Shown here in pieces: positions 1-64,000 of a DNA stretch of 64,000 nt. The notes beneath the pieces are model-generated. The model was not told where the DNA came from and ran no database searches. It was given only the letters and a program-made list of their open reading frames with translations. Each line of letters starts with the position of its first letter. The first letter of the stretch is position 1. The stretch lies in the NCBI RefSeq assembly GCF_003575965.1, contig NZ_QWJJ01000007.1, positions 72,976 through 136,975 of the forward strand. The letters run 5' to 3'. A program made the translations under genes and the position numbers. The DNA comes from Pseudooceanicola sediminis (GTDB taxonomy: Bacteria > Pseudomonadota > Alphaproteobacteria > Rhodobacterales > Rhodobacteraceae).

Positions 1-14
1 AAAGGGACTTCATC

Positions 15-776
15 ATGACGACACTGGCAACCCCGGATCCGGTGATCCTGATCCACGGAGCCTGGCAGGGGAGCTGGGCCTGGGAGGGCCTGATGCCCTA
101 TCTGCGGCGCGCGGGGATCGAGGCCCACGCCATCGACCTGCCCGGCAACGGTGTCGACGGGCGTGCGCCGCAGGAGGTGACGCTGGCGGACGCGCTGGCG
201 CAGATCGGCGCGCGGATCACCGCAATCGGTCGCCCGGTCAGCCTGGTGGGGCATTCGGGCGGCGGGGTCATCGCGTCGGCTGCGGCAGAGGCGTTTTGCG
301 AGCAGGTCAGTCGCATTGCCTACGTGGCGGGCATGATGCTGCCCTCGGGGATGACCTTTGGCGCGTTGCAGGCCAGCCTGAAGGGGCAACCGGGCTATGG
401 CGCAGGCATCACCGAACACCTGATCTGGTCCGACGCGGGTCAGGTCAGCACGGTGCCTGCCGCCGCCGCACGCGAGATCTTTTTCCACGACTGCGCCCCG
501 GAGGCGGCGGAGGCGGCGGCAGGGCGGCTGACCCCGCAGGGGGACGGGCTGCGCAGCATCGCCGCCACGCTGACAGAGGGGCGGTTCGCCACCCTGCCCC
601 GCCTGTATGTCGCCCTGCGACGCGACCGCAGCGTCACGCCGCTGGCGCAGGCCCGGATGCAGGCGCTGGTGCCCGGCGCAAGGACTGTCGCACTGGACAC
701 GGGCCATGTGCCGCAACTGGCCGACCCGGCGGCGCTGAGTGCGGCGCTGGTTCCGTTTCTGCGCGGCGAGTCCTGA
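15..776 (+). CDS. alpha/beta hydrolase
   Basis: Predicted soluble alpha/beta hydrolase of 253 aa, a usual length for the esterase-like AB_hydrolase_6 group. Seen: HGAWQGSWAW after the third strand (residues ~14-23, oxyanion side), the nucleophile elbow GHSGGG with Ser81, and a C-terminal DTGHVPQLADP with the probable catalytic His231. The region between about 110 and 170 would form the lid. The ATG at 15 follows a purine-rich AAAGGGA at the window edge. There is no signal peptide, so it should act in the cytoplasm. The fold is secure. The substrate (ester, lactone or nitrile) cannot be read from sequence. It converges on the c-di-GMP gene and has no operon partner in the window. Confidence 0.85.
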   Translation: MTTLATPDPVILIHGAWQGSWAWEGLMPYLRRAGIEAHAIDLPGNGVDGRAPQEVTLADALAQIGARITAIGRPVSLVGHSGGGVIASAAAEAFCEQVSRIAYVAGMMLPSGMTFGALQASLKGQPGYGAGITEHLIWSDAGQVSTVPAAAAREIFFHDCAPEAAEAAAGRLTPQGDGLRSIAATLTEGRFATLPRLYVALRRDRSVTPLAQARMQALVPGARTVALDTGHVPQLADPAALSAALVPFLRGES

Positions 777-941
777 TCGGAAACGGGGCCGGGGCAGAGA
801 GGGGGGCCTGGGCCGAAAGTCTGGCCTGAGCAAACAGGGGGCCAGCCTTCTTGGGCGGTGGCCCGTCCCAAGGCGCAGGGCCCTGCCGACGCGCAGGACC
901 CGCCCAGTGCACCCAACACGTGTGCCCAAAACGTGCGCCCG

Positions 942-2978
942 TCAGGTGCCGGATCGCTTGACCGGCGAATGCCTTGGCGGGTTGAGCGAAGCCTGCCCGA
1001 CCATCGCGCCGGACGGTCCCTGCCCGGCATGGGGCGCGGTGATCGGCAGTGCCATGGGCGCAGGAGACATGGTGGCCGAGGAGGTTGACGCAGGCAGGGA
1101 GGGCAGGTTGCGGGACAGCACCGTCGGGGTCACGCCGGCAGGATCCCCCGGTCCCGTGTCGTCAGGCCCGTTTTTATCTGGTCCGTTTTCCTCAGCCCCG
1201 TTTTTATCTGGTCCCATGTCATCAGGGCCCATGTCATCAGGGCCCATGTCATACGGTCCCGTGTCATCTGGGCCCATGTCGTCCGCGGGGATATCGGGGC
1301 GCATATCGCAAGACCTGCCGGGGGGCATATCCGGGGGGCCATCGGCGGACGTGACCCCGGGGGCGTCGGCGGTGTCGTCGGAGGCATGGGAGGCGTTGGT
1401 CGGCTGATCCGCAGGCGGTGGCATCAGTACGGGTGCACCGGCGTCGAGCGCCGCCGCATCGACCCGGCCCTGCGCCGCGATCCGGCCCGCGTCCGTGCCC
1501 TGAAGCGGATGGGAAAACAGGAACCCCTGCCCCATGTCGCACCCCTGTTCGGTCAGCCATGCCTCCTCTCCATCGTTTTCGATGCCTTCGGCGGTGACGG
1601 TCATGCCGAGGCTGTGCCCCAGCGCGATCATCGCGGAAACGATGATCTTGATATCCATCTGCGTGCGGGTCAGTTCGACAAAGCTGCGGTCGATCTTGAT
1701 GCGATCGACGGTCAGGGCGTGCAGGTGGCGCAGCCCGGAATAGCCGGTGCCGAAATCATCCAGCGCGACCTGGATGCCGACCTTGCGCAGCCCCTGGATG
1801 ACGCGGCGGGCCTGCGCGAAATCCTGTACCAGCGCGGTTTCGGAAATCTCGAGCTCAAGGCGATGTGGGGGGAAGCCGGTTTCGGCCAGGATCTGCAACG
1901 TCTTGGGCACCAGCTGCTTGTCCGAAAACTGGGCCGGGGACACGTTTACGCTGATGCTCTGCCCCCAGTGCAGCGCGCAAGCACAAGACTGCTGCAGAAT
2001 CGTACGGTAGAGCTGATCGGACATACCGATGTCTTCGGCAACCCCGGCGAATTGCGCCGCCTTGATCAGCCCGCGCTGGGGGTGGTTCCAGCGGGCCATC
2101 ACCTCGAACTGGCGAACCTCGCGCGAGGGCAGGTCGAGGATGGGTTGGAAATAGGGCACGATTTCGCCCCGGTCGGGGGACAGGGCGGCGCGCAGGTCCT
2201 CCTCAAGCGTGCGGCGGTCGTGCATCGCGCGCGCCAGCTTGTCGTCGAACAGCGCATAGCGGTTCTTGCCCGCCGCCTTGGCCTGATACAGCGCCTGGTC
2301 GGCCTGTCGCAGCAGGTCTTCGGCTGTCTTGCCATCCTTGGGATAGCTGGCGACGCCGATGCTGACGGTGGTGCCCAGCTGGTATTCGCCTGCGTAGATC
2401 GGTTCCTGGATACTGGACAGCAAGCGCCGCAGCAGGCTGAGGTGCGCGCGTTCCACCGTGGGCGCGTCGCTGAGGATGGCAAATTCGTCGCCACCGATGC
2501 GCGCGGCCAGATCCGTGCTGCGAATGGCCGAGCGGATGCGGGCCGAAATCGTGCGCAACAGCGAGTCACCGGTGTCGTGGCCGTAGAGATCGTTGATCAC
2601 CTTGAAGCGGTCCAGGTCGACCAGCAGCACGTTCAGTTCGGTGCCCGTTGCCTCGGCCTCGGCCAGGCGGCGCACGATCTCGGTATGGAACAGTCGGCGG
2701 TTGGCCAGGCCCGTCAGCGCATCGTAATTCGCCAACCGGGAGGCGGTGGCCTCGGCCTTTTCGCGCTGGCGGACCTCTTGGCTGAGGCTGCGGGCCCGCA
2801 GCGCCAGGGCCAGCGCCAGCGCTGGAGCAGCCACGAAGAAGGCGTTCAGAAGTTCATCGAGCTGGTAGTCTTCGTAGAGGCGGGTCTGTCGGTAGAGGGA
2901 TTCGTAGAAATCGGCGTTGTGCATCAAGGCAAAGACGGCAATGGATGCTATCAGGATCAGTATATTCGTTCGGTTCAA
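942..2978 (-). CDS. membrane-bound GGDEF/EAL c-di-GMP protein with repetitive C-terminal tail
   Basis: A 678-aa protein with two N-terminal membrane segments (about 5-20 and 44-61), a GGDEF domain (about 85-245) and an EAL domain (about 260-500). GGDEF is intact at 162-166 and an RxxD inhibitory I-site (RSTD, 153-156) lies five residues upstream, so diguanylate cyclase activity and product inhibition are plausible. In the EAL domain the signature reads EVM (292-294) instead of EAL, but NVSPAQF, ELEISET, DDFGTGYS (407-414), KIDRSF and AEGIEN are kept, so phosphodiesterase activity is probably retained. From about 505 a disordered, Pro/Asp/Gly-rich tail of about 170 residues carries pentapeptide repeats of the xDMGP/xDTGP type. 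The tail is unusual for the family. No sensory domain is recognised between the membrane segments. The adjacent genes are unrelated. Confidence 0.9.
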   Translation of the reverse strand: MNRTNILILIASIAVFALMHNADFYESLYRQTRLYEDYQLDELLNAFFVAAPALALALALRARSLSQEVRQREKAEATASRLANYDALTGLANRRLFHTEIVRRLAEAEATGTELNVLLVDLDRFKVINDLYGHDTGDSLLRTISARIRSAIRSTDLAARIGGDEFAILSDAPTVERAHLSLLRRLLSSIQEPIYAGEYQLGTTVSIGVASYPKDGKTAEDLLRQADQALYQAKAAGKNRYALFDDKLARAMHDRRTLEEDLRAALSPDRGEIVPYFQPILDLPSREVRQFEVMARWNHPQRGLIKAAQFAGVAEDIGMSDQLYRTILQQSCACALHWGQSISVNVSPAQFSDKQLVPKTLQILAETGFPPHRLELEISETALVQDFAQARRVIQGLRKVGIQVALDDFGTGYSGLRHLHALTVDRIKIDRSFVELTRTQMDIKIIVSAMIALGHSLGMTVTAEGIENDGEEAWLTEQGCDMGQGFLFSHPLQGTDAGRIAAQGRVDAAALDAGAPVLMPPPADQPTNASHASDDTADAPGVTSADGPPDMPPGRSCDMRPDIPADDMGPDDTGPYDMGPDDMGPDDMGPDKNGAEENGPDKNGPDDTGPGDPAGVTPTVLSRNLPSLPASTSSATMSPAPMALPITAPHAGQGPSGAMVGQASLNPPRHSPVKRSGT
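1150..1284. repeat. nine 15-bp tandem units inside the GGDEF/EAL gene tail
   Basis: Nine consecutive, partly diverged 15-bp units (best copies read GGGCCCATGTCATCA on the plus strand) keep the reading frame of the minus-strand gene and encode a pentapeptide repeat such as DDMGP. The period is exact throughout, and units 5-7 are nearly identical. The array probably arose by replication slippage and may vary in copy number between strains. Confidence 0.9.
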
Positions 2979-3335
2979 GCGTTTCTGCCTTTTTACACGC
3001 GCCAGATCATGGCGAAATCACACAAGGCTTTCGGCCGGAGCAGAGACGTGACCGGTCTTCCGCCCTGGCGCTGCCAACAAACGGCAGCGATGAAACGGTG
3101 ACCTGGAAACAGGCCGAAAGGATACTGCCAACATATTATCACCATCCGCTTTCTCAATAAACAGATGCCGCGACGGGCAGCTTGAACGCCAATGCTCTAG
3201 AAAATGGCCGAAAGTTAGCGACCGGATAAGGCAAAAAAGGCCCTGCGCCCCGAGAATCCTGATTGCAACGGCTCCTTAGACCGCGAACAATGGGGCACAG
3301 CGTCTAAAATCACGCTAAATCTCGGAGGAGCAATC
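2979..3335. other. intergenic region upstream of both the GGDEF/EAL gene and the TRAP operon
   Basis: A 357-bp divergent intergenic stretch. It must hold the promoters of the minus-strand c-di-GMP gene and the plus-strand TRAP operon. The only clear signal is a strong Shine-Dalgarno (CGGAGGAGC, about 3324-3332) before the ATG at 3336. No convincing -35/-10 pair, riboswitch or small gene was recognised. Confidence 0.5.
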
Positions 3336-4283
3336 ATGATTAAGACATTCGGATTCGGAGCGCTTGTCGCCGGCAGCCTGGCCATTGCCGCCCCCGCCGC
3401 CATGGCGACGGAATTCATCAACGTGCTGACCGGCGGCACCTCGGGCGTGTACTATCCGCTCGGCGTGGCGCTGTCGGACATCTATGCAAAGAACATGGAC
3501 GACGTGCGCGCGCAGGTGCAGTCGACCAAGGCGTCGGTCGAGAACCTGAACCTGCTGGAGCAGGGCCGGGGCGAGATCGGGTTCGCGCTGGGCGATTCCG
3601 TCAAGGATGCCTATGAGGGCAACGCCGATGTCGGGTTCACCAAGCCGCTGACCAAGCTGCGCGCCATCGCGGCGATCTATCCCAACTACATCCAGATCGC
3701 GGCGGCCTCGGCCTCGGGCGCGACGACCGTGGCCGACCTCAAGGGCAAGAGCGTGTCCGTCGGTGCGGCCAAGTCGGGCACCGAAGTCAACGCGCGCAAG
3801 ATCCTCGACGCGCTCGGCATGACCTATGACGATCTGGGCAAGGTCGAGTACCTGCCGTTTGCGGAATCGGTCGAGCTGATGAAGAACCGCCAGCTGGACG
3901 CGACGCTGCAATCCTCGGGCCTCGGCTCGGCGGCGCTGAAGGATCTGTCGTCGACGCAGGACGTGACCTACCTGTCCGTTCCCGCCGAAGTCGCGGAGAC
4001 ACTGGGCGCGCCCTATGCGGCAGGCGTCATTCCCGCAGGCACCTACCCCGGTCAGGATGCCGACATTCCGACGCTGGCGATCACCAACATCCTGGTCACC
4101 AGTTCCGACGTGTCGGACGAGGTTGCCTATCAGATGACCAAGCTGTTGTTTGAAAACCTGGACACGATGAAGGCAGCCCACGCGGCGGCCGGTGCCATCA
4201 ACATCGAGGACGCGGTCAAGAACTCGCCGATCCCGCTGCACCCCGGTGCCGAGCGGTATTACAAGGAACAGGGCTTGCTCTGA
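3336..4283 (+). CDS. TAXI-family TRAP transporter solute-binding protein
   Basis: A 315-aa periplasmic substrate-binding protein of the TAXI (TRAP-associated extracytoplasmic immunogenic) family. Residues 1-25 form a Sec signal peptide ending AAPAAMA. The mature start carries the family hallmark LTGGTSGVYYPLG, followed by the GKSVSVGAAKSGTE ligand-pocket loop near 135. TAXI proteins deliver small acids such as glutamate or 2-oxoglutarate to a fused DctQM permease, and that permease is encoded immediately downstream. The start is chosen by the GGAGGAG ribosome site. A hairpin between this gene and the permease probably keeps binding-protein mRNA in excess. The substrate is unknown. Confidence 0.95.
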   Translation: MIKTFGFGALVAGSLAIAAPAAMATEFINVLTGGTSGVYYPLGVALSDIYAKNMDDVRAQVQSTKASVENLNLLEQGRGEIGFALGDSVKDAYEGNADVGFTKPLTKLRAIAAIYPNYIQIAAASASGATTVADLKGKSVSVGAAKSGTEVNARKILDALGMTYDDLGKVEYLPFAESVELMKNRQLDATLQSSGLGSAALKDLSSTQDVTYLSVPAEVAETLGAPYAAGVIPAGTYPGQDADIPTLAITNILVTSSDVSDEVAYQMTKLLFENLDTMKAAHAAAGAINIEDAVKNSPIPLHPGAERYYKEQGLL

Positions 4284-4306
4284 GCTGAGGTTCTGACGAA
4301 AAGAGG

Positions 4307-4334
4307 AAACGGCCCGGTTCGTCCGGGCCGTTTT
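4307..4334 (+). terminator. intra-operon hairpin/attenuator after the TAXI binding-protein gene
   Basis: A perfect 11-bp stem (AAACGGCCCGG pairing with CCGGGCCGTTT) with a 5-nt loop, followed by a short T run. It has the form of an intrinsic terminator but lies inside an apparent operon, 24 nt after the binding-protein stop and before the permease. It probably gives partial termination or protects the 3' end of the binding-protein mRNA. Confidence 0.8.
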
Positions 4335-4438
4335 CAGATGATCAATCCGGGCACCGCTTCCAGAGCACCTGTTTCGATGCCATCCCCCGAGCGAAACGAA
4401 ACGGCGCGGCCAGCGCGGTGAGTAGAGAGAACAACGAC

Positions 4439-6529
4439 ATGACCGACCATCCGCACAGCCTGCCGAACGAAGAGCTGGAGCTGCACGATCCGCTCGCTCA
4501 GAGTTTTCCGGCCTCATTCGAGGGGCGCTTTCTGTTCTGGCTGGCGGTCCTGTTTTCGGTCTACCAGATTTCCATCGCCGCCCATGTCATCGACCTGCCC
4601 AGCCAGGTGATGCGCGCGGTCCACGTCGGGTTCCTGATGTGCCTTGGCTTTCCGCTGCTGGCCATCGCGCGCAGATACGGCACGGCAGGCAAGACGGTCT
4701 GCTGGGCGCTGGCGCTGCTGGGCGTCTCTGTCGCCGCCTATCAATGGGTCGAATACACGCCCCTGCTGATGCGCGCGGGCGCGCCGCTGACCACCGACCT
4801 TGTGTTCGGCATCATCGCGATTTCCACTGTCTTTATCGCCGCGTGGCTGTTGATGGGTCCGGCGCTGCCGATCATCTGCGGGCTGTTCCTGTGCTATGCG
4901 CTGTTCGGTCAGCACCTGCCATCGCCGTTCAACCACCGGGGCTACGCGTTCGAGCAGGTGGTCGAGCAGATCGCCTATGGCACCGAGGGCATCTACGGCA
5001 TTCCGACCTATGTGTCGGCCACCTACATCTTTCTGTTCATCCTGTTCGGGTCGTTCCTGGAAAAGGCCGGGATGATCAAGCTGTTCACCGATGTCTCGCT
5101 GGGTCTTGTGGGGCACCGGATGGGCGGGGCCGCAAAGGTTTCGGTTCTGTCGTCGGGCCTGATGGGCACGATTTCGGGGTCGGGCGTCGCCAACGTGGTC
5201 ACCACCGGGCAGTTCACCATTCCGCTGATGAAGCGTTTCGGCTACCGCTCGGCCTTTGCCGGGGGGGTCGAGGCAACGGCTTCGATGGGCGGGCAGATCA
5301 TGCCGCCGGTCATGGGCGCCGTCGCCTTCATCATGGCCGAGACTCTGGGCGTGCAATATGTCGAGGTCGTCAAGGCGGCCCTGATCCCGGCGATCCTGTA
5401 TTTCGCGGGTGTCTTCTGGATGGTCCACCTTGAGGCGGGCAAGCGCGATCTGCGTGGCCTTGCCAAGGAAGACCAGCCCTCGGCCCGCCGCGCGCTGAAG
5501 GAAGGCTGGTATTTGATCCTGCCGCTGGGTGTGCTGGTCTACCTGCTGTTCTCGGGCTACACGCCGTTGTTCGCGGGCACCATCGGGCTGGCCCTGACGG
5601 GGATGCTGATCCTGGGCATGGCGCTCTCGCTGGGGATGCCATCGACCGTCGTGCGGGTGATCTTCTGGATCGTCCTCGGCCTCGCGGCCAGCGCGTTCTT
5701 CCGCTATGGCATCAACGCGCTGCTGCTGGTTCTGGCGATCCTCGTGGTGTGCTGTGCCTGCCTCAAGGGCGGGCGCGAAACCCTGGCGATCTGTCGGGAC
5801 AGCCTGGCGGATGGCGCCAAGACCGCCCTGCCCGTCGGGATTGCCTGTGCGCTGGTCGGCGTGATCATCGGCGTGATGACCCTGACCGGGGGGGCCAACG
5901 CCTTTGGTCAGTTCATCGTGTCGGTCGGGCAGAACAGCCTGTTCCTGAGCCTGGTCCTGACGATGATCACCTGCATCATCCTGGGCATGGGCATCCCGAC
6001 GATCCCGAACTACATCATCACCTCGTCCATCGCCGGGCCTGCCCTGCTGGACCTCGGCGTGCCGCTGATCGTGAGCCACATGTTCGTGTTCTATTTCGGC
6101 ATCCTGGCGGATCTGACACCGCCGGTGGCGCTGGCCTGTTTCGCGGCGGCACCGATTGCCAAGGAGAGCGGCCTCAAGATCAGCTTTGAGGCGGTCAAGG
6201 TCGCTGCCGCCGGTTTCGTCGTGCCCTTCATGGCGGTCTATACCCCGGCGCTGATGTTGCAGGATGGTGGCGCGCTGGCGGCTGAGATCGGCTATTGGCC
6301 TGCGGTGGCCTTTGTCGTGCTGAAGGCGCTGATTGCGCTGGCGCTGTGGGGCGCGGCGGTCATCGGCTGGCTGTGGCGGCCGCTGGCGGTGTGGGAACGC
6401 GCGCTGGCCATGGTGGCGGCGTTCACGCTGGTTGCCGCGCTGCCTATCACGGACGAGATCGGCTTTGCCCTGACGGCGGTCTTTGCCGTGGTGATGTGGC
6501 TGCGCCGGGATCGCACGACGGCGGCATGA
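4439..6529 (+). CDS. TRAP transporter permease, fused DctQM (4TM/12TM type)
   Basis: The fused integral-membrane permease of the TAXI TRAP system, 696 aa if translation begins at the ATG at 4439. An in-frame GTG at 4418 would add seven residues, but the ATG has GAGAGAA just upstream and is preferred. The first ~120 residues hold four DctQ-like helices, and the rest is the DctM part, with GTISGSGVANVVTTG and LGMGIPTIPNYIITSS, typical of the substrate- and sodium-binding helical hairpins. It takes ligand from the upstream binding protein and drives uptake with an ion gradient. Its stop overlaps the start of the DUF1850 gene (ATGA). Confidence 0.93.
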   Translation: MTDHPHSLPNEELELHDPLAQSFPASFEGRFLFWLAVLFSVYQISIAAHVIDLPSQVMRAVHVGFLMCLGFPLLAIARRYGTAGKTVCWALALLGVSVAAYQWVEYTPLLMRAGAPLTTDLVFGIIAISTVFIAAWLLMGPALPIICGLFLCYALFGQHLPSPFNHRGYAFEQVVEQIAYGTEGIYGIPTYVSATYIFLFILFGSFLEKAGMIKLFTDVSLGLVGHRMGGAAKVSVLSSGLMGTISGSGVANVVTTGQFTIPLMKRFGYRSAFAGGVEATASMGGQIMPPVMGAVAFIMAETLGVQYVEVVKAALIPAILYFAGVFWMVHLEAGKRDLRGLAKEDQPSARRALKEGWYLILPLGVLVYLLFSGYTPLFAGTIGLALTGMLILGMALSLGMPSTVVRVIFWIVLGLAASAFFRYGINALLLVLAILVVCCACLKGGRETLAICRDSLADGAKTALPVGIACALVGVIIGVMTLTGGANAFGQFIVSVGQNSLFLSLVLTMITCIILGMGIPTIPNYIITSSIAGPALLDLGVPLIVSHMFVFYFGILADLTPPVALACFAAAPIAKESGLKISFEAVKVAAAGFVVPFMAVYTPALMLQDGGALAAEIGYWPAVAFVVLKALIALALWGAAVIGWLWRPLAVWERALAMVAAFTLVAALPITDEIGFALTAVFAVVMWLRRDRTTAA

Positions 6530-6900
6530 GCGGCTGCGTGATGGCAGGCGCGCTGGCACTGGGGCTGGCTGCGGGAAATCGCTTCACGCTGGAGTGGACC
6601 CATTCGGTCGAGCGCGAGGCCTGGCGCGAGACATGGGAAGTGGCGGATCACCATCTGCATCTTGTCGAAGCAGCCGTCAAAGGATCGGGGGCGGGGATGG
6701 AGCCCGGCCCCGGCGGCCATTTTCAGGATGGCTGGTGGATCTGGGTGCCGGATCTTGCGCCGGTGGCCGAACTGAACCTGGCGGCCTCGGGCATGACGCC
6801 GTCGGCCTGGCGGCTGTGCGGCGCGGACTGCGTCGACCTCGGGGCGGAACCGGGCGAGGCGCTGCGCATCGCCGCGTGCGAGGGAGACGGCAAACCCTAG
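6526..6900 (+). CDS. DUF1850 domain-containing protein
   Basis: A 124-aa protein that starts in an ATGA overlap with the TRAP permease stop, so it is translationally coupled. An upstream in-frame ATG exists, but it would bury the start deep in the permease gene. Family hallmarks are visible: FTLEWTHSVER near residue 20, GSGAGMEPGPGG near 52, DGWWIWVPD, and a C-terminal LCGADC pair of cysteines. DUF1850 proteins are commonly encoded with TAXI-type TRAP transporters but have no assigned biochemical role. The hydrophobic N-terminus (MAGALALGLAAG) could be a short export or anchor segment, suggesting a periplasmic accessory. Confidence 0.85.
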   Translation: MSGCVMAGALALGLAAGNRFTLEWTHSVEREAWRETWEVADHHLHLVEAAVKGSGAGMEPGPGGHFQDGWWIWVPDLAPVAELNLAASGMTPSAWRLCGADCVDLGAEPGEALRIAACEGDGKP

Positions 6901-6980
6901 GCGGAAACGCCCGTCGCGGCGCGGTGGCGCGGCTGCGGACAGGCGCGCGCCCCAGGCGCCCAGGGTCTGTTATCGGTTGC

Positions 6981-7027
6981 TGGCGGTCCTTACTGGCGGT
7001 CCCTACTGGCCGTCCTTACTGGCCGTC
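6981..7027. repeat. 13-bp tandem repeat at the 3' end of the small membrane-protein gene
   Basis: Three full copies and a partial fourth of TGGCGGTCCTTAC with few differences. The array spans the stop codon (7016-7018) of the minus-strand gene that follows, so copy changes could alter its C-terminus. Confidence 0.8.
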
Positions 7028-7381
7028 GTGCCCCGTGACCTCGTCCAGCAGACGGGTCAGCAGCAATGCGGTCCCCCCCAGCAGCAGCGAACGCCCGATG
7101 GAATCCGTGACGTTGGCGGGGGCAAAGGTGTGCAGGTTGTCGCGGCTGATCTGCGCCGCACGACGCCAGCGCGCAGCGCGCGGCAAATCCCCGGCGCGGC
7201 TGGGGTTGGGCACATGCCCGAGACGTGGCTTGGCGATCAGCATCACCGCCCCGATCGCCAACATTCCACCAGCGTAGAGGATCGGGGTCAGCCGCTCTTG
7301 CGAGGATGGCGGCAGCTGCGGCAGGGATTTCGGCAAGCTCGGGCGGCGCAGGGCAATGGGTTTTGGGGTTTTGATGGTCAT
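7016..7381 (-). CDS. hypothetical small membrane protein
   Basis: A 121-aa protein of no recognised family. The N-terminal ~30 residues are Pro/Lys-rich, followed by a hydrophobic segment (ILYAGGMLAIGAVMLIA, about 34-50), a basic loop, and a second hydrophobic stretch (SLLLGGTALLLTRLL, about 98-112). The best evidence that it is real is a consensus AGGAGG placed five bases before the ATG. It stands alone between the TRAP operon and the CoA/sugar cluster. Two transmembrane helices are plausible. No function is suggested. Confidence 0.6.
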   Translation of the reverse strand: MTIKTPKPIALRRPSLPKSLPQLPPSSQERLTPILYAGGMLAIGAVMLIAKPRLGHVPNPSRAGDLPRAARWRRAAQISRDNLHTFAPANVTDSIGRSLLLGGTALLLTRLLDEVTGHDGQ

Positions 7382-7513
7382 GGCGGCCTCCTATCAAGGA
7401 AGAACCCCGATGTGGCCAAGGCTGTTCCCGGCCCGCCGCGCGATTTCGCCCTTCGGCGCGGATTGACGGCGTGTCGCGCGGGTCAATGGGGACGCCCGGC
7501 GAGGGGGCGCCGT

Positions 7514-7589
7514 GCAAGTTGAAAGAGGCCGGGCAAGTTGGAAGAGGCCGGGCAGGTTGGAAGAGGCCGGGCAGGTTGGAAGAGGCCGC
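7514..7589. repeat. four 19-bp tandem repeats in an intergenic region
   Basis: Four head-to-tail copies of GCAGGTTGGAAGAGGCCGG with one to three differences each, in the non-coding gap after the FAH-family gene. There are no spacers between copies, so it is not a CRISPR array. It looks like a minisatellite, and the copies are too short to encode anything recognised. Confidence 0.9.
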
Positions 7590-7645
7590 GCGGCGAGAGG
7601 TCGCCGCGCGGGGTGAAGAGGGTGGCACCGCCGTTGGGTGCGGTG

Positions 7646-8800
7646 TCAGGGGGCCGGGTGCCCGAGCAGCCCGCGCATGGCCAGGTTTTCCATCAGGCGG
7701 CGGGTGCCGAAGGTCCATTCCGGCGCCTCGGTCGACAGGCGCACCGTATTGGTCAGCGCCCCAAGGCCGGGCGCCGAGATCGTCACCACATCGCCGGGCT
7801 TGTGGGTGAAACCTTCGCCGGGGGTATCGCGATCCTCGGTCGGGGCGAACAGCGTGCCGAGGAACAGCAGGATGCCGTCGGGGTATTGGTGATGCCGGCC
7901 AAGGGTCTGGGCGACCAGATCCTGGGGGTCGCGGCTGATTTCCGACATGGAGGAATGCCCGGTCAGCGCATAGCCATCCGTGCCCGTCACCGTCAGCGTC
8001 AGTTCGGCCCGGCGCACGACGTCCAGCGTGAACCCCGCATCGAACAGGCGGATCATCGGCCCGATGGCGCAGCTGGCGTTGTTGTCCTTGGCCTTGCCCA
8101 GCAGCAGGGCCGAGCGCCCTTCGACATCGCGCAGGTTCACGTCATTGCCCAGCGTCGCGCCGTGAATGACGCCCGCCGAAGAAACCGCCAGCACGATCTC
8201 GGGTTCGGGGTTGTTCCAGGTGGAGATCGGATGCAGGCCGACATCGGCCCCCGGCCCGACCGAGGCCATGCTCTGCGTCTTGGTGAAGACCTCGGCGTCG
8301 GGGCCGATGCCGACCTCGAGGTACTGCGACCAGAGCCCCTCGTTTTGCAGGGTTTTCTTGACCTCCGCCGCCTCGGGCGATCCGGCGCGCAGGTTGCGCA
8401 GGCTGTCACCGATCGTGGTGGCAATGCGGGCGCGGATCGCCTCGGCGCGCGCCGGATCGCCCGCCGCCTTTTCCTCGATCACGCGTTCGACCATGGAGCG
8501 GGCAAAGGTGACGCCGCAGGCCTTGATCGCCTGAAGGTCGCAGGGGGCCAGCAGGTGCAGGGCGTCGGGCGCACAGGGATTGGCGGCAATTTCCGCCAGC
8601 GAACCGAGCGCGACGCCCGGGGCGCGGCGGACATGCGCGGCAGGATCGTCCAGATCCAGAACATGGCTGACCGTGGGGGCGGCGGCGCAAGTGATATCCA
8701 GCACCTGACCGTCGCGCAGGGTCACCACGGCCGGGCCCTGCACATCGGGCAGCCAGGCACGGCCCAGATACAGGCCATCGGTGTCGTCGATGATCGTCAT
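7646..8800 (-). CDS. fumarylacetoacetate hydrolase (FAH) family protein
   Basis: A 384-aa member of the FAH superfamily, in the longer branch found in sugar-acid and CoA clusters rather than true fumarylacetoacetase. The C-terminal FAH fold is seen from about residue 120 on, with the acidic, metal-side stretch NNPEPEIVLAVSS near 190, LGNDVNLRDVEGR near 215, HQYPDGILLFLGTLFAP near 310 and GFTHKPGDVVTIS near 335. Such enzymes hydrolyse or dehydrate 2-keto acids (for example 2-keto-3-deoxy sugar acids) using a bound divalent metal. It is the last gene of the minus-strand cluster, 11 bp after the enoyl-CoA hydratase. The exact reaction is unknown. Confidence 0.87.
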   Translation of the reverse strand: MTIIDDTDGLYLGRAWLPDVQGPAVVTLRDGQVLDITCAAAPTVSHVLDLDDPAAHVRRAPGVALGSLAEIAANPCAPDALHLLAPCDLQAIKACGVTFARSMVERVIEEKAAGDPARAEAIRARIATTIGDSLRNLRAGSPEAAEVKKTLQNEGLWSQYLEVGIGPDAEVFTKTQSMASVGPGADVGLHPISTWNNPEPEIVLAVSSAGVIHGATLGNDVNLRDVEGRSALLLGKAKDNNASCAIGPMIRLFDAGFTLDVVRRAELTLTVTGTDGYALTGHSSMSEISRDPQDLVAQTLGRHHQYPDGILLFLGTLFAPTEDRDTPGEGFTHKPGDVVTISAPGLGALTNTVRLSTEAPEWTFGTRRLMENLAMRGLLGHPAP

Positions 8801-8811
8801 GGCTGGCTCCT

Positions 8812-9579
8812 TCAGCGGCGGTGAAACACGGGCGGGCGCCTGGATTCGAATGCGGCGCGCCCCTCGCGGGCGTCTTCGGTGGCGAAACAGATCGCCTGCA
8901 GGTCGCGTTCATAGGCGACGGCCTGTTCCAGGGGCATGTTATAGGCCGCCTTCAGATTTGCACGCGCGGTTTCGGCGGCTATGGGGGCACGCGACGCGAT
9001 GGTCGCGGCGATTTCGCGGGCGCGCGATTGCAGGGTCTCCGGCGCTGTCAGTTCCGACACGAGGCCCCAGGCCAGCGCCTTGTCCGCGTCGATCAGGTCG
9101 CCTGTCATCACCATCATCGCCGCGTTCGACGGGCCGACGGAATGGGCCAGCAGCGCCGTCATGCCGCCGCCGCCGATCCAGCCCAGCTTGATCTCAGGGG
9201 CGGCGAAACGGGCCACCTCGGACGCGATGCGGATGTCGCAGGACAGCGCCATTTCCAGGCCTCCGCCCATGGCATAGCCGTTCACCGCCGCGATGGACGG
9301 TTTCAGCAGGGCGCGCAACGCGTCGCAGTATTCGGGGCGATTGCGAAAATCCCACGGCGTCGCATAGCGGTCGAGTTCGGAGATATCGGACCCGGCGCAA
9401 AAGGCGCGCCCGGTACCGGTCAGGATGACGCAGCGGACGGCATCGGAGGCGTTGCAGGTGGTGACCGCCTCGATCATCAGGGTGGCCATTTCCGGGGTCA
9501 TGGCGTTGAGCTTGTCCGGTCGGTTGTAGGTGATCGTGGCGATCCCGTCGGCAATGTCCAGGGTCAGGGGGACGCTCAT
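8812..9579 (-). CDS. enoyl-CoA hydratase/isomerase family protein
   Basis: A crotonase-fold enzyme of 255 aa. Both acid residues of a true hydratase are present: the Glu in GGGLEMALSCD and the Glu in AAPEIKLGW. The oxyanion-hole region CAGSDISELD is conserved. It should add water to, or isomerise, an enoyl-CoA in the cytoplasm. Its start overlaps the stop of the upstream binding-protein-like gene (ATGA), which in turn overlaps the CoA transferase, so these three are made as a coupled set. The acyl substrate is unknown but is probably generated by that CoA transferase. Confidence 0.92.
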   Translation of the reverse strand: MSVPLTLDIADGIATITYNRPDKLNAMTPEMATLMIEAVTTCNASDAVRCVILTGTGRAFCAGSDISELDRYATPWDFRNRPEYCDALRALLKPSIAAVNGYAMGGGLEMALSCDIRIASEVARFAAPEIKLGWIGGGGMTALLAHSVGPSNAAMMVMTGDLIDADKALAWGLVSELTAPETLQSRAREIAATIASRAPIAAETARANLKAAYNMPLEQAVAYERDLQAICFATEDAREGRAAFESRRPPVFHRR

Positions 9580-10700
9580 GCGGTGGTCCTTTCGGGCAGG
9601 CTTTGATCGAACATGTCGCGCAGGGTGGCGACGGCGCGGGGCGCGGGCGTGCGGGCGGCGAAGGCATCGCGCAGATGCGCCGAGGCGCGGGATTGAAAGG
9701 CGATATAGCCGTCGTGGCGGGGGCGGATCGTCGCTGCCTCCAGCGTGGTGGTGGTGTTGTGGTAGAAATTGCCCCAGGCGGCGTTGACGCGGCCGTCGGC
9801 CCAGGCGCTGCGCAGACCCGGCTGGCCGTCATGGTCGGGGATGAAGCCGCGCTGCACCTCGGGGCTGAGCAGCCAGAGGAGGTGACTGCGCAGCGCATCG
9901 GTGACATCGGCACGGCGCGAGATGGCGATGCCGGTGCCACCCAGGATCGAGCCGGGGCGGTGCCCCTGCACCGGCGCGTCATGAAAGGCGACGGCGCGCG
10001 CGGCGCGGGTATAGTTGACGTAGCCGTAGACCAGCGGGATCAGGTGGATGTCGTCCTGGCTGCTGAGGTGATTGAGCAGGCCGATGGGGTTCAGGGTGCG
10101 GGCCTGTTCAGGCGTGCGCGCCGCCAGCGGGGCCAGGATCTCATAGGCCTGCACCGCGATCCCGTCGTCGGGCCAGCCACCGTCGCGCATGTCGAGGCCC
10201 GGATCCAGCGCGGCGCAGACCGACAGGAAACTGAGCGCGGCATGGGGCCCGGCCAGCGACAGGGCGGTGTACCCGCGCTGGCTGATCGCGTCGACCTGCG
10301 CCCATGTCGTCGGGGTCTCGGTCAGATCCGGGCGCAGGGCCATGACCTGCGTGGCGGCATCCAGCGGCAGCGCCCACTGGTGGCCTGCCATCGTGTAGCT
10401 GGCGTAGGCCGGGCCGATGGCCTGTCCGGCAATGGTGGCGAGGTCATCCGGGGCGAACACGTCGTCCAGCGGGCGCAGGCAATCGGTGGCCAGCGCCTCG
10501 CCCAGGTGGGGGTGATCCAGAACGACGAGGTCATAGAGTGCGCAGAGGTCCGCGATTGGGGCGGATTCGAACCCCTCCAGCGGCTGAACGGACCAGTCGA
10601 CGGGGCCATGCGCGGCAGCAAGGGCGTTGTAGCCGCGCGGATGGTCCCAGGTGAGGCCGCGCAAGCGGGCCGGAGTGGTCATGCCTGCACCGGTCGTCAT
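9576..10700 (-). CDS. solute-binding-protein-like protein without signal peptide
   Basis: A 374-aa protein resembling ABC sugar-binding proteins of the extracellular solute-binding protein 1 type, but with no signal peptide: after a few residues it enters TTPARLRGLTWDHPRGYNA. Motifs such as YDLVVLDHPHLGEAL (near 60) and GGTGIAISRRAD (near 265) fit a two-lobed periplasmic binding fold. Both ends are coupled: the start overlaps the CoA-transferase stop (ATGA) and the stop overlaps the enoyl-CoA hydratase start. An internal Met six residues in (MTTPARL) is an alternative start that does not change the conclusion. It probably works in the cytoplasm as a ligand-binding partner or chaperone of the CoA enzymes rather than in transport. 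That role is inference. Confidence 0.75.
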   Translation of the reverse strand: MTTGAGMTTPARLRGLTWDHPRGYNALAAAHGPVDWSVQPLEGFESAPIADLCALYDLVVLDHPHLGEALATDCLRPLDDVFAPDDLATIAGQAIGPAYASYTMAGHQWALPLDAATQVMALRPDLTETPTTWAQVDAISQRGYTALSLAGPHAALSFLSVCAALDPGLDMRDGGWPDDGIAVQAYEILAPLAARTPEQARTLNPIGLLNHLSSQDDIHLIPLVYGYVNYTRAARAVAFHDAPVQGHRPGSILGGTGIAISRRADVTDALRSHLLWLLSPEVQRGFIPDHDGQPGLRSAWADGRVNAAWGNFYHNTTTTLEAATIRPRHDGYIAFQSRASAHLRDAFAARTPAPRAVATLRDMFDQSLPERTTA

Positions 10701-11890
10701 GCCTGCCCCCGCCCGATGGCGCCCTCGGCCGCAAGACCGGCGAGGTCGTCGTCACTGAACCCCGCCGCGCGCAGGATTTCATCGGTATGTTCGCCGGTCA
10801 GCGGCGCGCCCCGGCGCAATTGCGACGGCGTGCGGGAAAAGCGGATGGGAAAGCCGGGCGTCTTGACGTGTCCTTCGGTCGGGTGGTCGTATTCGATGAA
10901 GGTGCCGTTATGGGCAATCTGCGGATCCGCGACCAGGTCGGCATAGCCATAGACCGGCCCGGCCCAGATGCCCTGTGCATCCAGCCGCGCCAGCACCTCG
11001 GCCGAGGAAAACGGCGCGATGGCGTCGCGCACCAGCGCAAAGGTCGCGTCGCGGTCGTGCCAACCGGCAGCGGTTTCATCCAGTCCGGCCAGCGCGGGCG
11101 CATCGAGTGCCGCGGCAAGGCCGGGGAAATTCGGCATTGCCAGCGCGATATAGCCATCGGTCGTGGCAAAGGTGCCATAGGGCGCGCGGATGTAGACATG
11201 GGCGTGCGGCTCGGCGCTGCGGTCCTGCGGCTTGTGACCGACGGTAAAGACCGACAGTTCCTGCATCTGCAACGTGGTGATGGCATCCAGCATGTTGACC
11301 TCGACCTTCTGGCCCTCGCCGGTGCGTTCACGGTGCAGCAGGGCGGCCAGCGCGCCCTCGAACGCGGTATAGGCGGTGACGGCATCGACCAGGTACTGCC
11401 CGGCGGCCTGCGGCGGTTCGCCCGCGCGCCCCGTCGACATCATCGCGCCCGACATGGCCTGCAACAGCAGGTCCTGCCCGGGGCGCTGCGCATGGGGGCC
11501 GTCTTCGCCATAGCCGGTCATCGAGACATAGATCAGGCGCGGATTGATGGCCGAAAGCGTGTCGTAATCCACCCCCAGTCGCCCGGCGACCCCGGCGCGA
11601 TAGTTCTGGATGAAGACGTCGGCCTTTTCCACCAGCTTGCGCATCACGCGCTGGCCGCCGGGGGATTTCAGGTCGATCGCAAGCGAGCGTTTGTTGCGGT
11701 TCAGGGACAGGAACGACACGTTGATCCTGTTGCCGGTGATGCCGCCCGCAGGCGCGTGGCGCTGCCATTCGCCGGAGAGGGGTTCAACCTTGATCACATC
11801 CGCCCCGAGGTCACCAAGGCGTTGCGCCGCAAAGGGGCCCGCCATGGCGATGGAGCAATCCAGTACGGTGTAGCCGCTGAGTATTCCCAT
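10697..11890 (-). CDS. CaiB/BaiF family (type III) CoA transferase
   Basis: A 397-aa family III CoA transferase. The N-terminal Rossmann part has LDCSIAMAGPFAAQRLGDLG and ADVIKVEP. The catalytic Asp is present in PGQDLLLQAMSG (Asp140), where an aspartyl-CoA anhydride forms during transfer. These cytosolic interlocked dimers move CoA between carboxylates such as succinate or formate and an organic acid. This gene is the first of a coupled trio (CoA transferase, binding-protein homologue, enoyl-CoA hydratase) and follows the SDR gene after 36 bp, so it may activate a carboxylic acid made by the dehydrogenases upstream. Donor and acceptor are unknown. Confidence 0.93.
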   Translation of the reverse strand: MGILSGYTVLDCSIAMAGPFAAQRLGDLGADVIKVEPLSGEWQRHAPAGGITGNRINVSFLSLNRNKRSLAIDLKSPGGQRVMRKLVEKADVFIQNYRAGVAGRLGVDYDTLSAINPRLIYVSMTGYGEDGPHAQRPGQDLLLQAMSGAMMSTGRAGEPPQAAGQYLVDAVTAYTAFEGALAALLHRERTGEGQKVEVNMLDAITTLQMQELSVFTVGHKPQDRSAEPHAHVYIRAPYGTFATTDGYIALAMPNFPGLAAALDAPALAGLDETAAGWHDRDATFALVRDAIAPFSSAEVLARLDAQGIWAGPVYGYADLVADPQIAHNGTFIEYDHPTEGHVKTPGFPIRFSRTPSQLRRGAPLTGEHTDEILRAAGFSDDDLAGLAAEGAIGRGQA

Positions 11891-11926
11891 GAAAAATATC
11901 CGATATGGGTTTGAGTTTGCTGACCC

Positions 11927-12715
11927 TCAGGTCATGTTCCAGCCGCCATCGACGGCGATGTTCTGGCCGGTGATGAAGCCGGCGCCTTCGGACGCGAGAA
12001 ACAGGATCGCGGCGGCGATGTCGTGCGGCGTGCCGCGCCGCTTGACCGCCTGGTGATCCATGACGAATTTCACGTATCCCTCGGGGTCGGGGTGGATCTT
12101 TTCCGCGTCGGTGGGAAAGGCCCCCGGCGCGATGGCGTTGACGGTGATGCCCCATTTGCCGAACTCGCGCGCCCAGGCGCGGGTCAGGCCCAGCAGCGCG
12201 CCCTTGGATTGCACGTAGGGGGTCAGGTTTTCCCACCCCCCGGTCAGGGTGATCGAGGTGACGTTGATCACCCGGCCCCAGCCCTGTGCCCGCATCCCCG
12301 GCAGGGCGGCGGCCATGCAGATCAGCGCCGCCTCGACGTTGACCGCATGGACGGTGCGGTGTTCCTCAAGGGTGAATTCCTCGAACGGTTTCGACGGATA
12401 GATCGCGGCATTGTTGATCACCACGTCCAGCGGTTTGTCGGCGGTGATCCGGGCCAGCGTGGCGCGCAGCCCGGCGACATCCGCAAGGTCGATCTCAAGC
12501 AGGTGCAGGCGGGCGGCCTGTGCCTCGGGCGTGTCGGCCAGCAGGCTGGCGTTCTTGGAATGGTCACGGTCCAGCGCAAAGACCTCGGCGCCTTCGGCCA
12601 GCATGTCGAGCGTGGTCTGATGACCCAGCCCACCGGACGCCCCCGTATAGAGGACACGTCGCCCGGCAAGGCGGCCCTGCGCGACAGCACCGGCAACGGC
12701 TGAGGGAGAGTTCAT
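11927..12715 (-). CDS. SDR family NAD(P)-dependent oxidoreductase
   Basis: A classical short-chain dehydrogenase of 262 aa. The dinucleotide motif TGASGGLG is near residue 25, NNAAIYP near 106, and the catalytic Ser and YVQSK (Tyr-x3-Lys) near 153-175. The C-terminus ends in the usual GQNIAVDGGW. It should oxidise or reduce an alcohol/ketone pair in the cytoplasm. The start overlaps the stop of the DUF4432 gene (ATGA), tying it to the sugar-processing genes. Its role is probably oxidation of a hydroxyl on the imported sugar or polyol. Confidence 0.93.
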   Translation of the reverse strand: MNSPSAVAGAVAQGRLAGRRVLYTGASGGLGHQTTLDMLAEGAEVFALDRDHSKNASLLADTPEAQAARLHLLEIDLADVAGLRATLARITADKPLDVVINNAAIYPSKPFEEFTLEEHRTVHAVNVEAALICMAAALPGMRAQGWGRVINVTSITLTGGWENLTPYVQSKGALLGLTRAWAREFGKWGITVNAIAPGAFPTDAEKIHPDPEGYVKFVMDHQAVKRRGTPHDIAAAILFLASEGAGFITGQNIAVDGGWNMT

Positions 12716-13890
12716 GAGCGGCCTCCGATCGGGGTGAAGGTGCCCGAGGGTGCGGGGAAATCTTCCTTCGGCTGGGCCGCGATGGCGGTGATGCGGGCCT
12801 CGGCGGCGGCGATGGCGGCGGCATCCGGCAGGATGGAAAAGGTGCTGTCATAGCGTCGTTCGTCGCCATGGTTCAGCCATGTCATCTCGTCCCGCGCGCG
12901 GGCGGCGTCATTGCCCAGGACATGGTTCGAGGAGGGTTCGATCCCCATCGCATACTGGCCCTGCTGAAAGTTCTGCCACTGGTACTGGCAGGGGAACTGG
13001 TCCTTGCGGGTGGTGACCATGAAGCCGAGGCCGAGGCGGTCATTGACCAGCGCGACGGGCACGCGGCCCGCGTCATCCGCGCCCATCTCGTGCTGCCAGA
13101 CCTGTTCGTGAAACCCGGCCTGCGGGGCGGGCATGGTGCGATAGCCTGCGTTCTGGGCGCGGTAACTCTCGGCATGGGCGGCCCAGACCACGTCGCGCAC
13201 GGGGGCAAGGTAACGCGCCCCCTCCTCCAGCACCGGATGGCCGACGTTGATGTGATAGCAGAACATGTGCGGCGTGCGGTAGAAACCGCGGTTCACCACG
13301 CGATCCGACAGGGTGATGTCGTTGCTGCCCACCTCGACCTCGATCCGGCGGTGCAGTTCCAGGTGTTCGCCAAAGACGGTGCCCTGCGTCACCACGCCTT
13401 CGGCCCACAGAAAGCAGCGGTCGCCGTCCCACCGCTCGCCATGGCCGGTCAGCCGCGCGGGAATGGTGCCGATGCGCCCGTGCAGGGAATGGCGCGCGGT
13501 TGCGCGCGGACCATAGGTGTATTCGGGGGTCGGCACCTCGGCCATGAACAGGATGTGATCCAGCCCGCAGGTGATCATCAGCCCGGAAAAGCTGCGCATC
13601 CAGCCCAGCCCGCCTTCGCCCTCGGGTTCATGCAGGGCGGGGTGTCGGAACCCGGCGGGAGAGTGCCAGCCGATGGCCTGCCCGCGAAAGTCGCAATCCG
13701 CGATGTCCATCGCGCGGTCGATCAGCACGGTAAAGCGCAGGCCCGTGCCGGTGCGAAACTCCAGCAGGCGGATGCCGCGTTCCACGCCGTCGTCCAGCAC
13801 CATGCTGCGCACGCCCGCCGCATGGGACAGGTTGCCGCTGAGCGCCTCGGCCTCATGCCGGGACAGGTTCTTGCCATAGAGCTTGACCAT
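12712..13890 (-). CDS. DUF4432 family aldose-1-epimerase-like protein
   Basis: A 392-aa protein with the galactose-mutarotase-like beta-sandwich of DUF4432. The ATG at 13890 is chosen because GGAG precedes it and because longer frames would run into the neighbouring TIM-barrel gene. Visible family features: VLIDRAMDIADCDFRG, a glycine-rich LMITCGLDHI loop near 115, HGRIGTIPA near 145 and HMFCYHINVGHPVLEEGA near 225, the histidines being likely active-site residues. Relatives interconvert anomers or isomerise sugar acids in carbohydrate clusters. It is coupled by ATGA to the downstream SDR and lies behind the isomerase gene. The precise activity is unproven. Confidence 0.85.
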   Translation of the reverse strand: MVKLYGKNLSRHEAEALSGNLSHAAGVRSMVLDDGVERGIRLLEFRTGTGLRFTVLIDRAMDIADCDFRGQAIGWHSPAGFRHPALHEPEGEGGLGWMRSFSGLMITCGLDHILFMAEVPTPEYTYGPRATARHSLHGRIGTIPARLTGHGERWDGDRCFLWAEGVVTQGTVFGEHLELHRRIEVEVGSNDITLSDRVVNRGFYRTPHMFCYHINVGHPVLEEGARYLAPVRDVVWAAHAESYRAQNAGYRTMPAPQAGFHEQVWQHEMGADDAGRVPVALVNDRLGLGFMVTTRKDQFPCQYQWQNFQQGQYAMGIEPSSNHVLGNDAARARDEMTWLNHGDERRYDSTFSILPDAAAIAAAEARITAIAAQPKEDFPAPSGTFTPIGGRS

Positions 13891-13981
13891 GACGTCTCCG
13901 TTTGCCGCCCATGTCGTCGGGGGCATTGTCGTTGGGGTCTTCGGGGGTGGCGGGCCGAAGGGGTCGGCCCGCCCGGTGGGA

Positions 13982-14896
13982 TCAGCAGCCGTTGGCGCGC
14001 ATCTTGCCGTCGATGAAGGCCTTGGCGCGGGGCACGTCCGATTCATCGAGGTGTTCGATGATCATCGGGATATTGGGGTGCTTTTTCGCCAGCCGCCGGA
14101 AATAGAGGTCATAGTTCAGCTCTCCCAGACCCGGGGCGGGCAGCTCGATCTCGCCCACGCCGCGGAAGGTGTGGGATTCCGCCGCCGTGTCGTCGCCGAT
14201 GTCGGAGTGCTTTTCGGACTTGTCGTCGCCCGACCGTTTCACGTCCTTGGCATGGGCGATCTTGATCTTGTCGGACAGGGCGTCAAAGACCTGGTTCAGG
14301 ATCTTGTCCATGTCGTCGATGTTGTGGGCCTCGAAATAATTGGTCGGGTCCATCAGCAGGCCAAGGCCGGGGTGGTCGACCTCGGCGAACATGCGCAGGG
14401 TTTCCTCGACGCTGCCGACGACGTTGTTGACGTAGGTTTCCAGCAGGAAGACCGACCCGTGATCATAGGCGAATTGCGCAAGGTCCGCGATTACGGCACG
14501 GCAATCGTCCCAGCCTTCCTCGGTCTTGTTCTTGGGGTGATGCACCCAGTCCGAGGTGGTGTCGAAGGTGCCGGTTTCCGAAATCACGTAGGGCGACCCG
14601 AGGTACTGGGCATGGGCCAGCAGTTCCTTGAGGCGGCCGTTGCGCCTGGCGCGTTCGCCCGCGTCGGGGTGCACGATGTTGGTATAGGCGGAAATGCACG
14701 ACACCGGCAGGTGATGATCGCGGAAGGTGTCGCGGATGGTGCGGCATTTTTCCGGTGTGACCTGCCCGTCGGTCACGTCGATGTCCTTGAAGTGCAGATC
14801 AAGCTGCACGGTGTTGAAGTCGTGGCCGCGAATGATTTCGGCGGTCTTCTTCAGCTCGTACGGGAAATATCCCGAAAAGATCCCGGTTTGCATCAT
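13982..14896 (-). CDS. sugar phosphate isomerase/epimerase-like TIM-barrel protein
   Basis: A 304-aa AP-endonuclease-2 superfamily (xylose-isomerase-like) TIM barrel. Candidate metal ligands on successive strands are seen in SETGTFDTTSDW (near 103), FLLETYVNN (near 147), LLMDPTNYFEAHN (near 177), KIKIAHAKDVKRSG (near 205) and MIIEHLDESD near 282. Enzymes of this shape isomerise or epimerise sugars and inositol derivatives with a divalent cation. It sits 15 bp after the Gfo/Idh/MocA gene, a pairing typical of inositol- or keto-sugar-type pathways where a dehydrogenase product is re-isomerised. The residues between about 215 and 245 are unusually acidic and lysine-rich. Confidence 0.88.
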   Translation of the reverse strand: MMQTGIFSGYFPYELKKTAEIIRGHDFNTVQLDLHFKDIDVTDGQVTPEKCRTIRDTFRDHHLPVSCISAYTNIVHPDAGERARRNGRLKELLAHAQYLGSPYVISETGTFDTTSDWVHHPKNKTEEGWDDCRAVIADLAQFAYDHGSVFLLETYVNNVVGSVEETLRMFAEVDHPGLGLLMDPTNYFEAHNIDDMDKILNQVFDALSDKIKIAHAKDVKRSGDDKSEKHSDIGDDTAAESHTFRGVGEIELPAPGLGELNYDLYFRRLAKKHPNIPMIIEHLDESDVPRAKAFIDGKMRANGC

Positions 14897-14911
14897 GGTG
14901 TGTTTCCTCCC

Positions 14912-15997
14912 TCAGTCTTGTGAAATGTCGAGTTGGACCGTGCGGCCCGTGTCGATGGATAGATACGCCGCCTCGACAAGCGCCATCGTGCGGACGTTGT
15001 CCGCGACGTTCAGAACCGGTTGGGTGCCCGCGTGCAGCGCGTATTGCAGTTGTTCCATCACGCCGACGAAGGCGTCCGGAAACCACATCGTGTCCCATGT
15101 CGGGCTGACCCATTTGCCGCCCGTGTCGTCGATGGAATTGTACGACAGGGTCGAGGCCGCGCCGGTGGGCCAGCCGATGCTGCCCTTGGCCGCGCCCCTG
15201 GTCCCCTCGACCCGCCAGGTGATATGCTGATCATCCTGGTAGCCCTCGGCACGCGGGCCGGACCACACGTCCTCGGTGCTCAGCGCCAGCAGGCCCGAGG
15301 CAAAGCGCAGCGTGGTGACGACGATGCCGTCGGTATGGGCAAATTCGGTGCGCGGGTCGGTGCGGGTGACGCAGGTGACCTCCTCGGGGTCTCCGAACAG
15401 AAAGCGCAGCGCGTCAAGATGATGCACCGACATGTTGGCCAGCGTCAGGCGGTCGTAGCCTTGCAGGAACCCCTGCCAGTGCGGGATGGCGTGCATGTCG
15501 ATCTGCGCGAACACCGGATCGCCCAGCGTGCCGCTGTCCAGCAGTTGTTTCAGCACCTGCATCGACTGGTCATAGCGCATGTTCTGATTGACGCTCAGCA
15601 GCTTGCCCGCCGCCGCGGCCTCGTCCCGCAGGGCGCGGGCCTCCTCCAGCGACAGGGCCAGCGGTTTCTGCGCCAGGATCGCCTTGACGTGCGGCGCGGC
15701 CAGCGCCTGGCGGATCAGCGCGGGTTGCAGATCGGGCGGATAGGCGATGTCGACGATTTCGACATCCGTGTCGGCAATCAGGTCTTCGGGCGTGTCGTGC
15801 ACCTTGCCGATGCTCCAGCGGTCGGCCACGGCCTGCGCATGGGATTTCGTGCGCGACGCGATGGCGACCACCGGAAACCCGGCGCTGTCGTAGGCGGCAA
15901 GGTGGCAATCGGCCATGATCATGCCCGCGCCGATCGCGCCGATCCTGTAGGTGCGGACGCGGACCTCCGGGTCCGGTCTGAATGCGAAATCTCTCAT
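14912..15997 (-). CDS. Gfo/Idh/MocA family oxidoreductase
   Basis: A 361-aa NAD(P)-dependent sugar or polyol dehydrogenase. The Rossmann motif GAIGAGMIM is near residue 21. The family catalytic lysine is in AQKPLALS (usually EKP, here QKP) near 110. The substrate-side helix NMSVHHLDALRFLFGD (near 185) carries the conserved His. The C-terminal half is the alpha/beta sheet domain that binds the sugar. It lies between the ABC ATPase genes and the TIM-barrel isomerase and probably catalyses the first oxidation of the imported compound. The cofactor is predicted, not shown. Confidence 0.92.
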   Translation of the reverse strand: MRDFAFRPDPEVRVRTYRIGAIGAGMIMADCHLAAYDSAGFPVVAIASRTKSHAQAVADRWSIGKVHDTPEDLIADTDVEIVDIAYPPDLQPALIRQALAAPHVKAILAQKPLALSLEEARALRDEAAAAGKLLSVNQNMRYDQSMQVLKQLLDSGTLGDPVFAQIDMHAIPHWQGFLQGYDRLTLANMSVHHLDALRFLFGDPEEVTCVTRTDPRTEFAHTDGIVVTTLRFASGLLALSTEDVWSGPRAEGYQDDQHITWRVEGTRGAAKGSIGWPTGAASTLSYNSIDDTGGKWVSPTWDTMWFPDAFVGVMEQLQYALHAGTQPVLNVADNVRTMALVEAAYLSIDTGRTVQLDISQD

Positions 15998-16040
15998 GGG
16001 TTCTCCCTCCCCTGCCCGGGTTCACCGGGCCTCCCTTTCG

Positions 16041-17054
16041 TCAGTGTGCAGCCAGCGCCGCGCCTGAGGTGTCGAAAAAATGCGCCCGGCCCGCGTCGAC
16101 CGACAGGGCGACCGGCTGGCCGGTGGTGAACCGGGGCTGACCGCGCAGCGTGGCGCGCAGGCTCTGCCCCGCCAGATCGACGCTGATCGTGGTGAAACCG
16201 CCCAGCGGCTCGACCTCGGTGATGCGCGCGCCCTCGCCCGGCGCGACGCGCAGGTTTTCGGGCCGCACGCCCAGGCTGTCGGCGCCCTGCGGCCCCTGCA
16301 CCTGCAACGACGCGGCCAGCGCCATCGGCACCACGTTCATCGCCGGCGCCCCCAGCATCCCGGCGACGTAGGTCGAGTTCGGGTGGCGATAGATGTCTTC
16401 CGGCGTGCCGGTCTGGCAGATGCGGCCGGCCTGGAACACCGCCATGCCATCCGCGACCGACATCGCCTCTTCCTGGTCATGGGTGACATAGACCAGCGTC
16501 TTGCCCATTTCCTGCTGGATCCGGCGCAGTTCCACGCGGGTCTGTTCGCGCAGGCGCGCGTCCAGCGCCGAAATCGGGTCGTCCATCAGGTAGGCGACCG
16601 GATCGCGCACCAGCGCGCGGGCGATGGCAACGCGCTGACGTTCGCCGCCCGACAGCTGCGCGGGCGGCTTGTGCAGGATGTGGCCGATGTGCAGTTTCTC
16701 GCACACCTCCGCCACGCGCGCGGCGATCTTGTCCGGCGCGACGCGCCGTTCGACCAGCGGAAAGCGGATATTGTCCAGCGCCGACATATGCGGAAACAGC
16801 GCCAGGTTCTGAAACACCATCGCCACGTTGCGCTGTGCCGGGCCGATGCCGGTGACCGGGCGGCCGTCGATCAGGATTTCGCCCGCGTCGGGTTTTTCCA
16901 GCCCCAGGATCAGCTTGAGAATGGTGGATTTGCCCGACAGCGGCGGGCCGAACAGGCAGAAGAACGCGTTGTCGCGGATGTCGAAGCTGACGTCATCCAC
17001 TGCCGTCACATCGCCGAACCGCTTGGTCACGTTGCGAAAGGAGATCGAGGCCAT
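16041..17054 (-). CDS. ABC transporter ATP-binding protein (MalK/UgpC type), Walker-B variant
   Basis: A 337-aa ATPase of the carbohydrate-importer type with an N-terminal nucleotide-binding domain and a C-terminal TOBE-like regulatory part from about 240. Walker A reads GPPLSGKST (36-44), the Q-loop VFQN, the signature LSGGE (134-138) and the H-loop VYVTHDQ. Walker B reads YLMDDP, so the catalytic Glu is replaced by Asp159. The start shares bases with the stop of the second ATPase gene (TGATG). The two ATPases probably form a heterodimer. Combined with the degenerate signature of the partner, one of the two ATP sites is predicted to be poor. Gene order (binding protein, two permeases, two ATPases) recalls the GlpSTPQV glycerol importer. 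Confidence 0.93.
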   Translation of the reverse strand: MASISFRNVTKRFGDVTAVDDVSFDIRDNAFFCLFGPPLSGKSTILKLILGLEKPDAGEILIDGRPVTGIGPAQRNVAMVFQNLALFPHMSALDNIRFPLVERRVAPDKIAARVAEVCEKLHIGHILHKPPAQLSGGERQRVAIARALVRDPVAYLMDDPISALDARLREQTRVELRRIQQEMGKTLVYVTHDQEEAMSVADGMAVFQAGRICQTGTPEDIYRHPNSTYVAGMLGAPAMNVVPMALAASLQVQGPQGADSLGVRPENLRVAPGEGARITEVEPLGGFTTISVDLAGQSLRATLRGQPRFTTGQPVALSVDAGRAHFFDTSGAALAAH

Positions 17055-18115
17055 CAGAGCGCCCTTTCCGTCTTGGCATCAAACAGGCGGACCGAGGCCG
17101 CAGGGATCGAAAAGCGGAACACCTCGCCCTGTCCGGGCGTCGGGGTTTCACTGTCGAGCACCGCCTTCGCCTCGTGCCCCTGCGTCACAAGGTGCAGGAT
17201 GGTGCGCGCGCCGATGCGTTCGACCATGCTGACCTGCATCGCCAGCGGGCCGGCCGGATCGGGCTGGACCTCTTCGGGGCGGAACCCGAACAGGACATCG
17301 CCCCCCTGCGCCGCCATCACGGGGCCGGACCGACCCGCAGCCCCCAGATCGACCTGCGTGCCGCTGTCCGAGCTGACGACCTGGCCCGACAGCAGGTTCA
17401 TCCCCGGCGCGCCGATGAAACGGGCGACAAAGGTGTCGGCGGGGTGGTTGTAGACCTCAAGCGGGGTGCCGACCTGCAACAGCCTGCCGTGGTCCATCAC
17501 CGCGATGCGGTCGGCCATGGTCATCGCCTCAAGCTGGTCGTGGGTGACATAGACCATGGTCTGCCGGAACTGGCGTTGCAGCGATTTCAGTTCCGACCGC
17601 ATGACGGCCCGAAAGGCGGCATCGACGTTCGACAGCGGCTCATCCAGCAGAAAGATCGCCGGTTCCACCACCGCCGACCGCCCGATGGCCAGCCGTTGCA
17701 GGATGTTCACCGACAGGCCCGCCGCGCGGCGATCCAGCATCGGGGTCAGTTGCAGCAGCTCGGCAATCTCGGCCACGCGGCGGGTGATCTCGGACCGCCC
17801 GACGCCCTGGGCGCGCAGCCCGTAGGCCAGGTTTTCACGCACGCTCATATGGGTGAAGATGGCGTAGTTCTGGAACACGAAGCCGACGCCGCGCCTCGCC
17901 ATCGGCACGCCGTTCATCGGGCGGCCGTCAAAGCGGATCTCGCCATGGCTGGGGTCCAGCATCCCGGCGATCATGTTCATCGTCGTCGACTTGCCACAGC
18001 CCGACGGGCCCAGCAGCGCGACGAATTCGCCATCCCCGATGGTCAGGTTCATCCCCGCCAGCGCGGTGAAATCACCAAAGTCCTTGCCAAGGTTTTCCAT
18101 CACGATTTCGGTCAT
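17054..18115 (-). CDS. ABC transporter ATP-binding protein with degenerate signature motif
   Basis: A 353-aa ATPase from the ATG at 18115, which overlaps the permease stop (ATGA). A longer upstream frame lies inside the permease gene and is rejected. Walker A GPSGCGKST (36-44) and Walker B LLDEP with Glu159 are intact, as is VYVTHDQ. The ABC signature reads LSVNI (134-138) in place of LSGGQ. That departure is strong, since the signature contacts the partner's ATP. A TOBE-like C-terminal domain follows from about 240. It is inferred to pair with the neighbouring ATPase, whose Walker B Glu is Asp, so both defects would fall in the same composite site. Confidence 0.93.
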   Translation of the reverse strand: MTEIVMENLGKDFGDFTALAGMNLTIGDGEFVALLGPSGCGKSTTMNMIAGMLDPSHGEIRFDGRPMNGVPMARRGVGFVFQNYAIFTHMSVRENLAYGLRAQGVGRSEITRRVAEIAELLQLTPMLDRRAAGLSVNILQRLAIGRSAVVEPAIFLLDEPLSNVDAAFRAVMRSELKSLQRQFRQTMVYVTHDQLEAMTMADRIAVMDHGRLLQVGTPLEVYNHPADTFVARFIGAPGMNLLSGQVVSSDSGTQVDLGAAGRSGPVMAAQGGDVLFGFRPEEVQPDPAGPLAMQVSMVERIGARTILHLVTQGHEAKAVLDSETPTPGQGEVFRFSIPAASVRLFDAKTERAL

Positions 18116-19047
18116 GCTTTCCTCATTTTCCGGATGGCCAACATGGACACGACCGACAGCACGATCAGGATGGCCAGCGCGATCGCCGCGACATAGCCCC
18201 AGATCAGCTCCTGCTGGGTGACCTTGTAGATGTAGATCGAGATGGTTTCGGTCGCGACGCCCGGGCCGCCCCCGGTCATGATGTAGAAGTTGTCGAAGAC
18301 CTTGAAATTCTCGATCACGCGGATGGCGACGGCGATGATGATGATGGTCTTCATGCGCGGCAGAACGATGGTGCGGAACCGCCGCCCCCAGGACGCACCC
18401 AGCAGCACCGCTGCCATCTGCTGATCCTGCGGGACGGACACCATGCCCGCCAGCAGGATCAGGAACATCAGCGGCGTCCATTGCCAGATGTCCGACACGA
18501 TCACCGCGAACAGCGCCAGGTCGGGGTCCGACAGCCAGGCGATGGTGACGCGCTGACCGCTGATCATCGACAGCAGGTCGTTGATCGGCCCGCCGGACTG
18601 GAACAGCATGAAGAACATGTAGCCCGCCACCGCCGGCACCACCATCATCGGCACCAGGATGGTGGAATAGAGCACCCGTTTGCCGCGGAAATCATCGACG
18701 AACAGGATGGCAAGGCCAAGACCCAGCAGCACCTGCACCGGCACGCAGATCGCCATCACCAGCCCGGTGCGCCACAGGGCGGACCAAAAGCGCGGGTCGC
18801 CGGCCAGGTCGGCATAGTTCAGCAGGCCGATCCACAGCTCATAGGCGCGATACCACGGGATGCCGTCCAGCGGCGACCAGTCGGTCAGCGAGATGTAGAT
18901 CTGCATCAGGATCGGGAACAGCGCGATGAACAGCACCAGCAGTTGCGCAGGCAGCGTCAGCCAGAAGCCCAGGCGCCTTTCCTCGCGCCCCTCGGCGTCG
19001 GGCGCGTCGGTGCGGGCATGCGGCATGGGGGATGTCATGTCGGTCAT
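18112..19047 (-). CDS. sugar ABC transporter permease (MalF-like)
   Basis: A 311-aa binding-protein-dependent permease with six predicted helices, the first at about residues 30-52 ([15 protein letters not shown]). The cytoplasmic coupling loop with ABC contact is near 205-225 ([19 protein letters not shown], the EAA-like motif). The ATG at 19047 overlaps the stop of the other permease gene (ATGA). An internal ATG at 19038 is also possible. It forms the membrane channel with the second permease, fed by the Tat-exported binding protein and powered by the two ATPases downstream. Confidence 0.93.
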
Positions 19048-19904
19048 TCCTTCAACGCTCCGAAGGTCAGGCCGCGCACCAGCTGCTTCTGGATCGCGAT
19101 GCCCATGATCACGGGCGGCACGGCGGCAATCAGGCCAAGCGCGGCCTTCGCGCCGTAGAGCTGTCCGGTCATCGAAGACGACAGCGACGCCATGTAGACC
19201 GGGATCGTCACCCAGTCGCGCGTCGTCAGCAGCAGCGCGATCAGGTAATCGGACCAGTTCAGGATGAAGACGAACAGGGCAGACGACGCCAGCGCGGGCC
19301 GCATCATCGGCAGGGTCACCCGCAGAAAGACACGCCAGCGCGAACAGCCCTCGACCAGGGCCGCGTCCTCGATCTCGCGCGGCATGTCGTCGAAAAAGGT
19401 CTTCATCAGCCAAAAGGCAAAGGGCAGCGTGACGATGCCGTAGATCAGCGCAAGGCCCCACCACGTGTCGATCAGGCCCAGGAACGCCCACATGATCATG
19501 ACCGGGATCATCACCGCCATCGGCGGGAACAACCGCAGCTGGATCAGTGCCAGCGGCAGGTTGCCGCCAAATCCGAAACGCGACAGCCCGTAGGCGGCGG
19601 CGGTGCCCGCCGTCATCGCGATGGCCGTGCCGAAACTGGCCGACAGCAGCGACGCCAGGATCGGCCGGCCCGCCGTGCGATCCAGCGCGACGATCAGATC
19701 CGACGAACTGTGCCCGAAGATAAAGCGGAAATTGTCCAGCGTCGGGTTATTGGGCCACCACGTCAGATCGACGCCGCTGGATTGCCATTCGGCAATCGGC
19801 TTGAACGCCATCGACAGCATCCAGGCGGTGGGGATCAGCGACAGCGCCAGGAACAGCGCGATGGCCGTATAGCGAAAGATCTCGAAGGAGAGAGAGCGTT
19901 GCAT
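19044..19904 (-). CDS. carbohydrate ABC transporter permease (MalG-like)
   Basis: A 286-aa inner-membrane permease from the ATG at 19904. An in-frame GTG at 19949 would add 15 residues but falls in the upstream hairpin. The first helix is at about 10-30 and the EAA-like coupling motif ([21 protein letters not shown]) is near 185. The C-terminus ends LTFGALKE, typical of MalG-type subunits. It pairs with the MalF-like permease encoded next and overlaps it by ATGA. A stable hairpin precedes it, so expression is probably lower than that of the binding protein. Confidence 0.92.
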
Positions 19905-19935
19905 GAAGTCGGGTCCGGTATCAGGGGCGCGCCCC

Positions 19936-19967
19936 CTCTCTCGGCCCACCCAGGCAGGCCGAGAGAG
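19936..19967 (-). terminator. hairpin between ABC binding-protein and permease genes
   Basis: An 11-bp perfect inverted repeat (CTCTCTCGGCC with GGCCGAGAGAG) around a 10-nt loop lies in the 79-bp gap between the binding-protein stop and the permease start. There is no T tract, so it is more likely an mRNA-stabilising or attenuating structure than a full terminator. It would keep the binding protein in excess. Confidence 0.75.
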
Positions 19968-19983
19968 AGGACAGGCGGCAGGA

Positions 19984-21594
19984 TCAGCTGGCGATCGGGT
20001 CCATCAGGGTCGGCCAGGCGGCCTTGTTCGCCTTGATGGCGTCGATCAGCTTGTCTTCTCCCACCCGGCGGGCGATGCGCTGCCATTGCCGTTCGGTATT
20101 GGCCATCGCCTGTTCCGCCGACATGCCGCCGGTCAGTGCGGCCATCAGGTTTTCATCCAGCGCGTTGTGAAACGCCGTGGCACCGGGATAGTTGATGGTC
20201 GGCACGGTGCGCCGCACGCTCTCGCGGACCACGTCCATGTGGTAGGCGTGGTAGGTTTCGCGCACCAGTGGATCGGCAAAGTTGGCCAGCTGGAAGGGGT
20301 CGAAATAACCGCCCGGATTGGCCGTCATCCAGGAATAGATGCGGGACGAGCCGAGCCATTGCAGCAGCAGATACGCGGCCTCGGGATGATCGGACTGGGA
20401 CGAGACACAGGCCGTCAGGTTCAGCCACAGCACGGTGCGCCGCGCATTGCCGTCGGCATGTTCGCGCCCCGGCGGCAGGTGGGTGCCGACCTTGCCGGTC
20501 ACCTTCGATCCCTCGTTGCCGGGATTATCGAGGAATTTCGGCAGGTTGGAAAACGCGCAGGTCATCGCCGCGCTGCCATTGCCAAAGTTGCCGTATTGCT
20601 CGGGCCAGCCCCAGCTGATCGCGTCGGGCGAATGGTGGCTGAGGCTGTCGACATATTCCTGCGTCGCGGCCCAGCCGGCCTCGGAATTGATCAGGGCCGT
20701 CCCGTCGTCGGCGAACAGGAACTGGTTGGGCGACGCCATCGAGACATAGCGCTGGTACCAGTTGGTATAGCCCCAGCCCTGGTTGCGCAGGTCGGTCGAA
20801 CCGAACAGCCCCTGATCCGGGCGGTGAAAGAACGCCGCGATCTCGTCATGTTGCTTCCACGTCGTCGGCGGGGCGAGGTCATAGCCGTACTGATCGGCAA
20901 AGGCCTTCTGCTCGTCGGCATTCCCGAACAGGTCGGTGCGGTGGTTCCAGGTCTGGAAATCACCGTCCAGCGACACGCCGTAGACCGAACCGCGATACCC
21001 GTTCAGCAGCGACACGCCCTGTTCGCCGTTGACATAGCCGCGCTCGGGGTCGTCCCATTCGGGTTTGTGGGTGGCAACAAAATCATCCAGCGCCACGATG
21101 CCGCCGGTTTCCGCCAGATCGCCAAGGCGGTTCCATTCGACTGCGTAGATGTCAAAGCCGCCACCATTGGTCGACACGTCCTGCATGACCTTGGTGAATT
21201 CCTGCCCGTTCGGCACGCCGACGATATCCAGGATGATGCCGGTCTCGGCCTCCCACAGCTCTTTCACCGACGGCGCGCCCTCGGGGAACGGCTGGGTGAT
21301 CTGCCCGATCGAGCCGTCCGAAAGACCCAGCACGATGCGCTCGGGCGCCTTGCCTGTGGCCTTCAGCGCCTTTGCGGCCTCGATCGCGCGGCCCTCGGGT
21401 GTGTCGGGGCCATACTGGTAACGCTCGGCCCCGGCAAAGCCGGTCGGCCCGCCCGTCATCCCTTGCGCCAGCCCGTCGGCCGCCCGGGCCCGGTCCGGTC
21501 GCAGGTAGAGCGGCGAAGCGACAGCGGCGAGCGCGGTCGTCTGTGCGGCGACCGACAGAAAGCGGCGCCGCGAGAAACGCGGTATCGTGGACAT
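19984..21594 (-). CDS. ABC transporter extracellular solute-binding protein, Tat-type signal
   Basis: A 536-aa periplasmic binding protein. The N-terminus carries a twin-arginine signal ([12 protein letters not shown]) followed by a hydrophobic stretch and a likely cleavage near residue 38. The long mature chain fits the large GlpV-like group of binding proteins that serve importers with two ATPases. Aromatic-rich segments ([12 protein letters not shown] near 270, [11 protein letters not shown] near 320) suggest stacking contacts to a sugar or polyol. It is the first gene of the minus-strand cluster, with a divergent LacI regulator, so it is probably substrate-induced. The ligand is unknown. 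Confidence 0.92.
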
Positions 21595-21684
21595 CTGGAA
21601 TCCTCCCCTGCAGGCGTCCCCTCCCGGACGCTTGTTGCCCGATCAGGATTGACGAGGGATGAGGCCCGAACAATCATCAAATTA

Positions 21685-21701
21685 CATCATTTCACATCAT
21701 T
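21685..21701. promoter_or_regulatory. candidate LacI-type operator, copy A
   Basis: CATCATTTCACATCATT in the divergent gap, close to the binding-protein promoter side. It contains two direct ATCATT steps about 10 bp apart and is matched in inverted orientation by a second copy at 21762-21779. The link to the adjacent LacI regulator is inferred from position. Confidence 0.5.
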
Positions 21702-21761
21702 CTCAGCATTTCTGCGCCGCAGCGAGGTTCGGCGGAGGGTGTTTGCACCCGCAGAGCCGCC

Positions 21762-21779
21762 AAATGATGGTAAATGATT
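21762..21779. promoter_or_regulatory. candidate LacI-type operator, copy B
   Basis: AAATGATGGTAAATGATT, essentially the reverse complement of copy A (ATCATTTnnCATCATT core shared), lying 58 bp upstream of the LacI start. Two oppositely oriented sites about 76 bp apart could allow repression of both divergent promoters, possibly by looping. Confidence 0.5.
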
Positions 21780-21836
21780 GCACCCGAGGGCGCGGGATGA
21801 TGAATAATGAAGGTCTGTCGATTCGAAGGATCCCCC

Positions 21837-22844
21837 ATGCGCACCACCGTTTCCCAGATCGCCCGAGAGGCCGGCGTATCGCCTGCCACGGTCGACCGCG
21901 TGCTGAACGACCGCGACGGGGTGCGCGGGCGCACGCGTGACATCGTGCTTCAGGTCGCCACGCGGCTTGGCTATTTCGGCCCGGTATCCGAGGTCGCGCA
22001 GCAGCGCGTGCGGATGGACTTCGTGCTGCCCGCCGGCACCAACAGCTTTCTCGCTGCCCTGAAACGCTATTTGCTGGAAGAGGCGCATGGCCGGGGCGAC
22101 GTCACCGCCAACGTGCACCAGATCGAAGGGTTCGACCCTGACCGCCTGTCGGCCCGGCTGCGTGACCTGCGCGGGCGCACCGATGCCGTCGGCGTGGTCG
22201 CGCTGGATCACCCCCAGGTGCGCGAAGAGATCAACGCCCTGGCGCAAAGCGGCGTGCGCATCGCAACGCTGGTGTCGGATATCCCGACGGTGGAAAAGGT
22301 CGGCTATGTCGGCGTCGACAACCGCGCGGCGGGGCGTCTGGCCGGTCTGCTGCTGGGGCGGTTCCTGAAGGGCCAGGGCACCCAGCACATCGCGGTTTTC
22401 ATGGGCTCTCTGGCCTATCGCGGCCATGAGGAGCGCGAGATGGGCTTTCGCTCGATCCTGTCCGAGGAATTTCCCGAAATCCGCATCGCCGGCCTGGCCG
22501 AGGTCAGCGACGATCGCGATCGCGCCTATCTCGAAACGCTGAAATTCCTCGACACCGGCGGCATCGATGGCATCTACAACATCGGCTCCGGCAACCAGGG
22601 CATCGCCCGCGCCCTGCGCGACCGCAAGGCCGAACGCCGCGTCGTCTTTATCGGCCACGACCTGACGGATGCGACCCGGCTGATGCTGCTGGATCGCACG
22701 ATGGACGCCGTGATCGACCAGAACCCCCGTGTCGAAGCGAGAGAGATCGTGCGCCTGCTGGCCTCGGCCGTCAAAGGCTCGATGGAGCCGGAATACCTGC
22801 CGCGCCTGCAAGTGGTGTTCAAGGAAAACATCCCCGCGAACTAG
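21837..22844 (+). CDS. LacI family transcriptional regulator
   Basis: A 335-aa repressor-type regulator. The ATG at 21837 is preferred over an in-frame ATG at 21807 because GAAGGA precedes it and the product then begins directly with the LacI helix-turn-helix (TVSQIAREAGVSPATVDRVL, residues 4-23). A hinge and a periplasmic-binding-protein effector domain follow from about 60. It is divergent from the ABC/sugar cluster, and paired inverted motifs lie between them. It therefore probably represses that cluster until a cluster-specific sugar or derivative binds. Confidence 0.93.
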   Translation: MRTTVSQIAREAGVSPATVDRVLNDRDGVRGRTRDIVLQVATRLGYFGPVSEVAQQRVRMDFVLPAGTNSFLAALKRYLLEEAHGRGDVTANVHQIEGFDPDRLSARLRDLRGRTDAVGVVALDHPQVREEINALAQSGVRIATLVSDIPTVEKVGYVGVDNRAAGRLAGLLLGRFLKGQGTQHIAVFMGSLAYRGHEEREMGFRSILSEEFPEIRIAGLAEVSDDRDRAYLETLKFLDTGGIDGIYNIGSGNQGIARALRDRKAERRVVFIGHDLTDATRLMLLDRTMDAVIDQNPRVEAREIVRLLASAVKGSMEPEYLPRLQVVFKENIPAN

Positions 22845-23021
22845 AGCGCCTACGCCCCCCTGTGACCGATGTTACGGGCCCAACCCGACGGGGATGCCCG
22901 AAAATCGTGCGGCGGGGCCCTGCGCCAGGGCACCCGGCGTTTGACCGGCAAAATGGTGTCTGTTCCTGTCCCCCACCCGCCCCAAGAATTTCTGCCAGAT
23001 ACATGTAACAGGGGGGCTTTC

Positions 23022-24041
23022 ATGCCTGATCATTCGCTGACTCGTCGTCATTTCCTGGCCGCATCCGCCGCAACCACCGTCTACCTGACCACCAGCCAGG
23101 CCGGCCACGCGGACGAAATGACCTTCGATTTCATCACCCCGTTCAGCTTTTCCCTGGCCTTCGGTGCCGTGCTCTATGCCGATGCGGCGGGGTATTACGC
23201 CGCCGAGGGCCTGACCTTCCGCCCGCAGTCGGGCAAGGGCGCCGCACTGGCCGCACAGATGGTCATCGCCGAGCAGATGGACGCGGGGCGCACCGGCGGC
23301 ACCAACTTCATCCTGTCGCGCGTTGAAAACGATGCGCCGCTGATCTCGATCGCGACCATTGCGCAGCTGTCGCCCTTCTTCGTCATCACCTCGGGCGAAG
23401 ACCCCGCCGATACCGTCGAAGATCTTCAGGGCCGCACCGTCGGCATGGCCTCGCTCGGCGGGTCGATGGAAGGCACGCTGGATCTGCTGATGCGCAAGGG
23501 TGGCTTTGACCCCGACAGCGTCAAAAAGGTCAAGGTGGCTGATACCGCCGCCTCTTACGCGCTGATCGAAGCGGGGCGCGCCGGGGCGTTCATTGGCAAC
23601 ACCTCCTCCATGATCAAGGCGCAATCCGAAAGCGAGGGCGTGCATGCCTTTGCCATGGACGACGGGATGCCCGGTCAGGTCTATGTGGCCCACCCCGATG
23701 TGATCGCCGCCAACCCCGAGAAATTCATCGCGTTCCTCAAGGCCACGCACAAGGCCGCTGCCGAAATCGCCGCCCTGCCACAGGACCAGCTTGACCCGAT
23801 CCTGCAGGCCATCGGTGGCAAGTTCGATGTCTCGGGCCTCGATGATGTCGAAACCGCGCGCAGCGATCTGTACACCAACGCCCAGAACTGGGTCGCCAAG
23901 GGCGACGAGAACCTGCTGCGCAACGTCCCCGAGGTCTGGGCCAGCGCGGTCGAGATGCTGTTCGAGGCGGGCATGATCACCAAGCAGGTCGACCCGACGA
24001 CCCTGTACACCAACGATCTGCTGGAAAGCGCACTGGCCTGA
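23022..24041 (+). CDS. ABC transporter substrate-binding protein (NMT1/THI5-like)
   Basis: A 339-aa periplasmic binding protein. The ATG at 23022 has AGGGGGG upstream. A longer in-frame reading would start in non-coding sequence and would hide the twin-arginine signal LTRRHFLAASAA at residues 5-16. The mature part has the NMT1/SsuA pattern: AAGYYAAEGL near 50, GRTVGMASLGGSMEGTLD near 140 and FIGNTSSMIKAQ near 190. Such proteins bind thiamine precursors, sulfonates, nitrate or similar small compounds. The stop and the ATPase start share bases (TGATG), making a three-gene importer. No thiamine riboswitch was seen upstream, so the ligand stays open. Confidence 0.92.
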   Translation: MPDHSLTRRHFLAASAATTVYLTTSQAGHADEMTFDFITPFSFSLAFGAVLYADAAGYYAAEGLTFRPQSGKGAALAAQMVIAEQMDAGRTGGTNFILSRVENDAPLISIATIAQLSPFFVITSGEDPADTVEDLQGRTVGMASLGGSMEGTLDLLMRKGGFDPDSVKKVKVADTAASYALIEAGRAGAFIGNTSSMIKAQSESEGVHAFAMDDGMPGQVYVAHPDVIAANPEKFIAFLKATHKAAAEIAALPQDQLDPILQAIGGKFDVSGLDDVETARSDLYTNAQNWVAKGDENLLRNVPEVWASAVEMLFEAGMITKQVDPTTLYTNDLLESALA

Positions 24042-24850
24042 TGAACCATGACGTCGATATCACGCCCGCGGAAATCGATATCCGCGGGCTGACCAAGATC
24101 TTTGGTGAGGGGCCGCAGGCGGTCACCGCGATCTCGCGCGCCGATCTCGATCTGGACCGGGGGGCGTTCATATCGCTCCTCGGGCCATCGGGCTGTGGCA
24201 AGACCACCCTGCTGCGCGTCGTCGCCGGGCTTGAGGCGCCGAGCGAGGGCAACGTCAGCATTCGCGGCCTGCCGGTCTGGCGCGGGCGCAAGCGATCACG
24301 CAAGGCGACGCGCCCGGTGTCGATGATGTTTCAGGAGGCGCGGTTGTTCCCGTGGTACAGCGTGGCGGAAAACGTCGCCCTGCCGCTGCGCATCACCGGC
24401 ATGTCGAAATCCGACCGCATGGCCCGCGCCCATGAAATCTGCGCGACGGTGGGCCTGAAGGGCTTCGAAAATCACCGCCCCGCGCAACTGTCCGGTGGGA
24501 TGCGCCAGCGCGCCTCGCTGGCGCGGGCGCTGGTCACCGACCCGCAGGTGCTGCTGCTGGACGAACCCTTCGGCGCGCTGGATGCAATGACCCGCGACAC
24601 GCTGAACCTTGAACTGATGGAGGTCTGCGCGCGCGCCCGCGTCACCACCATCCTCGTGACCCACTCGATTGCCGAGGCCGCGTTCCTGTCGGATCGCGTC
24701 GTCGTCCTGGCCCCGCGCCCGGCGCGTATCACCAATGTCGTCGAAATCCCCTTTGCCCGCCCCCGCACGCTGGACCTGCAACGCAGCACCGCCTTTCAGG
24801 ATATCGTCGCGGACCTGCGCACACAGCTGACGGAGGGCCATGATGCCTAG
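24041..24850 (+). CDS. ABC transporter ATP-binding protein (SsuB/ThiZ type)
   Basis: A 269-aa ATPase with all motifs intact: GPSGCGKTT (about 50-58), Q-loop MMFQEARLFPW, signature LSGGMRQRASLARAL near 150, Walker B LLLDEPFGALD near 172, and H-loop VTHSIAEA. The EARLFPW sequence is typical of nitrate/sulfonate/taurine-class importers. The start is coupled to the binding-protein gene and the end overlaps the permease by 11 bp. It energises uptake at the inner membrane. Confidence 0.95.
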   Translation: MNHDVDITPAEIDIRGLTKIFGEGPQAVTAISRADLDLDRGAFISLLGPSGCGKTTLLRVVAGLEAPSEGNVSIRGLPVWRGRKRSRKATRPVSMMFQEARLFPWYSVAENVALPLRITGMSKSDRMARAHEICATVGLKGFENHRPAQLSGGMRQRASLARALVTDPQVLLLDEPFGALDAMTRDTLNLELMEVCARARVTTILVTHSIAEAAFLSDRVVVLAPRPARITNVVEIPFARPRTLDLQRSTAFQDIVADLRTQLTEGHDA

Positions 24851-25622
24851 ATCCGCGAATTTCTGGCGCATGGCCCTGCCGGCCATCGCCGTGGTGATCT
24901 TCCTCGTCGGCTGGTCGGCCTATGTCCGCACCGCCGAGGTTTCGGCCTTTGTGCTTCCCACGCCCGAGGCGATTGCCGTCGCGCTCGGCCAGCTGATCCT
25001 TGACCCGAAGCTTTGGTATCACGCCCGCATCACGGTGACCGAGGCCGTGTCGGGCTTTGCCATCGCCGTGACCCTCGGCACTGTTCTGGGGTTCCTGATG
25101 GCGCGCTTTCCGCCCGTGGAATGGGCCGCCAAGCCGTTCATCGTGTTGCTGCAACTGGTGCCCAAGATCGCGCTGGCCCCGTTGTTCATCCTGTGGTTCG
25201 GCTTTGGCCTGGAATCCAAGATCGTCATCGCCGCCGCGCTGGCGTTCTTTCCGGTGTTTTCCAACGCGCTGATCGCATTCAAATCGGTCGATCCGGGCGA
25301 CAGCGACGTGATGACCATGCTTCAGGCGAACGCCGCGCAGCGGTTTGTCATGCTGGAACTGCCCAACGCCCTGCCGGTCGTGCTGACCGGGATGGAAGTT
25401 TCGGTCGTGATGTCGATGATCGGGGCCATTGTCGGTGAATTCATCGGCGGCAGCGAAGGTCTGGGCTATCTCGCGGTGAAATACCTTCAGGAGCTTTCGG
25501 TCCCGAACCTGTTTGCCGTGGTCGTGGTGCTGACGCTGGTGGGCCTGTGCCTGTATCTGCTGATCGGGCGGCTGCGGGCCTGGCTCGCGCCCTGGCACGC
25601 CGCCTCCGCCGCGTCGCACTAG
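24840..25622 (+). CDS. ABC transporter permease (SsuC/ThiX type)
   Basis: A 260-aa inner-membrane permease with about six helices and the coupling motif LQANAAQRFVMLELPNALP near 160. Two adjacent ATGs (24840 and 24843) are possible starts. It forms a homodimeric channel for the NMT1-like binding protein and the ATPase encoded upstream. It is the last gene of the importer, and the following 336 bp separate it from the TVP38-reductase gene. Confidence 0.93.
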   Translation: MMPRSANFWRMALPAIAVVIFLVGWSAYVRTAEVSAFVLPTPEAIAVALGQLILDPKLWYHARITVTEAVSGFAIAVTLGTVLGFLMARFPPVEWAAKPFIVLLQLVPKIALAPLFILWFGFGLESKIVIAAALAFFPVFSNALIAFKSVDPGDSDVMTMLQANAAQRFVMLELPNALPVVLTGMEVSVVMSMIGAIVGEFIGGSEGLGYLAVKYLQELSVPNLFAVVVVLTLVGLCLYLLIGRLRAWLAPWHAASAASH

Positions 25623-25863
25623 ACCGGTCGCCGCGCCCCTGTCGCCGCGCCCCTGTCGCCATCGGCGGGCGGGCGCGGCGATGCCTCCCCCACCGGGGCC
25701 AAGCCCCAGGCCCCCATGCCCCACCTTGCGGCACAGTCCTGTGCAAGGCGGCGCGAAAGGCCACATGGGCCGCGCGGTGCCGGGCCCCGTGCCTGCCAGT
25801 GCCCGCCGGGCCGCTCACGCCGCCCCCTCGCATCATTCATTTGGGAAAATCCGCTGACACGGC

Positions 25864-25878
25864 GTAACAAAGCGTTAC
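25864..25878. promoter_or_regulatory. palindrome GTAAC-AAAGC-GTTAC
   Basis: Five-base inverted arms around a 5-nt spacer, immediately left of the first TGTCC-n4-GGACA site. It could be a separate regulator site or overlap the promoter. No regulator gene is adjacent. Confidence 0.4.
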
Positions 25879-25880
25879 CT

Positions 25881-25894
25881 TGTCCGAATGGACA
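25881..25894. promoter_or_regulatory. palindrome TGTCC-GAAT-GGACA, copy 1
   Basis: A dyad with 5-bp arms and a 4-bp centre, 65 bp before the reductase GTG start. It recurs 29 bp downstream with similar flanks (GGACAGGC and GACCCC/GATCCC), which argues for a bound dimeric regulator, possibly TetR-like. Confidence 0.55.
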
Positions 25895-25909
25895 GGCTGA
25901 CCCCTACGT

Positions 25910-25923
25910 TGTCCGACTGGACA
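25910..25923. promoter_or_regulatory. palindrome TGTCC-GACT-GGACA, copy 2
   Basis: The second copy of the dyad, differing from copy 1 at one spacer base. The centre-to-centre spacing of 29 bp is close to three helical turns, so two dimers could bind one face of the DNA. Confidence 0.55.
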
Positions 25924-25958
25924 GGCAGATCCCTGCCGCGCCGCCCGAAAGGCCCCAA

Positions 25959-28121
25959 GTGAAGAAACCCCTGCTCTTTCTCGTGCTGCTGATCGTCGTG
26001 GCCGTTGCTTTCGTTCAGTTGCAGGCGCATCCGCTGGATCTGGCGGGGCTGCGCGCATGGCTGACACGGGCCGAGGACTGGCGGCAGGACCATGCCCTCG
26101 CCCTGTTCGCGCTGGTCTTTGCGGGCTACGTCGCCGTCACCGCGCTGTCGCTGCCGCTGGCGCTGTGGATGACGCTGGCCTCCGGGGCGCTGTTCGGCTT
26201 CTGGCAGGGGCTGCTGCTGGTCTCCTTCGCGTCCAGCATCGGTGCGACGCTGGCGTTCCTGGCCGCGCGCTATCTGCTGCGCGACTGGGTGAAACAGCGC
26301 CTCGGGCAGCGTGCCGACAAGATCGACGCGGGGCTGAAGCGCGACGGCGCCTTCTACCTGTTCACCCTGCGGCTGATCCCGGTCGTGCCCTTCTTTGCCG
26401 TCAACCTGCTGATGGGCCTCAGCGCCATGCCCGCGCGGGTGTTCTACCTCGTCAGTCAGGCGGGGATGCTGGCGGGCACCGCGATCTACGTCAACGCGGG
26501 CACGCAACTGGCGACGCTCGACAGCCTGTCCGGCATCCTCTCGCCCCGCATCCTGGCGTCCTTCGCGCTGCTGGCGCTGTTTCCCTGGCTGGCCCGCCTG
26601 GCGCTGGCCATGATCAGGCGCCGCCGCGCCTACCGCGGCTGGACCCGACCCGCCAGCTATGATCGCAACCTCATCGTGATCGGCGCCGGCGCGGCCGGCC
26701 TCGTTTCGGCCTATATCGCCGCCGCCACAAAGGCCCGTGTCACACTGGTCGAGGCGCACCAGATGGGCGGCGACTGCCTGAACTACGGCTGCGTGCCCTC
26801 CAAGGCGCTGATCCGCAGCGCCACCCTCGCCCACCAGATGCGCCACGCCGGCGATTACGGTCTGGCCGACACCACGCCGCAGGTGCCGTTCCGCGCCCTG
26901 ATGGCCCGCATCCGGCGCATCATCGCGGACATCGCGCCACACGACAGCGTCGAGCGGTACCAGGGCCTGGGCGTCGAGGTCCTGCTCGGCCACGCGTGCC
27001 TGATCGACCCCTGGACGGTGCAGATCACCGCCCACGACGGCACGGTCCAGCGCCTGACCAGCCGGGCGGTGATCCTTGCCACCGGATCGCGCCCGGCCAT
27101 CCCGCCGCTGCCCGGGTTGTCGGACATCGGGTACCTGACCTCCGACACGATGTGGGATCGGCTCGGCCATCGCGATACCCCGCCGGATCGGCTGGTCATC
27201 CTCGGTGGCGGCCCCATCGGCTGCGAGTTGTCGCAGGCTTTCGCCCGCCTCGGCTCTCGTGTCACCCAGATCGAAAAGGGCGCGCGCCTGCTGGGCCGCG
27301 AAGACCCCGAGGTCGCCGCCATGGTGCAAACCTCGCTTGAGGGCGACGGCGTGCGCGTCCTGACCGGGCACACCGCCACCGCCTGCGGCACCACCGACGG
27401 CGAAACCTGGATCGACCTCCGCGATGACGCGAACGATGGCGCCCCCTCTCGGCGGATCGCCTTCGACGCGATCATCGTCGCCGTCGGGCGCACCGCCCGC
27501 CTGACCGGTTTCGGGCTCGAAACGCTCGGCATCCCCTCGGACACGGTGCTTGAGACGAACGAATACCTCGAAACCCGATATCCCAACATCCTTGCGGCGG
27601 GCGATGTCGCGGGGCCCTACCAGTTCACCCATACTGCCAGCCATCAGGCCTGGTTCGCCGCCGTCAATGCGCTGTTCGGGGATTTCAAGCGGTTCAAGGC
27701 CGACTACCGCGTCATCCCCGCCGCCACCTTCACCGACCCCGAAGTCGCCCGCGTCGGCCTGTCTGAAACCGAGGCGACGGCGCAGGGCATCGCCCATGAG
27801 GTCACGCGCTATGATCTCGACGACCTCGACCGCGCCATCGCCGATGGCACCACGCGCGGCTTCGTCAAGGTGCTGACCGTGCCGGGCAAGGATCGCATCC
27901 TCGGCGCCACCATCGTCGGGGCCCATGCGGGCGACCTGATCGCGGAATTCGTCCTGGCGATGAAACACGGGCTGGGGCTGAACAAGATCCTCGGCACGAT
28001 CCACATCTACCCGACGCTGGCCGAGGCGAACAAAGGCGTCGCCGGCACCTGGCGGCGCGGCCACATCAACGCCCGCCTGCTGCGCATGGTGCAACGTTTT
28101 CACGACTGGAGGCGCGGATGA
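25959..28121 (+). CDS. TVP38/TMEM64 domain fused to FAD-dependent disulfide oxidoreductase
   Basis: A 720-aa fusion. The GTG at 25959 is preferred: GAAAGG lies upstream and the protein then opens with a membrane helix, whereas longer frames would read through the operators. Residues ~1-225 form a TVP38/TMEM64 (VTT/DedA-like) membrane domain with the hallmark FTLRLIPVVPFFAVNLLMG near 136. Residues ~235-715 are a dihydrolipoamide-dehydrogenase/mercuric-reductase-like flavoprotein: IVIGAGAAGL, redox-active CLNYGC (Cys273/Cys278), NAD motif VILGGGPIGCELS, FAD motif ILAAGDVAG and C-terminal HIYPTLAEANK with the base His. There is no heavy-metal domain and no C-terminal vicinal Cys pair, so mercuric reductase is unlikely. 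Its stop overlaps the YnjF-like gene (ATGA). Confidence 0.92.
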   Translation: MKKPLLFLVLLIVVAVAFVQLQAHPLDLAGLRAWLTRAEDWRQDHALALFALVFAGYVAVTALSLPLALWMTLASGALFGFWQGLLLVSFASSIGATLAFLAARYLLRDWVKQRLGQRADKIDAGLKRDGAFYLFTLRLIPVVPFFAVNLLMGLSAMPARVFYLVSQAGMLAGTAIYVNAGTQLATLDSLSGILSPRILASFALLALFPWLARLALAMIRRRRAYRGWTRPASYDRNLIVIGAGAAGLVSAYIAAATKARVTLVEAHQMGGDCLNYGCVPSKALIRSATLAHQMRHAGDYGLADTTPQVPFRALMARIRRIIADIAPHDSVERYQGLGVEVLLGHACLIDPWTVQITAHDGTVQRLTSRAVILATGSRPAIPPLPGLSDIGYLTSDTMWDRLGHRDTPPDRLVILGGGPIGCELSQAFARLGSRVTQIEKGARLLGREDPEVAAMVQTSLEGDGVRVLTGHTATACGTTDGETWIDLRDDANDGAPSRRIAFDAIIVAVGRTARLTGFGLETLGIPSDTVLETNEYLETRYPNILAAGDVAGPYQFTHTASHQAWFAAVNALFGDFKRFKADYRVIPAATFTDPEVARVGLSETEATAQGIAHEVTRYDLDDLDRAIADGTTRGFVKVLTVPGKDRILGATIVGAHAGDLIAEFVLAMKHGLGLNKILGTIHIYPTLAEANKGVAGTWRRGHINARLLRMVQRFHDWRRG

Positions 28122-28825
28122 TCGACGCCCGTATCCTGCCCCTGCAACGCGCCGCGCTTGCCCCGATTGCGCGCTGGCTGGCACACCGGGGCGTCCGGGC
28201 CGACAGCCTCAGCCTCGCAGGCTTTGCCTGCGGTCTGCTGGCGGTGGCGGCGCTGGCCCTGGGCGTCTGGGGCATCGCCCTGCTTCTGATCGCGCTGAAC
28301 CGGCTTTGCGATGGGCTCGACGGGGCCGTCGCGCGGCTTGGCACACCGACAGATCGCGGGGCCTTCCTCGACATCTCGCTCGACTTCGTCTTCTACGCGC
28401 TGGTGCCGCTGGGGTTCGCGCTGCACGACCCGGTGCAGAATGCCCTGCCTGCCGCCATCCTGATCGCGGCCTTCGTCGGCACCGGTTCGTCCTTCCTCGC
28501 CTTCGCCACCATCGCCGCCAAGCAGGGACGCGCCACGCCGGATTACCCCACCAAGGGGATCTACTACCTCGGCGGCCTGACCGAAGGCTTCGAAACCATC
28601 GTGATCTTTGCGGCCATGTGCCTCTGGCCCGCCGCCTTTCCTGCCCTGGCAGTGATCTTTTCGCTGGCCTGCGCCGTAACCACCCTGTTGCGCTGGCACC
28701 AGGGCTGGCGCGCCTTTTCCGCCGCCGCCCCACACGACCCCGCCCCATATGACACCGCCCCACACGACACCGCCCCGCAGGACACCGCCCCGCAGGACCC
28801 AGTCCGGTACGACCCGCGCCCATGA
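28118..28825 (+). CDS. ynjF: CDP-alcohol phosphatidyltransferase, YnjF-like
   Basis: A 235-aa integral-membrane enzyme with the CDP-alcohol phosphatidyltransferase motif DGLDGAVAR followed by GAFLDISLDF (residues ~66-90), the two-metal site that moves a phosphatidyl group onto an alcohol. The run YYLGGLTEGFETI near 150 matches what I recall of E. coli YnjF, supporting that assignment rather than PgsA or PssA. It is coupled to the TVP38-reductase gene by ATGA. The last ~35 residues are a Pro/Asp repeat tail (xDTAP units) absent from the core family. The acceptor alcohol is unknown. Confidence 0.88.
   Translation: MIDARILPLQRAALAPIARWLAHRGVRADSLSLAGFACGLLAVAALALGVWGIALLLIALNRLCDGLDGAVARLGTPTDRGAFLDISLDFVFYALVPLGFALHDPVQNALPAAILIAAFVGTGSSFLAFATIAAKQGRATPDYPTKGIYYLGGLTEGFETIVIFAAMCLWPAAFPALAVIFSLACAVTTLLRWHQGWRAFSAAAPHDPAPYDTAPHDTAPQDTAPQDPVRYDPRP
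28727..28801. repeat. five 15-bp tandem units in the ynjF-like gene tail
   Basis: Five in-frame 15-bp units of the form GCCCCACACGACACC encode an xDTAP-like pentapeptide repeat at the protein C-terminus. The period, and the Asp-Pro character, match the unrelated array at 1150-1284. Confidence 0.85.
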
Positions 28826-29053
28826 CCTGCGCCAATGACCCGCACCGCGCCACCAGTGCCCCCTTGCCCGACCCGAGGCCCGGCCCGAGGACCGGCACCG
28901 CCGCACCGGCCCACCAGCCGACCAGCCCCAGCGGTACGCTGGCATCACCCGCAGGGCCCGGCACGCCCGACGCCCTTGCCAATCACCGACCGACACCGCC
29001 CGAATACCGTCAAGATACCGACGTGAATACCGCGCCCCGAAAGAGGAAATATC

Positions 29054-30253
29054 ATGCGCCTTGCCCTGGCTTCCGCCGCCCTCGGACTCGCCCTCTCCTG
29101 CGCTGCCGCCGCGCCCGCGCTGGCCGACTGGGCCGCCACGCTGGCGGCGGCGCGCGGGCAGACCGTCTATTGGAATGCCTGGGGTGGTGACGCACGCACC
29201 AATGCCTTCATTACCTGGGTCGGCAGCCGGACGCAGGCCCTCTATGGCGTCGAGGTCCGACAGGTCAAGCTCTCCGATACGGCCGAGGCGGTGACGCGCG
29301 TCCTGTCGGAAAAAGCCGCCGGTCAGGACAGCGGTGGCAGCGTCGACCTGATCTGGATAAACGGGCCCAACTTCCTTGCGATGAAGGATCAGGGCCTGCT
29401 GCATGGCCCGTTTTCGACCGACCTGCCGAACGCGAAATACCTTGATCTTTCAACAGGTTCAGCCGCCACGACGGATTTTACAGTGCCGGTGGATGGCCTG
29501 GAAAGCCCCTGGCGGCTGGCCAAGTTCGTCTTTGTCCATGACAGCGCGCGGGCCCCCTCGCCCCCCCGCAGCATGGCCGGTTTCAGCGATTGGGCCGCTG
29601 CGCATCCGGGCCGCATGACCCACCCGAATCCGTCCAATTTCATGGGCGCGACCTTTCTGAAACAGGCATTGGTCGAACTGGCGCCAGACGCCGCGGCACT
29701 TGCCATGCCGGTCACCGACGCGGCCTACCAGGTGGCGACGGCCCCCCTCTGGTCCTGGTACGACGCCCTGCGCCCGAACCTGTGGCGCGGCGGCACGGCC
29801 TTTCCCGAAAACCAGTCGGTGCAGCAGCAGATGCTGAACGACGGCGAAATCGACATCTCGATGTCCTTCGATCCCGCCTCGACCGCCGCCGCCATCGACC
29901 AGGGCCTCCTGCCCGACACGGCCCGCGTCTTCGTGCCGGACGGCGGAACCATCGGCAACGTCAGCTTCGTCGCCATCCCCTATAACGCGGCGCACAGCGA
30001 AGGGGCCGAGGTCGTGGCGAACTTTCTCCTCGCTCCGGAGACACAGGCATATATGCAGGATATCAACGTGTTGGGGGCCTTTTCCGTGCTGGACCCGGCG
30101 CGGCTGGACCCCGCCGCACAGGCAGCCTTCGATGCCCTGCCGGGTGCGCCCGCCCTGCCCCGGCTGCGCGACCTCGGGCCGACGCTGGCCGAACCGCACC
30201 CCAGCTGGATGACGCGGCTGACCCGGGATTGGGCACGGCGCTACACGCGATGA
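29054..30253 (+). CDS. ynjB: ABC transporter substrate-binding protein, YnjB-like
   Basis: A 399-aa periplasmic binding protein with a Sec signal (cleavage after APALA, about residue 24). The mature start VYWNAWGGDARTN and the segments DLIWINGPNF near 100 and MSFDPAS near 273 fit the YnjB branch of binding proteins. GAGGAAA stands before the ATG. A gap of 228 bp after the ynjF-like gene suggests it may have its own promoter or a long leader. The stop overlaps the permease start (ATGA), and permease and ATPase follow in the YnjBCD order. No substrate is established for the family. Confidence 0.88.
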   Translation: MRLALASAALGLALSCAAAAPALADWAATLAAARGQTVYWNAWGGDARTNAFITWVGSRTQALYGVEVRQVKLSDTAEAVTRVLSEKAAGQDSGGSVDLIWINGPNFLAMKDQGLLHGPFSTDLPNAKYLDLSTGSAATTDFTVPVDGLESPWRLAKFVFVHDSARAPSPPRSMAGFSDWAAAHPGRMTHPNPSNFMGATFLKQALVELAPDAAALAMPVTDAAYQVATAPLWSWYDALRPNLWRGGTAFPENQSVQQQMLNDGEIDISMSFDPASTAAAIDQGLLPDTARVFVPDGGTIGNVSFVAIPYNAAHSEGAEVVANFLLAPETQAYMQDINVLGAFSVLDPARLDPAAQAAFDALPGAPALPRLRDLGPTLAEPHPSWMTRLTRDWARRYTR

Positions 30254-32091
30254 CGCAAGGTGGCCTGCGCATATGCGTCCTGATCGTGGTTGCCCTGTTC
30301 GGCGCCGGCCCGATCCTGGCCGGGCTGTGGCAGGCCCTGCGCGCCAGCTTTGCCGTCCTGCCCGCCATCGGCGCGACCGCGCCGTCCCTCGCCCCCTGGC
30401 GGGAGCTGGCGCATCTGCCCGGCATCGCCACCAGCCTGCGTCTGACCCTGATCAGTGGCCTTGGCGCGACGGCCCTGGCCCTGCTGCTGGTGATGGCCGT
30501 CTGCATCACCCGGTCCGGTCGCGACATCGCGGCACACGCGCCCAAGCGCCCGCGCCACGCTCGGATGGGCACACGACAAGATCCCAAGGCCCAACCTGCG
30601 ACGCCCCAGCCCAGCCACCCATCCGCCCCTTCGGCTGGCCCCCGCACGGCCCACCTGGCCCTTGCCCCCGTCCTCGCGCCGTTCCTGGCTGCGCCCCATG
30701 CCGCGATGGCCATCGGGCTGGCCTTTGTCATCGCCCCGTCGGGGTGGATCGCGCGGGCGATTGCGCTGATCCTTGGCTGGTCATCCCCCCCCGCGTGGAT
30801 CACGGTGCACGATCCCGGCGGAGTGGCCCTGATGCTGGGGCTGGTGATCAAGGAGTTCCCGTTCCTCATGTTGGTGACACTCTCCGCATTGAACCAGATC
30901 CCGTTGCATCGGACCCTCGTGACCGGACGGACGCTTGGCTACGGCACGGGCACGCTTTGGCTGAAAACAGTGTTGCCGCAGATATGGCCGATGCTGCGGG
31001 TGCCGGTGATGATCGTGCTGGCCTACGCCCTGTCGAACGTCGACATGGCGCTGATCCTCGGCCCATCGAACCCACCGACGCTGGCGGTGCTGCTGACCCG
31101 GCTGTTTTCCGACCCTGATACCACCCTGCTGTTGCCTGCCTCGGCTGGGGCCGTGGTACAGGCGCTGCTGGTTCTGGCAACCTTTGGCGTGCTCTGGGCC
31201 ACGGGCAGGGCGATGCGCGCGGTCGGGTTGGTCTGGCTGCGGTTGGGGGGGCGGGGGGCGCGGCCTGCCTGGCCCGGACAGATGCTGCGCACTGCGACCT
31301 CCGTCGTCATGGCGGGGCTGCTGACCCTCGGCACGCTGAGCGTTCTGGCGTTGCTGATGTGGTCGCTGGCGTGGCGCTGGCCCTTTCCGGGGCTGTTGCC
31401 GCAGACGTGGTCCCTGCACGCCTGGCAGGGCGCCCAGGGCAACTGGCACGCACCGCTGATCACGACCCTGGTGCTGGCCCTGGCCACCACCGCCCTGTCG
31501 ACGCTGCTGGCCATCGCCTGGCTGGAGGGGGAAGACCGCGCCCGCAAACGCACCCCTGCCTGGGGCGAGGCGATGATCTATCTGCCGCTTTTGGTGCCAC
31601 AGATTTCGTTTCTATATGGCCTGAACATCCTGTTTCTAAGGCTCGGGCTGTCCGGCGGGCTGGCAGCGGTGATCTGGGCACAGACGCTGTTCGTCTTTCC
31701 TTATGTCATGATCGCGCTGGCGGCCCCGTGGCGGGCGCTCGACCCCCGGCTTGCCCGCACCGCGGCGGCCTTGGGTGCAGGCCCGTGGCGGCAGCTGGTC
31801 GCCGTCAAACTGCCGACGCTGCTACGGCCGCTGCTGATCGCGGCGGCGGTCGGAGGCGCGGTTTCGGTCGCGCAATATCTGCCGACGCTGTTCATGGGGG
31901 CGGGCCGGATGACCACGCTGACGACCGAGGCCGTGACCCTTGCCTCCGGTTCGGACCGCAGGATCACGGCGGTGACCGCCGCGCTTCAGGCGGCGCTGCC
32001 ATTTGCCGGATTTCTGGCCGCCCTGTTGATACCGGCAGTCCTGCATCGCGACAGACGTGCGCTGCGCGGCGGCGGAGGCAGCCCCGGATGA
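30250..32091 (+). CDS. ynjC: ABC transporter permease, two-domain fusion, YnjC-like
   Basis: A 613-aa permease with two complete transmembrane halves (about 1-330 and 350-610), as in YnjC and thiamine/iron importers where one chain makes both channel halves. The ATG at 30250 in the ATGA overlap is preferred over an ATG at 30229. The first half carries an extra Pro/Ala/Arg-rich stretch (about 94-135) before APFLAAPHAAMAIGLAF, apparently an insertion, since the family usually runs from the first helix almost directly into that motif. The coupling loops are near 220 (TGRTLGYGTGTLWLKTVLP) and 500. It ends with an ATGA overlap to the ATPase gene. Confidence 0.88.
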   Translation: MTQGGLRICVLIVVALFGAGPILAGLWQALRASFAVLPAIGATAPSLAPWRELAHLPGIATSLRLTLISGLGATALALLLVMAVCITRSGRDIAAHAPKRPRHARMGTRQDPKAQPATPQPSHPSAPSAGPRTAHLALAPVLAPFLAAPHAAMAIGLAFVIAPSGWIARAIALILGWSSPPAWITVHDPGGVALMLGLVIKEFPFLMLVTLSALNQIPLHRTLVTGRTLGYGTGTLWLKTVLPQIWPMLRVPVMIVLAYALSNVDMALILGPSNPPTLAVLLTRLFSDPDTTLLLPASAGAVVQALLVLATFGVLWATGRAMRAVGLVWLRLGGRGARPAWPGQMLRTATSVVMAGLLTLGTLSVLALLMWSLAWRWPFPGLLPQTWSLHAWQGAQGNWHAPLITTLVLALATTALSTLLAIAWLEGEDRARKRTPAWGEAMIYLPLLVPQISFLYGLNILFLRLGLSGGLAAVIWAQTLFVFPYVMIALAAPWRALDPRLARTAAALGAGPWRQLVAVKLPTLLRPLLIAAAVGGAVSVAQYLPTLFMGAGRMTTLTTEAVTLASGSDRRITAVTAALQAALPFAGFLAALLIPAVLHRDRRALRGGGGSPG

Positions 32092-32735
32092 GCCTTGACC
32101 TGACACGGCTCAGCCTGCGTTTCGCCGCGCAACCCGTGCTGTTTGCGCCCCTGACGCTGCACGTGCCGCGTGGCACGATCACGACCGTTACGGGCCCATC
32201 CGGCATCGGCAAATCGACCCTGCTCGACGCGATTGCGGGCACCCTGCCCGGCGGCGTCGCCATGTCGGGGGGCATCACCCTGAATGGTCAAGACATCACG
32301 GGCCAGCCCGCGCACAGGCGCCGCATCGGCCTGTTGTTTCAGGATGCCGTGCTGTTCGGACATCTTTCGGTGGGCGACAACCTGGCCTTCGGCCTGTCCC
32401 CGGACATCCGGGGCCGCGCCGCGCGCCGCAAGGCGGTGACCACCGCCCTTGAACAGGCCGGGCTTGGCGACATGGCATCCCGCGATCCTGCCACGCTTTC
32501 AGGTGGTCAAAAGGCGCGCGTCGCCCTGATGCGCAGCCTGCTGGCCGATCCGCAGGCTCTGTTGCTGGACGAACCTTTTTCGAAGCTGGACGCCGAGCTG
32601 CGGGACGAGGTTCGGTCCTTTACCTTTGCCCATGTCCGCGCGCGCGGCATCCCGGTTCTGTTGGTCACACACGACCATGCGGATGCGCAGGCCGCGCAGG
32701 GGCCAATTGTCGCGCTCGGCGGGCGCAGACCTTGA
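32088..32735 (+). CDS. ynjD: ABC transporter ATP-binding protein, YnjD-like
   Basis: A compact 215-aa ATPase from the ATG in the ATGA overlap. A much longer frame upstream is a shadow of the permease gene. Walker A GPSGIGKST (near 36-44), Q-loop LLFQDAVLFGHLS, signature LSGGQKARVALMRSL (near 138), Walker B LLLDEPFSKLD and H-loop VTHDHAD are all intact. No regulatory C-terminal domain is present, as in YnjD. It drives the YnjB/YnjC-like importer. Its last bases overlap the FAD-protein start. Confidence 0.92.
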   Translation: MSLDLTRLSLRFAAQPVLFAPLTLHVPRGTITTVTGPSGIGKSTLLDAIAGTLPGGVAMSGGITLNGQDITGQPAHRRRIGLLFQDAVLFGHLSVGDNLAFGLSPDIRGRAARRKAVTTALEQAGLGDMASRDPATLSGGQKARVALMRSLLADPQALLLDEPFSKLDAELRDEVRSFTFAHVRARGIPVLLVTHDHADAQAAQGPIVALGGRRP

Positions 32736-33784
32736 CTGACGTGATCCTGATCGGCGGCGGGCACAGCCATGCCCTTGTGCTGGCGCAACAGGCCAGAAAC
32801 CCTGCGCAGCGCCTGCGGCTGACGCTGATCGATCCGTTTCGGCGTGCCACCTATAGCGGCATGGTTCCCGGATACCTTGCCGGGCACTATGCCCGCCGTG
32901 ATTTGCAGATAGACCTTGCCCGCCTGGCCGCACGGGCGCAGGCCAGCTTCGTCCAAGGGCACGTCAGCGCGATCGATCCCGTCGCAAAGCGGCTGAGCCT
33001 GATCCTCGCCGATGGCAGCCGCCAACAACTGCCCTACGACATCGCCGCCTTCGACATCGGCCAGGATCATCGCCCTGTCGGGGGTATGCCGCCCGGAGAT
33101 CTGCGCCCCGTCAAACCCTTCGATGCGCTTTGCGATGCCTGGGACGCGTTTGTCAGCAGGCCGGGGCCACGACGGCTCTGTGTGCTGGGGGCCGGGGCAG
33201 CGGGGTGCGAACTGGCCTTGGCGGCAGCGCACCGGCTGGGCCGTCACGGGCAGATCAGCCTGGCAGATCGGGCTGACCGGATCGTCCCGACGCACGGCAA
33301 GGCCCTGCGGCATAAATTGGAGCATGCACTGAGCCGCGCGGGCATCAAACTGTGCCTCGGCAGCACCGGCATGGACGACGTGGACCTGGTAATCGCGGCG
33401 ACTGGCGGGCGGCCACATGCCTGGTTGCGCCGGAGCGGTCTTTGCGGCCCGGACGGCATTCCGGTCATGCCGACGTTGCTGCTGCGCGACCACCCCGACC
33501 TTTTTGCCAGCGGCGATTGTGCAGACTTCACGCAACGCCCGCTGGCCAAGGCCGGCGTCTACGCCGTGCGACAGGCCCCCATCCTGGCCGAGAACCTGCG
33601 ACGGCATGCAATGGGCAGGCCCTTGCGGCCTTATCGCCCGCAACACGACCACCTGAAGCTGCTGTCGCTGGGCGATCATCGCGCCATCGCAGACTGGCAT
33701 GGCCTGACCGCAAGCGGGCGCTTGCCATGGCTGCTCAAGGATCACATTGACCGTGCCTTCATGGCGCAGTTTCCGACCGCCTGA
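32732..33784 (+). CDS. FAD-dependent oxidoreductase of the SelD-N-terminal/NDH-like type
   Basis: A 350-aa pyridine-nucleotide-disulfide-fold flavoprotein. It opens with LIGGGHSHALVL, and YSGMVPGYLAGHYARRD follows near residue 48, both hallmarks of the NDH-2-like family that is also found fused to the N-terminus of selenophosphate synthase (SelD). A second Rossmann motif VLGAGAAGCELALAAA lies near 150 and the FAD motif FASGDCADF near 256. No SelD domain follows here. It is coupled to the ynjD-like ATPase by overlap and closes the cluster. The electron partner is unknown, perhaps quinone or a sulfur/selenium species, which is inference. Confidence 0.87.
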   Translation: MTDVILIGGGHSHALVLAQQARNPAQRLRLTLIDPFRRATYSGMVPGYLAGHYARRDLQIDLARLAARAQASFVQGHVSAIDPVAKRLSLILADGSRQQLPYDIAAFDIGQDHRPVGGMPPGDLRPVKPFDALCDAWDAFVSRPGPRRLCVLGAGAAGCELALAAAHRLGRHGQISLADRADRIVPTHGKALRHKLEHALSRAGIKLCLGSTGMDDVDLVIAATGGRPHAWLRRSGLCGPDGIPVMPTLLLRDHPDLFASGDCADFTQRPLAKAGVYAVRQAPILAENLRRHAMGRPLRPYRPQHDHLKLLSLGDHRAIADWHGLTASGRLPWLLKDHIDRAFMAQFPTA

Positions 33785-34127
33785 ACCCCGGGCCCTGACT
33801 CCGCGCCGCGACCTCGGGCCGACCCCAGGCATTCGGCACCTTCGGACTGACAGCTGGCGGAGGTCACCCACAATATGCGGGAACGTTGAGGCAGAGCGCA
33901 CCTGACGGCGAGACTGCTGCTAGGCCTGCATGCGCGACCGGATGCAAACCTGGGCTATCGCCCATCCGGTCGAAACGCCCTGCCAGATGGGCTTCATTGC
34001 ACCCCCGGATATTCGCTTGGCACAAGCGATGGTTTTAGTGTCCAAAACCCGTCGATGATCGAGAAAAAAGCATTCTTTTCCAGAGCTGTAAGCGGTATCT
34101 TCCGACTGTAAGAAAGGGAGAGGATAC
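33785..34127. other. intergenic region between the Ynj-like cluster and the SnoaL-like gene
   Basis: A 343-bp gap that becomes more AT-rich toward its right end, as expected of a promoter for the next gene. It contains the CGCTTG palindrome listed separately and a good ribosome site (GGGAGAGGA) before 34128. No small gene or RNA was recognised. Confidence 0.5.
34014..34028. promoter_or_regulatory. palindrome CGCTTG-GCA-CAAGCG
   Basis: Perfect 6-bp arms with a 3-nt centre, about 100 bp upstream of the SnoaL-like gene. A plausible operator or small hairpin. The regulator is not identified, and the nearby LysR gene is the obvious candidate to test. Confidence 0.4.
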
Positions 34128-34658
34128 ATGCTGGCACCGCTGGAAGAACTACAGGCCCGAGAGGCCATTCGCGACTGTCTCTACAGGTACGCACGCGGGA
34201 TCGACCGCGCCGACGAGGCGGCGCTGCGGTCGAGCTACTGGGAGGATGCCGAAGATTGCCACGGCGCAACCAGCGGCCCGGTGGCCGTCTTCTACGAGAG
34301 GGTCCGCGAGGCCTGGGCGCGCGGCCCCCGCAACATCCATCACATCAACAATATCCTGATCAGCTTCAGATGCGACGGCGAAGCCGAGGTAGAAAGCTAC
34401 TTCCTCGCCCTGCAACGCGGCAGCGGTCCGGACGGCGTCGAGCGGCAGGTCATGCTCAGCGGGCGCTACTGCGACCTGTTCCAGCGCCGCGGCGGCGAAT
34501 GGCGCGTGGCTCGGCGGACGGTGGTTTATGACTGGGTCGATCCGCAGCCCTTGCCGGAGGGCAGCGAAGCAGACCGCTTTGGTCCGCGCACCCCCATCGG
34601 CAGTGCCTTCCCGGACGATCCCGTTTATGCGCTGGCCGATATCGCGCTGGCCCCGTGA
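34128..34658 (+). CDS. SnoaL-like / NTF2-fold protein
   Basis: A 176-aa small alpha+beta barrel protein. The start [25 protein letters not shown] is typical of SnoaL_4/NTF2-like enzymes and ring-hydroxylating-dioxygenase small subunits. [12 protein letters not shown] near 66 and [15 protein letters not shown] near 122 complete the cone-shaped barrel. Relatives are dehydratases, isomerases or structural subunits in aromatic or steroid degradation. It converges on the flavin reductase and LLM monooxygenase genes and may act on the same substrate. No catalytic residues can be fixed from sequence alone. Confidence 0.85.
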
Positions 34659-34660
34659 CA

Positions 34661-34693
34661 GAAAAAGGGGCGGCGGCAGATGCCGACCGCCCC
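34661..34693 (-). terminator. intrinsic terminator of the flavin reductase gene
   Basis: On the minus strand a stem of GGGGCGG with CCGCCCC, extended internally by CGGCA/TGCCG with one bulged base, is followed directly by TTTTTC. This is a classical rho-independent terminator lying in the 63-bp gap between convergent genes. Confidence 0.85.
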
Positions 34694-34721
34694 AAGGCAC
34701 ACCCTGACGGGGAGGAGAGTG

Positions 34722-35516
34722 TCAGGCGGCGTGGGAGGTCACGCCCATGGCCCCATCGTAGTTGACAAGGGCCGCCGTGCCGCGCCCAGGGATGATGTCG
34801 ATCACGCGTCCGATCAGAACCGTATGGCTACCGGCGGGATGTTGCGCTTCGCTCTGACAGACCAGCGTATGGTGGGCGCTGGTCAGCACCGGGGCACCGC
34901 TGTCGCTTTGCTGCCAGCCGAGACCGAACCGATCCGCGCCATGCAGCCCGCGCTGCCCGGCAAAGAGCATGGCTTCCTCTTCCTGCTCGGCCCCCAGGAT
35001 GTTGATGGCGTAGCTGGACGCATTGACCAGGCTGTCATGCGAGCCGGCAGAGCGGTTCAGACAGACCAGCACCAGCGGCGGTTCAGCCGAAACAGAGGAG
35101 AAGGCCGAAACGGTCATGCCGATCCTCTGGTCGCCTTCGCCCGCGGCAACGATGCAGACACCGGAGGCGAAGCGCCGCATGGCCTGGCGGAAGGCGTCCA
35201 CCGACACCGGCGCGGGTTCGTCCAGCAGCTCGACATGCGCCCGGATGCACCCGGACGGATCGACCCAGCCATGTGCCTTTGCGAAGCTGACCATCGCGGC
35301 AAAGCCCTCGCTCCAGGCCCCGTCCCCTGCCGTGGCGCAAAGCGCGCGCACCGCATCGGGACGGACCCAGACATGATCCCCCTCGGCATGGCCGACCGGG
35401 GCAGCGGCAGTGCGCAGATCGCCCTGAAGCCGGGGATCAAGCGCGATCGAAAAGCTGCGAAAGTCGCTGGCACCCTCAAGGCGGGGCGCCAAGCCGGGTT
35501 TCAGAACGATCCGCAT
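34722..35516 (-). CDS. flavin reductase family protein with extra N-terminal domain
   Basis: A 264-aa protein whose C-terminal ~155 residues are an HpaC-like flavin reductase: FRQAMRRFASGVCIVAA near 110, MTVSAFSSVSAEPPLVLVC near 135 and SHDSLVNASSYAINIL near 160. It would reduce FMN or FAD with NAD(P)H and pass it to an oxygenase. The first ~100 residues form an extra domain of unknown role (acyl or partner binding is possible). It is encoded 4 bp after the LLM monooxygenase, the expected partner, and ends at a strong terminator. Confidence 0.87.
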   Translation of the reverse strand: MRIVLKPGLAPRLEGASDFRSFSIALDPRLQGDLRTAAAPVGHAEGDHVWVRPDAVRALCATAGDGAWSEGFAAMVSFAKAHGWVDPSGCIRAHVELLDEPAPVSVDAFRQAMRRFASGVCIVAAGEGDQRIGMTVSAFSSVSAEPPLVLVCLNRSAGSHDSLVNASSYAINILGAEQEEEAMLFAGQRGLHGADRFGLGWQQSDSGAPVLTSAHHTLVCQSEAQHPAGSHTVLIGRVIDIIPGRGTAALVNYDGAMGVTSHAA

Positions 35517-35520
35517 CGGA

Positions 35521-36591
35521 TCACTCCGCCGCCGAGAGCTTGACCGAAGGGCCTACGGCCTTCTGGATCGCCGGGATGATCGTATCGCCCCACAGCTCCA
35601 TCTGCTTCAGCATCGTCTTCTGGTCGAAATCGCCCAGCTGGGTCTGTAGCGCGATGTGGTCCGGGCGCAGAATCTCGATTTCCTCGATCATCCGCTCGAT
35701 CACGTAGTTCACGTTGCCGATCGGCAGGTTCCTCTGCATGTCCTCAAAGGACATGTCCGTGGGATGCGGGATCTCCTTCATCAGGTAGCCGTCTTCGGTC
35801 TGCTGTGTGCGTTCCTTCAGGCTGAAGGACAGGCGGCGCTGGAACTGGGCGCTTTCCAGATAGCTGTCGATCTCGGACTGGCTGTCGCTGGCATAGCCGC
35901 AACGCAGGAAGCCAATGCGGCTCTTGCTGCCGTCGGTGCCCGACGCCTCGATGTCGGAATCCAGCTTGTCGCGCAGGCCCTGGATGGCGTCCGTGCCGCC
36001 CAACAGCGCGGTTACGAACAGGTTGTGCCCTTCACGAAAGGCACGCTGGCGGATCATCGGATTGCCGGTGGTGACCCAGATCGGCGGCATCGGATCCTGC
36101 ACCGGACGCACGGCGATCGAGCTGGGCAGGATATCGAGGTACTGGCCGTGGTATTCAAAGATCTTCTGCTTCAGCGCCATCGGAATGACATCCATGTACT
36201 CTTCAAACATCTTGCCGGCTTCTGCCAGCGAGGTGCCGAAGCGTTCGAATTCAAATTGCTGGTAGCCGGAGCCGATACCCAGTTCCAGCCTGCCATCGGA
36301 GAGCGAGTCGACCAGGCCCACCTCGGCCAGGAAACGCGGGGCGTGATAGAGCGGCAGGATGCAGACCGCAGAGCCCAGCCGGATCTTGGTGGTCTTGGCC
36401 GCGCAATGTGCCACCATCATCAGCGGCGAGGGTGACAGCGAATAGTTGTTGAAGTGGTGCTCCGCGTACCAGGCGTTGGAGAACCCGGCCTGTTCCGCCA
36501 TAACCGTCTGTTCGACCGAGTTGGCGATGACAGTGTGCGAATCCTGATGGTAGCCGCGCTGCTGCGCCAGGATAAATGCGCCGAAATCCAT
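35521..36591 (-). CDS. LLM class flavin-dependent monooxygenase
   Basis: A 356-aa bacterial-luciferase-like TIM barrel. Seen: MDFGAFILAQQRG at the start, the AWYAEHHFNNYSLSPSPL region near 40-57, GSAVCILPLYHAPRFLAEVG near 72-92 and the flavin-side DGRLELGIGSGYQ near 98. LLM enzymes use reduced FMN from a separate reductase, and the adjacent gene encodes one. A Baeyer-Villiger, hydroxylation or desulfonation reaction is possible. TCTCC-type ribosome signals (GGAGGA on the minus strand) precede the ATG. The divergent LysR gene shares its promoter region, which holds two palindromes. Confidence 0.9.
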   Translation of the reverse strand: MDFGAFILAQQRGYHQDSHTVIANSVEQTVMAEQAGFSNAWYAEHHFNNYSLSPSPLMMVAHCAAKTTKIRLGSAVCILPLYHAPRFLAEVGLVDSLSDGRLELGIGSGYQQFEFERFGTSLAEAGKMFEEYMDVIPMALKQKIFEYHGQYLDILPSSIAVRPVQDPMPPIWVTTGNPMIRQRAFREGHNLFVTALLGGTDAIQGLRDKLDSDIEASGTDGSKSRIGFLRCGYASDSQSEIDSYLESAQFQRRLSFSLKERTQQTEDGYLMKEIPHPTDMSFEDMQRNLPIGNVNYVIERMIEEIEILRPDHIALQTQLGDFDQKTMLKQMELWGDTIIPAIQKAVGPSVKLSAAE

Positions 36592-36646
36592 AGTGTGTCC
36601 TCCTCCAAAAACATCTTTTCAAACCGTACCTTCTTGCGTGAGTGGA

Positions 36647-36665
36647 CATAATAGTCAAAATTATG
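36647..36665. promoter_or_regulatory. LysR-type dyad CATAAT-n7-ATTATG
   Basis: Perfect 6-bp arms separated by seven bases in the LLM/LysR divergent gap. It matches the T-n11-A pattern of LysR recognition sites. A second dyad with the same 7-nt spacing lies 26 bp further right. Confidence 0.6.
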
Positions 36666-36672
36666 ATGGCAG

Positions 36673-36691
36673 CTTTTCAGTTTCCGAAAAG
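36673..36691. promoter_or_regulatory. LysR-type dyad CTTTTC-n7-GAAAAG
   Basis: Perfect 6-bp arms with a 7-nt spacer, ending just before the LysR start at 36700. Together with the dyad at 36647-36665 it could form the recognition/activation site pair used by LysR tetramers. Confidence 0.6.
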
Positions 36692-36699
36692 GTAGATCG

Positions 36700-37632
36700 A
36701 TGGACAAACTTCGCGCCATGGAGCTCTTCGTGTCGGCCGCAGAGCAGGGCAGCTTTTCAGCCGCGGGGCGTCAGCATGGTATTTCCCCGGCCAGCGTGAC
36801 CCGCCGAATAGACGAGCTGGAGGGACAACTCGGGGTCAGCCTGATGCACCGCTCGACCCGCGCCCTCGCCCTGACCGAAAACGGCGAACGCTATTTGCAG
36901 GACGCCCGCGACATCCTCGACAGCGTGCGCGCGGCCGATACCGCCGCCGCGGATCGGCAGGATCGGCCGCACGGCCTGCTGAGGGTACATTCGCGCACCA
37001 TGTTCGGTGTTTCAGTCCTGTCGCGCCTACAGCCTGCATTCAGCGATGCCTATCCGGACCTGCTGGTCGACCTCCACCTGTCCGAAAGCCACGCCCGGAT
37101 GCGCGAGGACGGCTATGACCTGGATTTCAGGATCACCCCGCCCACGGAGGCGGGGCTGGTCCGCCGTCGCCTGTTCCTGTCACGCCGGATCCTGGTCGCC
37201 GCGCCCGACTATCTGGCCCGCTACGGCACCCCCAAGGTCCCTTCGGAGCTAAAGCGGCATCAGTGCCTCGGCTACTGGATCAGCAACGAACCGGTCTACT
37301 GGCGCTTTCGCCTTGCCGAGGGAGAGATGGAGATGACGATGTCCTGCGCCTTCATCAGCAACAACGGACTGGTTCTGCTGAACATGGCCCTGGCCGGGCG
37401 CGGCATCGCGCTGCTGGATGACTACACGGTCGCCGATCAACTTGCGTCGGGACGCCTGGTGCAACTTATGCCGGACGTGCGGGTCACTAACTCCACTTTC
37501 GAGGAAGGAGTCTTCGTCGCCTATCGCGAATCGTCCTATGTGCCGACCAAGCTGCGGGTCTACATCGATTTCGTGGTGCGGAATTGGTCCGATGCCCTGC
37601 GGAAAGGAGAAAGAGCCTCCGCCCCACCTTGA
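36700..37632 (+). CDS. LysR family transcriptional regulator
   Basis: A 310-aa LTTR. The winged helix-turn-helix is at 1-60 (AMELFVSAAEQGSFSAAG, then SPASVTRRIDELEGQLG), followed by the periplasmic-binding-like effector domain from about 90. It is divergent from the LLM monooxygenase operon and two palindromes lie between them, so it probably controls that operon and itself. The effector is unknown. The shared TetR-type box 3' of this gene belongs to the next gene, not to this one. Confidence 0.93.
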   Translation: MDKLRAMELFVSAAEQGSFSAAGRQHGISPASVTRRIDELEGQLGVSLMHRSTRALALTENGERYLQDARDILDSVRAADTAAADRQDRPHGLLRVHSRTMFGVSVLSRLQPAFSDAYPDLLVDLHLSESHARMREDGYDLDFRITPPTEAGLVRRRLFLSRRILVAAPDYLARYGTPKVPSELKRHQCLGYWISNEPVYWRFRLAEGEMEMTMSCAFISNNGLVLLNMALAGRGIALLDDYTVADQLASGRLVQLMPDVRVTNSTFEEGVFVAYRESSYVPTKLRVYIDFVVRNWSDALRKGERASAPP

Positions 37633-37644
37633 CCGGTCGGTCAG
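37630..37644. promoter_or_regulatory. TetR box upstream of its own regulator gene
   Basis: TGACCGGTCGGTCAG, an inverted repeat (TGACCG/CGGTCA arms) located about 36 bp before the TetR start. Identical to the copy at 39524-39538 and close to the one at 39442-39456, indicating autoregulation. Confidence 0.8.
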
Positions 37645-37680
37645 CCCCGGGCAGGTTGGGGTGGAAGGTAGGGCAATAGC

Positions 37681-38307
37681 ATGACAACCGCAGTTTCGGA
37701 CCAGGACCAGCCACCAGGCGAAGAAGAGGCAAGTGAACGGGTGCGCGGCCTGCTGGACATCGGTGCCCAGCTCTTCGCCGAGAAGGGATTCGAGGCAACC
37801 TCGATGCGCGATATCTCGCAGGCGGCGGGGGTTTCCAAGGCGCTGCTCTACCACCATTTCAAGAGCAAGGATGACATCTACGCCCGCATCGCCTTTCTGG
37901 CGACCCAGCACCTGAACACATTCGTCGAAGAGCGTATCCCTGCCTCGGGGACGGCCGCCGAGAAAGTCCGCGCCTACATGCGCGCCTCTGCGACCTTCTT
38001 TGCCGAACATCGCACCGCCTGGATGGCGGCCAGCACCGCCTTCTGGTCCGATCCCGACCGGCACCGGATGGAGATCCGCATCGCGCGACGCCGGCAGTTC
38101 GAGACCCGCCTGCGCGACCTCATCCGCGAGGGCGTCGAGAACGGCGAGTTCGAACCCGTCGATCCAGCGATAACCGGGCGGCTGATCCTGTCTGGCATCA
38201 ACTGGATGCACCGCTGGTGGTCGCCCGACGGGGAAAGGTCTGCGCAGCAGATCGCCGACGATTATGCCGACATCATCCTCAAGGGCATGATCCGCCGGAC
38301 CTCCTGA
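37681..38307 (+). CDS. TetR/AcrR family transcriptional regulator
   Basis: A 208-aa regulator with the TetR DNA-binding domain at ~20-70 (GAQLFAEKGFEATSMRDISQ, then AAGVSKALLYHHFKSKDD) and a ligand-binding C-terminal domain of the FadR/TetR_C type. It sits beside, and is flanked by copies of, the TGACCGnnCGGTCA palindrome that also precedes the TTT binding protein and the 14-gene acyl-CoA operon. It is therefore probably their repressor, released by an acyl-CoA or related pathway intermediate. A bidirectional terminator follows it. Confidence 0.93.
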   Translation: MTTAVSDQDQPPGEEEASERVRGLLDIGAQLFAEKGFEATSMRDISQAAGVSKALLYHHFKSKDDIYARIAFLATQHLNTFVEERIPASGTAAEKVRAYMRASATFFAEHRTAWMAASTAFWSDPDRHRMEIRIARRRQFETRLRDLIREGVENGEFEPVDPAITGRLILSGINWMHRWWSPDGERSAQQIADDYADIILKGMIRRTS

Positions 38308-38346
38308 CCTGAGGGTCGTGCGCATCGCGGCATCCCATGAACACAA

Positions 38347-38376
38347 AAAACCCCGAAGCCTGCGCTTCGGGGTTTT
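38347..38376. terminator. bidirectional terminator between tetR-type and TTT binding-protein genes
   Basis: A 13-bp stem (AAAACCCCGAAGC with GCTTCGGGGTTTT) around a 4-nt loop. A-rich on one side and T-rich on the other, it can end transcription of both convergent genes. Confidence 0.92.
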
Positions 38377-38399
38377 CCGTTGATTGCTTTGGCGCCGGA

Positions 38400-39377
38400 T
38401 CAGTTCAACGAGATCTCATTCGCCTCGATCACGCCGCCCCAGAACTCCTTGTCCCAGTCCAGCTGTTCCTGCATCGCCTCGACACCGCCGACCTGCGGAG
38501 TGAGGCCAACCTTGATCATACGCTCCTGCAACGCTTCGTCGCTCATCGCGGTCTGAAGGGCAGCGCTCACGCGGGCGATCTCATCCTGCGGCGTGCCGGC
38601 CGGGGCCAGCAGTCCGAACCAGAAGGAGGACACCAGTTCCGGGTACCCCAGTTCGGTCGTGGTCGGGATGTCGGCGAACAGCGGATTGCGCTCGGGCGAG
38701 GAGATCGCCAAGATCTTCACGCTGCCTTCGTCCTGATACTTGATCAGCGAAATCGGGGTCGAGAAGTTCAGGTCGTTCTGCCCGTTCAGCAGGTCGGGGA
38801 TCATCGACGGATTGTCGCGGTAGGCCACATCGATCATCGGCACGTTCAAGGCGCCTTGCAGGACCATGCCGAAAAGGTGCGTCACACTGCCGGGCCCAAG
38901 CGTCGCGTAGCGCAGCGGCTTGCCGCTGTCCTCGGCATAGGCCTTCAGCTCGTCGATGGTGTTCACGCCCATTTCGGCGGGCACGGTGACGGTCAGCGGG
39001 CCGCTCATCATGGTGCCGACGGGTTCGAAGCTATCCATGCTGAAGGGCAGGCCCTGGCGAAGCATGACGTTCAGAGACAGCGGACCCGTGGCACCGACAA
39101 AGTAGGTCAGACCGTCCGGACGAGCCGAGGCCGCGTAGTTCGCACCGATGATCCCGTTGGATCCCGGCTTGTTCTCGACCACCACCGGCTGGTCAAGCTC
39201 GGCGGCCATCTTCTCCCCCACTTCGCGCACGAGGCCGTCGATCAGGCCACCGCCACCATAGGGCACAACCAGCGTAACCGGATCACCCGACTGCGCAAAC
39301 GTCACGGCTGGCGTCACCGCCAAAGCGGCAGCAACCCCAAGAGATTTAACGATATTTCTTCGATCAATACGGATCAT
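38400..39377 (-). CDS. TTT (Bug family) solute-binding protein
   Basis: A 325-aa periplasmic binding protein of the tripartite tricarboxylate transporter family. The ATG at 39377 is preferred because GAGGAGG stands just before it. The N-terminus DRRNIVKSLGVAAALAV resembles a twin-arginine signal, with cleavage after VTFAQ near 28. Family motifs: PVTLVVPYGGGG, VVVENKPGSNGIIGA near 70 and GNYAAS-like continuation, plus LAPAGTPQDEIARVS near 245. It would feed carboxylates to the TctA/TctB pair encoded 7 kb away in the same regulon. A TetR box lies about 65 bp upstream of its start. Confidence 0.92.
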   Translation of the reverse strand: MIRIDRRNIVKSLGVAAALAVTPAVTFAQSGDPVTLVVPYGGGGLIDGLVREVGEKMAAELDQPVVVENKPGSNGIIGANYAASARPDGLTYFVGATGPLSLNVMLRQGLPFSMDSFEPVGTMMSGPLTVTVPAEMGVNTIDELKAYAEDSGKPLRYATLGPGSVTHLFGMVLQGALNVPMIDVAYRDNPSMIPDLLNGQNDLNFSTPISLIKYQDEGSVKILAISSPERNPLFADIPTTTELGYPELVSSFWFGLLAPAGTPQDEIARVSAALQTAMSDEALQERMIKVGLTPQVGGVEAMQEQLDWDKEFWGGVIEANEISLN

Positions 39378-39441
39378 GGCAATCCTCCTCCCATGGTCAT
39401 CCAAGGCCTTCGCGCCCCGGAGTCGCCCTGACGCTAAGCGC

Positions 39442-39456
39442 TGACCGTCCGGTCAG
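39442..39456. promoter_or_regulatory. TetR box upstream of the TTT binding-protein gene
   Basis: TGACCGTCCGGTCAG, matching the 37630 and 39524 copies except at the central dinucleotide, and about 65 bp upstream of the minus-strand binding-protein start. Confidence 0.8.
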
Positions 39457-39523
39457 TCAATCACAAAATCGACAAGAAAATTGTTGCGCACTCATCTTTC
39501 CGTTGCTACCTACATCAAGTGAC

Positions 39524-39538
39524 TGACCGGTCGGTCAG
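39524..39538. promoter_or_regulatory. TetR box upstream of the acyl-CoA operon
   Basis: TGACCGGTCGGTCAG, identical over 15 bp to the copy before the TetR gene, 27 bp upstream of the GTG start of the first operon gene. It is placed to block its promoter. Confidence 0.82.
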
Positions 39539-39564
39539 CCCAAAAGTGTCAAAGGGAGGTTGAC

Positions 39565-40338
39565 GTGTTCGACAAGCAGAATGTTCGTGTTGAGATGGAT
39601 GGCATGGTGGCCCTGGTCACGCTGGCCCGCCCGCCCGTGAATGCTCTCGACCGCCTGACCCGGCGCGAAATCATCGACATCTTCGACGAGATTTCGCAAC
39701 GCGACGACGTACGTTGCGCCGTATTGACCGCCGCTGGCAACACGTTCTGCGCGGGCGCGGACCTCAAGGACCGTCCCGATCCTGCGAACCCCGGGGATTT
39801 CCTGGAACACAATCGCATGACCCGCGAGACCGGCAATGCCATCAAGGAATGCTCCAAGCCCGTGGTCGCCGCCGTCAATGGTGCTGCCCTTGGCGCCGGC
39901 CTTGGCCTGATGGCCGCCTGCGACATCTTTTATGCCTCCGAGAATGCCGTCTTCGGCATGCCCGAGATCAACGTCGGCCTCGCCGGCGGTGCCTCGATGC
40001 TGCATTCGCTGTTCGGCCGCTCCACCACTCGCCGGATGTTCTTCACCGGGGTTCGCCTGTCGGCAGCCGAACTCAAGGCCCGTTCGATCATCGAGGAAGT
40101 CACCACCCCCGAGGCTCTGATCCCGACCGCGATGGACGTCGCGCAGGAGATCGCCTCGAAGGCGCCGCTGGCAATCAACTACGCCAAGCAGGCCGCGAAC
40201 ATGGTCGAAAACATGCCGCAGCGCGATGCCTACCGCCTGGAACAGAACTACACGATGGCCCTGTCGCGCACCGACGACGCCAAGGAGGCCCGCATGGCGT
40301 TCCTGGAAAAGCGTACGCCTGTCTTCAAGGGGCGCTGA
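39565..40338 (+). CDS. enoyl-CoA hydratase/isomerase family protein, lacking one catalytic Glu
   Basis: A 257-aa crotonase-fold protein starting at GTG 39565 with GGGAGGT upstream. The oxyanion-hole segment CAGADLKDR is present. Of the two hydratase acids, the position equivalent to Glu144 of rat enoyl-CoA hydratase is Gly114 (GAGLGLMAACD), whereas the Glu164 equivalent remains (MPEINVGL, Glu134). A simple hydratase role is therefore uncertain: an isomerase, C-C hydrolase or other crotonase chemistry is possible. It is the first gene of the TetR-regulated operon, 1 bp before the CoA ligase gene. Confidence 0.88.
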   Translation: MFDKQNVRVEMDGMVALVTLARPPVNALDRLTRREIIDIFDEISQRDDVRCAVLTAAGNTFCAGADLKDRPDPANPGDFLEHNRMTRETGNAIKECSKPVVAAVNGAALGAGLGLMAACDIFYASENAVFGMPEINVGLAGGASMLHSLFGRSTTRRMFFTGVRLSAAELKARSIIEEVTTPEALIPTAMDVAQEIASKAPLAINYAKQAANMVENMPQRDAYRLEQNYTMALSRTDDAKEARMAFLEKRTPVFKGR

Positions 40339-40339
40339 C

Positions 40340-42472
40340 ATGACGACGACACCAAAGGGTCTGACGGCGATCTTTCAACCCCGCTCCATTGCCGTTGTCG
40401 GCGCTTCCTCGAACCCGAACAAGACAGGCGGCCGGCCGGTTCACATGCTGATCAAGCACGGTTTCGCCGGCCATATCTGGCCTGTGAACCCCAACGCCAC
40501 AGAGATCCAGGGCCTGCCCGCCTTCGCCACGCTCGACTCGCTGACCGGCGTGCCTGACCTGATCCTGGTCGCGGTGCCCGGAGCCGGCGCCGTTGCTGTT
40601 CTTGAAAAGGCCGCCGAGATGGGCGTGCCCGCAGCAATCGTTCTCAGCGCCGGGTTTGCCGAAAGCGGACCCGAGGGCCTCGCCCTCCAGTCCCGCGTAA
40701 CCGAGATCGCCGCGCAGTCCGGCATGCGGATCGTCGGACCGAACTGCCTTGGCGCCATCGGCGTCCGCGAACGCGCCATCGGCACCTTCTCGATCGCGCT
40801 GGAACAGGAGATGCCGCGGGTCGGTGGGATCTCAATCGTTTCGCAAAGCGGCAACATCGGCAGCGCCGCACTACGCCTTCTGGGCGAGAGCGGTGCCGGT
40901 CTGGCGCGTTTCGTCGCCACCGGGAACGAGGCCGACGTTCAGGCCGCCGACGCCATCGAGTGGCTGGCCGACGACGATGAAACGCGGGTGATTCTCTGCT
41001 GCCTCGAAACCTGTCGGGACGCAGGCCGCCTGACCGCGGCGCTGGATCGCGCGCGCGCCGCGGGCAAGCCGGTGATCGCGCTGAAGATCGGCGTCTCCGA
41101 GGCTGGCCAGCAGGCGGCCATGTCCCACACGGGTGGCCTTGCCGGCAGCGACCGGGTCTATGACGCCGTCTTCGCCCGCCATGGTGCCGTGCGTGTGCAT
41201 TCCCTGGAAGAGCTGGCCCAGGTCGGCGCCGCCGCCGAGGCCAAGGGTACCCGTCGCATCGGCAGCCAGCCTTCCGTCGCGGTGATCGCCGCCTCGGGCG
41301 GCTTTGGCGTGATGATGGCCGATGCCGCCGCCGCCAACGGACTGGCCGTGAATCCGCTGGGCGAGGCAGCGCGCAGGCGCATCAACACCGCCCTTCCACT
41401 CGCCTCGGCCACCAACCCCATCGACGCCACCGCGCAGATGTCCGCCGACCCCGATATCCTGGGAGAGTTGCTGGACGCGGTGATGGAGGACGAGGCCAAC
41501 TCGACCCTCTGCCTGATGCTGGCCCTCAGCATGGAAATCCCGCGCCTGCGCTCGGTCTTCACCGCCGCCCTGGCGGAGGTGACCCGCCGCCATCCTGATC
41601 GGACCCTCGTGGCCTGCGTTTCAGGCCCGGCGGATGCGGTGCAAGAGCTGTCGAACCTTGGTGTTGTCTGCTTTCCCACGATCGACGCGGCCATGGCCGG
41701 CATCGCCGCGCTTGGACGCATGGAAGCCATCGCCCAGGAAACACGCGCCCGCCTGCCGGAGATCACCCCGGCCGAACTTGACGCCGACGCCTGCCGCAAC
41801 GAAGCCACCGCCCGCGCCACGCTGGCACGTACGGGCCTGCCCTTCGCGCAGGACATCACCGCCACCACCGCAGACGAGGCCGCCAGGGCCGCTGAGAGCA
41901 TGGGCAGTGCCATGGCGATGAAGATCCTGTCGCCCGACATCCAGCACAAATCCGACATCGGCGGTGTCGAACTGGGCGTGATCGGCGCCGAGGCCGCCCG
42001 CGCCGCCTTCGACCGGATCATCGCCGCCGCTGCCGAACACGCCCCGAAGGCGGCGATCGACGGTGTGCTGATCTCACCGATGACCTCGGGCGGGACCGAG
42101 CTGATCCTGGGCACCACCACCGATCCGACGTTCGGCCCGGTGGTCATGGTCGGCCTCGGTGGCATCTTCGCCGAGATCTTCGAGGATACCTCGCTGCGGC
42201 TGGCGCCGGTTTCGCGCGCGGAAGCCGCCGAAATGCTGCGCGAGCTGCGTGCCTTTCCGCTGCTCGACGGCGCCCGGGGCCGTGCCCCTGCCGATCTTGA
42301 GGTGCTGGAACAGGCCATCGTCGACCTGTCGATCTTTGCAGCGCGCCACGCGGACGAGGTGGCCGAGATTGACATCAACCCGCTTCTGGCCCGCCCCAAA
42401 GGTCAGGGTGCCATCGCCCTGGATGCACTGATCATCCCCACCGTTACCCCCCGCCAGGAGTCCGCCGAATGA
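40340..42472 (+). CDS. acetate--CoA ligase (ADP-forming) family protein
   Basis: A 710-aa NDP-forming acyl-CoA synthetase with fused alpha and beta parts. The ATG at 40340 follows the previous stop by 1 bp. The N-terminal CoA-binding domain (GASSNPNKTGGRP near 20), the succinyl-CoA-ligase-like middle and the phospho-His region (MSHTGGLAGSD near 262) are seen. A C-terminal ATP-grasp domain (LARTGLPFAQ near 498, SPDIQHKSDIGGVELG near 533) completes it. It would activate a carboxylic acid to its CoA thioester, or run the reverse for ATP. In this operon it is the probable entry step. The acid is unknown. Confidence 0.9.
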   Translation: MTTTPKGLTAIFQPRSIAVVGASSNPNKTGGRPVHMLIKHGFAGHIWPVNPNATEIQGLPAFATLDSLTGVPDLILVAVPGAGAVAVLEKAAEMGVPAAIVLSAGFAESGPEGLALQSRVTEIAAQSGMRIVGPNCLGAIGVRERAIGTFSIALEQEMPRVGGISIVSQSGNIGSAALRLLGESGAGLARFVATGNEADVQAADAIEWLADDDETRVILCCLETCRDAGRLTAALDRARAAGKPVIALKIGVSEAGQQAAMSHTGGLAGSDRVYDAVFARHGAVRVHSLEELAQVGAAAEAKGTRRIGSQPSVAVIAASGGFGVMMADAAAANGLAVNPLGEAARRRINTALPLASATNPIDATAQMSADPDILGELLDAVMEDEANSTLCLMLALSMEIPRLRSVFTAALAEVTRRHPDRTLVACVSGPADAVQELSNLGVVCFPTIDAAMAGIAALGRMEAIAQETRARLPEITPAELDADACRNEATARATLARTGLPFAQDITATTADEAARAAESMGSAMAMKILSPDIQHKSDIGGVELGVIGAEAARAAFDRIIAAAAEHAPKAAIDGVLISPMTSGGTELILGTTTDPTFGPVVMVGLGGIFAEIFEDTSLRLAPVSRAEAAEMLRELRAFPLLDGARGRAPADLEVLEQAIVDLSIFAARHADEVAEIDINPLLARPKGQGAIALDALIIPTVTPRQESAE

Positions 42473-43641
42473 CGACTGCCCCCAAAGACCCCGGCGCCTA
42501 TGGCGCCATGGCCCGCACGTGGCTACAGCAGAACCTCACCGGCAACCTGCGCACTGACCGGGTGCACGAAACGCCTGCCACCCTGGACGAGCTGAAGGCC
42601 TTCGAGGCTGCCATGCATCGCGCCGGCCTGGCCGGGATCACCTGGCCCAAGGCCTATGGTGGCCACGGCCTGACCCTGCGCGAGCACCTGGAAGCCAACC
42701 GCGAGATAGGCCTGGCACCGGCGCCCAATGCCGTGAACTCGATCGGCAAGGAACTGGCCGGCCCGATCATCCAGGCGGTCGGCACCGAGGAACAAAAGCT
42801 GGAATACCTGCCAAAGATCCTGACCATGGAAAACGTCTGGTGCCAGGGCTTTTCCGAACCGGGCGCGGGCTCCGATCTGGCCGCGCTGCGCACCCGTGCG
42901 GACCGCACTTCGGATGGCTGGGTGGTCAATGGCCAGAAGATCTGGACCTCCGGCGCGTCCAAATCACAGCGCTGCCTGCTGCTGGCCCGGACCGGCGTGA
43001 AAGAAGACCGCCACAAGGGCCTGGTCCTGTTCGCCGTGCCGATGGATACCCCCGGCATCGACACCCGCGAGATCCGCTCGATCGAGGGGCACCGCCATTT
43101 CTGCGAGGTCTTTTTCAATGACGTGGTCGTTGACGAGGCCAACATGCTGGGCGCGCCCGACGAAGGCTGGAGCGCGGCGACACGCGTCCTCTCCATCGAA
43201 CGCGCCAGCAACCGCATGTACCGCTCCTGGCGGTTCGAAAGCGAACTGGACCATCTGATCACCGCCTGCCGCAGCGACGCCCGAACCTATGCGATCCTGC
43301 AAGGCTATGCCCGTGATCTGGCAGAGGTAAGGATAGAGATCGAGCTGCTGAAGGGCCACGTGGAAACCCTGGTCGAGGCGCTGTTGGCGGGCGAGGAGAT
43401 CGGCCCGAGCGGCAGCCTGCCCAAGCTCTACTGGTCGGAGGCGCACCAAAAATTCGCCCGGATCGCGGCGGAAATCGTGGCGCGCTTCCCCACCGATGCG
43501 GGCCAGCCCCTGCTGGACGCCAAGGCCCGGATGGAGGCGATCTACCTCGCCAGCCGCGCCGAGACGATCTATGCGGGCACCACCGAGATCCAGCTCGACA
43601 TCATTGCCAAGCGCATCCTCAACCTGAAGAAGGCGGCCTGA
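42469..43641 (+). CDS. acyl-CoA dehydrogenase (probable large subunit)
   Basis: A 390-aa flavin acyl-CoA dehydrogenase coupled by ATGA to the ligase gene. FAD/substrate loops are clear: CQGFSEPGAGSDLAALRT near 125 and IWTSGAS near 159. The usual C-terminal catalytic Glu position of medium-chain enzymes reads Ala369 (YAGTTEIQ), as in groups that take their base from helix G, and a candidate Glu is in SIERASNR near 243. It is followed immediately by a shorter acyl-CoA dehydrogenase, and such pairs usually make alpha2beta2 heterotetramers acting on bulky acyl-CoAs. Substrate unknown. Confidence 0.9.
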   Translation: MTTAPKDPGAYGAMARTWLQQNLTGNLRTDRVHETPATLDELKAFEAAMHRAGLAGITWPKAYGGHGLTLREHLEANREIGLAPAPNAVNSIGKELAGPIIQAVGTEEQKLEYLPKILTMENVWCQGFSEPGAGSDLAALRTRADRTSDGWVVNGQKIWTSGASKSQRCLLLARTGVKEDRHKGLVLFAVPMDTPGIDTREIRSIEGHRHFCEVFFNDVVVDEANMLGAPDEGWSAATRVLSIERASNRMYRSWRFESELDHLITACRSDARTYAILQGYARDLAEVRIEIELLKGHVETLVEALLAGEEIGPSGSLPKLYWSEAHQKFARIAAEIVARFPTDAGQPLLDAKARMEAIYLASRAETIYAGTTEIQLDIIAKRILNLKKAA

Positions 43642-43644
43642 CCC

Positions 43645-44643
43645 ATGTTCGACGATCTCGACCCCAAGGATTTCGAGGAAACCGCCCGCGAGGTCATGGA
43701 AGCCTGCGCGGCGACCGATGACCTCGCCGCCCGGGCCTCTACCCTGGCCGAGGCCGGCCTGCTGGGCGTCATCGCGCCCGAAGCGGTCGGTGGCCTGGGC
43801 CTGCCCGCGCGTTTCGCGGTACCGATCCTGGAAGCCGCCGGGGCGGGCCTGCTGGCCTTCCCCCTGATCGAAGCCATGCTGCTGAGCGAGGCGCTGGCCC
43901 ATGCGCACCCCGAGATGGCAAGTGCCCTGGTCTCGGGTGAGACCATCGCCACCATCGCCTGGCTGGGCACCGAGGCCGACGGCATCGTCGCCGGTGCGCC
44001 CAGGGGCGAAGGGGCTGAACACCTGCTGGTCTTCCGCGCTGATGGCTCTGCGGTGCTGACGGAAACCGCCGGATTGTCCGCCCAGCTTTCCGATCAGCTC
44101 GACACCGATTTCGCCTCGGCCACCCTGCGCCTGGCCGGCCCGCTGACCGGCCTTGAACTCAGCCCCGACGCCGTTGCAACGCTGAAGGACAACGCCCAGA
44201 TCCTGCGTGCAGCCTTCATCGCGGGGTCGACCGCCAGCTGCCTCAAGCAGGCCTGCGACCTCGCCCAGGACCGGGTGCAGTTCGGCCGTCTGTTGTCGTC
44301 CTACCAGGCCCTGCGTCACCGTCTGGCGCGCGACCTGCTGGCGCTGGAAACGATGCGCATGGGCGTGACCCGCGCGCTCTCCAACCCGGGCGAGGCCGCC
44401 CCAATGGCCCGCCGGGCCGCCTGGCTGGGCGCCGCCCGGATGGGTCCGGCCTGCGCCGAAAGCGCCATCCAGGTTTTCGGCGGCATGGGCTTCACCTGGG
44501 AGGTGCCGCTGCACCGCCACCTGCGCCAGATGCGCACCCTGGCCATCCAGGGCCAGGCCGCCGCAAGTGTCTCTGCCCTGGCCGAGACGCTGATCTCCGG
44601 CTCCAGCAACCAATGGTACGAAGAGGTTCCCGATGTCGTCTGA
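43645..44643 (+). CDS. acyl-CoA dehydrogenase (probable small subunit)
   Basis: A 332-aa acyl-CoA dehydrogenase homologue, shorter than the ~380 aa norm. The central substrate loop is reduced, and the C-terminal half has the FAD-contact RVQFGRLLSSYQALRH near 210 and FGGMGFTWEVPLHRHLR near 277. No catalytic Glu could be assigned. It follows the large-subunit-like gene after 3 bp and probably completes its FAD sites. The end overlaps the SDR gene by 11 bp. Confidence 0.88.
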   Translation: MFDDLDPKDFEETAREVMEACAATDDLAARASTLAEAGLLGVIAPEAVGGLGLPARFAVPILEAAGAGLLAFPLIEAMLLSEALAHAHPEMASALVSGETIATIAWLGTEADGIVAGAPRGEGAEHLLVFRADGSAVLTETAGLSAQLSDQLDTDFASATLRLAGPLTGLELSPDAVATLKDNAQILRAAFIAGSTASCLKQACDLAQDRVQFGRLLSSYQALRHRLARDLLALETMRMGVTRALSNPGEAAPMARRAAWLGAARMGPACAESAIQVFGGMGFTWEVPLHRHLRQMRTLAIQGQAAASVSALAETLISGSSNQWYEEVPDVV

Positions 44644-45385
44644 CAGCAAATCCGTTCTCATCACAGGCGCTGGCCACGGCATTGGCAAGGCAACAGCGCA
44701 GCTCATGGCCGCGCGGGGTTGGACCGTCGGCGTCAACGACCTGAAACCCGAGTTCGCCGAAGAAGCCGTGGCCGCGATCACCGCCGCCGGAGGCCGTGCC
44801 TTCCCCGTGGTCCAGAACGTATCGACCTACGATGGGATCGAAGCGGCGATCAACGCCGTGGTCTCGGAAACCGGCCGCCTCGACGGGCTGGTCAACAATG
44901 CCGCATGGGTCCGCTACCAGCCGATCCCCGACATCATGCCGGAAACCGTCGAGCGGATGCTGGCCGTCGGTTTCACCGGGGTAATCTGGGCGACACAGCT
45001 TGCCGCGGCCGCCATGGACGAAACGCGCGGCGGTGCAATCGTCAACGTCGCCTCCGCCGCGGGCTTCCGTTCGGCGCCGCGCTCGATGGTCTATTCGGGC
45101 ATCAAGGCGGGCGTCATGGGCATGACACGCGCCTCGGCCGTCGAACTGGGGCCCCGCAATATCCGCGTCAATGCCGTAGCTCCTTCTGCCGTGCCGACCG
45201 AAGGCACCGCCAAGCACCGCTCGGCCGAGCGGGACGCCAAGCGGATCGCCGACACGCCACTGGGTCGCCTCGGAACGGTCGAGGACATCGCCCGCGCCAT
45301 CGGATACCTGCTGGGCGAGGAAAGCGACTTCATCACCGGCCAGGTCCTGTCCGCCGACGGCGGCATCGGCATCGCCATCACCTGA
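44633..45385 (+). CDS. SDR family oxidoreductase
   Basis: A 250-aa classical short-chain dehydrogenase: TGAGHGIG at 11-18, NNAAW near 88, and catalytic YSGIK (Tyr-x3-Lys) near 155. The C-terminus ends GQVLSADGG. It probably oxidises a hydroxyl of a CoA-bound or free intermediate with NAD(P). It overlaps the acyl-CoA dehydrogenase gene upstream and lies 21 bp before the tandem SDR fusion gene (from the preferred start). Confidence 0.93.
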   Translation: MSSDSKSVLITGAGHGIGKATAQLMAARGWTVGVNDLKPEFAEEAVAAITAAGGRAFPVVQNVSTYDGIEAAINAVVSETGRLDGLVNNAAWVRYQPIPDIMPETVERMLAVGFTGVIWATQLAAAAMDETRGGAIVNVASAAGFRSAPRSMVYSGIKAGVMGMTRASAVELGPRNIRVNAVAPSAVPTEGTAKHRSAERDAKRIADTPLGRLGTVEDIARAIGYLLGEESDFITGQVLSADGGIGIAIT

Positions 45386-45406
45386 GGCCGCGACATGGGG
45401 GGAGAC

Positions 45407-46639
45407 ATGCAGGAGCAGCGGTCAAAAGTGGCGCTGGTGACGGGCGGAGCCTCGGGCATCGGCTGGGCGATCTGTGCCCGGCTGGCCCGCAAAGGATACC
45501 GCGTGGCGCTGGCTGACGTCGACCGCGCCAAGGCCCGCACCGCGCTTGGCACGCTGGGCTCGCAGCACGTCGACTTCCATGTCGACCTGACCGGCAAGGG
45601 CCAGGCGCGCCTGCTGCCGGATCGGGTCATGAAGGCCATGGGGCGGCTGGACCTGGTGATCAACAACGCCGGCATGACCGACAGCTCCGGGCGGGGCATT
45701 GCCTGCCTGCCTCAGGCCGATTTCGCGCGCCTCGTCGACCTGAACCTCGTCGCGCCAGAGCAGATCTGCAAGTCCGCCTGCGAACTGCTGCCCGAGGGCG
45801 GGCGGATCATCAATCTCTCGTCCGGCGCGGCCTATCGACCGCTGGCGCTGCGCGGGCCCTACAGTGCGACCAAGGCGGCAGTCACCGCGCTGACTGCCGC
45901 GCTTGATGCCCGTATCGCCCAACGCGGCATTCGAGTCAGTGCCGTCGCCCCCGGCTACACCCTGACCCCGCTGGTCGAGGAGCTGGCTGCCGCCGGTCGC
46001 GTCGACCTTGACCAGGTGGCCGCAGGCATTCCACTGGGCCGCATCGCCCTGCCCGGCGACATCGCCTCAGCCGTGGCCTTTCTGGCCTCGCCCGGCGGGG
46101 CCGCCCTCGGGGGGCAGACGCTGGTGGTGGATGGCGGCGGGCAGCTGGGCACCGCCCCAGATACCACCTGGCCACAGATTGGCAGGCATGCGCAGGGCGC
46201 GACGCTGCTGATCACCGATCAGCGGCTGAACGAGATCGAGGCCGACCTGCGCGCCAGTGCCCTGCCGACGGGGTTGCCCCTCGGCTGCGTCATCGACGCC
46301 CGGGGCCTGCAACGCGGGGAGCCCGCCGCCGCGGCCCTGACGCGCCTGCACGCCCTGGCCCGCGCCTGTGCCGGTCATGCCGCGCGCAGCACCGATTTTT
46401 CCCTGCTGGTCGTCTCGGCACAAGACGACACGCCCGCCGGACACGCCGCGACAGCCGCCACCGCGATGCTGGTGCGCACCCTGGCACTGGAATGGGCCCC
46501 GGCCCGGATTCGGGTGAACGCGCTGATCTGGCGCGGCACGCCGGACGAAACGCTTGGCAGTCTCTGCCGCTTCCTCTGCTCATCGGAAGCGGCCCTCGTG
46601 ACGGGGCAATGCCTGGAGGGCGGCCCCTCGCCCCCGTAG
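45407..46639 (+). CDS. SDR oxidoreductase with degenerate C-terminal SDR half
   Basis: A 410-aa protein. The ATG at 45407 is preferred over the in-frame ATG at 45395 because GGGGGAGA lies between them as ribosome site. Residues ~1-245 are a complete SDR (TGGASGIG, NNAG, YSATK, ending TLVVDGGG). Residues ~255-410 resemble the back half of another SDR (MLVRTLALEWAPARIRVNA, then TGQCLEGGP) but have no Rossmann glycine motif and no Tyr-x3-Lys. A tandem duplication with decay of one copy is the simplest reading. The inert half may shape the dimer or bind substrate. Confidence 0.85.
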   Translation: MQEQRSKVALVTGGASGIGWAICARLARKGYRVALADVDRAKARTALGTLGSQHVDFHVDLTGKGQARLLPDRVMKAMGRLDLVINNAGMTDSSGRGIACLPQADFARLVDLNLVAPEQICKSACELLPEGGRIINLSSGAAYRPLALRGPYSATKAAVTALTAALDARIAQRGIRVSAVAPGYTLTPLVEELAAAGRVDLDQVAAGIPLGRIALPGDIASAVAFLASPGGAALGGQTLVVDGGGQLGTAPDTTWPQIGRHAQGATLLITDQRLNEIEADLRASALPTGLPLGCVIDARGLQRGEPAAAALTRLHALARACAGHAARSTDFSLLVVSAQDDTPAGHAATAATAMLVRTLALEWAPARIRVNALIWRGTPDETLGSLCRFLCSSEAALVTGQCLEGGPSPP

Positions 46640-46711
46640 AGACACCTGATCGGAACTGAGGCCCGCAGGGGGCACGACAGAAACTCACGCATAATTCGAT
46701 GGGAGGCGAAC

Positions 46712-47161
46712 ATGCGATACGTCCTTGAAAGACTTGAAGACTACATCGCCGGGCTTGTGACCGGGGCGATCGGCACCTTCATCATCATCGAGGGGCTCAG
46801 CTACCGCATGGGCTCTCTCCACAGCATGGGGCCGGGCTATTTCCCGGTGATCCTTGGCGGGATCATGGTGTTGCTGGCGCTGTTCATGGTCCTTTCGGCC
46901 CAGCCGGAGAAAATGGCGCAGATCGGACCCGAAGACGGGCAACTGCGCGGCATGGCCTTTCTGGCCGCGGCCTTCGTGGGCTTCGCCCTGACGGTCGAGA
47001 ACCTCGGCATGTTGGCCTCGGTCGCCATCGCGGTCTTCCTGGCCTCGCTGGCGAACCGCAAGACATCCCTCATCACCGCGCTGATCCTCGCCGTAGGCAC
47101 CGCCGTCGTCTCGGCGCTGGTGTTCCGCGTCGGCCTTGGCCTCCAGATCAAGGCATTCTGA
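46712..47161 (+). CDS. tctB: TctB family small permease of a TTT transporter
   Basis: A 149-aa protein with four predicted helices, the size and layout of TctB, the small membrane subunit of tripartite tricarboxylate transporters. The segment YRMGSLHSMGPGYFPVILGGIM near the N-terminus, containing the family GPGYFP, is diagnostic. It lies 1 bp before tctA. GGGAGG precedes the ATG. It would work with the Bug-family binding protein encoded at 38400-39377 on the other side of the TetR boxes. Confidence 0.92.
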   Translation: MRYVLERLEDYIAGLVTGAIGTFIIIEGLSYRMGSLHSMGPGYFPVILGGIMVLLALFMVLSAQPEKMAQIGPEDGQLRGMAFLAAAFVGFALTVENLGMLASVAIAVFLASLANRKTSLITALILAVGTAVVSALVFRVGLGLQIKAF

Positions 47162-47162
47162 C

Positions 47163-48683
47163 ATGTCCACACTGATCAACGACCTCGCCCTGGGCCTCAG
47201 CGTTGCCGCATCGGTCGGCGGGCTGCTCTATTGTTTCCTGGGGGTCTTCCTCGGCACCGTGATCGGCGTGCTGCCGGGGATCGGCATCATGGCCACCCTC
47301 GCCATGCTGATGCCCATCACCTACCACATCGACCCCAACTATGCGCTGATCATGCTGGGCGGCATCTACTACGGCGCCTCCTATGGCGGCTCCACCGCCT
47401 CGATCCTGATGAACCTGCCGGGCACTGCAACCTCTGCGGTGACCGGCCTGGACGGCTACCCGATGGCCCAGCAGGGCCGTGCGGGTCAGGCGCTCTTCAT
47501 GACGGCGATCGCTTCCTTCGTGGGGTCGCTCTTCGGTGTGCTGCTGCTGGTTACGCTTTCCGTCCCGCTGTCGCGCGTCGCGCTCAAGTTCGGCCCGCAA
47601 GAGTATGTCGCACTGATGGCCCTGGGCCTGATCGCGGCCTCGGTCATCGGATCGGGGCGCACCGTGCGCTCGCTGGCGTCGGTCTCCCTCGGTCTGGCCC
47701 TGGGCCTGATCGGGCTGGACCTCAACAGCGGCGTGGCGCGGTTCACCTTCGGTCAGACCGTGCTCTTTGACGGGCTGCCGCTGGTCGCCGTGGCCATCGG
47801 CCTGTTCGGCCTGCCCGAGATCATCGCCAACGCCGGGCGCACCACCACGCCCAAGGTGAACCAGGACAAGATCCGTCTGCGCGACATGCTGCCCACCCGA
47901 TCCGACTGGCGCCGCTCCGGCATGCCGATGGTGCGCGGATCCGGCATCGGCGCTTTCTTCGGCGCCCTGCCCGGCACCGGCGGCCTGGTCGCCACCTTCG
48001 TCTCCTACGCGGTCGAGGCCCGTTGCAGCCGCCACCCCGAGGAGTTCGGCAAGGGCGCCATCGAAGGCGTCGTGGCCCCCGAGGCGGCCAACAACGCCGC
48101 GGTCCAGGCAGCCTTCATCCCGACCCTCAGCCTGGGCATCCCGGGTGATCCGGTGATGGCGATCATGCTGGGCGTGATGATGGTCCACGGTATCCTGCCG
48201 GGCCCGGACGTAATCCAGACCTCTCCCGACCTGTTCTGGGGTCTGATCGTCAGCTTCGTAATCGGCAACCTGATGCTGCTGGTGCTGAACCTGCCTCTGG
48301 TCGGCCTGTGGGTGCGGATGCTGCGCATTCCCTACACCCTGCTGTTCCCGGTCATCGTCGCACTGACCTGCATCGGGATCTACAGCGTCAACTACCAGGT
48401 GACGGATGTTTTCGTGCTGCTGGCCTTCGGCTTCCTCGGGTTGGGCATGAAGGCCCTGCGCTTCGAAGTTGCGCCGCTGCTTCTGGGCTTTGTCCTGGGT
48501 CCGATGATCGAGGAGTACTTCCGCCGCGCCCTGATCGTGTCCGGCGGGGACATGATGTCCTTTCTGGACCGCCCCATCGCGGGAACGATCACCGTGATCA
48601 CCGGCGCCTTGCTGGTCTGGGCCCTGGCCAATGCCGCCTGGAAGCAGCTCCGCCCACGCAACCGCCGGAGCAGCAATGCCTGA
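47163..48683 (+). CDS. tctA: TctA family large permease of a TTT transporter
   Basis: A 506-aa, about 12-helix permease. The ATG at 47163 follows the tctB stop by 1 bp. Diagnostic segments are GVLPGIGIMATLAMLMP near 32 and YYGASYGGSTASILMN near 70, with LPGTGG near 270 repeating the pattern in the second half. It moves a carboxylate into the cell with a cation gradient after delivery by the Bug-type binding protein. Its last 8 bp overlap the lactonase gene, linking uptake with the first processing step. Confidence 0.94.
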   Translation: MSTLINDLALGLSVAASVGGLLYCFLGVFLGTVIGVLPGIGIMATLAMLMPITYHIDPNYALIMLGGIYYGASYGGSTASILMNLPGTATSAVTGLDGYPMAQQGRAGQALFMTAIASFVGSLFGVLLLVTLSVPLSRVALKFGPQEYVALMALGLIAASVIGSGRTVRSLASVSLGLALGLIGLDLNSGVARFTFGQTVLFDGLPLVAVAIGLFGLPEIIANAGRTTTPKVNQDKIRLRDMLPTRSDWRRSGMPMVRGSGIGAFFGALPGTGGLVATFVSYAVEARCSRHPEEFGKGAIEGVVAPEAANNAAVQAAFIPTLSLGIPGDPVMAIMLGVMMVHGILPGPDVIQTSPDLFWGLIVSFVIGNLMLLVLNLPLVGLWVRMLRIPYTLLFPVIVALTCIGIYSVNYQVTDVFVLLAFGFLGLGMKALRFEVAPLLLGFVLGPMIEEYFRRALIVSGGDMMSFLDRPIAGTITVITGALLVWALANAAWKQLRPRNRRSSNA

Positions 48684-49581
48684 AGCGCGCTCTGACCTCT
48701 CGGTGGACGGGCTGACCGTCCACCGCATCTCGACCGCTCCGGCCGACCTAGGGGAAAGTCCGCTGTGGATGGACGACACCCTGTGGTGGATCGACGGCGT
48801 GGCGGGACGGATTCACTGCCTTGACGGACGCGCATTCGACCTGGGTGGCCACATCGGTGGCATCGCCCCGGCCTCTGGCGGGGGGCTGATCTTGTCGCGT
48901 GATCACGAGGTCCTGCGCTTCGATCCCGCGACCGCAGAGACCACGTCCTTGCTGACGTTGGCGGGCGCGGACCCCCTGATGCGACTGAACGACGTAAAGC
49001 TGGACCGGCAGGGGCGTTTCCTCTGCGCCGGGATGGGACGCGACGGCACCGGGCGCGGCGCCCTGCACCAGCTCGACGGCGTGGGCCGGCACCGGGTGCT
49101 GCACCGGGGTATCCGGATCGGCAACGGCCTCTGCCTCTCGCCCGATGGCACAACGCTCTACCTGGCCGATACGCCGGAACGCAGCATCCTGGCCTGCGAC
49201 TACACCCCCGAAACGGGCAAGACCGGACCCTTCCGGTTGCACGTGGACACCGGCCAACACGGCTCCGGCGTCGATGGCGCGACGGTGGATGCGGCGGGCA
49301 ACCTCTGGGCCGCGATGATCCACAGCGCGCAGATCGCCTGTTTCGCGCCGGATGGCCGCCTGATCCGCCAGGTCCCGGCCCCCACCGACCTGCCCAGCAG
49401 CCTGGCGTTCGGTGGCCCCGCCCGCGACCGGCTGTTCGTCACGTCCATCCGCGATTCCGGCACCGGCAGGGCCGTCTCCTCCCATCCCGACGGAGGCCAT
49501 GTCTTCGCCCTCGACGGTCTCGGCGCTGCAGGCTTGCCAGAGGCCGTCTTCACGCCCCATTCCGAAGGAACAGTCCCATGA
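48676..49581 (+). CDS. SMP-30/gluconolactonase/LRE family protein
   Basis: A 301-aa six-bladed beta-propeller. The ATG at 48676 has CGGAG upstream, and an earlier in-frame ATG lies inside tctA. Metal-site residues are suggested by the opening LGESPLWMDDTLWWID (Glu), RLNDVKLDRQGRF near 100 (Asn/Asp), GNGLCLSPDGTTLYLADT near 148 (Asn) and SGVDGATVDAAGNLW near 196 (Asp). Relatives hydrolyse sugar or aliphatic lactones with a divalent cation. There is no signal peptide, so it acts in the cytoplasm. In the operon it may open a lactone before CoA activation. ATGA overlap with the next gene. Confidence 0.9.
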   Translation: MPEARSDLSVDGLTVHRISTAPADLGESPLWMDDTLWWIDGVAGRIHCLDGRAFDLGGHIGGIAPASGGGLILSRDHEVLRFDPATAETTSLLTLAGADPLMRLNDVKLDRQGRFLCAGMGRDGTGRGALHQLDGVGRHRVLHRGIRIGNGLCLSPDGTTLYLADTPERSILACDYTPETGKTGPFRLHVDTGQHGSGVDGATVDAAGNLWAAMIHSAQIACFAPDGRLIRQVPAPTDLPSSLAFGGPARDRLFVTSIRDSGTGRAVSSHPDGGHVFALDGLGAAGLPEAVFTPHSEGTVP

Positions 49582-50789
49582 ACGACGCAACCGCAGAGAC
49601 CTTCGGCCCGCTCGCCGGGCTGCGTGTCCTCGACATCGCCACCATCATCGCCGCGCCCTTCGCCGCCTCGCTGCTGGCCGATTTCGGCGCCGAAGTGACC
49701 AAGTTCGAGATCCCCGGCCAAGGCGACGGGCTGCGCGCCTTCCCGCCCTTCCGGGATCAGAAGTCCCTGTGGTGGAAGGTCACCAACCGCGGCAAGCGCT
49801 ACGGCACACTGGACCTGCGCCGCCCCGAGGGGCTGGAGGTGATGAAACGCATGATCGCCCAGACCGACGTGCTGATCGAGAACTTCCGCGCCGGTACGCT
49901 GGCCCGCTGGGGTCTCGACCGTGAGACCCTGTGGGCGATCAATCCGAACCTGGTGATCCTGCGCGTCACCGCCTTCGGCCAGACCGGTCCGCGCGCCAAC
50001 CAGGGCGGCTTTGCCCGCATCTTCGAGGCCATGGGCGGGCTGACCCATATCACCGGCATGGCCGATGGCGACCCGGTCCACCCCGGCTATCCCATCGCGG
50101 ATGCCTTCGGCGGGCTCTTCGGTGCCTTCTCGATCATGGCCGCGCTCTATGGCGTGGTGAAGAACGGCACCAAGGGCGAAGAGATCGACCTGGCCCTGAC
50201 CGAAGCCACCTTTCGGCTGCTGGAAAACCTGGCCATCGAATACGACCAGCTGGGCCAGGTGCGCGCACGCGACGGCAACAACAACCAATACACCGCCCCC
50301 GCCAATGTCTTCCGCACCTCCGACGGGCGCTTCGTCACCGTCACCGGCTCCACCAATTCGATGTTCGCCGCGAACATGCGCGCCATCGGCCGGGACGAGC
50401 TGATCGAGGATCCGCGCTTCAAGACCAACCGCGACCGGATGGAGTACCGCCAAGAGCTGGACGGCATCTTCCGCGACTACATGGACAGGCACACCCTGGA
50501 CGAGACGCTGGCGGACTTCACCCGCGAAGGCGGCGCGATCGGGCCCATCTACTCGGTAGAGCAGATCTTCGAGGACCCACAGGTACAGGCCCGTGAGGTG
50601 GTCACCCCGGTGAAGGACGAGGACTTCGGCACGGTCCGCATGCAGAACGTCGTGCCCCGATTGACCAACAACCCCGGCCAGATCCGCTGGGCCGCGAAAT
50701 CCCTGGGTGCAGATACCGACTCCATCCTGAAGGACCTCGGCTATTCGCCCGAAGACATCGCCCGCCACCGCGCCAACGGCATCATCTGA
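49578..50789 (+). CDS. CaiB/BaiF family (type III) CoA transferase, catalytic Asp replaced
   Basis: A 403-aa family III CoA-transferase homologue with the usual N-terminal IIAAPFAASLLADFGAEV and DVLIENFRAGTLARWGL. At the usual catalytic Asp position the motif reads GGFARIFEAMGG, so the residue is Ala146. Some succinyl-CoA-dependent relatives also vary here, so inactivity cannot be assumed. Start and lactonase stop overlap (ATGA), and the hydratase/dehydrogenase follows after 21 bp. It may transfer CoA to the ring-opened acid. Confidence 0.88.
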   Translation: MNDATAETFGPLAGLRVLDIATIIAAPFAASLLADFGAEVTKFEIPGQGDGLRAFPPFRDQKSLWWKVTNRGKRYGTLDLRRPEGLEVMKRMIAQTDVLIENFRAGTLARWGLDRETLWAINPNLVILRVTAFGQTGPRANQGGFARIFEAMGGLTHITGMADGDPVHPGYPIADAFGGLFGAFSIMAALYGVVKNGTKGEEIDLALTEATFRLLENLAIEYDQLGQVRARDGNNNQYTAPANVFRTSDGRFVTVTGSTNSMFAANMRAIGRDELIEDPRFKTNRDRMEYRQELDGIFRDYMDRHTLDETLADFTREGGAIGPIYSVEQIFEDPQVQAREVVTPVKDEDFGTVRMQNVVPRLTNNPGQIRWAAKSLGADTDSILKDLGYSPEDIARHRANGII

Positions 50790-50810
50790 CCTCAGCCCCG
50801 AGAGGACACC

Positions 50811-52769
50811 ATGGATACTCTGACCCAGCCGCTCGTCCGCAGCGTCACCGAAGACGGCATTGCCACCCTGACCATCGACCGCCCACCGGCAAACGCCCTG
50901 TCCCAGGACCTGCGCGCGGCAATTCTGGCCGCATTGGACCACGCGGCGGCCGATACCGGCGTCGAAGGGGTCATCCTCGCCTGCGCCGGCAAGACCTTCA
51001 TCGCCGGCGCCGAGATTTCCGAACTCGGTCTGCCGCTCTCGCCCACGCTGCCCGAAGTGCTTGAACGCATCGAGGGGCTGGGCAAGCCGGTCGCCGCGGC
51101 GTTGCACGGCACCGCTCTGGGCGGCGGTTTCGAGGTGGCGCTGGCCTGCGGTCTGCGCGTGGCGCGCGCCGACAGCAAGATCGGCCTGCCCGAGGTGCGC
51201 CTTGGCATCCTGCCCGGATCCGGCGGTACCGTCCGCGCCACCCGCCTGGCGGGCGCCGAAGTGGCCCAGACCCTCGCGGGCAGCGGAGAGATGATGCCCG
51301 TCGAAACCGCGCTGACCCATGGCCTCGTCGACGAGGTGGTGCCGGGCGATCCTGTGGAGGCCGCCGCCGCGCGCCTGCGCGCCTTGATCGCGGACGGCAC
51401 CCCGCCCGCACTGGTGCGCAACCGCATGCCCGCCATCGCCGCCGATACCGACCAGCTGGAGTTGCTGGCCGCCGCGCAGCAGCGCAAGCTGCGCGCGCCC
51501 ACGCCGCGCGTGGTGTTGCAGTCCATCCTCAACGCCCAGAGCCTACCCTTCGACGAGGCGCTGACCAAGGAGCGCGAGATCTTTCTCGACGCCGTTGCCT
51601 CGCCCACCTCGGCGGCGCTGCGCCACCTGTTCTTCGCCGAACGCGCTGCGGCGAAATCCGGGATCGACCGCTCCGTCGCGGCGCGCGGCATCTCTTCCGT
51701 CTGCGTCATCGGCGCAGGGACCATGGGACGCGGAATTGCCATGGCCTTTGCCGATGCGGGCTTCTCCGTCACCCTCTGCGACCTGTCCCAGGACGCCTTG
51801 GACGCCGCGCTGGCAGCGATCGGAACGCTCTACGACGGCATGGCCGCCAAGGGTCGCATCGCCGCCTCCGACGCCGAGGGCCGCAAGGCCCGGATCGCGA
51901 CCACCACCGACCTGGCGACCCAGATCGACTGTGACCTGTTCGTCGAAGCCGCGTTCGAGGACATGGGCGTGAAGAAATCACTCTTTGCCCAGCTCGATGC
52001 CGTGGCGAAACCCGGCGCGATCCTGGCGACCAATACCTCCTATCTGAACGTGAACGAGATCGCTGCGGCCACCTCTCGCCCGCAGGACGTGCTGGGCCTG
52101 CATTTCTTTTCTCCGGCCAACATCATGAAGCTGCTTGAGGTCGTCCAGACCACAGCGACCGCGCCGGACGTGCTGCAGACCGCCAGCCTGCTGGCCAAGC
52201 GACTGAACAAGCAGGCCGTGACGGTCGGCGTCTGCCGCGGCTTCGTCGGCAACCGCATGCTGCAAGCCCGCAACCGCGCCGTGCCGCAACTGTTGTGCGA
52301 AGGCGCGACACCTGCCCAGATCGACGAGGCGTTCCGCGCGCTCGGCTGGCCCATGGGCCCGTGCGAGGTGCAGGACCTTTCCGGCCTCGATATCGCCTGG
52401 CGGATGCGCAAGGCCGAAGGGCTGAGCGAACCCGTGGCCGATACGCTCTGCGAACGCGGGCGCCTGGGCCAGAAAGCGGGCAAGGGCTGGTACGACTACG
52501 TCGACGGCAAAAAGCAGCCCTCTGACGAAGTGTACGAGGTGGTCGCCGCGATCGCCACGGGTCAGGGCATCCGCCAGCGCCAGATCACTGCAGAAGAAAT
52601 CATCGCCCGCACCCATGACCCGATGATTGCCGAGGGCGAGGCCCTGCTGGCCGAGGGCATCGCCCGCAGCCGCGACGACATCGACGTGGTCTGGGTCAAC
52701 GGCTACGGCTTTCCGCGCGCCCTGGGCGGCCCGATGTACTGGGATGCGAACGGGAGGCCCAAGGCGTGA
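50811..52769 (+). CDS. bifunctional enoyl-CoA hydratase/3-hydroxyacyl-CoA dehydrogenase
   Basis: A 652-aa FadJ/PimF-like enzyme. The N-terminal crotonase domain (1-~190) keeps both acids (GGGFEVALACG and GLPEVRLGI). The C-terminal 3-hydroxyacyl-CoA dehydrogenase starts at VIGAGTMGRGIAMAF near 300, with the signature HFFSPANIMKLLEVV near 428 and a second helical domain with GFVGNRMLQARN. It catalyses two successive steps of beta-oxidation, hydration and NAD-linked oxidation. The next gene overlaps by GTGA. No thiolase follows, so the keto-acyl-CoA must be cleaved by another route. Confidence 0.93.
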   Translation: MDTLTQPLVRSVTEDGIATLTIDRPPANALSQDLRAAILAALDHAAADTGVEGVILACAGKTFIAGAEISELGLPLSPTLPEVLERIEGLGKPVAAALHGTALGGGFEVALACGLRVARADSKIGLPEVRLGILPGSGGTVRATRLAGAEVAQTLAGSGEMMPVETALTHGLVDEVVPGDPVEAAAARLRALIADGTPPALVRNRMPAIAADTDQLELLAAAQQRKLRAPTPRVVLQSILNAQSLPFDEALTKEREIFLDAVASPTSAALRHLFFAERAAAKSGIDRSVAARGISSVCVIGAGTMGRGIAMAFADAGFSVTLCDLSQDALDAALAAIGTLYDGMAAKGRIAASDAEGRKARIATTTDLATQIDCDLFVEAAFEDMGVKKSLFAQLDAVAKPGAILATNTSYLNVNEIAAATSRPQDVLGLHFFSPANIMKLLEVVQTTATAPDVLQTASLLAKRLNKQAVTVGVCRGFVGNRMLQARNRAVPQLLCEGATPAQIDEAFRALGWPMGPCEVQDLSGLDIAWRMRKAEGLSEPVADTLCERGRLGQKAGKGWYDYVDGKKQPSDEVYEVVAAIATGQGIRQRQITAEEIIARTHDPMIAEGEALLAEGIARSRDDIDVVWVNGYGFPRALGGPMYWDANGRPKA

Positions 52770-53581
52770 GCAAGATCACCGAAATTCGCAGCGAAGAGGC
52801 CCGGCCAGGCATCCTCCAGATCACCCTGGACGGTGCCGCGACCCGCAACTCCATCGGGCGCGACCAATACGATGCCCTGCGCGCGGCGCTGGTCGACGCC
52901 GGCACCCGGACAGACCTGCGCGCCGTGGTTCTGACCGGCGCCGGGGGCTTCTTCAGCTCGGGCGGCAATGTCTCGGCGCTCAAGCAAGGTCGCGCCCTGC
53001 CCCTGTCGGAAGTGATGAAGAACACCGATTCCTTAGGTGCGATGATCCTGGCGCTGCGCAACTGCCCTCTGCCGGTGATCGGCGCGGTCGAGGGGGGTGC
53101 GGCGGGCCTCGGCCTGGCGCTGGCTCTGTCCTGCGACATGCTCGTGGCGTCGGAGACCGCGAAATTCACCGCCGCCTACGTCAAGATCGGCCTCACACCC
53201 GACGGCGGCACCACCCATTTCCTGCGCGAGGCCCTGCCACGCCAGCTGGTCAGCGAAATGTGCCTGCTGGGGCGCCCCATGCCCGCCACCCGCCTGCACC
53301 AGGCCGGCACCATCAACACCCTCGCCCCCGAGGGCGGCAGCCTTGAGGCCGCGATGGAGCTGGCCATCGACTGTGCCCGCGGCCCCCGCACTGCCATGGG
53401 CGCCATCAAGGCCGAGATCGAGGCCGCACCGCTGAACGGCCTGGCCGCCCAGTTGGACCTCGAGGCGCGTGGCATCAACGCCGCCCGCTACGGTGACGAG
53501 GCAGGCGAAGGCCTTGCCGCCTTCCTGGAAAAGCGCGCGCCCAATTTCTCGCCGAACGACCGAGAAGGAGACAGCCGATGA
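52766..53581 (+). CDS. enoyl-CoA isomerase-like crotonase (PaaG-like)
   Basis: A 271-aa crotonase-fold protein from GTG 52766 in a GTGA overlap. Neither hydratase Glu is present (positions equivalent to Glu144/Glu164 are Ala118 and Tyr138). LTPDGGTTHFL (Asp146) matches the acid of PaaG-type isomerases, so isomerisation of a double bond rather than hydration is likely. The oxyanion loop is FSSGGNVSAL. It ends overlapping the third acyl-CoA dehydrogenase (ATGA). Confidence 0.88.
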   Translation: MSKITEIRSEEARPGILQITLDGAATRNSIGRDQYDALRAALVDAGTRTDLRAVVLTGAGGFFSSGGNVSALKQGRALPLSEVMKNTDSLGAMILALRNCPLPVIGAVEGGAAGLGLALALSCDMLVASETAKFTAAYVKIGLTPDGGTTHFLREALPRQLVSEMCLLGRPMPATRLHQAGTINTLAPEGGSLEAAMELAIDCARGPRTAMGAIKAEIEAAPLNGLAAQLDLEARGINAARYGDEAGEGLAAFLEKRAPNFSPNDREGDSR

Positions 53582-54732
53582 TCCGCGACCCCAAAGCTCT
53601 CGACGCACTGATTTCCGGCGTGCATGACTGGGTGCGCAGCACCGCCCACCCCGCCGAAGACCTCGTTGACGAGCGTGACGAGGTGCCGGCCGAAATCGTC
53701 GCCGACATGGCCGAGCGCGGCTATTTCGGCTGGTCCATTCCCGAGGAATATGGCGGCCTTGGCCTGACCACCGAAGAACTGGTCATGGGTGCGATGGAGC
53801 TGTCGCAATGCGCCGTGGCCTTTCGCGCCCGGGTCGGCACCAACACCGGCATCGGCTCCGAGGCGCTGGTGGCAGATGGCACCGACTGGCAGAAACGGAC
53901 CTACCTGCCGCTGCTGGCAAAAGGCGAGATGACGGGCAGCTTCGCGCTGACCGAACCCGAGGCCGGATCGGACGCCTCGGCGCTGACGACCTCTGCTCGG
54001 CGCGATGGTGATGACTACATCCTGGACGGGATGAAGTGCTACATCACCAACGCGCCGATTGCCGACCTGTTCACCGTCATGGCCCGCACCGCCCCCGACA
54101 CGCCCGGCGCACGCGGCGTGTCGGCCTTTCTGGTGGAACGCACCATGCCCGGCCTGACCACCTCGGCGGGCTACAAGATGATGGGCCAGCGTGGCTCGCC
54201 CGTCGGCGAAGTGCATCTGGACGGCGTCCGTGTCCCCGCCCGCAACCTGATCGGCGGAGAAGAGGGTCAGGGCTTCCGCACCGCGATGAAGGTGTTGAAC
54301 AAGCAACGCATCCACCTGGCCGCACTTTGCACCGGCCCGGCGATCCGAATGCTGGACATGGCGATGCATCACGCCGAAAGCCGCCACCAGTCCGGCCGCG
54401 CCATCGCCGATTTTCAACTGGTCGCCGCCCTGCTGGCCGATTGCCGCACCGATATCGAGGCCGCCCGCGCCCTGGTCCTGCAAACCGCCCGCGCCCGGGA
54501 CCAGGGGCGCGACATCGCGCTCGAGGCCTCGATCTGCAAGTACTTCGCCTCCGAGGCCTGCGGCCGTGTTGCGGATCGCTGCGTGCAGGTGTTCGGCGGT
54601 GCAGGCTACGTGGCCAACCACAGCAGCATTGAGCGCTATTACCGCGATATTCGGCTGTTCCGCCTCTACGAGGGCACCAGCCAGATCCACCAGCTCAACA
54701 TCATGAAACAGATGCGCCGCGCCCGGGCGTAG
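53578..54732 (+). CDS. acyl-CoA dehydrogenase
   Basis: A 384-aa acyl-CoA dehydrogenase of the standard homotetrameric kind. Substrate/FAD loops FALTEPEAGSDASALTT near 123 and MKCYITNA near 154 are present. The catalytic Glu of medium- and short-chain types is intact (LYEGTSQIH, Glu365). It differs in this respect from the heteromeric-type pair earlier in the operon and probably acts on a different, smaller intermediate. It is coupled by ATGA to the isomerase-like gene. Confidence 0.94.
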   Translation: MIRDPKALDALISGVHDWVRSTAHPAEDLVDERDEVPAEIVADMAERGYFGWSIPEEYGGLGLTTEELVMGAMELSQCAVAFRARVGTNTGIGSEALVADGTDWQKRTYLPLLAKGEMTGSFALTEPEAGSDASALTTSARRDGDDYILDGMKCYITNAPIADLFTVMARTAPDTPGARGVSAFLVERTMPGLTTSAGYKMMGQRGSPVGEVHLDGVRVPARNLIGGEEGQGFRTAMKVLNKQRIHLAALCTGPAIRMLDMAMHHAESRHQSGRAIADFQLVAALLADCRTDIEAARALVLQTARARDQGRDIALEASICKYFASEACGRVADRCVQVFGGAGYVANHSSIERYYRDIRLFRLYEGTSQIHQLNIMKQMRRARA

Positions 54733-54755
54733 CCGCGACAGAAAGGACACCCCAC

Positions 54756-55823
54756 ATGCAGTGCCAATGCATCCAGCACTTCGGCCAGCCGCTGATCCAG
54801 GACGAACGCCCTGACATGACCCCGACCGGAACCGAGGTGATCCTGGAGGTCACGGCCGCCGGCGTCTGCCACACCGACCTGCACATGCGCGAAGGCGGTG
54901 TCGACCTGGGCCGTGGAGAGCGCCTGAACTACGCGGATCGCGGTATCAAGCTGCCACTGACCGTAGGGCATGAAACGGTGGGCCGCGTGATCGCTGCCGG
55001 TCCCGACGCGGGCGAGATCGACATGACCCGCAACTACGTCGTCTTTCCCTGGTGCGGCTGCGGTGCCTGCGACGTCTGCCGCCAAGGAGATGAGAACCTC
55101 TGCGCCACACCGCGCTACCTGGGCATCCACGTGGATGGCGGCTATGCCACCCAGCTGCGGATCGCCCATCCCCGCTACCTGTTCGACATCGGCGACCTGG
55201 ACCCGGCGCGTGCCGCTCCGCTGGCCTGCTCGGGGCTGACGACGTTCTCGGCACTGAAAAAGCTGGGGGACAGCTATTTCGACCAGCCGCCGCTGCTGAT
55301 CGGTGCCGGCGGCCTGGGCTTGATGTGTATCCGGCTCCTGGCCGCTCTGGGCGCCAAGGCCCCTGTCGTGGCCGACATCGACCCGGCCAAACGCGCCGCC
55401 GCGCTGGAGGCTGGGGCTGCCGCCGTGATCGACCCCGCGTCGCCCGATGTCCTGTCCGAGATCGCCAGTGCCTGCGGCGGCACCCCGCCCCGCGCCATTC
55501 TTGACTTCGTCGGTGCCGAGGCAACTGCCAAGCTCGCCTTCAACGCTCTGGCGCGCAATGGCAAGCTGGTCACAGTCGGCCTCTTCGGCGGGGCGGCCCC
55601 CTGGTCTCTGCCCATGATCACCCTGAAATCCGTACATATCATGGGCAGCTACGTCGGCTCCCTGACCGAGTTCGCCGAGCTGATCGAGATCGCCCGCAGC
55701 GGCGCCATCGATGCGATCCCCAGCACCGTCTTCCCGCTCGACAAGGCCGAAGAGACGCTCAACCTGCTGGAAGAGGGCAAGATCGTCGGGCGCGCGGTCC
55801 TGTCCCCGGCAACGCAGGTTTAA
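54756..55823 (+). CDS. zinc-binding alcohol dehydrogenase family protein
   Basis: A 355-aa medium-chain dehydrogenase. Catalytic zinc ligands: Cys in GVCHTDLH near 38 and the HE pair in VGHETVGRV near 72. The structural zinc cluster is CGCGACDVCRQGDENLC near 96-112. The Rossmann motif IGAGGLGLMCIRL is near 182. It oxidises an alcohol with NAD(P). Hydroxy-acyl-CoA dehydrogenases of alicyclic ring pathways belong to this group, which would fit the operon, but this is not shown. It is the last gene of the TetR-regulated operon, 23 bp after the acyl-CoA dehydrogenase. Confidence 0.92.
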   Translation: MQCQCIQHFGQPLIQDERPDMTPTGTEVILEVTAAGVCHTDLHMREGGVDLGRGERLNYADRGIKLPLTVGHETVGRVIAAGPDAGEIDMTRNYVVFPWCGCGACDVCRQGDENLCATPRYLGIHVDGGYATQLRIAHPRYLFDIGDLDPARAAPLACSGLTTFSALKKLGDSYFDQPPLLIGAGGLGLMCIRLLAALGAKAPVVADIDPAKRAAALEAGAAAVIDPASPDVLSEIASACGGTPPRAILDFVGAEATAKLAFNALARNGKLVTVGLFGGAAPWSLPMITLKSVHIMGSYVGSLTEFAELIEIARSGAIDAIPSTVFPLDKAEETLNLLEEGKIVGRAVLSPATQV

Positions 55824-56022
55824 AAGGCTAGAAGTGTAAATGGCTATGCCGGGCACGTTTTCTCGTTCTCGGCATCACCCCGGTTAACCATGACGCGCTG
55901 CCAAGACAAGGCCACCCAAGGCGGCTCAATCGGAACCACTGAAGATTCAGGTTGGCGGAGGGGATGGGCCCGACGTCGAACCTTCTCCACCCTGCAAGAC
56001 ATTGAAAAGGCTGGAAGGTCCG

Positions 56023-57339
56023 TTACGTTGAAAGCTCAGATACTGGCTCATCCCCGAGAAGTAGACTTCGCAGTCGGTCAAGTACGCATACACCATTTGC
56101 CACATCAATGCTTGCAGTCTCCAGGATTGTCTCGTGACCGGTTATTCGGTGTCGAGCGTGAACAAGCTCTGTTGCACCCAGCCCCGGATGATGAGGATAC
56201 AGAAGGGTAAGACGCGGCGCGCGGTAAAGCTGCGCATAGGCCATCATCTGGTAGACATCGCCTTGTGAGACGCCCTGTTTTGGATCGTCGATCCGGGAGG
56301 AGATCTTCTTCCACTTGGTGTCAATTACATGAGTTACGGTGCCAGCACGGCGGATCAGGATATCTGGCTTAGTCTGGAAGAGCCCTCGCTCGGTCGATTC
56401 TGCGGAAAGGCAGAACAGACGCCCGCCCTGAAGGGAAACCGTCAGGTCCGCCCCAGCCAGTGCCCGGGAAATCAGACGCCCGACATATTCCTCGAACAGT
56501 GTGTTCATCTCAAACAGCAGCGCTGTTCCCTGCCCCGCGCCACCAGTCGTCGTCTGATATCGGCCCTCTAGGAAGAGACGGGCCATGCTCAGAAGCTCCC
56601 GCCACCGGCGATTGGTACGGTCGATCACCACGTCATCCCACCGCAATTCCGAGGGCGAAATATCCGCGATGTCCGCATACACAAAAGCCAGTTCTCGTAG
56701 CCACTGTTGATTTCCCGTACTCCGAGACCTCCGAGAAAGGTGCAACACGGCGGCTTTCATGATCCGATTCAACGACGTGTCTTCCGACAAGACGTCAAAT
56801 CGGCATGCGAGACGGGAAGGATTGACTGCGTATCGCGTGAACTGGCGTGCTACGTCCAACCTGCCGCGCAAGGCGGAAAGATCGTCCTCTTGCTCGACAT
56901 AGCGGCGCGGCATTCCTTTCCGGACGGCCTCGGTAAGTTTGTCGCAAAAGATCCGGATCAGGATTTCAAGTAAGGTTTCTCGCTGCCACGCTAATTCTGT
57001 TATCGATCCGAGATCGAGTTTCAGATTTAGAGCGACGGCCAGCATGTGGATCAGACGTTTCCTGATCGCCGCATTCTGCTGTTCGACATTCCCTGTCGTC
57101 CCTACGTCAATCTTGGGCAGGATCTCGAGACTACAATTCGCGGTGGCCAAGATACCGACGACACCTCTTGCGCGCAGAGCATGCCGTCCATGCTCGAGCA
57201 CCCCGCTGCCGCCCTTTCCAGCGAAGGGTGAGCGCCTGGCCAAAGCCGCAAGCTGATCCGCGAAATGTGCTGGGATTTGCCCGTCATCGTCACCATAGGC
57301 GAGCTTCTCCCATTCGCGAACGGTATAGGATTGCATCAA
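56023..57339 (-). CDS. mcrC: McrC-type PD-(D/E)xK subunit of a type IV restriction system
   Basis: A 438-aa McrC homologue. The N-terminal half (VREWEKLAYG at the start, then NCSLEILPKID near 71) is the McrB-interacting region. The nuclease core is TKPDILIRR and VIDTKWKKI, near 320-345, giving the D...D-x-K active site, with SQGDVYQMMAYAQLY as the Q-motif helix. It cuts DNA when McrB recognises a modified site. The start overlaps the McrB stop by ATGA. Codon use is less GC-rich than in the metabolic operons to the left, as in the whole locus, pointing to acquisition. Confidence 0.92.
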   Translation of the reverse strand: MMQSYTVREWEKLAYGDDDGQIPAHFADQLAALARRSPFAGKGGSGVLEHGRHALRARGVVGILATANCSLEILPKIDVGTTGNVEQQNAAIRKRLIHMLAVALNLKLDLGSITELAWQRETLLEILIRIFCDKLTEAVRKGMPRRYVEQEDDLSALRGRLDVARQFTRYAVNPSRLACRFDVLSEDTSLNRIMKAAVLHLSRRSRSTGNQQWLRELAFVYADIADISPSELRWDDVVIDRTNRRWRELLSMARLFLEGRYQTTTGGAGQGTALLFEMNTLFEEYVGRLISRALAGADLTVSLQGGRLFCLSAESTERGLFQTKPDILIRRAGTVTHVIDTKWKKISSRIDDPKQGVSQGDVYQMMAYAQLYRAPRLTLLYPHHPGLGATELVHARHRITGHETILETASIDVANGVCVLDRLRSLLLGDEPVSELST

Positions 57340-59873
57340 GCCTCAAACTCCGAAAAGTCGAAGTCTGCCTTCACGTTCCAACGAAATTTGTCACCGTTGA
57401 TGTCATCTTCGGGCATCCCCTTCGGTGGCTTAAGGCCGGCAGATTCAAGGAAGTGTTCTTTGGCCATTCCCGGTCCGTCACCCAACACCGCGGCGACCTT
57501 GGCCCAATCCTCGTAGAAGTACTCAGCCAACAAAGGGATTACCTTGTGGCGCATTACGTCTTCTACGTCCGCCCGACTGTGGCAGCTGGTAAAATAGGCA
57601 TGTCCTATCTGATGTTCGCGATCAAACAGATATTCGATGCGCTCATTGATCGTTGACAGAAGAGCGCGAAGGTTGATGCCGCCGACATCCTCAGAAAGAA
57701 CTGTCGGGTCGGGCATCAACTCCTGAAACGTGAAACGGCGGCGCAACGCTGTGTCGAGCAGTGCGATGGAGCGATCCGCTGTGTTCATCGTACCCACGAT
57801 GTGTAGATTGGGCGGCACCCCAAATCGCTTCTTGGAATATGGCAGTTGAACACGAACTTCATTCTGCGCGCCCAATCGTTTGTCCTGTTCAAGCAAAGTG
57901 ATGAGTTCGCCGAAAACCTTGGAAATGTTCGCGCGGTTGATCTCGTCGATGATCAGAACATAGTCCCGGCCCACTTTGCCTCGGAGAGATGTGTCTTCGC
58001 CGAAAGTGATCTCTTCAAGCGCATCCCAATCGATTAACGACTGGTTCAGCTTGTAGACCGAATGTCGCCTGAACCCATTGGGGTAAAATCTGCTGCGATC
58101 GGTTCCCTCATCGCTGCGCCAGAGCCACTCCATTTTGCGCCGGTGGAGGTGATAGGTCGCATCAGGATCGAAGTAATACTCACCAGAAACCTGGCCGAAT
58201 GCCTGGATACGGTCACGACCATCCGAAATCACGACATAGTCGCCCACTTGCATATCAGCCCTAAAAGAGAAGGTGCAGACGATGTTTCCGTCATGACCAC
58301 TGGCTTCTGGGTTCTTCTTCGACCTCCATTCAGCGAAAATCTCGTTGAATTCGTCAAACCGCTCATCAGACCAATCGATGTCTTCGCCCCACCCAAGATG
58401 GATCAGATCGTTATCGAGGCCATATCGGATCCTTTCATCTTCGACATGTCGTCTGCCAAGAGCTACCTTAAAAACGCGCGCAGAACGGTCTAGGCGTTGC
58501 GTTCCAGCGCTTTCGCCCTGATCAAGCCTTGCACGTTCACTGATCCGTTTGAAAATACCCTCATGGCATTTCAGCCGAAAGCCCGTTCCGCCCGCTGTTT
58601 CATCAGGACCTTCAAGGTCATCGTCGCCGGTACTCGGCCGCATGCCCTCGACGAATTCTTCGTATGACAAGGATTGATGAAAGGTCAGGAACTCTATTCG
58701 CCCCTCATTCGCGAGACGCCGATACTCAGCAGTTAATGCGTCTCTATCATCTTTGAGCACCGCAGCGGACTCGGCTCCGACACAGAGCCGCACCGCTTCC
58801 CATGCAGTCTGATACGTCTTGCCCGTGCCCGGCGGGCCATAGAGGATCAAGTTTACGGCGGAAGGCGAAGCTGCATTGTTTGTGTCGGTCACGGTGTCCG
58901 CCTCCGGTTGGGAATTGAGCGTATATGTAAATATGGTCGAGCTGCTTGGGTTTGGCTCGGTACTTGTGGGCGGCGGAACCTGCGCAAGATTCTGCAACTT
59001 TTCACCGCCCAAGGCCTGGCAGATGTTCGGGAAGGCGTCCTTCAGCCCAATTGCCGCTGCAAGGTCGCCCGCGCGGATGGAGACCTCCCTGGCTGCATTT
59101 TCCCGGGCAGGTTCGATGAAATAGTTCAGGGCGCAGAGTCTGATCCGATCAGCGCCTTCCATCAGGTGCTCGTAGCGTTCAGGTCGCTCGATCGGCTGAT
59201 CGTTTTGGTCAATGATAATGAAACCGGCGTTGTGAAGACGCGCAGCAGCATCCGACTTCTGTCCCCAACCGCCGTTTAGCTCTGTCTTGTTCAGAATGAA
59301 ACCAATCAGCGACTTAGTTGGATAGACGCGATTTTCGCGCTCACGGGTGGAACGTACCCAATAATCACGCGGTTCCCCAAATGCACTAAAGATTTCGCGA
59401 TGAGCTCCATCCTTACGGAAACTGTCATAAGCATCCATCGCGGCTTCGATCTCACGTCGACTTAAACCGCCCTCAACACTGCGTATTGCCTGAACCTCGG
59501 AATACCATTTGAGAAACTTCTCCAATTCTTGCTGAGTTTCAACAAACACACTCATTTGCTGCCCCGGATATATTCGGGATCCTTTGAATTTGTAGGCGGA
59601 ACTCTGAAATTGACGATCTGTTGGTTCTGACGCCAAAAATGAGGTCACTTGCGCCCAGGGCAATTCCGCCCCTGCAGGCCTACTCTCGCAAACGATCTTG
59701 ACCTGGTGGGCATAGCCACGAGATTTTGTGTCATTGATTTCGACTGCGAAAACCCTGTCAGACTGAGTTTTGAATACAATAGCCTTGGTCGCGCGCGCAG
59801 TGGAGCTTAAACGTGTTAGACGGCCTGCATCTGCTAGCGATTGCACGAAATTCAGAGCATCTTCACTGTTCAT
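57336..59873 (-). CDS. mcrB: McrB-like AAA+ GTPase with head domain and EVE-like insert
   Basis: An 845-aa protein from the ATG at 59873, which has GGGGA upstream and overlaps the helicase stop (ATGA). A ten-residue longer start is less likely. The region at about 1-120 is unrecognised and beta-rich. About 135-230 resembles the ScoMcrA-type head domain (YPTKSLIGFIL, GGWGQ). Walker A GPPGTGKT is at 346-353. The AAA core is then interrupted by about 150 residues (roughly 467-615) resembling an EVE/PUA modified-base domain (HLGWGE, VGDYVVISDG, AFGQV). McrB motifs resume at IIDEINRANISKVFGE (640 on) and MNTADRS near 696. Probably it senses a modified base and drives McrC. Confidence 0.9.
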   Translation of the reverse strand: MNSEDALNFVQSLADAGRLTRLSSTARATKAIVFKTQSDRVFAVEINDTKSRGYAHQVKIVCESRPAGAELPWAQVTSFLASEPTDRQFQSSAYKFKGSRIYPGQQMSVFVETQQELEKFLKWYSEVQAIRSVEGGLSRREIEAAMDAYDSFRKDGAHREIFSAFGEPRDYWVRSTRERENRVYPTKSLIGFILNKTELNGGWGQKSDAAARLHNAGFIIIDQNDQPIERPERYEHLMEGADRIRLCALNYFIEPARENAAREVSIRAGDLAAAIGLKDAFPNICQALGGEKLQNLAQVPPPTSTEPNPSSSTIFTYTLNSQPEADTVTDTNNAASPSAVNLILYGPPGTGKTYQTAWEAVRLCVGAESAAVLKDDRDALTAEYRRLANEGRIEFLTFHQSLSYEEFVEGMRPSTGDDDLEGPDETAGGTGFRLKCHEGIFKRISERARLDQGESAGTQRLDRSARVFKVALGRRHVEDERIRYGLDNDLIHLGWGEDIDWSDERFDEFNEIFAEWRSKKNPEASGHDGNIVCTFSFRADMQVGDYVVISDGRDRIQAFGQVSGEYYFDPDATYHLHRRKMEWLWRSDEGTDRSRFYPNGFRRHSVYKLNQSLIDWDALEEITFGEDTSLRGKVGRDYVLIIDEINRANISKVFGELITLLEQDKRLGAQNEVRVQLPYSKKRFGVPPNLHIVGTMNTADRSIALLDTALRRRFTFQELMPDPTVLSEDVGGINLRALLSTINERIEYLFDREHQIGHAYFTSCHSRADVEDVMRHKVIPLLAEYFYEDWAKVAAVLGDGPGMAKEHFLESAGLKPPKGMPEDDINGDKFRWNVKADFDFSEFEA

Positions 59874-62800
59874 ATAGTTCCCCAGAACGTTTCGAGAGCA
59901 CACAGTGTATTCACCAGCTGCATTTGCTCAACAGTATTGCACTTAGCCTCACGCAATCGCGGCGCTCCAAATACCAATGCGAGGCCCTTGGCGCGTGACA
60001 CCGCGACATTGATGCGGTTCAGCGAAAACAGAAACTCCATCCCGCGCGAGGTTTCTTCGGCGGAAGATGCAGTCATGGACACCAGGCAAACTGGCGCCTC
60101 TTGCCCCTGAAACTTGTCCACGGTTCCAACGCGGACGCTTGAAGGAAGCGCATCGCGGAGCGCGTTTACCTGAGCGTTGTACGGAGCGACGACAATGATG
60201 TCCGTCTCGCGCATCGGCCGCGTGCTGCCGTCCTTCTCCTTCCAGCTGCTGTCAAGGAGGTCAGTGACGGTTTTGCCAATAGCGGCGACTTCTTCCTGTG
60301 CGATCTGTGCATTGCCCTCATGCGGAACCGGCACCCAGAAAGCTCCGGCTTCGGGAAGCGCCGTGCCTGTCACGCATTGGTTAGCCGTATCAGGATGGCT
60401 GCTCAGTCGGCCTTCATACACCTGTTCCGAGACAAACCGACAGACCTCCGGATGCATGCGCCGGGATGTGGGAAGGAAGATGCCCCGCTCGGCTGGAACC
60501 GTCGCATGCTCACCGAGCATCCAATCCAGGCATGACAGGTTCGCAGGCTCGAGATGTGCCCCTTGGATGACCTGCGGCAACTGCCGCGGGTCGCCCACAA
60601 GTACGATGTTTCGCGCGGCACGCCCCATGGCGGCCATGTTGGCAAGTCCGACCTGGCCTGCCTCGTCCACGAACAGCCAATCAAAGGCCTGAACATTTTC
60701 GTCGCGCGAGAAGAACCACGCGGTGCCGCCCACGACATGCCCGCCGTTGGCGGCCTCTGCGTTGTCGGTCGTACGATGAACATCGCAATCTTCCGGATAA
60801 CCATCCTCGCTGCCAGAAACCTTGTGCACGAGTTCGAGATTGATCGGCAGGTCTTCGTCTTCCAACGCTGAAAGACAGCCCATCAGCACATTCCTGATAG
60901 CCTCGTGGCTGTTGGATGCGACGCCGACGCGATGGCCCTTGCGCACCAAAGACAGGATCGCGCGTGCACTCACATAGGTCTTGCCGGTACCAGGTGGCCC
61001 CTGAATCGGCAGGACAGTTTCATCCATGTCATTCACCACGGCAATAGTGCCCTCTACAGGGTCTGCCCCGCCCAAAAGATCGCCTCGTGGGCCAGAGCCC
61101 AGACGCGGTGCAGCGCGCGACAGCAGGTCGTCCACCGCCGTGTACCGGCGCGCGCCGCACTGATCGGCGATCACATCGCGCAAAGCACCGGCAATGACAC
61201 CCGTCTGGATCGGCCAGTCCGGATGCAGCGTCAGTTGATCCGCCAAGAGGTCGGCTTTGCCTGGACCTGCCTTGACCGTGATCTGACGAGCGCGGCGATC
61301 CATGGACTCGATCCCGACAGTAGTAGGAGGGCTGTCAAACACCGGAACCGTCGCTTTCTTGCCGCTCCGCAGTTTCGTTTCCTGTTCGGGATAGGTGTAT
61401 CGGCGCGCGAAGGAACGCTTGACGGGTTCGACAGGACCTGCTGCTTCGAGCCCTCCAAGCGCATCGAGATCGTCGAGCAGATCATCTTCGTCCTTCGCAG
61501 CACTATCGAACACGGCCCATTGCGCGGGCTTAACCTCGCGGCTGTGAAAGACGCCTAGGTTAAACAGCATATCCTGCCGCGCCTCGGGCAAGCCGGACCC
61601 TGCCAGCATGTTTCGCAATGCTTGCGTATCGGCATCCTCTTCGATCTCTTTTTCTCCGGCGTCCGGGGCAAGGGTCGGCCAAGGGCCGGAGGGTCGGATG
61701 CCTACCAGCCAGTCGCGCAATTCCTCGGTCGAGATACAATCGACGCGGTTGTAATCCTCGATCTCGTCCAGAATCTGCTGGTCCTGCGTTTCGCGCCAGC
61801 GCTCATATGCCACGACCGAGCCACCCGCCGTCTTGACCTCACCGTCGCGCTTGCGGTCGTAAAAAGCCTCCATCGATTTGATGGAATAGTTCGGTTCCGA
61901 TCCGATCAGCCCGCCGCGGACCACGGCAAACAGATCGACGAAGCGGCGTTCCCGGAGCAGCCGGTCAAGGAAAGCCTCTCCGATCCCGTATTTCGTGGTC
62001 AGGCGTTTGAGCGCTGTGATCTCGTAGGGCGCGTAGTGATAGATGCGCGCAGTGGGGTACTGCGAAATCCGCGCGCGAAAAAACGCCAGCAAGTCGGACA
62101 ATGCCCGCGCTTCTGCGTCGTGGTCATGGGCCCAGAACGCCTTGAACGCCCCGTCGAACCAGATGCCGTGCAGGTATTCGAGGCCGCCCTCGTAGTGTGG
62201 ATCGCCTTCAATGTCGTAGAACAAGTCGCCCGGCTGCGGTTCCGGCAACAGGTCAAAGCCCTTGCTAGGCTCGGGCGCCCGTAGTTCGAAATCTGGCTCC
62301 CCAGTTTTACGGGCCTGCTGCAGGCGGGCCTGCGTGACCAAACGGGCCTGGGTGTTTTCGGCCATTCCGCGCACTGGGTGATCCAACGTCGAGAGAGCCT
62401 CCAATGTGTGAACACCCGCAGCTTCGAGTTTTTTCACCTGACCACGACTTATATTTGCGACATTGAACAAGCTGTCTTCGGCCTGCCAGACGCTGTTGCA
62501 ATGATCAGCCCAGCGGCACAGACCGCAATCGGCACATGGCACCGGGCGTGTCGGCTGCGGATCAGCGATGAAAGCTTCCAACCGTTCGCGGGCCATTCGA
62601 GCATAGGCCGCGTAATCCGCCAGACGCAGCGTCGCGCGCGTGCCGTCGCCCAATTCGACATGCGCAAACTCGGGCACCACCCCCTGAATTTCCGCCAGCA
62701 GATCGGAATACAGCACCAGCTGAAGCACATGTTTGGGATCGGCACGACGTTTCAGCTTGGTGTCCGCCACCTCATAGCTGAACGACCCAAGCGCCGAGGG

Positions 62801-63157
62801 TGTCTCGACACGTTCCAGGAAGTCGGACCAGCCGCCCCAGTTCCCCGACAGAAACGCGCCCTGAAACACGACATCCGGACCAGCGGCGAGTGCCGCGCGC
62901 GTGGCCTCGGCGTTTTCACTAAGCTTGCCACGCTCGATTTCCATAACTGTGCGTCCGGCCTCCTTGAGGCGTGCAAGATGCGCCGCCTCGTGCGCATCGC
63001 CCTGTTTTTGCAACAGTGCCGCGTCCTCGGTGTCGTCGCCCGGCTCCGGGCCCGTTCCGCGCATATGTGCCAGATCAAGGGTGGTCGCATGTGCGCAGCC
63101 TGTGAAGCGCATGAGATCCGTGGCGGACAAAAATATGCGACCGTCGAGATCCCTCAT
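59870..63157 (-). CDS. TM0106-family RecB/Cas4-like nuclease fused to SF1 Dna2/Upf1-type helicase
   Basis: A 1095-aa protein from the ATG at 63157 (GGAG upstream). Residues ~1-225 form a RecB/Cas4-like nuclease: Cys21, VADTKLKRRADP near 130, QLVLYSDLL near 146, and the Fe-S cysteines CADCGLCRWADHC (208-220). About 305-485 is an RNase-H-like 3'-5' exonuclease part (FYDIEGDP, Asp315, and NRVDCIST). The C-terminal SF1B helicase has GPPGTGKT (720-727), VDEAGQ (830 on), VGDPRQLPQV, VGTVDKFQGQE and SRAKG. The stop overlaps the McrB start, so it is part of the McrBC operon and probably processes the cut or modified DNA. Confidence 0.92.
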   Translation of the reverse strand: MRDLDGRIFLSATDLMRFTGCAHATTLDLAHMRGTGPEPGDDTEDAALLQKQGDAHEAAHLARLKEAGRTVMEIERGKLSENAEATRAALAAGPDVVFQGAFLSGNWGGWSDFLERVETPSALGSFSYEVADTKLKRRADPKHVLQLVLYSDLLAEIQGVVPEFAHVELGDGTRATLRLADYAAYARMARERLEAFIADPQPTRPVPCADCGLCRWADHCNSVWQAEDSLFNVANISRGQVKKLEAAGVHTLEALSTLDHPVRGMAENTQARLVTQARLQQARKTGEPDFELRAPEPSKGFDLLPEPQPGDLFYDIEGDPHYEGGLEYLHGIWFDGAFKAFWAHDHDAEARALSDLLAFFRARISQYPTARIYHYAPYEITALKRLTTKYGIGEAFLDRLLRERRFVDLFAVVRGGLIGSEPNYSIKSMEAFYDRKRDGEVKTAGGSVVAYERWRETQDQQILDEIEDYNRVDCISTEELRDWLVGIRPSGPWPTLAPDAGEKEIEEDADTQALRNMLAGSGLPEARQDMLFNLGVFHSREVKPAQWAVFDSAAKDEDDLLDDLDALGGLEAAGPVEPVKRSFARRYTYPEQETKLRSGKKATVPVFDSPPTTVGIESMDRRARQITVKAGPGKADLLADQLTLHPDWPIQTGVIAGALRDVIADQCGARRYTAVDDLLSRAAPRLGSGPRGDLLGGADPVEGTIAVVNDMDETVLPIQGPPGTGKTYVSARAILSLVRKGHRVGVASNSHEAIRNVLMGCLSALEDEDLPINLELVHKVSGSEDGYPEDCDVHRTTDNAEAANGGHVVGGTAWFFSRDENVQAFDWLFVDEAGQVGLANMAAMGRAARNIVLVGDPRQLPQVIQGAHLEPANLSCLDWMLGEHATVPAERGIFLPTSRRMHPEVCRFVSEQVYEGRLSSHPDTANQCVTGTALPEAGAFWVPVPHEGNAQIAQEEVAAIGKTVTDLLDSSWKEKDGSTRPMRETDIIVVAPYNAQVNALRDALPSSVRVGTVDKFQGQEAPVCLVSMTASSAEETSRGMEFLFSLNRINVAVSRAKGLALVFGAPRLREAKCNTVEQMQLVNTLCALETFWGTI

Positions 63158-63207
63158 GGCTACTCCATTACCTATGCAAATCAATCTCCAAGGGAATCAC
63201 CTCGACA

Positions 63208-63219
63208 GACCGCAAGGTC
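63208..63219. promoter_or_regulatory. small palindrome GACC-GCAA-GGTC in the divergent gap
   Basis: Short inverted arms in the 105-bp gap between the nuclease-helicase and WYL genes. It is a candidate site for the WYL regulator, offered with low confidence because the arms are only 4 bp. Confidence 0.3.
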
Positions 63220-63262
63220 ATCAATACCGTTTGAGGGTGTCAATTTCTGGCATGGAGATCAA

Positions 63263-64000
63263 ATGTCTTTTGCAAAAGCGCAGGATTTGCTTCGCCTTGC
63301 CCAGATGGCGGCGTCCCGCCGAGGTGGCGTAAGCCTTGAGGACATCTGCGCCGAGTTCGATGTATCGCATCGCACCGCTCAACGCATGACCGAGGCTCTC
63401 GAAGCAACTTTCGTGAATGTTTCGACCACAGACGACGCAGAAAGACGGCGATACTGGCGGATGGACGCACCCTTGCCAGACCAACTGCAGCCCCGACAGG
63501 AAACGGCGATCGAAGCGCTGGAGATTGCGGCGCGTACCGCGCGCGATGAAGGGCGTATACGACATTCACGCGCTCTGGAGGATCTCCGCGACGGGCTGCT
63601 GGCGCGTTTGAATCCGAGGGACGCGCTTCGGTCGGAGGTCGATGCAGAGGCAGTGCTGGCTGGATTAGGCCAGGTCACGCGCCCGGGCCCTACCGTTACG
63701 CTGAAGCCTGCCGTGACAGATGCTGTCATCGAAGCGCTGCGCGGTCCCTTCAGGCTGCGCGTCTGCTATGGCGCGCAGGGCGCTGCGCCGCGTGTGATCG
63801 AGCCACATGGCATGTTGCTGGGGCACCGCAGCTATCTCGTCGCGCGCCAACCCTCGCGTGGAGAAGACATCCTGAACTTCCGCATGGATCGGATTTATGA
63901 GGCGGAAGTTCTGAACGAAAGCTTCCAACTGGCCTCAGGTTTCTCCCTGGAGACCTATGCCGCTCAGGCGTTTGGTGTCTATCAAGACCCCGAACAATAC
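63263..64000 (+). CDS. WYL-domain transcriptional regulator, truncated by window end
   Basis: An open frame of 246 codons with no stop before the window edge, so the 3' end is missing. The N-terminus is a winged-helix DNA-binding domain (LLRLAQMAASRRGGVSLEDI, then FDVSHRTAQRMTEAL). From about residue 155 a WYL domain is seen: RVIEPHGMLLGHRSYLVAR and NFRMDRIYEAEV. WYL regulators often control defence operons and respond to nucleic acids or nucleotides. It diverges from the nuclease-helicase/McrB/McrC operon with 105 bp between starts, so it is the likely regulator of that operon. Confidence 0.88.
   Translation, partial: MSFAKAQDLLRLAQMAASRRGGVSLEDICAEFDVSHRTAQRMTEALEATFVNVSTTDDAERRRYWRMDAPLPDQLQPRQETAIEALEIAARTARDEGRIRHSRALEDLRDGLLARLNPRDALRSEVDAEAVLAGLGQVTRPGPTVTLKPAVTDAVIEALRGPFRLRVCYGAQGAAPRVIEPHGMLLGHRSYLVARQPSRGEDILNFRMDRIYEAEVLNESFQLASGFSLETYAAQAFGVYQDPEQY

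Follow-up and report, generated by a model that had tools for sequence, protein, structure and literature searches.

The window analyzed here is a 64,000-nt stretch of Pseudooceanicola sediminis DNA (GCF_003575965.1, contig NZ_QWJJ01000007.1, positions 72,976–136,975 of the forward strand). Three consecutive minus-strand genes encode a TM0106-family nuclease-helicase of 1095 aa (hereafter HEL; 59870–63157, start ATG at 63157), identified by profile matches and motif conservation, an 845-aa McrB-like AAA+ GTPase with an NTAD (NxxD) signature (57336–59873), and McrC (56023 to 57336 or 57339), a PF10117 protein with a PD...DTK nuclease motif; the coordinates and families given for these genes in a preliminary description were confirmed. 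An alternative TTG start at 63184 would extend HEL to 1104 aa. On the plus strand, a WYL regulator gene, likewise reported previously, diverges from HEL with a start at 63263 and runs past the end of the window at 64000; the full gene encodes 327 aa and ends at the window-equivalent position 64246. A HEPN-type gene follows 22 bases past WYL, outside the window (64269–64934). A tmRNA call inside the WYL gene was taken as a false positive. Both junctions of the minus-strand operon had been described as ATGA overlaps. This holds for HEL and McrB, where the McrB start overlaps the HEL stop at 59870–59873, but not for McrB and McrC, whose junction reads GGCTTGATGCAA (TTGATG), so that McrC starts either at TTG 57339 (4-base TTGA overlap) or at ATG 57336 (TGATG, 1-base overlap), although these genes, too, abut tightly.

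HEL combines a Cas4-like PD-(D/E)XK nuclease with conserved cysteines, an RNase_H_2 (DEDD-type exonuclease) domain, and a UPF1/DNA2-like SF1 helicase. TIGR03491 (TM0106; 265.8 bits, cut-off 97.45), RNase_H_2, AAA_11, and AAA_12 all exceed their cut-offs, giving the full set of TM0106/COG2251 features (TIGR03491, RNase_H_2, and SF1 helicase domains), and the top matches among solved structures are SMUBP-2, UPF1, SEN1, and DNA2. Across 81 HEL sequences, D112, D132, and K134 of the PD-(D/E)XK nuclease, D315, E317, and D473 of the exonuclease domain, the Walker A box, and the cysteines C211, C214, and C220 are invariant, whereas C21 is conserved in 80 and C208 in 74; the catalytic assignment of these residues is presumed from their families. 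A relationship to Mokosh was considered and rejected, as the best match of HEL to MkoA is limited to the helicase core (residues 807–1082) and is not full-length.

The NxxD GTPase signature that marks McrBC systems is present in McrB (NTAD): across an alignment of 23 McrB proteins, N697, A699, and D700 never vary and T698 is conserved in at least 90%. Profile searches matched solved McrB structures. Residues 1–136 (59466–59873, minus strand) form a variable region that is replaced in other loci and is the probable specificity domain, as judged from sequence; this region yielded no match in plasmids and no Pfam family over the cut-off, and a weak relative was detected in L040 only. A 180-residue insert separates Walker A from Walker B in the GTPase domain (residues 455–634; 57972–58511, minus strand). 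Part of it matches the PADLOC candidate PDC-S02, and searches for the insert gave no Pfam family over the cut-off and no convincing PDB match; an EVE identity, suggested by inspection, was discarded given the lack of a Pfam family and a single, chance-level PDB match (E 1). McrC scores 248 bits against PF10117 (cut-off 23.9) and carries the PD-(D/E)XK nuclease motif, with P325, D326, D340, T341, and K342 invariant in all eight aligned sequences. According to the available text of a census of McrBC systems (Bell et al. 2024, PMC11090510), inserts in the GTPase domain are frequent and likely to be specificity domains; the associations named there comprise type I RM, DISARM-like genes, methyltransferases, and CoCoNuT genes, and the word RecB is absent from its main text.

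The combination of an HTH and a WYL domain that is characteristic of BrxR-like regulators is found in the WYL protein, with PF13280 over the cut-off (32.8 bits against 21.8) and the N-terminal matches to HTH_23 and HTH_11 below it. The 105-base intergenic promoter region between HEL and WYL (63158–63262), common to loci with different partners, contains a predicted operator-like palindrome, TGCCA-N5-TGACA (63238–63252). The more general form, TGYCA-N5-TGACA, occurs in 31 of the 34 HEL/WYL intergenic regions of 100–121 bases (33 loci and the window), the only ones covered by this count and mutually related. As stated in the accessible portion of PMC9122601, the inverted repeats through which BrxR acts as a repressor have a spacer of 5 bases.

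For the gene beside WYL, the motif RNQL[VI]H is present in 19 of 19 aligned relatives; the HEPN motif is defined as R-x4-6-H. The gene product shares 53% identity with a plasmid-encoded protein annotated as ‘HEPN domain-containing’, its match to the Pfam HEPN family is below the cut-off (E 0.23), and a PDB profile search with it returned no match. The invariant motif and the annotated relative are what a putative HEPN assignment rests on.

The locus lies on an island of approximately 10.6 kb (about 55811–66424, of which 55811–64000 is in the window), delimited by two genomes of the same genus: left-flank homology with G003 ends at 55810 and right-flank homology with G009 begins at 66425. Each end is set by one of these genomes, which lacks HEL, McrBC, and WYL at that place, and no single genome shows both flanks joined. 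Among 22 same-genus relatives, a match to HEL beyond the helicase core was found only in G014 (53–57%). The greater AT-richness noted earlier was borne out against the left flank, with GC contents of 0.53–0.61 in 2-kb windows starting at or after 56001 and 0.66–0.69 in those between 50001 and 56000.

Conserved adjacency of the helicase and mcrBC, which the preliminary description had proposed as a check, was detected both in a sample of the phylum and among close relatives. In 398 genomes of the phylum, this genome included, HEL (counted at E up to 1e-60) is present in 17 and the PF10117 McrC in 38; the two co-occur in 10, against 1.6 expected (hypergeometric P 2e-7, or 1e-6 without this genome; these and the binomial figures treat genomes as independent). 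The 17 HEL genomes contain 11 McrC places, seven of which are no more than 6 kb from HEL (this genome, G354, G406, G158, G206, G253, and G419; 6 of 10 without this genome), with another 8.6 kb away in G366 and three on other contigs; by comparison, a single one of 33 N6_Mtase places in the same 17 genomes is that close. McrBC also adjoins 4 of 11 fetched distant HELs that are 38–44% identical (L154, L156, L157, and L160), in other gene orders and orientations. Together with the 35 cases among 80 close relatives described below, the phylum sample, the N6_Mtase control, and the distant HELs indicate that the HEL-McrBC association recurs well beyond this locus. The layouts of the distant HELs differ, with WYL on the same strand in L153, L154, L155, and L158 and McrBC before HEL or on the opposite strand, and were counted against a modular core. 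Conversely, related McrBC operons are found apart from HEL: in Klebsiella (45% McrC identity) without HEL nearby, in Sphingobium 34 kb from a HEL on the same plasmid, and elsewhere next to a type ISP R-M gene or following an AddAB-like pair.

A census of the genes immediately behind HEL drew on the 80 best of the 149 genome loci in which a HEL relative is encoded (68–97% identical). Partner names were taken from PADLOC and the loci labeled by tblastn with one representative per class, so that far-diverged partners can hide among loci labeled ‘other’. McrBC occupies this place in 35 loci (including L039, L030, and L066, which contain two classes and were given one label), TmtA-type genes in 25 (L048 on a 64-bit match, and L017, L035, L050, and L054 on partial genes), Mza in two, a Druantia-like DruE in one, and a DISARM-like DrmD in one; 12 loci were labeled ‘other’ and four had too little downstream sequence. 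TmtA-type proteins (Tiamat) are large here and have a Sacsin/GHKL-type ATPase region; of four representatives that were scanned, one reaches the Pfam cut-off for it. The ‘other’ loci include L032, with MzaA-like and PbeA genes, L034, with a GajB-like gene 2.5 kb further on, L064, with SbcD/SbcC-like genes (by eye), L069, where the gene behind HEL matches the PADLOC candidate PDC-M26A, L074, with a DUF4357 remnant, and L080, where the gene behind HEL was given no class. In L012, L037, L042, L052, L073, and L082, inspection by eye, without a family scan, revealed no recognizable partner just behind HEL, which may act alone there. DUF4357 stands alone before TmtA and is matched at the N-terminus of McrB in seven other loci; it is one domain serving several partner classes.

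WYL was the usual neighbor of HEL, consistent with its earlier designation as a companion of HEL and McrBC: a WYL gene on the opposite strand was found in 67 of the 75 loci with at least 1.5 kb of upstream sequence, 63 of them within 1 kb, and the HEPN-type gene in 47 of the 72 loci with at least 2.5 kb, both counts accepting a match anywhere in the fetched locus; the 25 loci in which the HEPN-type gene was not found were counted against the modular model. The 398-genome sample has 19 HEL copies in its 17 HEL-bearing genomes, and WYL is within 2 kb of 12 of these copies. Of the plasmids, 670 records matched, and the three relatives that were opened (44–52% identity) carry the divergent WYL-HEL pair without McrBC.

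Partner identity was mapped onto the HEL tree for 64 loci and the window, leaving out the 12 ‘other’ and four too-short loci. The partner label requires 24 changes over these 65 tips, compared with 23.3 ± 2.0 (range 18–28) in 200 shuffles and, thus, carries no detectable phylogenetic signal. This is a quick tree that leaves 18 forks open and joins the long branches L080 and L082. An open reading frame starts within −4 to +3 of the HEL stop in 24 of 35 McrBC loci, 12 of 25 TmtA loci, the one DISARM-like locus, and none of the 12 ‘other’ loci, where any ATG or GTG opening at least 60 codons was counted, whether or not the frame was the partner itself. No such start was found in 11 of the 35 McrBC loci, 13 of the 25 TmtA loci, both Mza loci, and the DruE locus; these partner loci, too, were counted against the modular model.

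Pairs of closely related loci capture the exchange of partners in place. L044 and L071 have 10.7 kb in common at 94% identity up to the HEL 3′ end, past which 7.3 kb of McrBC and further genes in one stand against 4.7 kb of DUF4357-TmtA in the other, before 90% identity resumes for 2.7 kb beyond the exchanged segment. The same pattern of replacement is seen in L045 and L075, with 95% and 91% identity; the two pairs are closely related and could reflect a single event. By eye, the C-terminal residues of HEL track the partner, with TALAEIK or TALTEIK preceding one TmtA type (four of five loci) and a PEFGD-like end preceding most 1076-aa McrB proteins; such a tendency is expected if the breakpoint is inside the HEL end.

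The locus in the window is itself a mosaic, as its blocks match different loci. The HEPN-WYL-HEL core (59895–64000 in the window, extending to 64927) is 92–93% identical in DNA to L003, L004, and L005, in which the partners are DISARM-like or TmtA; the homology is one 5.03-kb block (64927–59895, or 59897 in L003) that stops some 25 bases short of the HEL end. The McrBC body (55953–59452, minus strand) is 95.1% identical to that of L028, a locus with a HEL that matches the window's at just 74% in DNA. Between the two lies the McrB N-terminus, for which no close relatives were found.

We consider it somewhat probable that this is a modular anti-phage (anti-foreign-DNA) locus, in which a portable WYL-HEPN-HEL core is joined to an exchangeable recognition and cleavage module behind HEL. 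This reading draws on what sequence comparison establishes: which genes are present, the conservation of catalytic motifs, coupling, recurrence, and the replacement of modules in place at the HEL 3′ end. The core would consist of WYL and a HEPN-type ribonuclease gene on one side of the shared promoter region and HEL on the other, with the module for recognition and first cuts, here an NxxD-type McrBC, plugged in right behind HEL. WYL would repress the divergent promoter through the putative palindromic operator until it binds a signal. McrB would sense marked DNA via the variable region at its N-terminus and the GTPase insert and, together with McrC, translocate along this DNA and cut it. HEL would then load at the ends, where its SF1 motor may unwind the DNA while the two nucleases degrade both strands; helicases of the UPF1/DNA2 class move in the 5′-3′ direction. 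As HEL would degrade from ends, a few cuts could lead to full destruction, and HEPN might act as an RNA-cleaving fallback. HEL could serve unrelated recognition modules because it would need only ends or single strands. A stronger version of the proposal, which we put forward tentatively and at slightly less than even probability, is an immune platform of the plug-in kind: a single regulated nuclease-helicase, backed up by a ribonuclease, would carry out DNA destruction in common for five or more unrelated modules (McrBC, TmtA-type ATPases, Mza, Druantia-like, and DISARM-like), swapped in place at the last HEL codons, often with coupling kept, and exchanged so frequently that the partner has no phylogenetic signal.

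The main rival to a modular engine is a cargo slot, where HEL, WYL, and HEPN are a complete defense and unrelated systems ride the regulated promoter without mechanistic cooperation. The six loci without a recognizable partner by eye, the related McrBC operons without HEL beside them, the PADLOC models that treat TmtA, Mza, DruE, and DISARM-like genes as parts of their own systems, and the lack of phylogenetic fit between HEL and partner all agree with such a slot. Translational coupling across several partner classes argues against it, as does HEL-McrBC linkage beside 4 of the 11 distant HELs, which, by recurring in other gene orders, does not depend on one promoter slot; we regard this alternative as the less probable of the two. 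The opposite alternative, and the reading of the preliminary description, is that helicase and McrBC are one dedicated machine, a co-evolved extended type IV restriction complex from which loci with other partners are derived. It accounts for the ATGA overlap of HEL and McrB, the presence of McrC in 10 of 17 HEL genomes where 1.6 are expected, the proximity to HEL (within 6 kb) of 7 of 11 McrC places, and the linkage in distant HELs. It did not hold up against the wider comparison, in which McrBC accompanies HEL in only 35 of 80 close relatives, the same core precedes TmtA-type, Mza, Druantia-like, and DISARM-like genes, the identity of the partner does not follow the HEL tree, relatives of these McrBC operons are found with no HEL alongside, and the nearest relatives of the window's HEL block are not those of its McrBC block. 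The partner census and the HEL tree reject an obligate machine, and a dedicated one appears improbable; the term ‘extended type IV defence system’ fits one configuration of a locus type that, as a whole, is modular.

Ordinary clustering in a defense island, with unrelated defense genes adjacent by chance, is compatible with the AT-rich, patchy island and with the many parts that belong to known defense families. It is already disfavored and seems very improbable in view of the contrast between McrC and N6_Mtase (7 of 11 against 1 of 33 places within 6 kb of HEL), the shared promoter element, the coupling, and the breakpoints at the HEL end.

If the modular core is indeed a shared destruction engine, McrBC, TmtA, Mza, DruE, and DISARM-like genes would be interchangeable front ends to one back end, at least in some alphaproteobacteria. 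One could then test whether a single helicase-nuclease enhances the action of unrelated sensors and how a newly acquired sensor is functional immediately after the exchange, and single-system tallies, this suggests, would miss a common partner. The place behind the HEL 3′ end, which held a known defense class in 64 of 80 loci, could be used as bait for defense modules.

The constituent parts of the locus are known families. A literature search, with closed-access work mostly outside its scope, did not find the HEL-WYL-HEPN core with exchangeable partners described, and a search for TM0106 gave no paper that mentions it together with McrBC, defense, or nuclease. In the sections consulted of PMC3985635, COG2251/TM0106 nucleases consist of a PD-(D/E)XK nuclease and a PF13482 exonuclease, often with tandem AAA domains, and 3′-5′ exonuclease activity is predicted for PF13482 members. 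HEL likewise unites a PD-(D/E)XK nuclease, a PF13482 exonuclease, and AAA domains, but the WYL/HEPN core and the exchange of partners are absent from those sections. With the McrBC type IV system of E. coli, as presented in the available text of PMC11090510, the locus shares an NxxD McrB GTPase and a PF10117 McrC with a PD...DxK motif; it differs in being coupled to a TM0106 nuclease-helicase that adjoins a WYL/HEPN pair. The same text describes CoCoNuT types II and III, where a UPF1-like SF1 helicase gene (CnuH) adjoins the McrB and McrC homologs CnuB and CnuC, overlapping frames are common, and HEPN RNases are among the effectors. Membership in the CoCoNuTs was nevertheless rejected because the McrB here is of the NxxD type (NTAD) rather than NxD; in addition, McrC retains its nuclease motif, HEL has a TM0106 nuclease domain as well as RNase_H_2, and the locus showed no CnuE (compared with PMC11090510 as available). 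Like the WYL regulators of defense islands, BrxR and CapW (PMC9122601, in the portion accessible), the WYL protein adjoins defense genes, but its constant partner is one divergently transcribed nuclease-helicase, and the candidate operator repeat differs. Finally, genes of Tiamat (TmtA), Mza, Druantia, and DISARM stand behind HEL instead of McrBC in 29 of the 80 loci; known as separate systems, they here share one WYL-HEL core.

The island is flanked by a GTA/prophage-like gene cluster, identified by eye and with DUF2793 assigned by Pfam, that lies directly to the right of the window, at positions 12405-19901 of L002 (the source-genome locus reaching past the window's right end). The same cluster is present at 83-84% in G009, the same-genus genome that marks the right border of the island, and contig C35 of the source genome carries a 278-base stretch matching it at 68%. 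In place of the locus of the TM0106-type nuclease-helicase (HEL), G009 has a DrmD/SNF2-like gene (L127:9973-12786) some 2.7 kb away from the island's right border, a site that could be a hot spot for defence genes. Adjoining the HEPN-type gene is a 424-aa protein (L002:10942-12216) with no family over the cut-off, which was matched in one locus only (L060, 90%) among the 80 best of 149 loci encoding a HEL relative. A tmRNA predicted by ARAGORN within the WYL gene, on the opposite strand (L002:9550-10196), was regarded as a false positive.

Among the related loci, a serine-recombinase-like and ParB-like gene pair (both identified by eye; clusters c12 and c14) recurs on the opposite strand a few kb behind HEL (L025, L026, L045, L048, L061, and L071) and represents a possible mobile-element end. 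Two HEL loci, from records titled Nocardioides (L007) and Oceanobacillus (L038), are 93% and 79% identical, respectively, to the alphaproteobacterial locus of the window; both assemblies are likely mislabelled or contaminated.

L030, L066, and L039 each carry stacked modules behind a single HEL: after McrBC comes either a TmtA-type gene or c30 together with a DrmD-like SNF2 gene. One McrB (L061:13277-16957) contains approximately 150 extra residues directly before Walker B, additional to the usual insert. SbcD/SbcC-like exonuclease and ATPase genes adjoin HEL-WYL in two loci (L064:13733-17475 and L088:2952-7717). On a Sinorhizobium meliloti plasmid (L087), an AddAB-like pair, consisting of a PD-(D/E)XK nuclease and a UvrD helicase, stands ahead of a related McrBC, as though the place of HEL had been taken by a different helicase-nuclease.

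DUF4357 is present at the N-terminus of McrB in L007, L011, L018, L030, L036, L063, and L078, and a free DUF4357 protein of about 109 aa is encoded behind HEL at L013:11418-11747 and in nine other places, mostly preceding TmtA and, in one case, within an Mza locus. DUF4357 is therefore a domain common to different defence classes.
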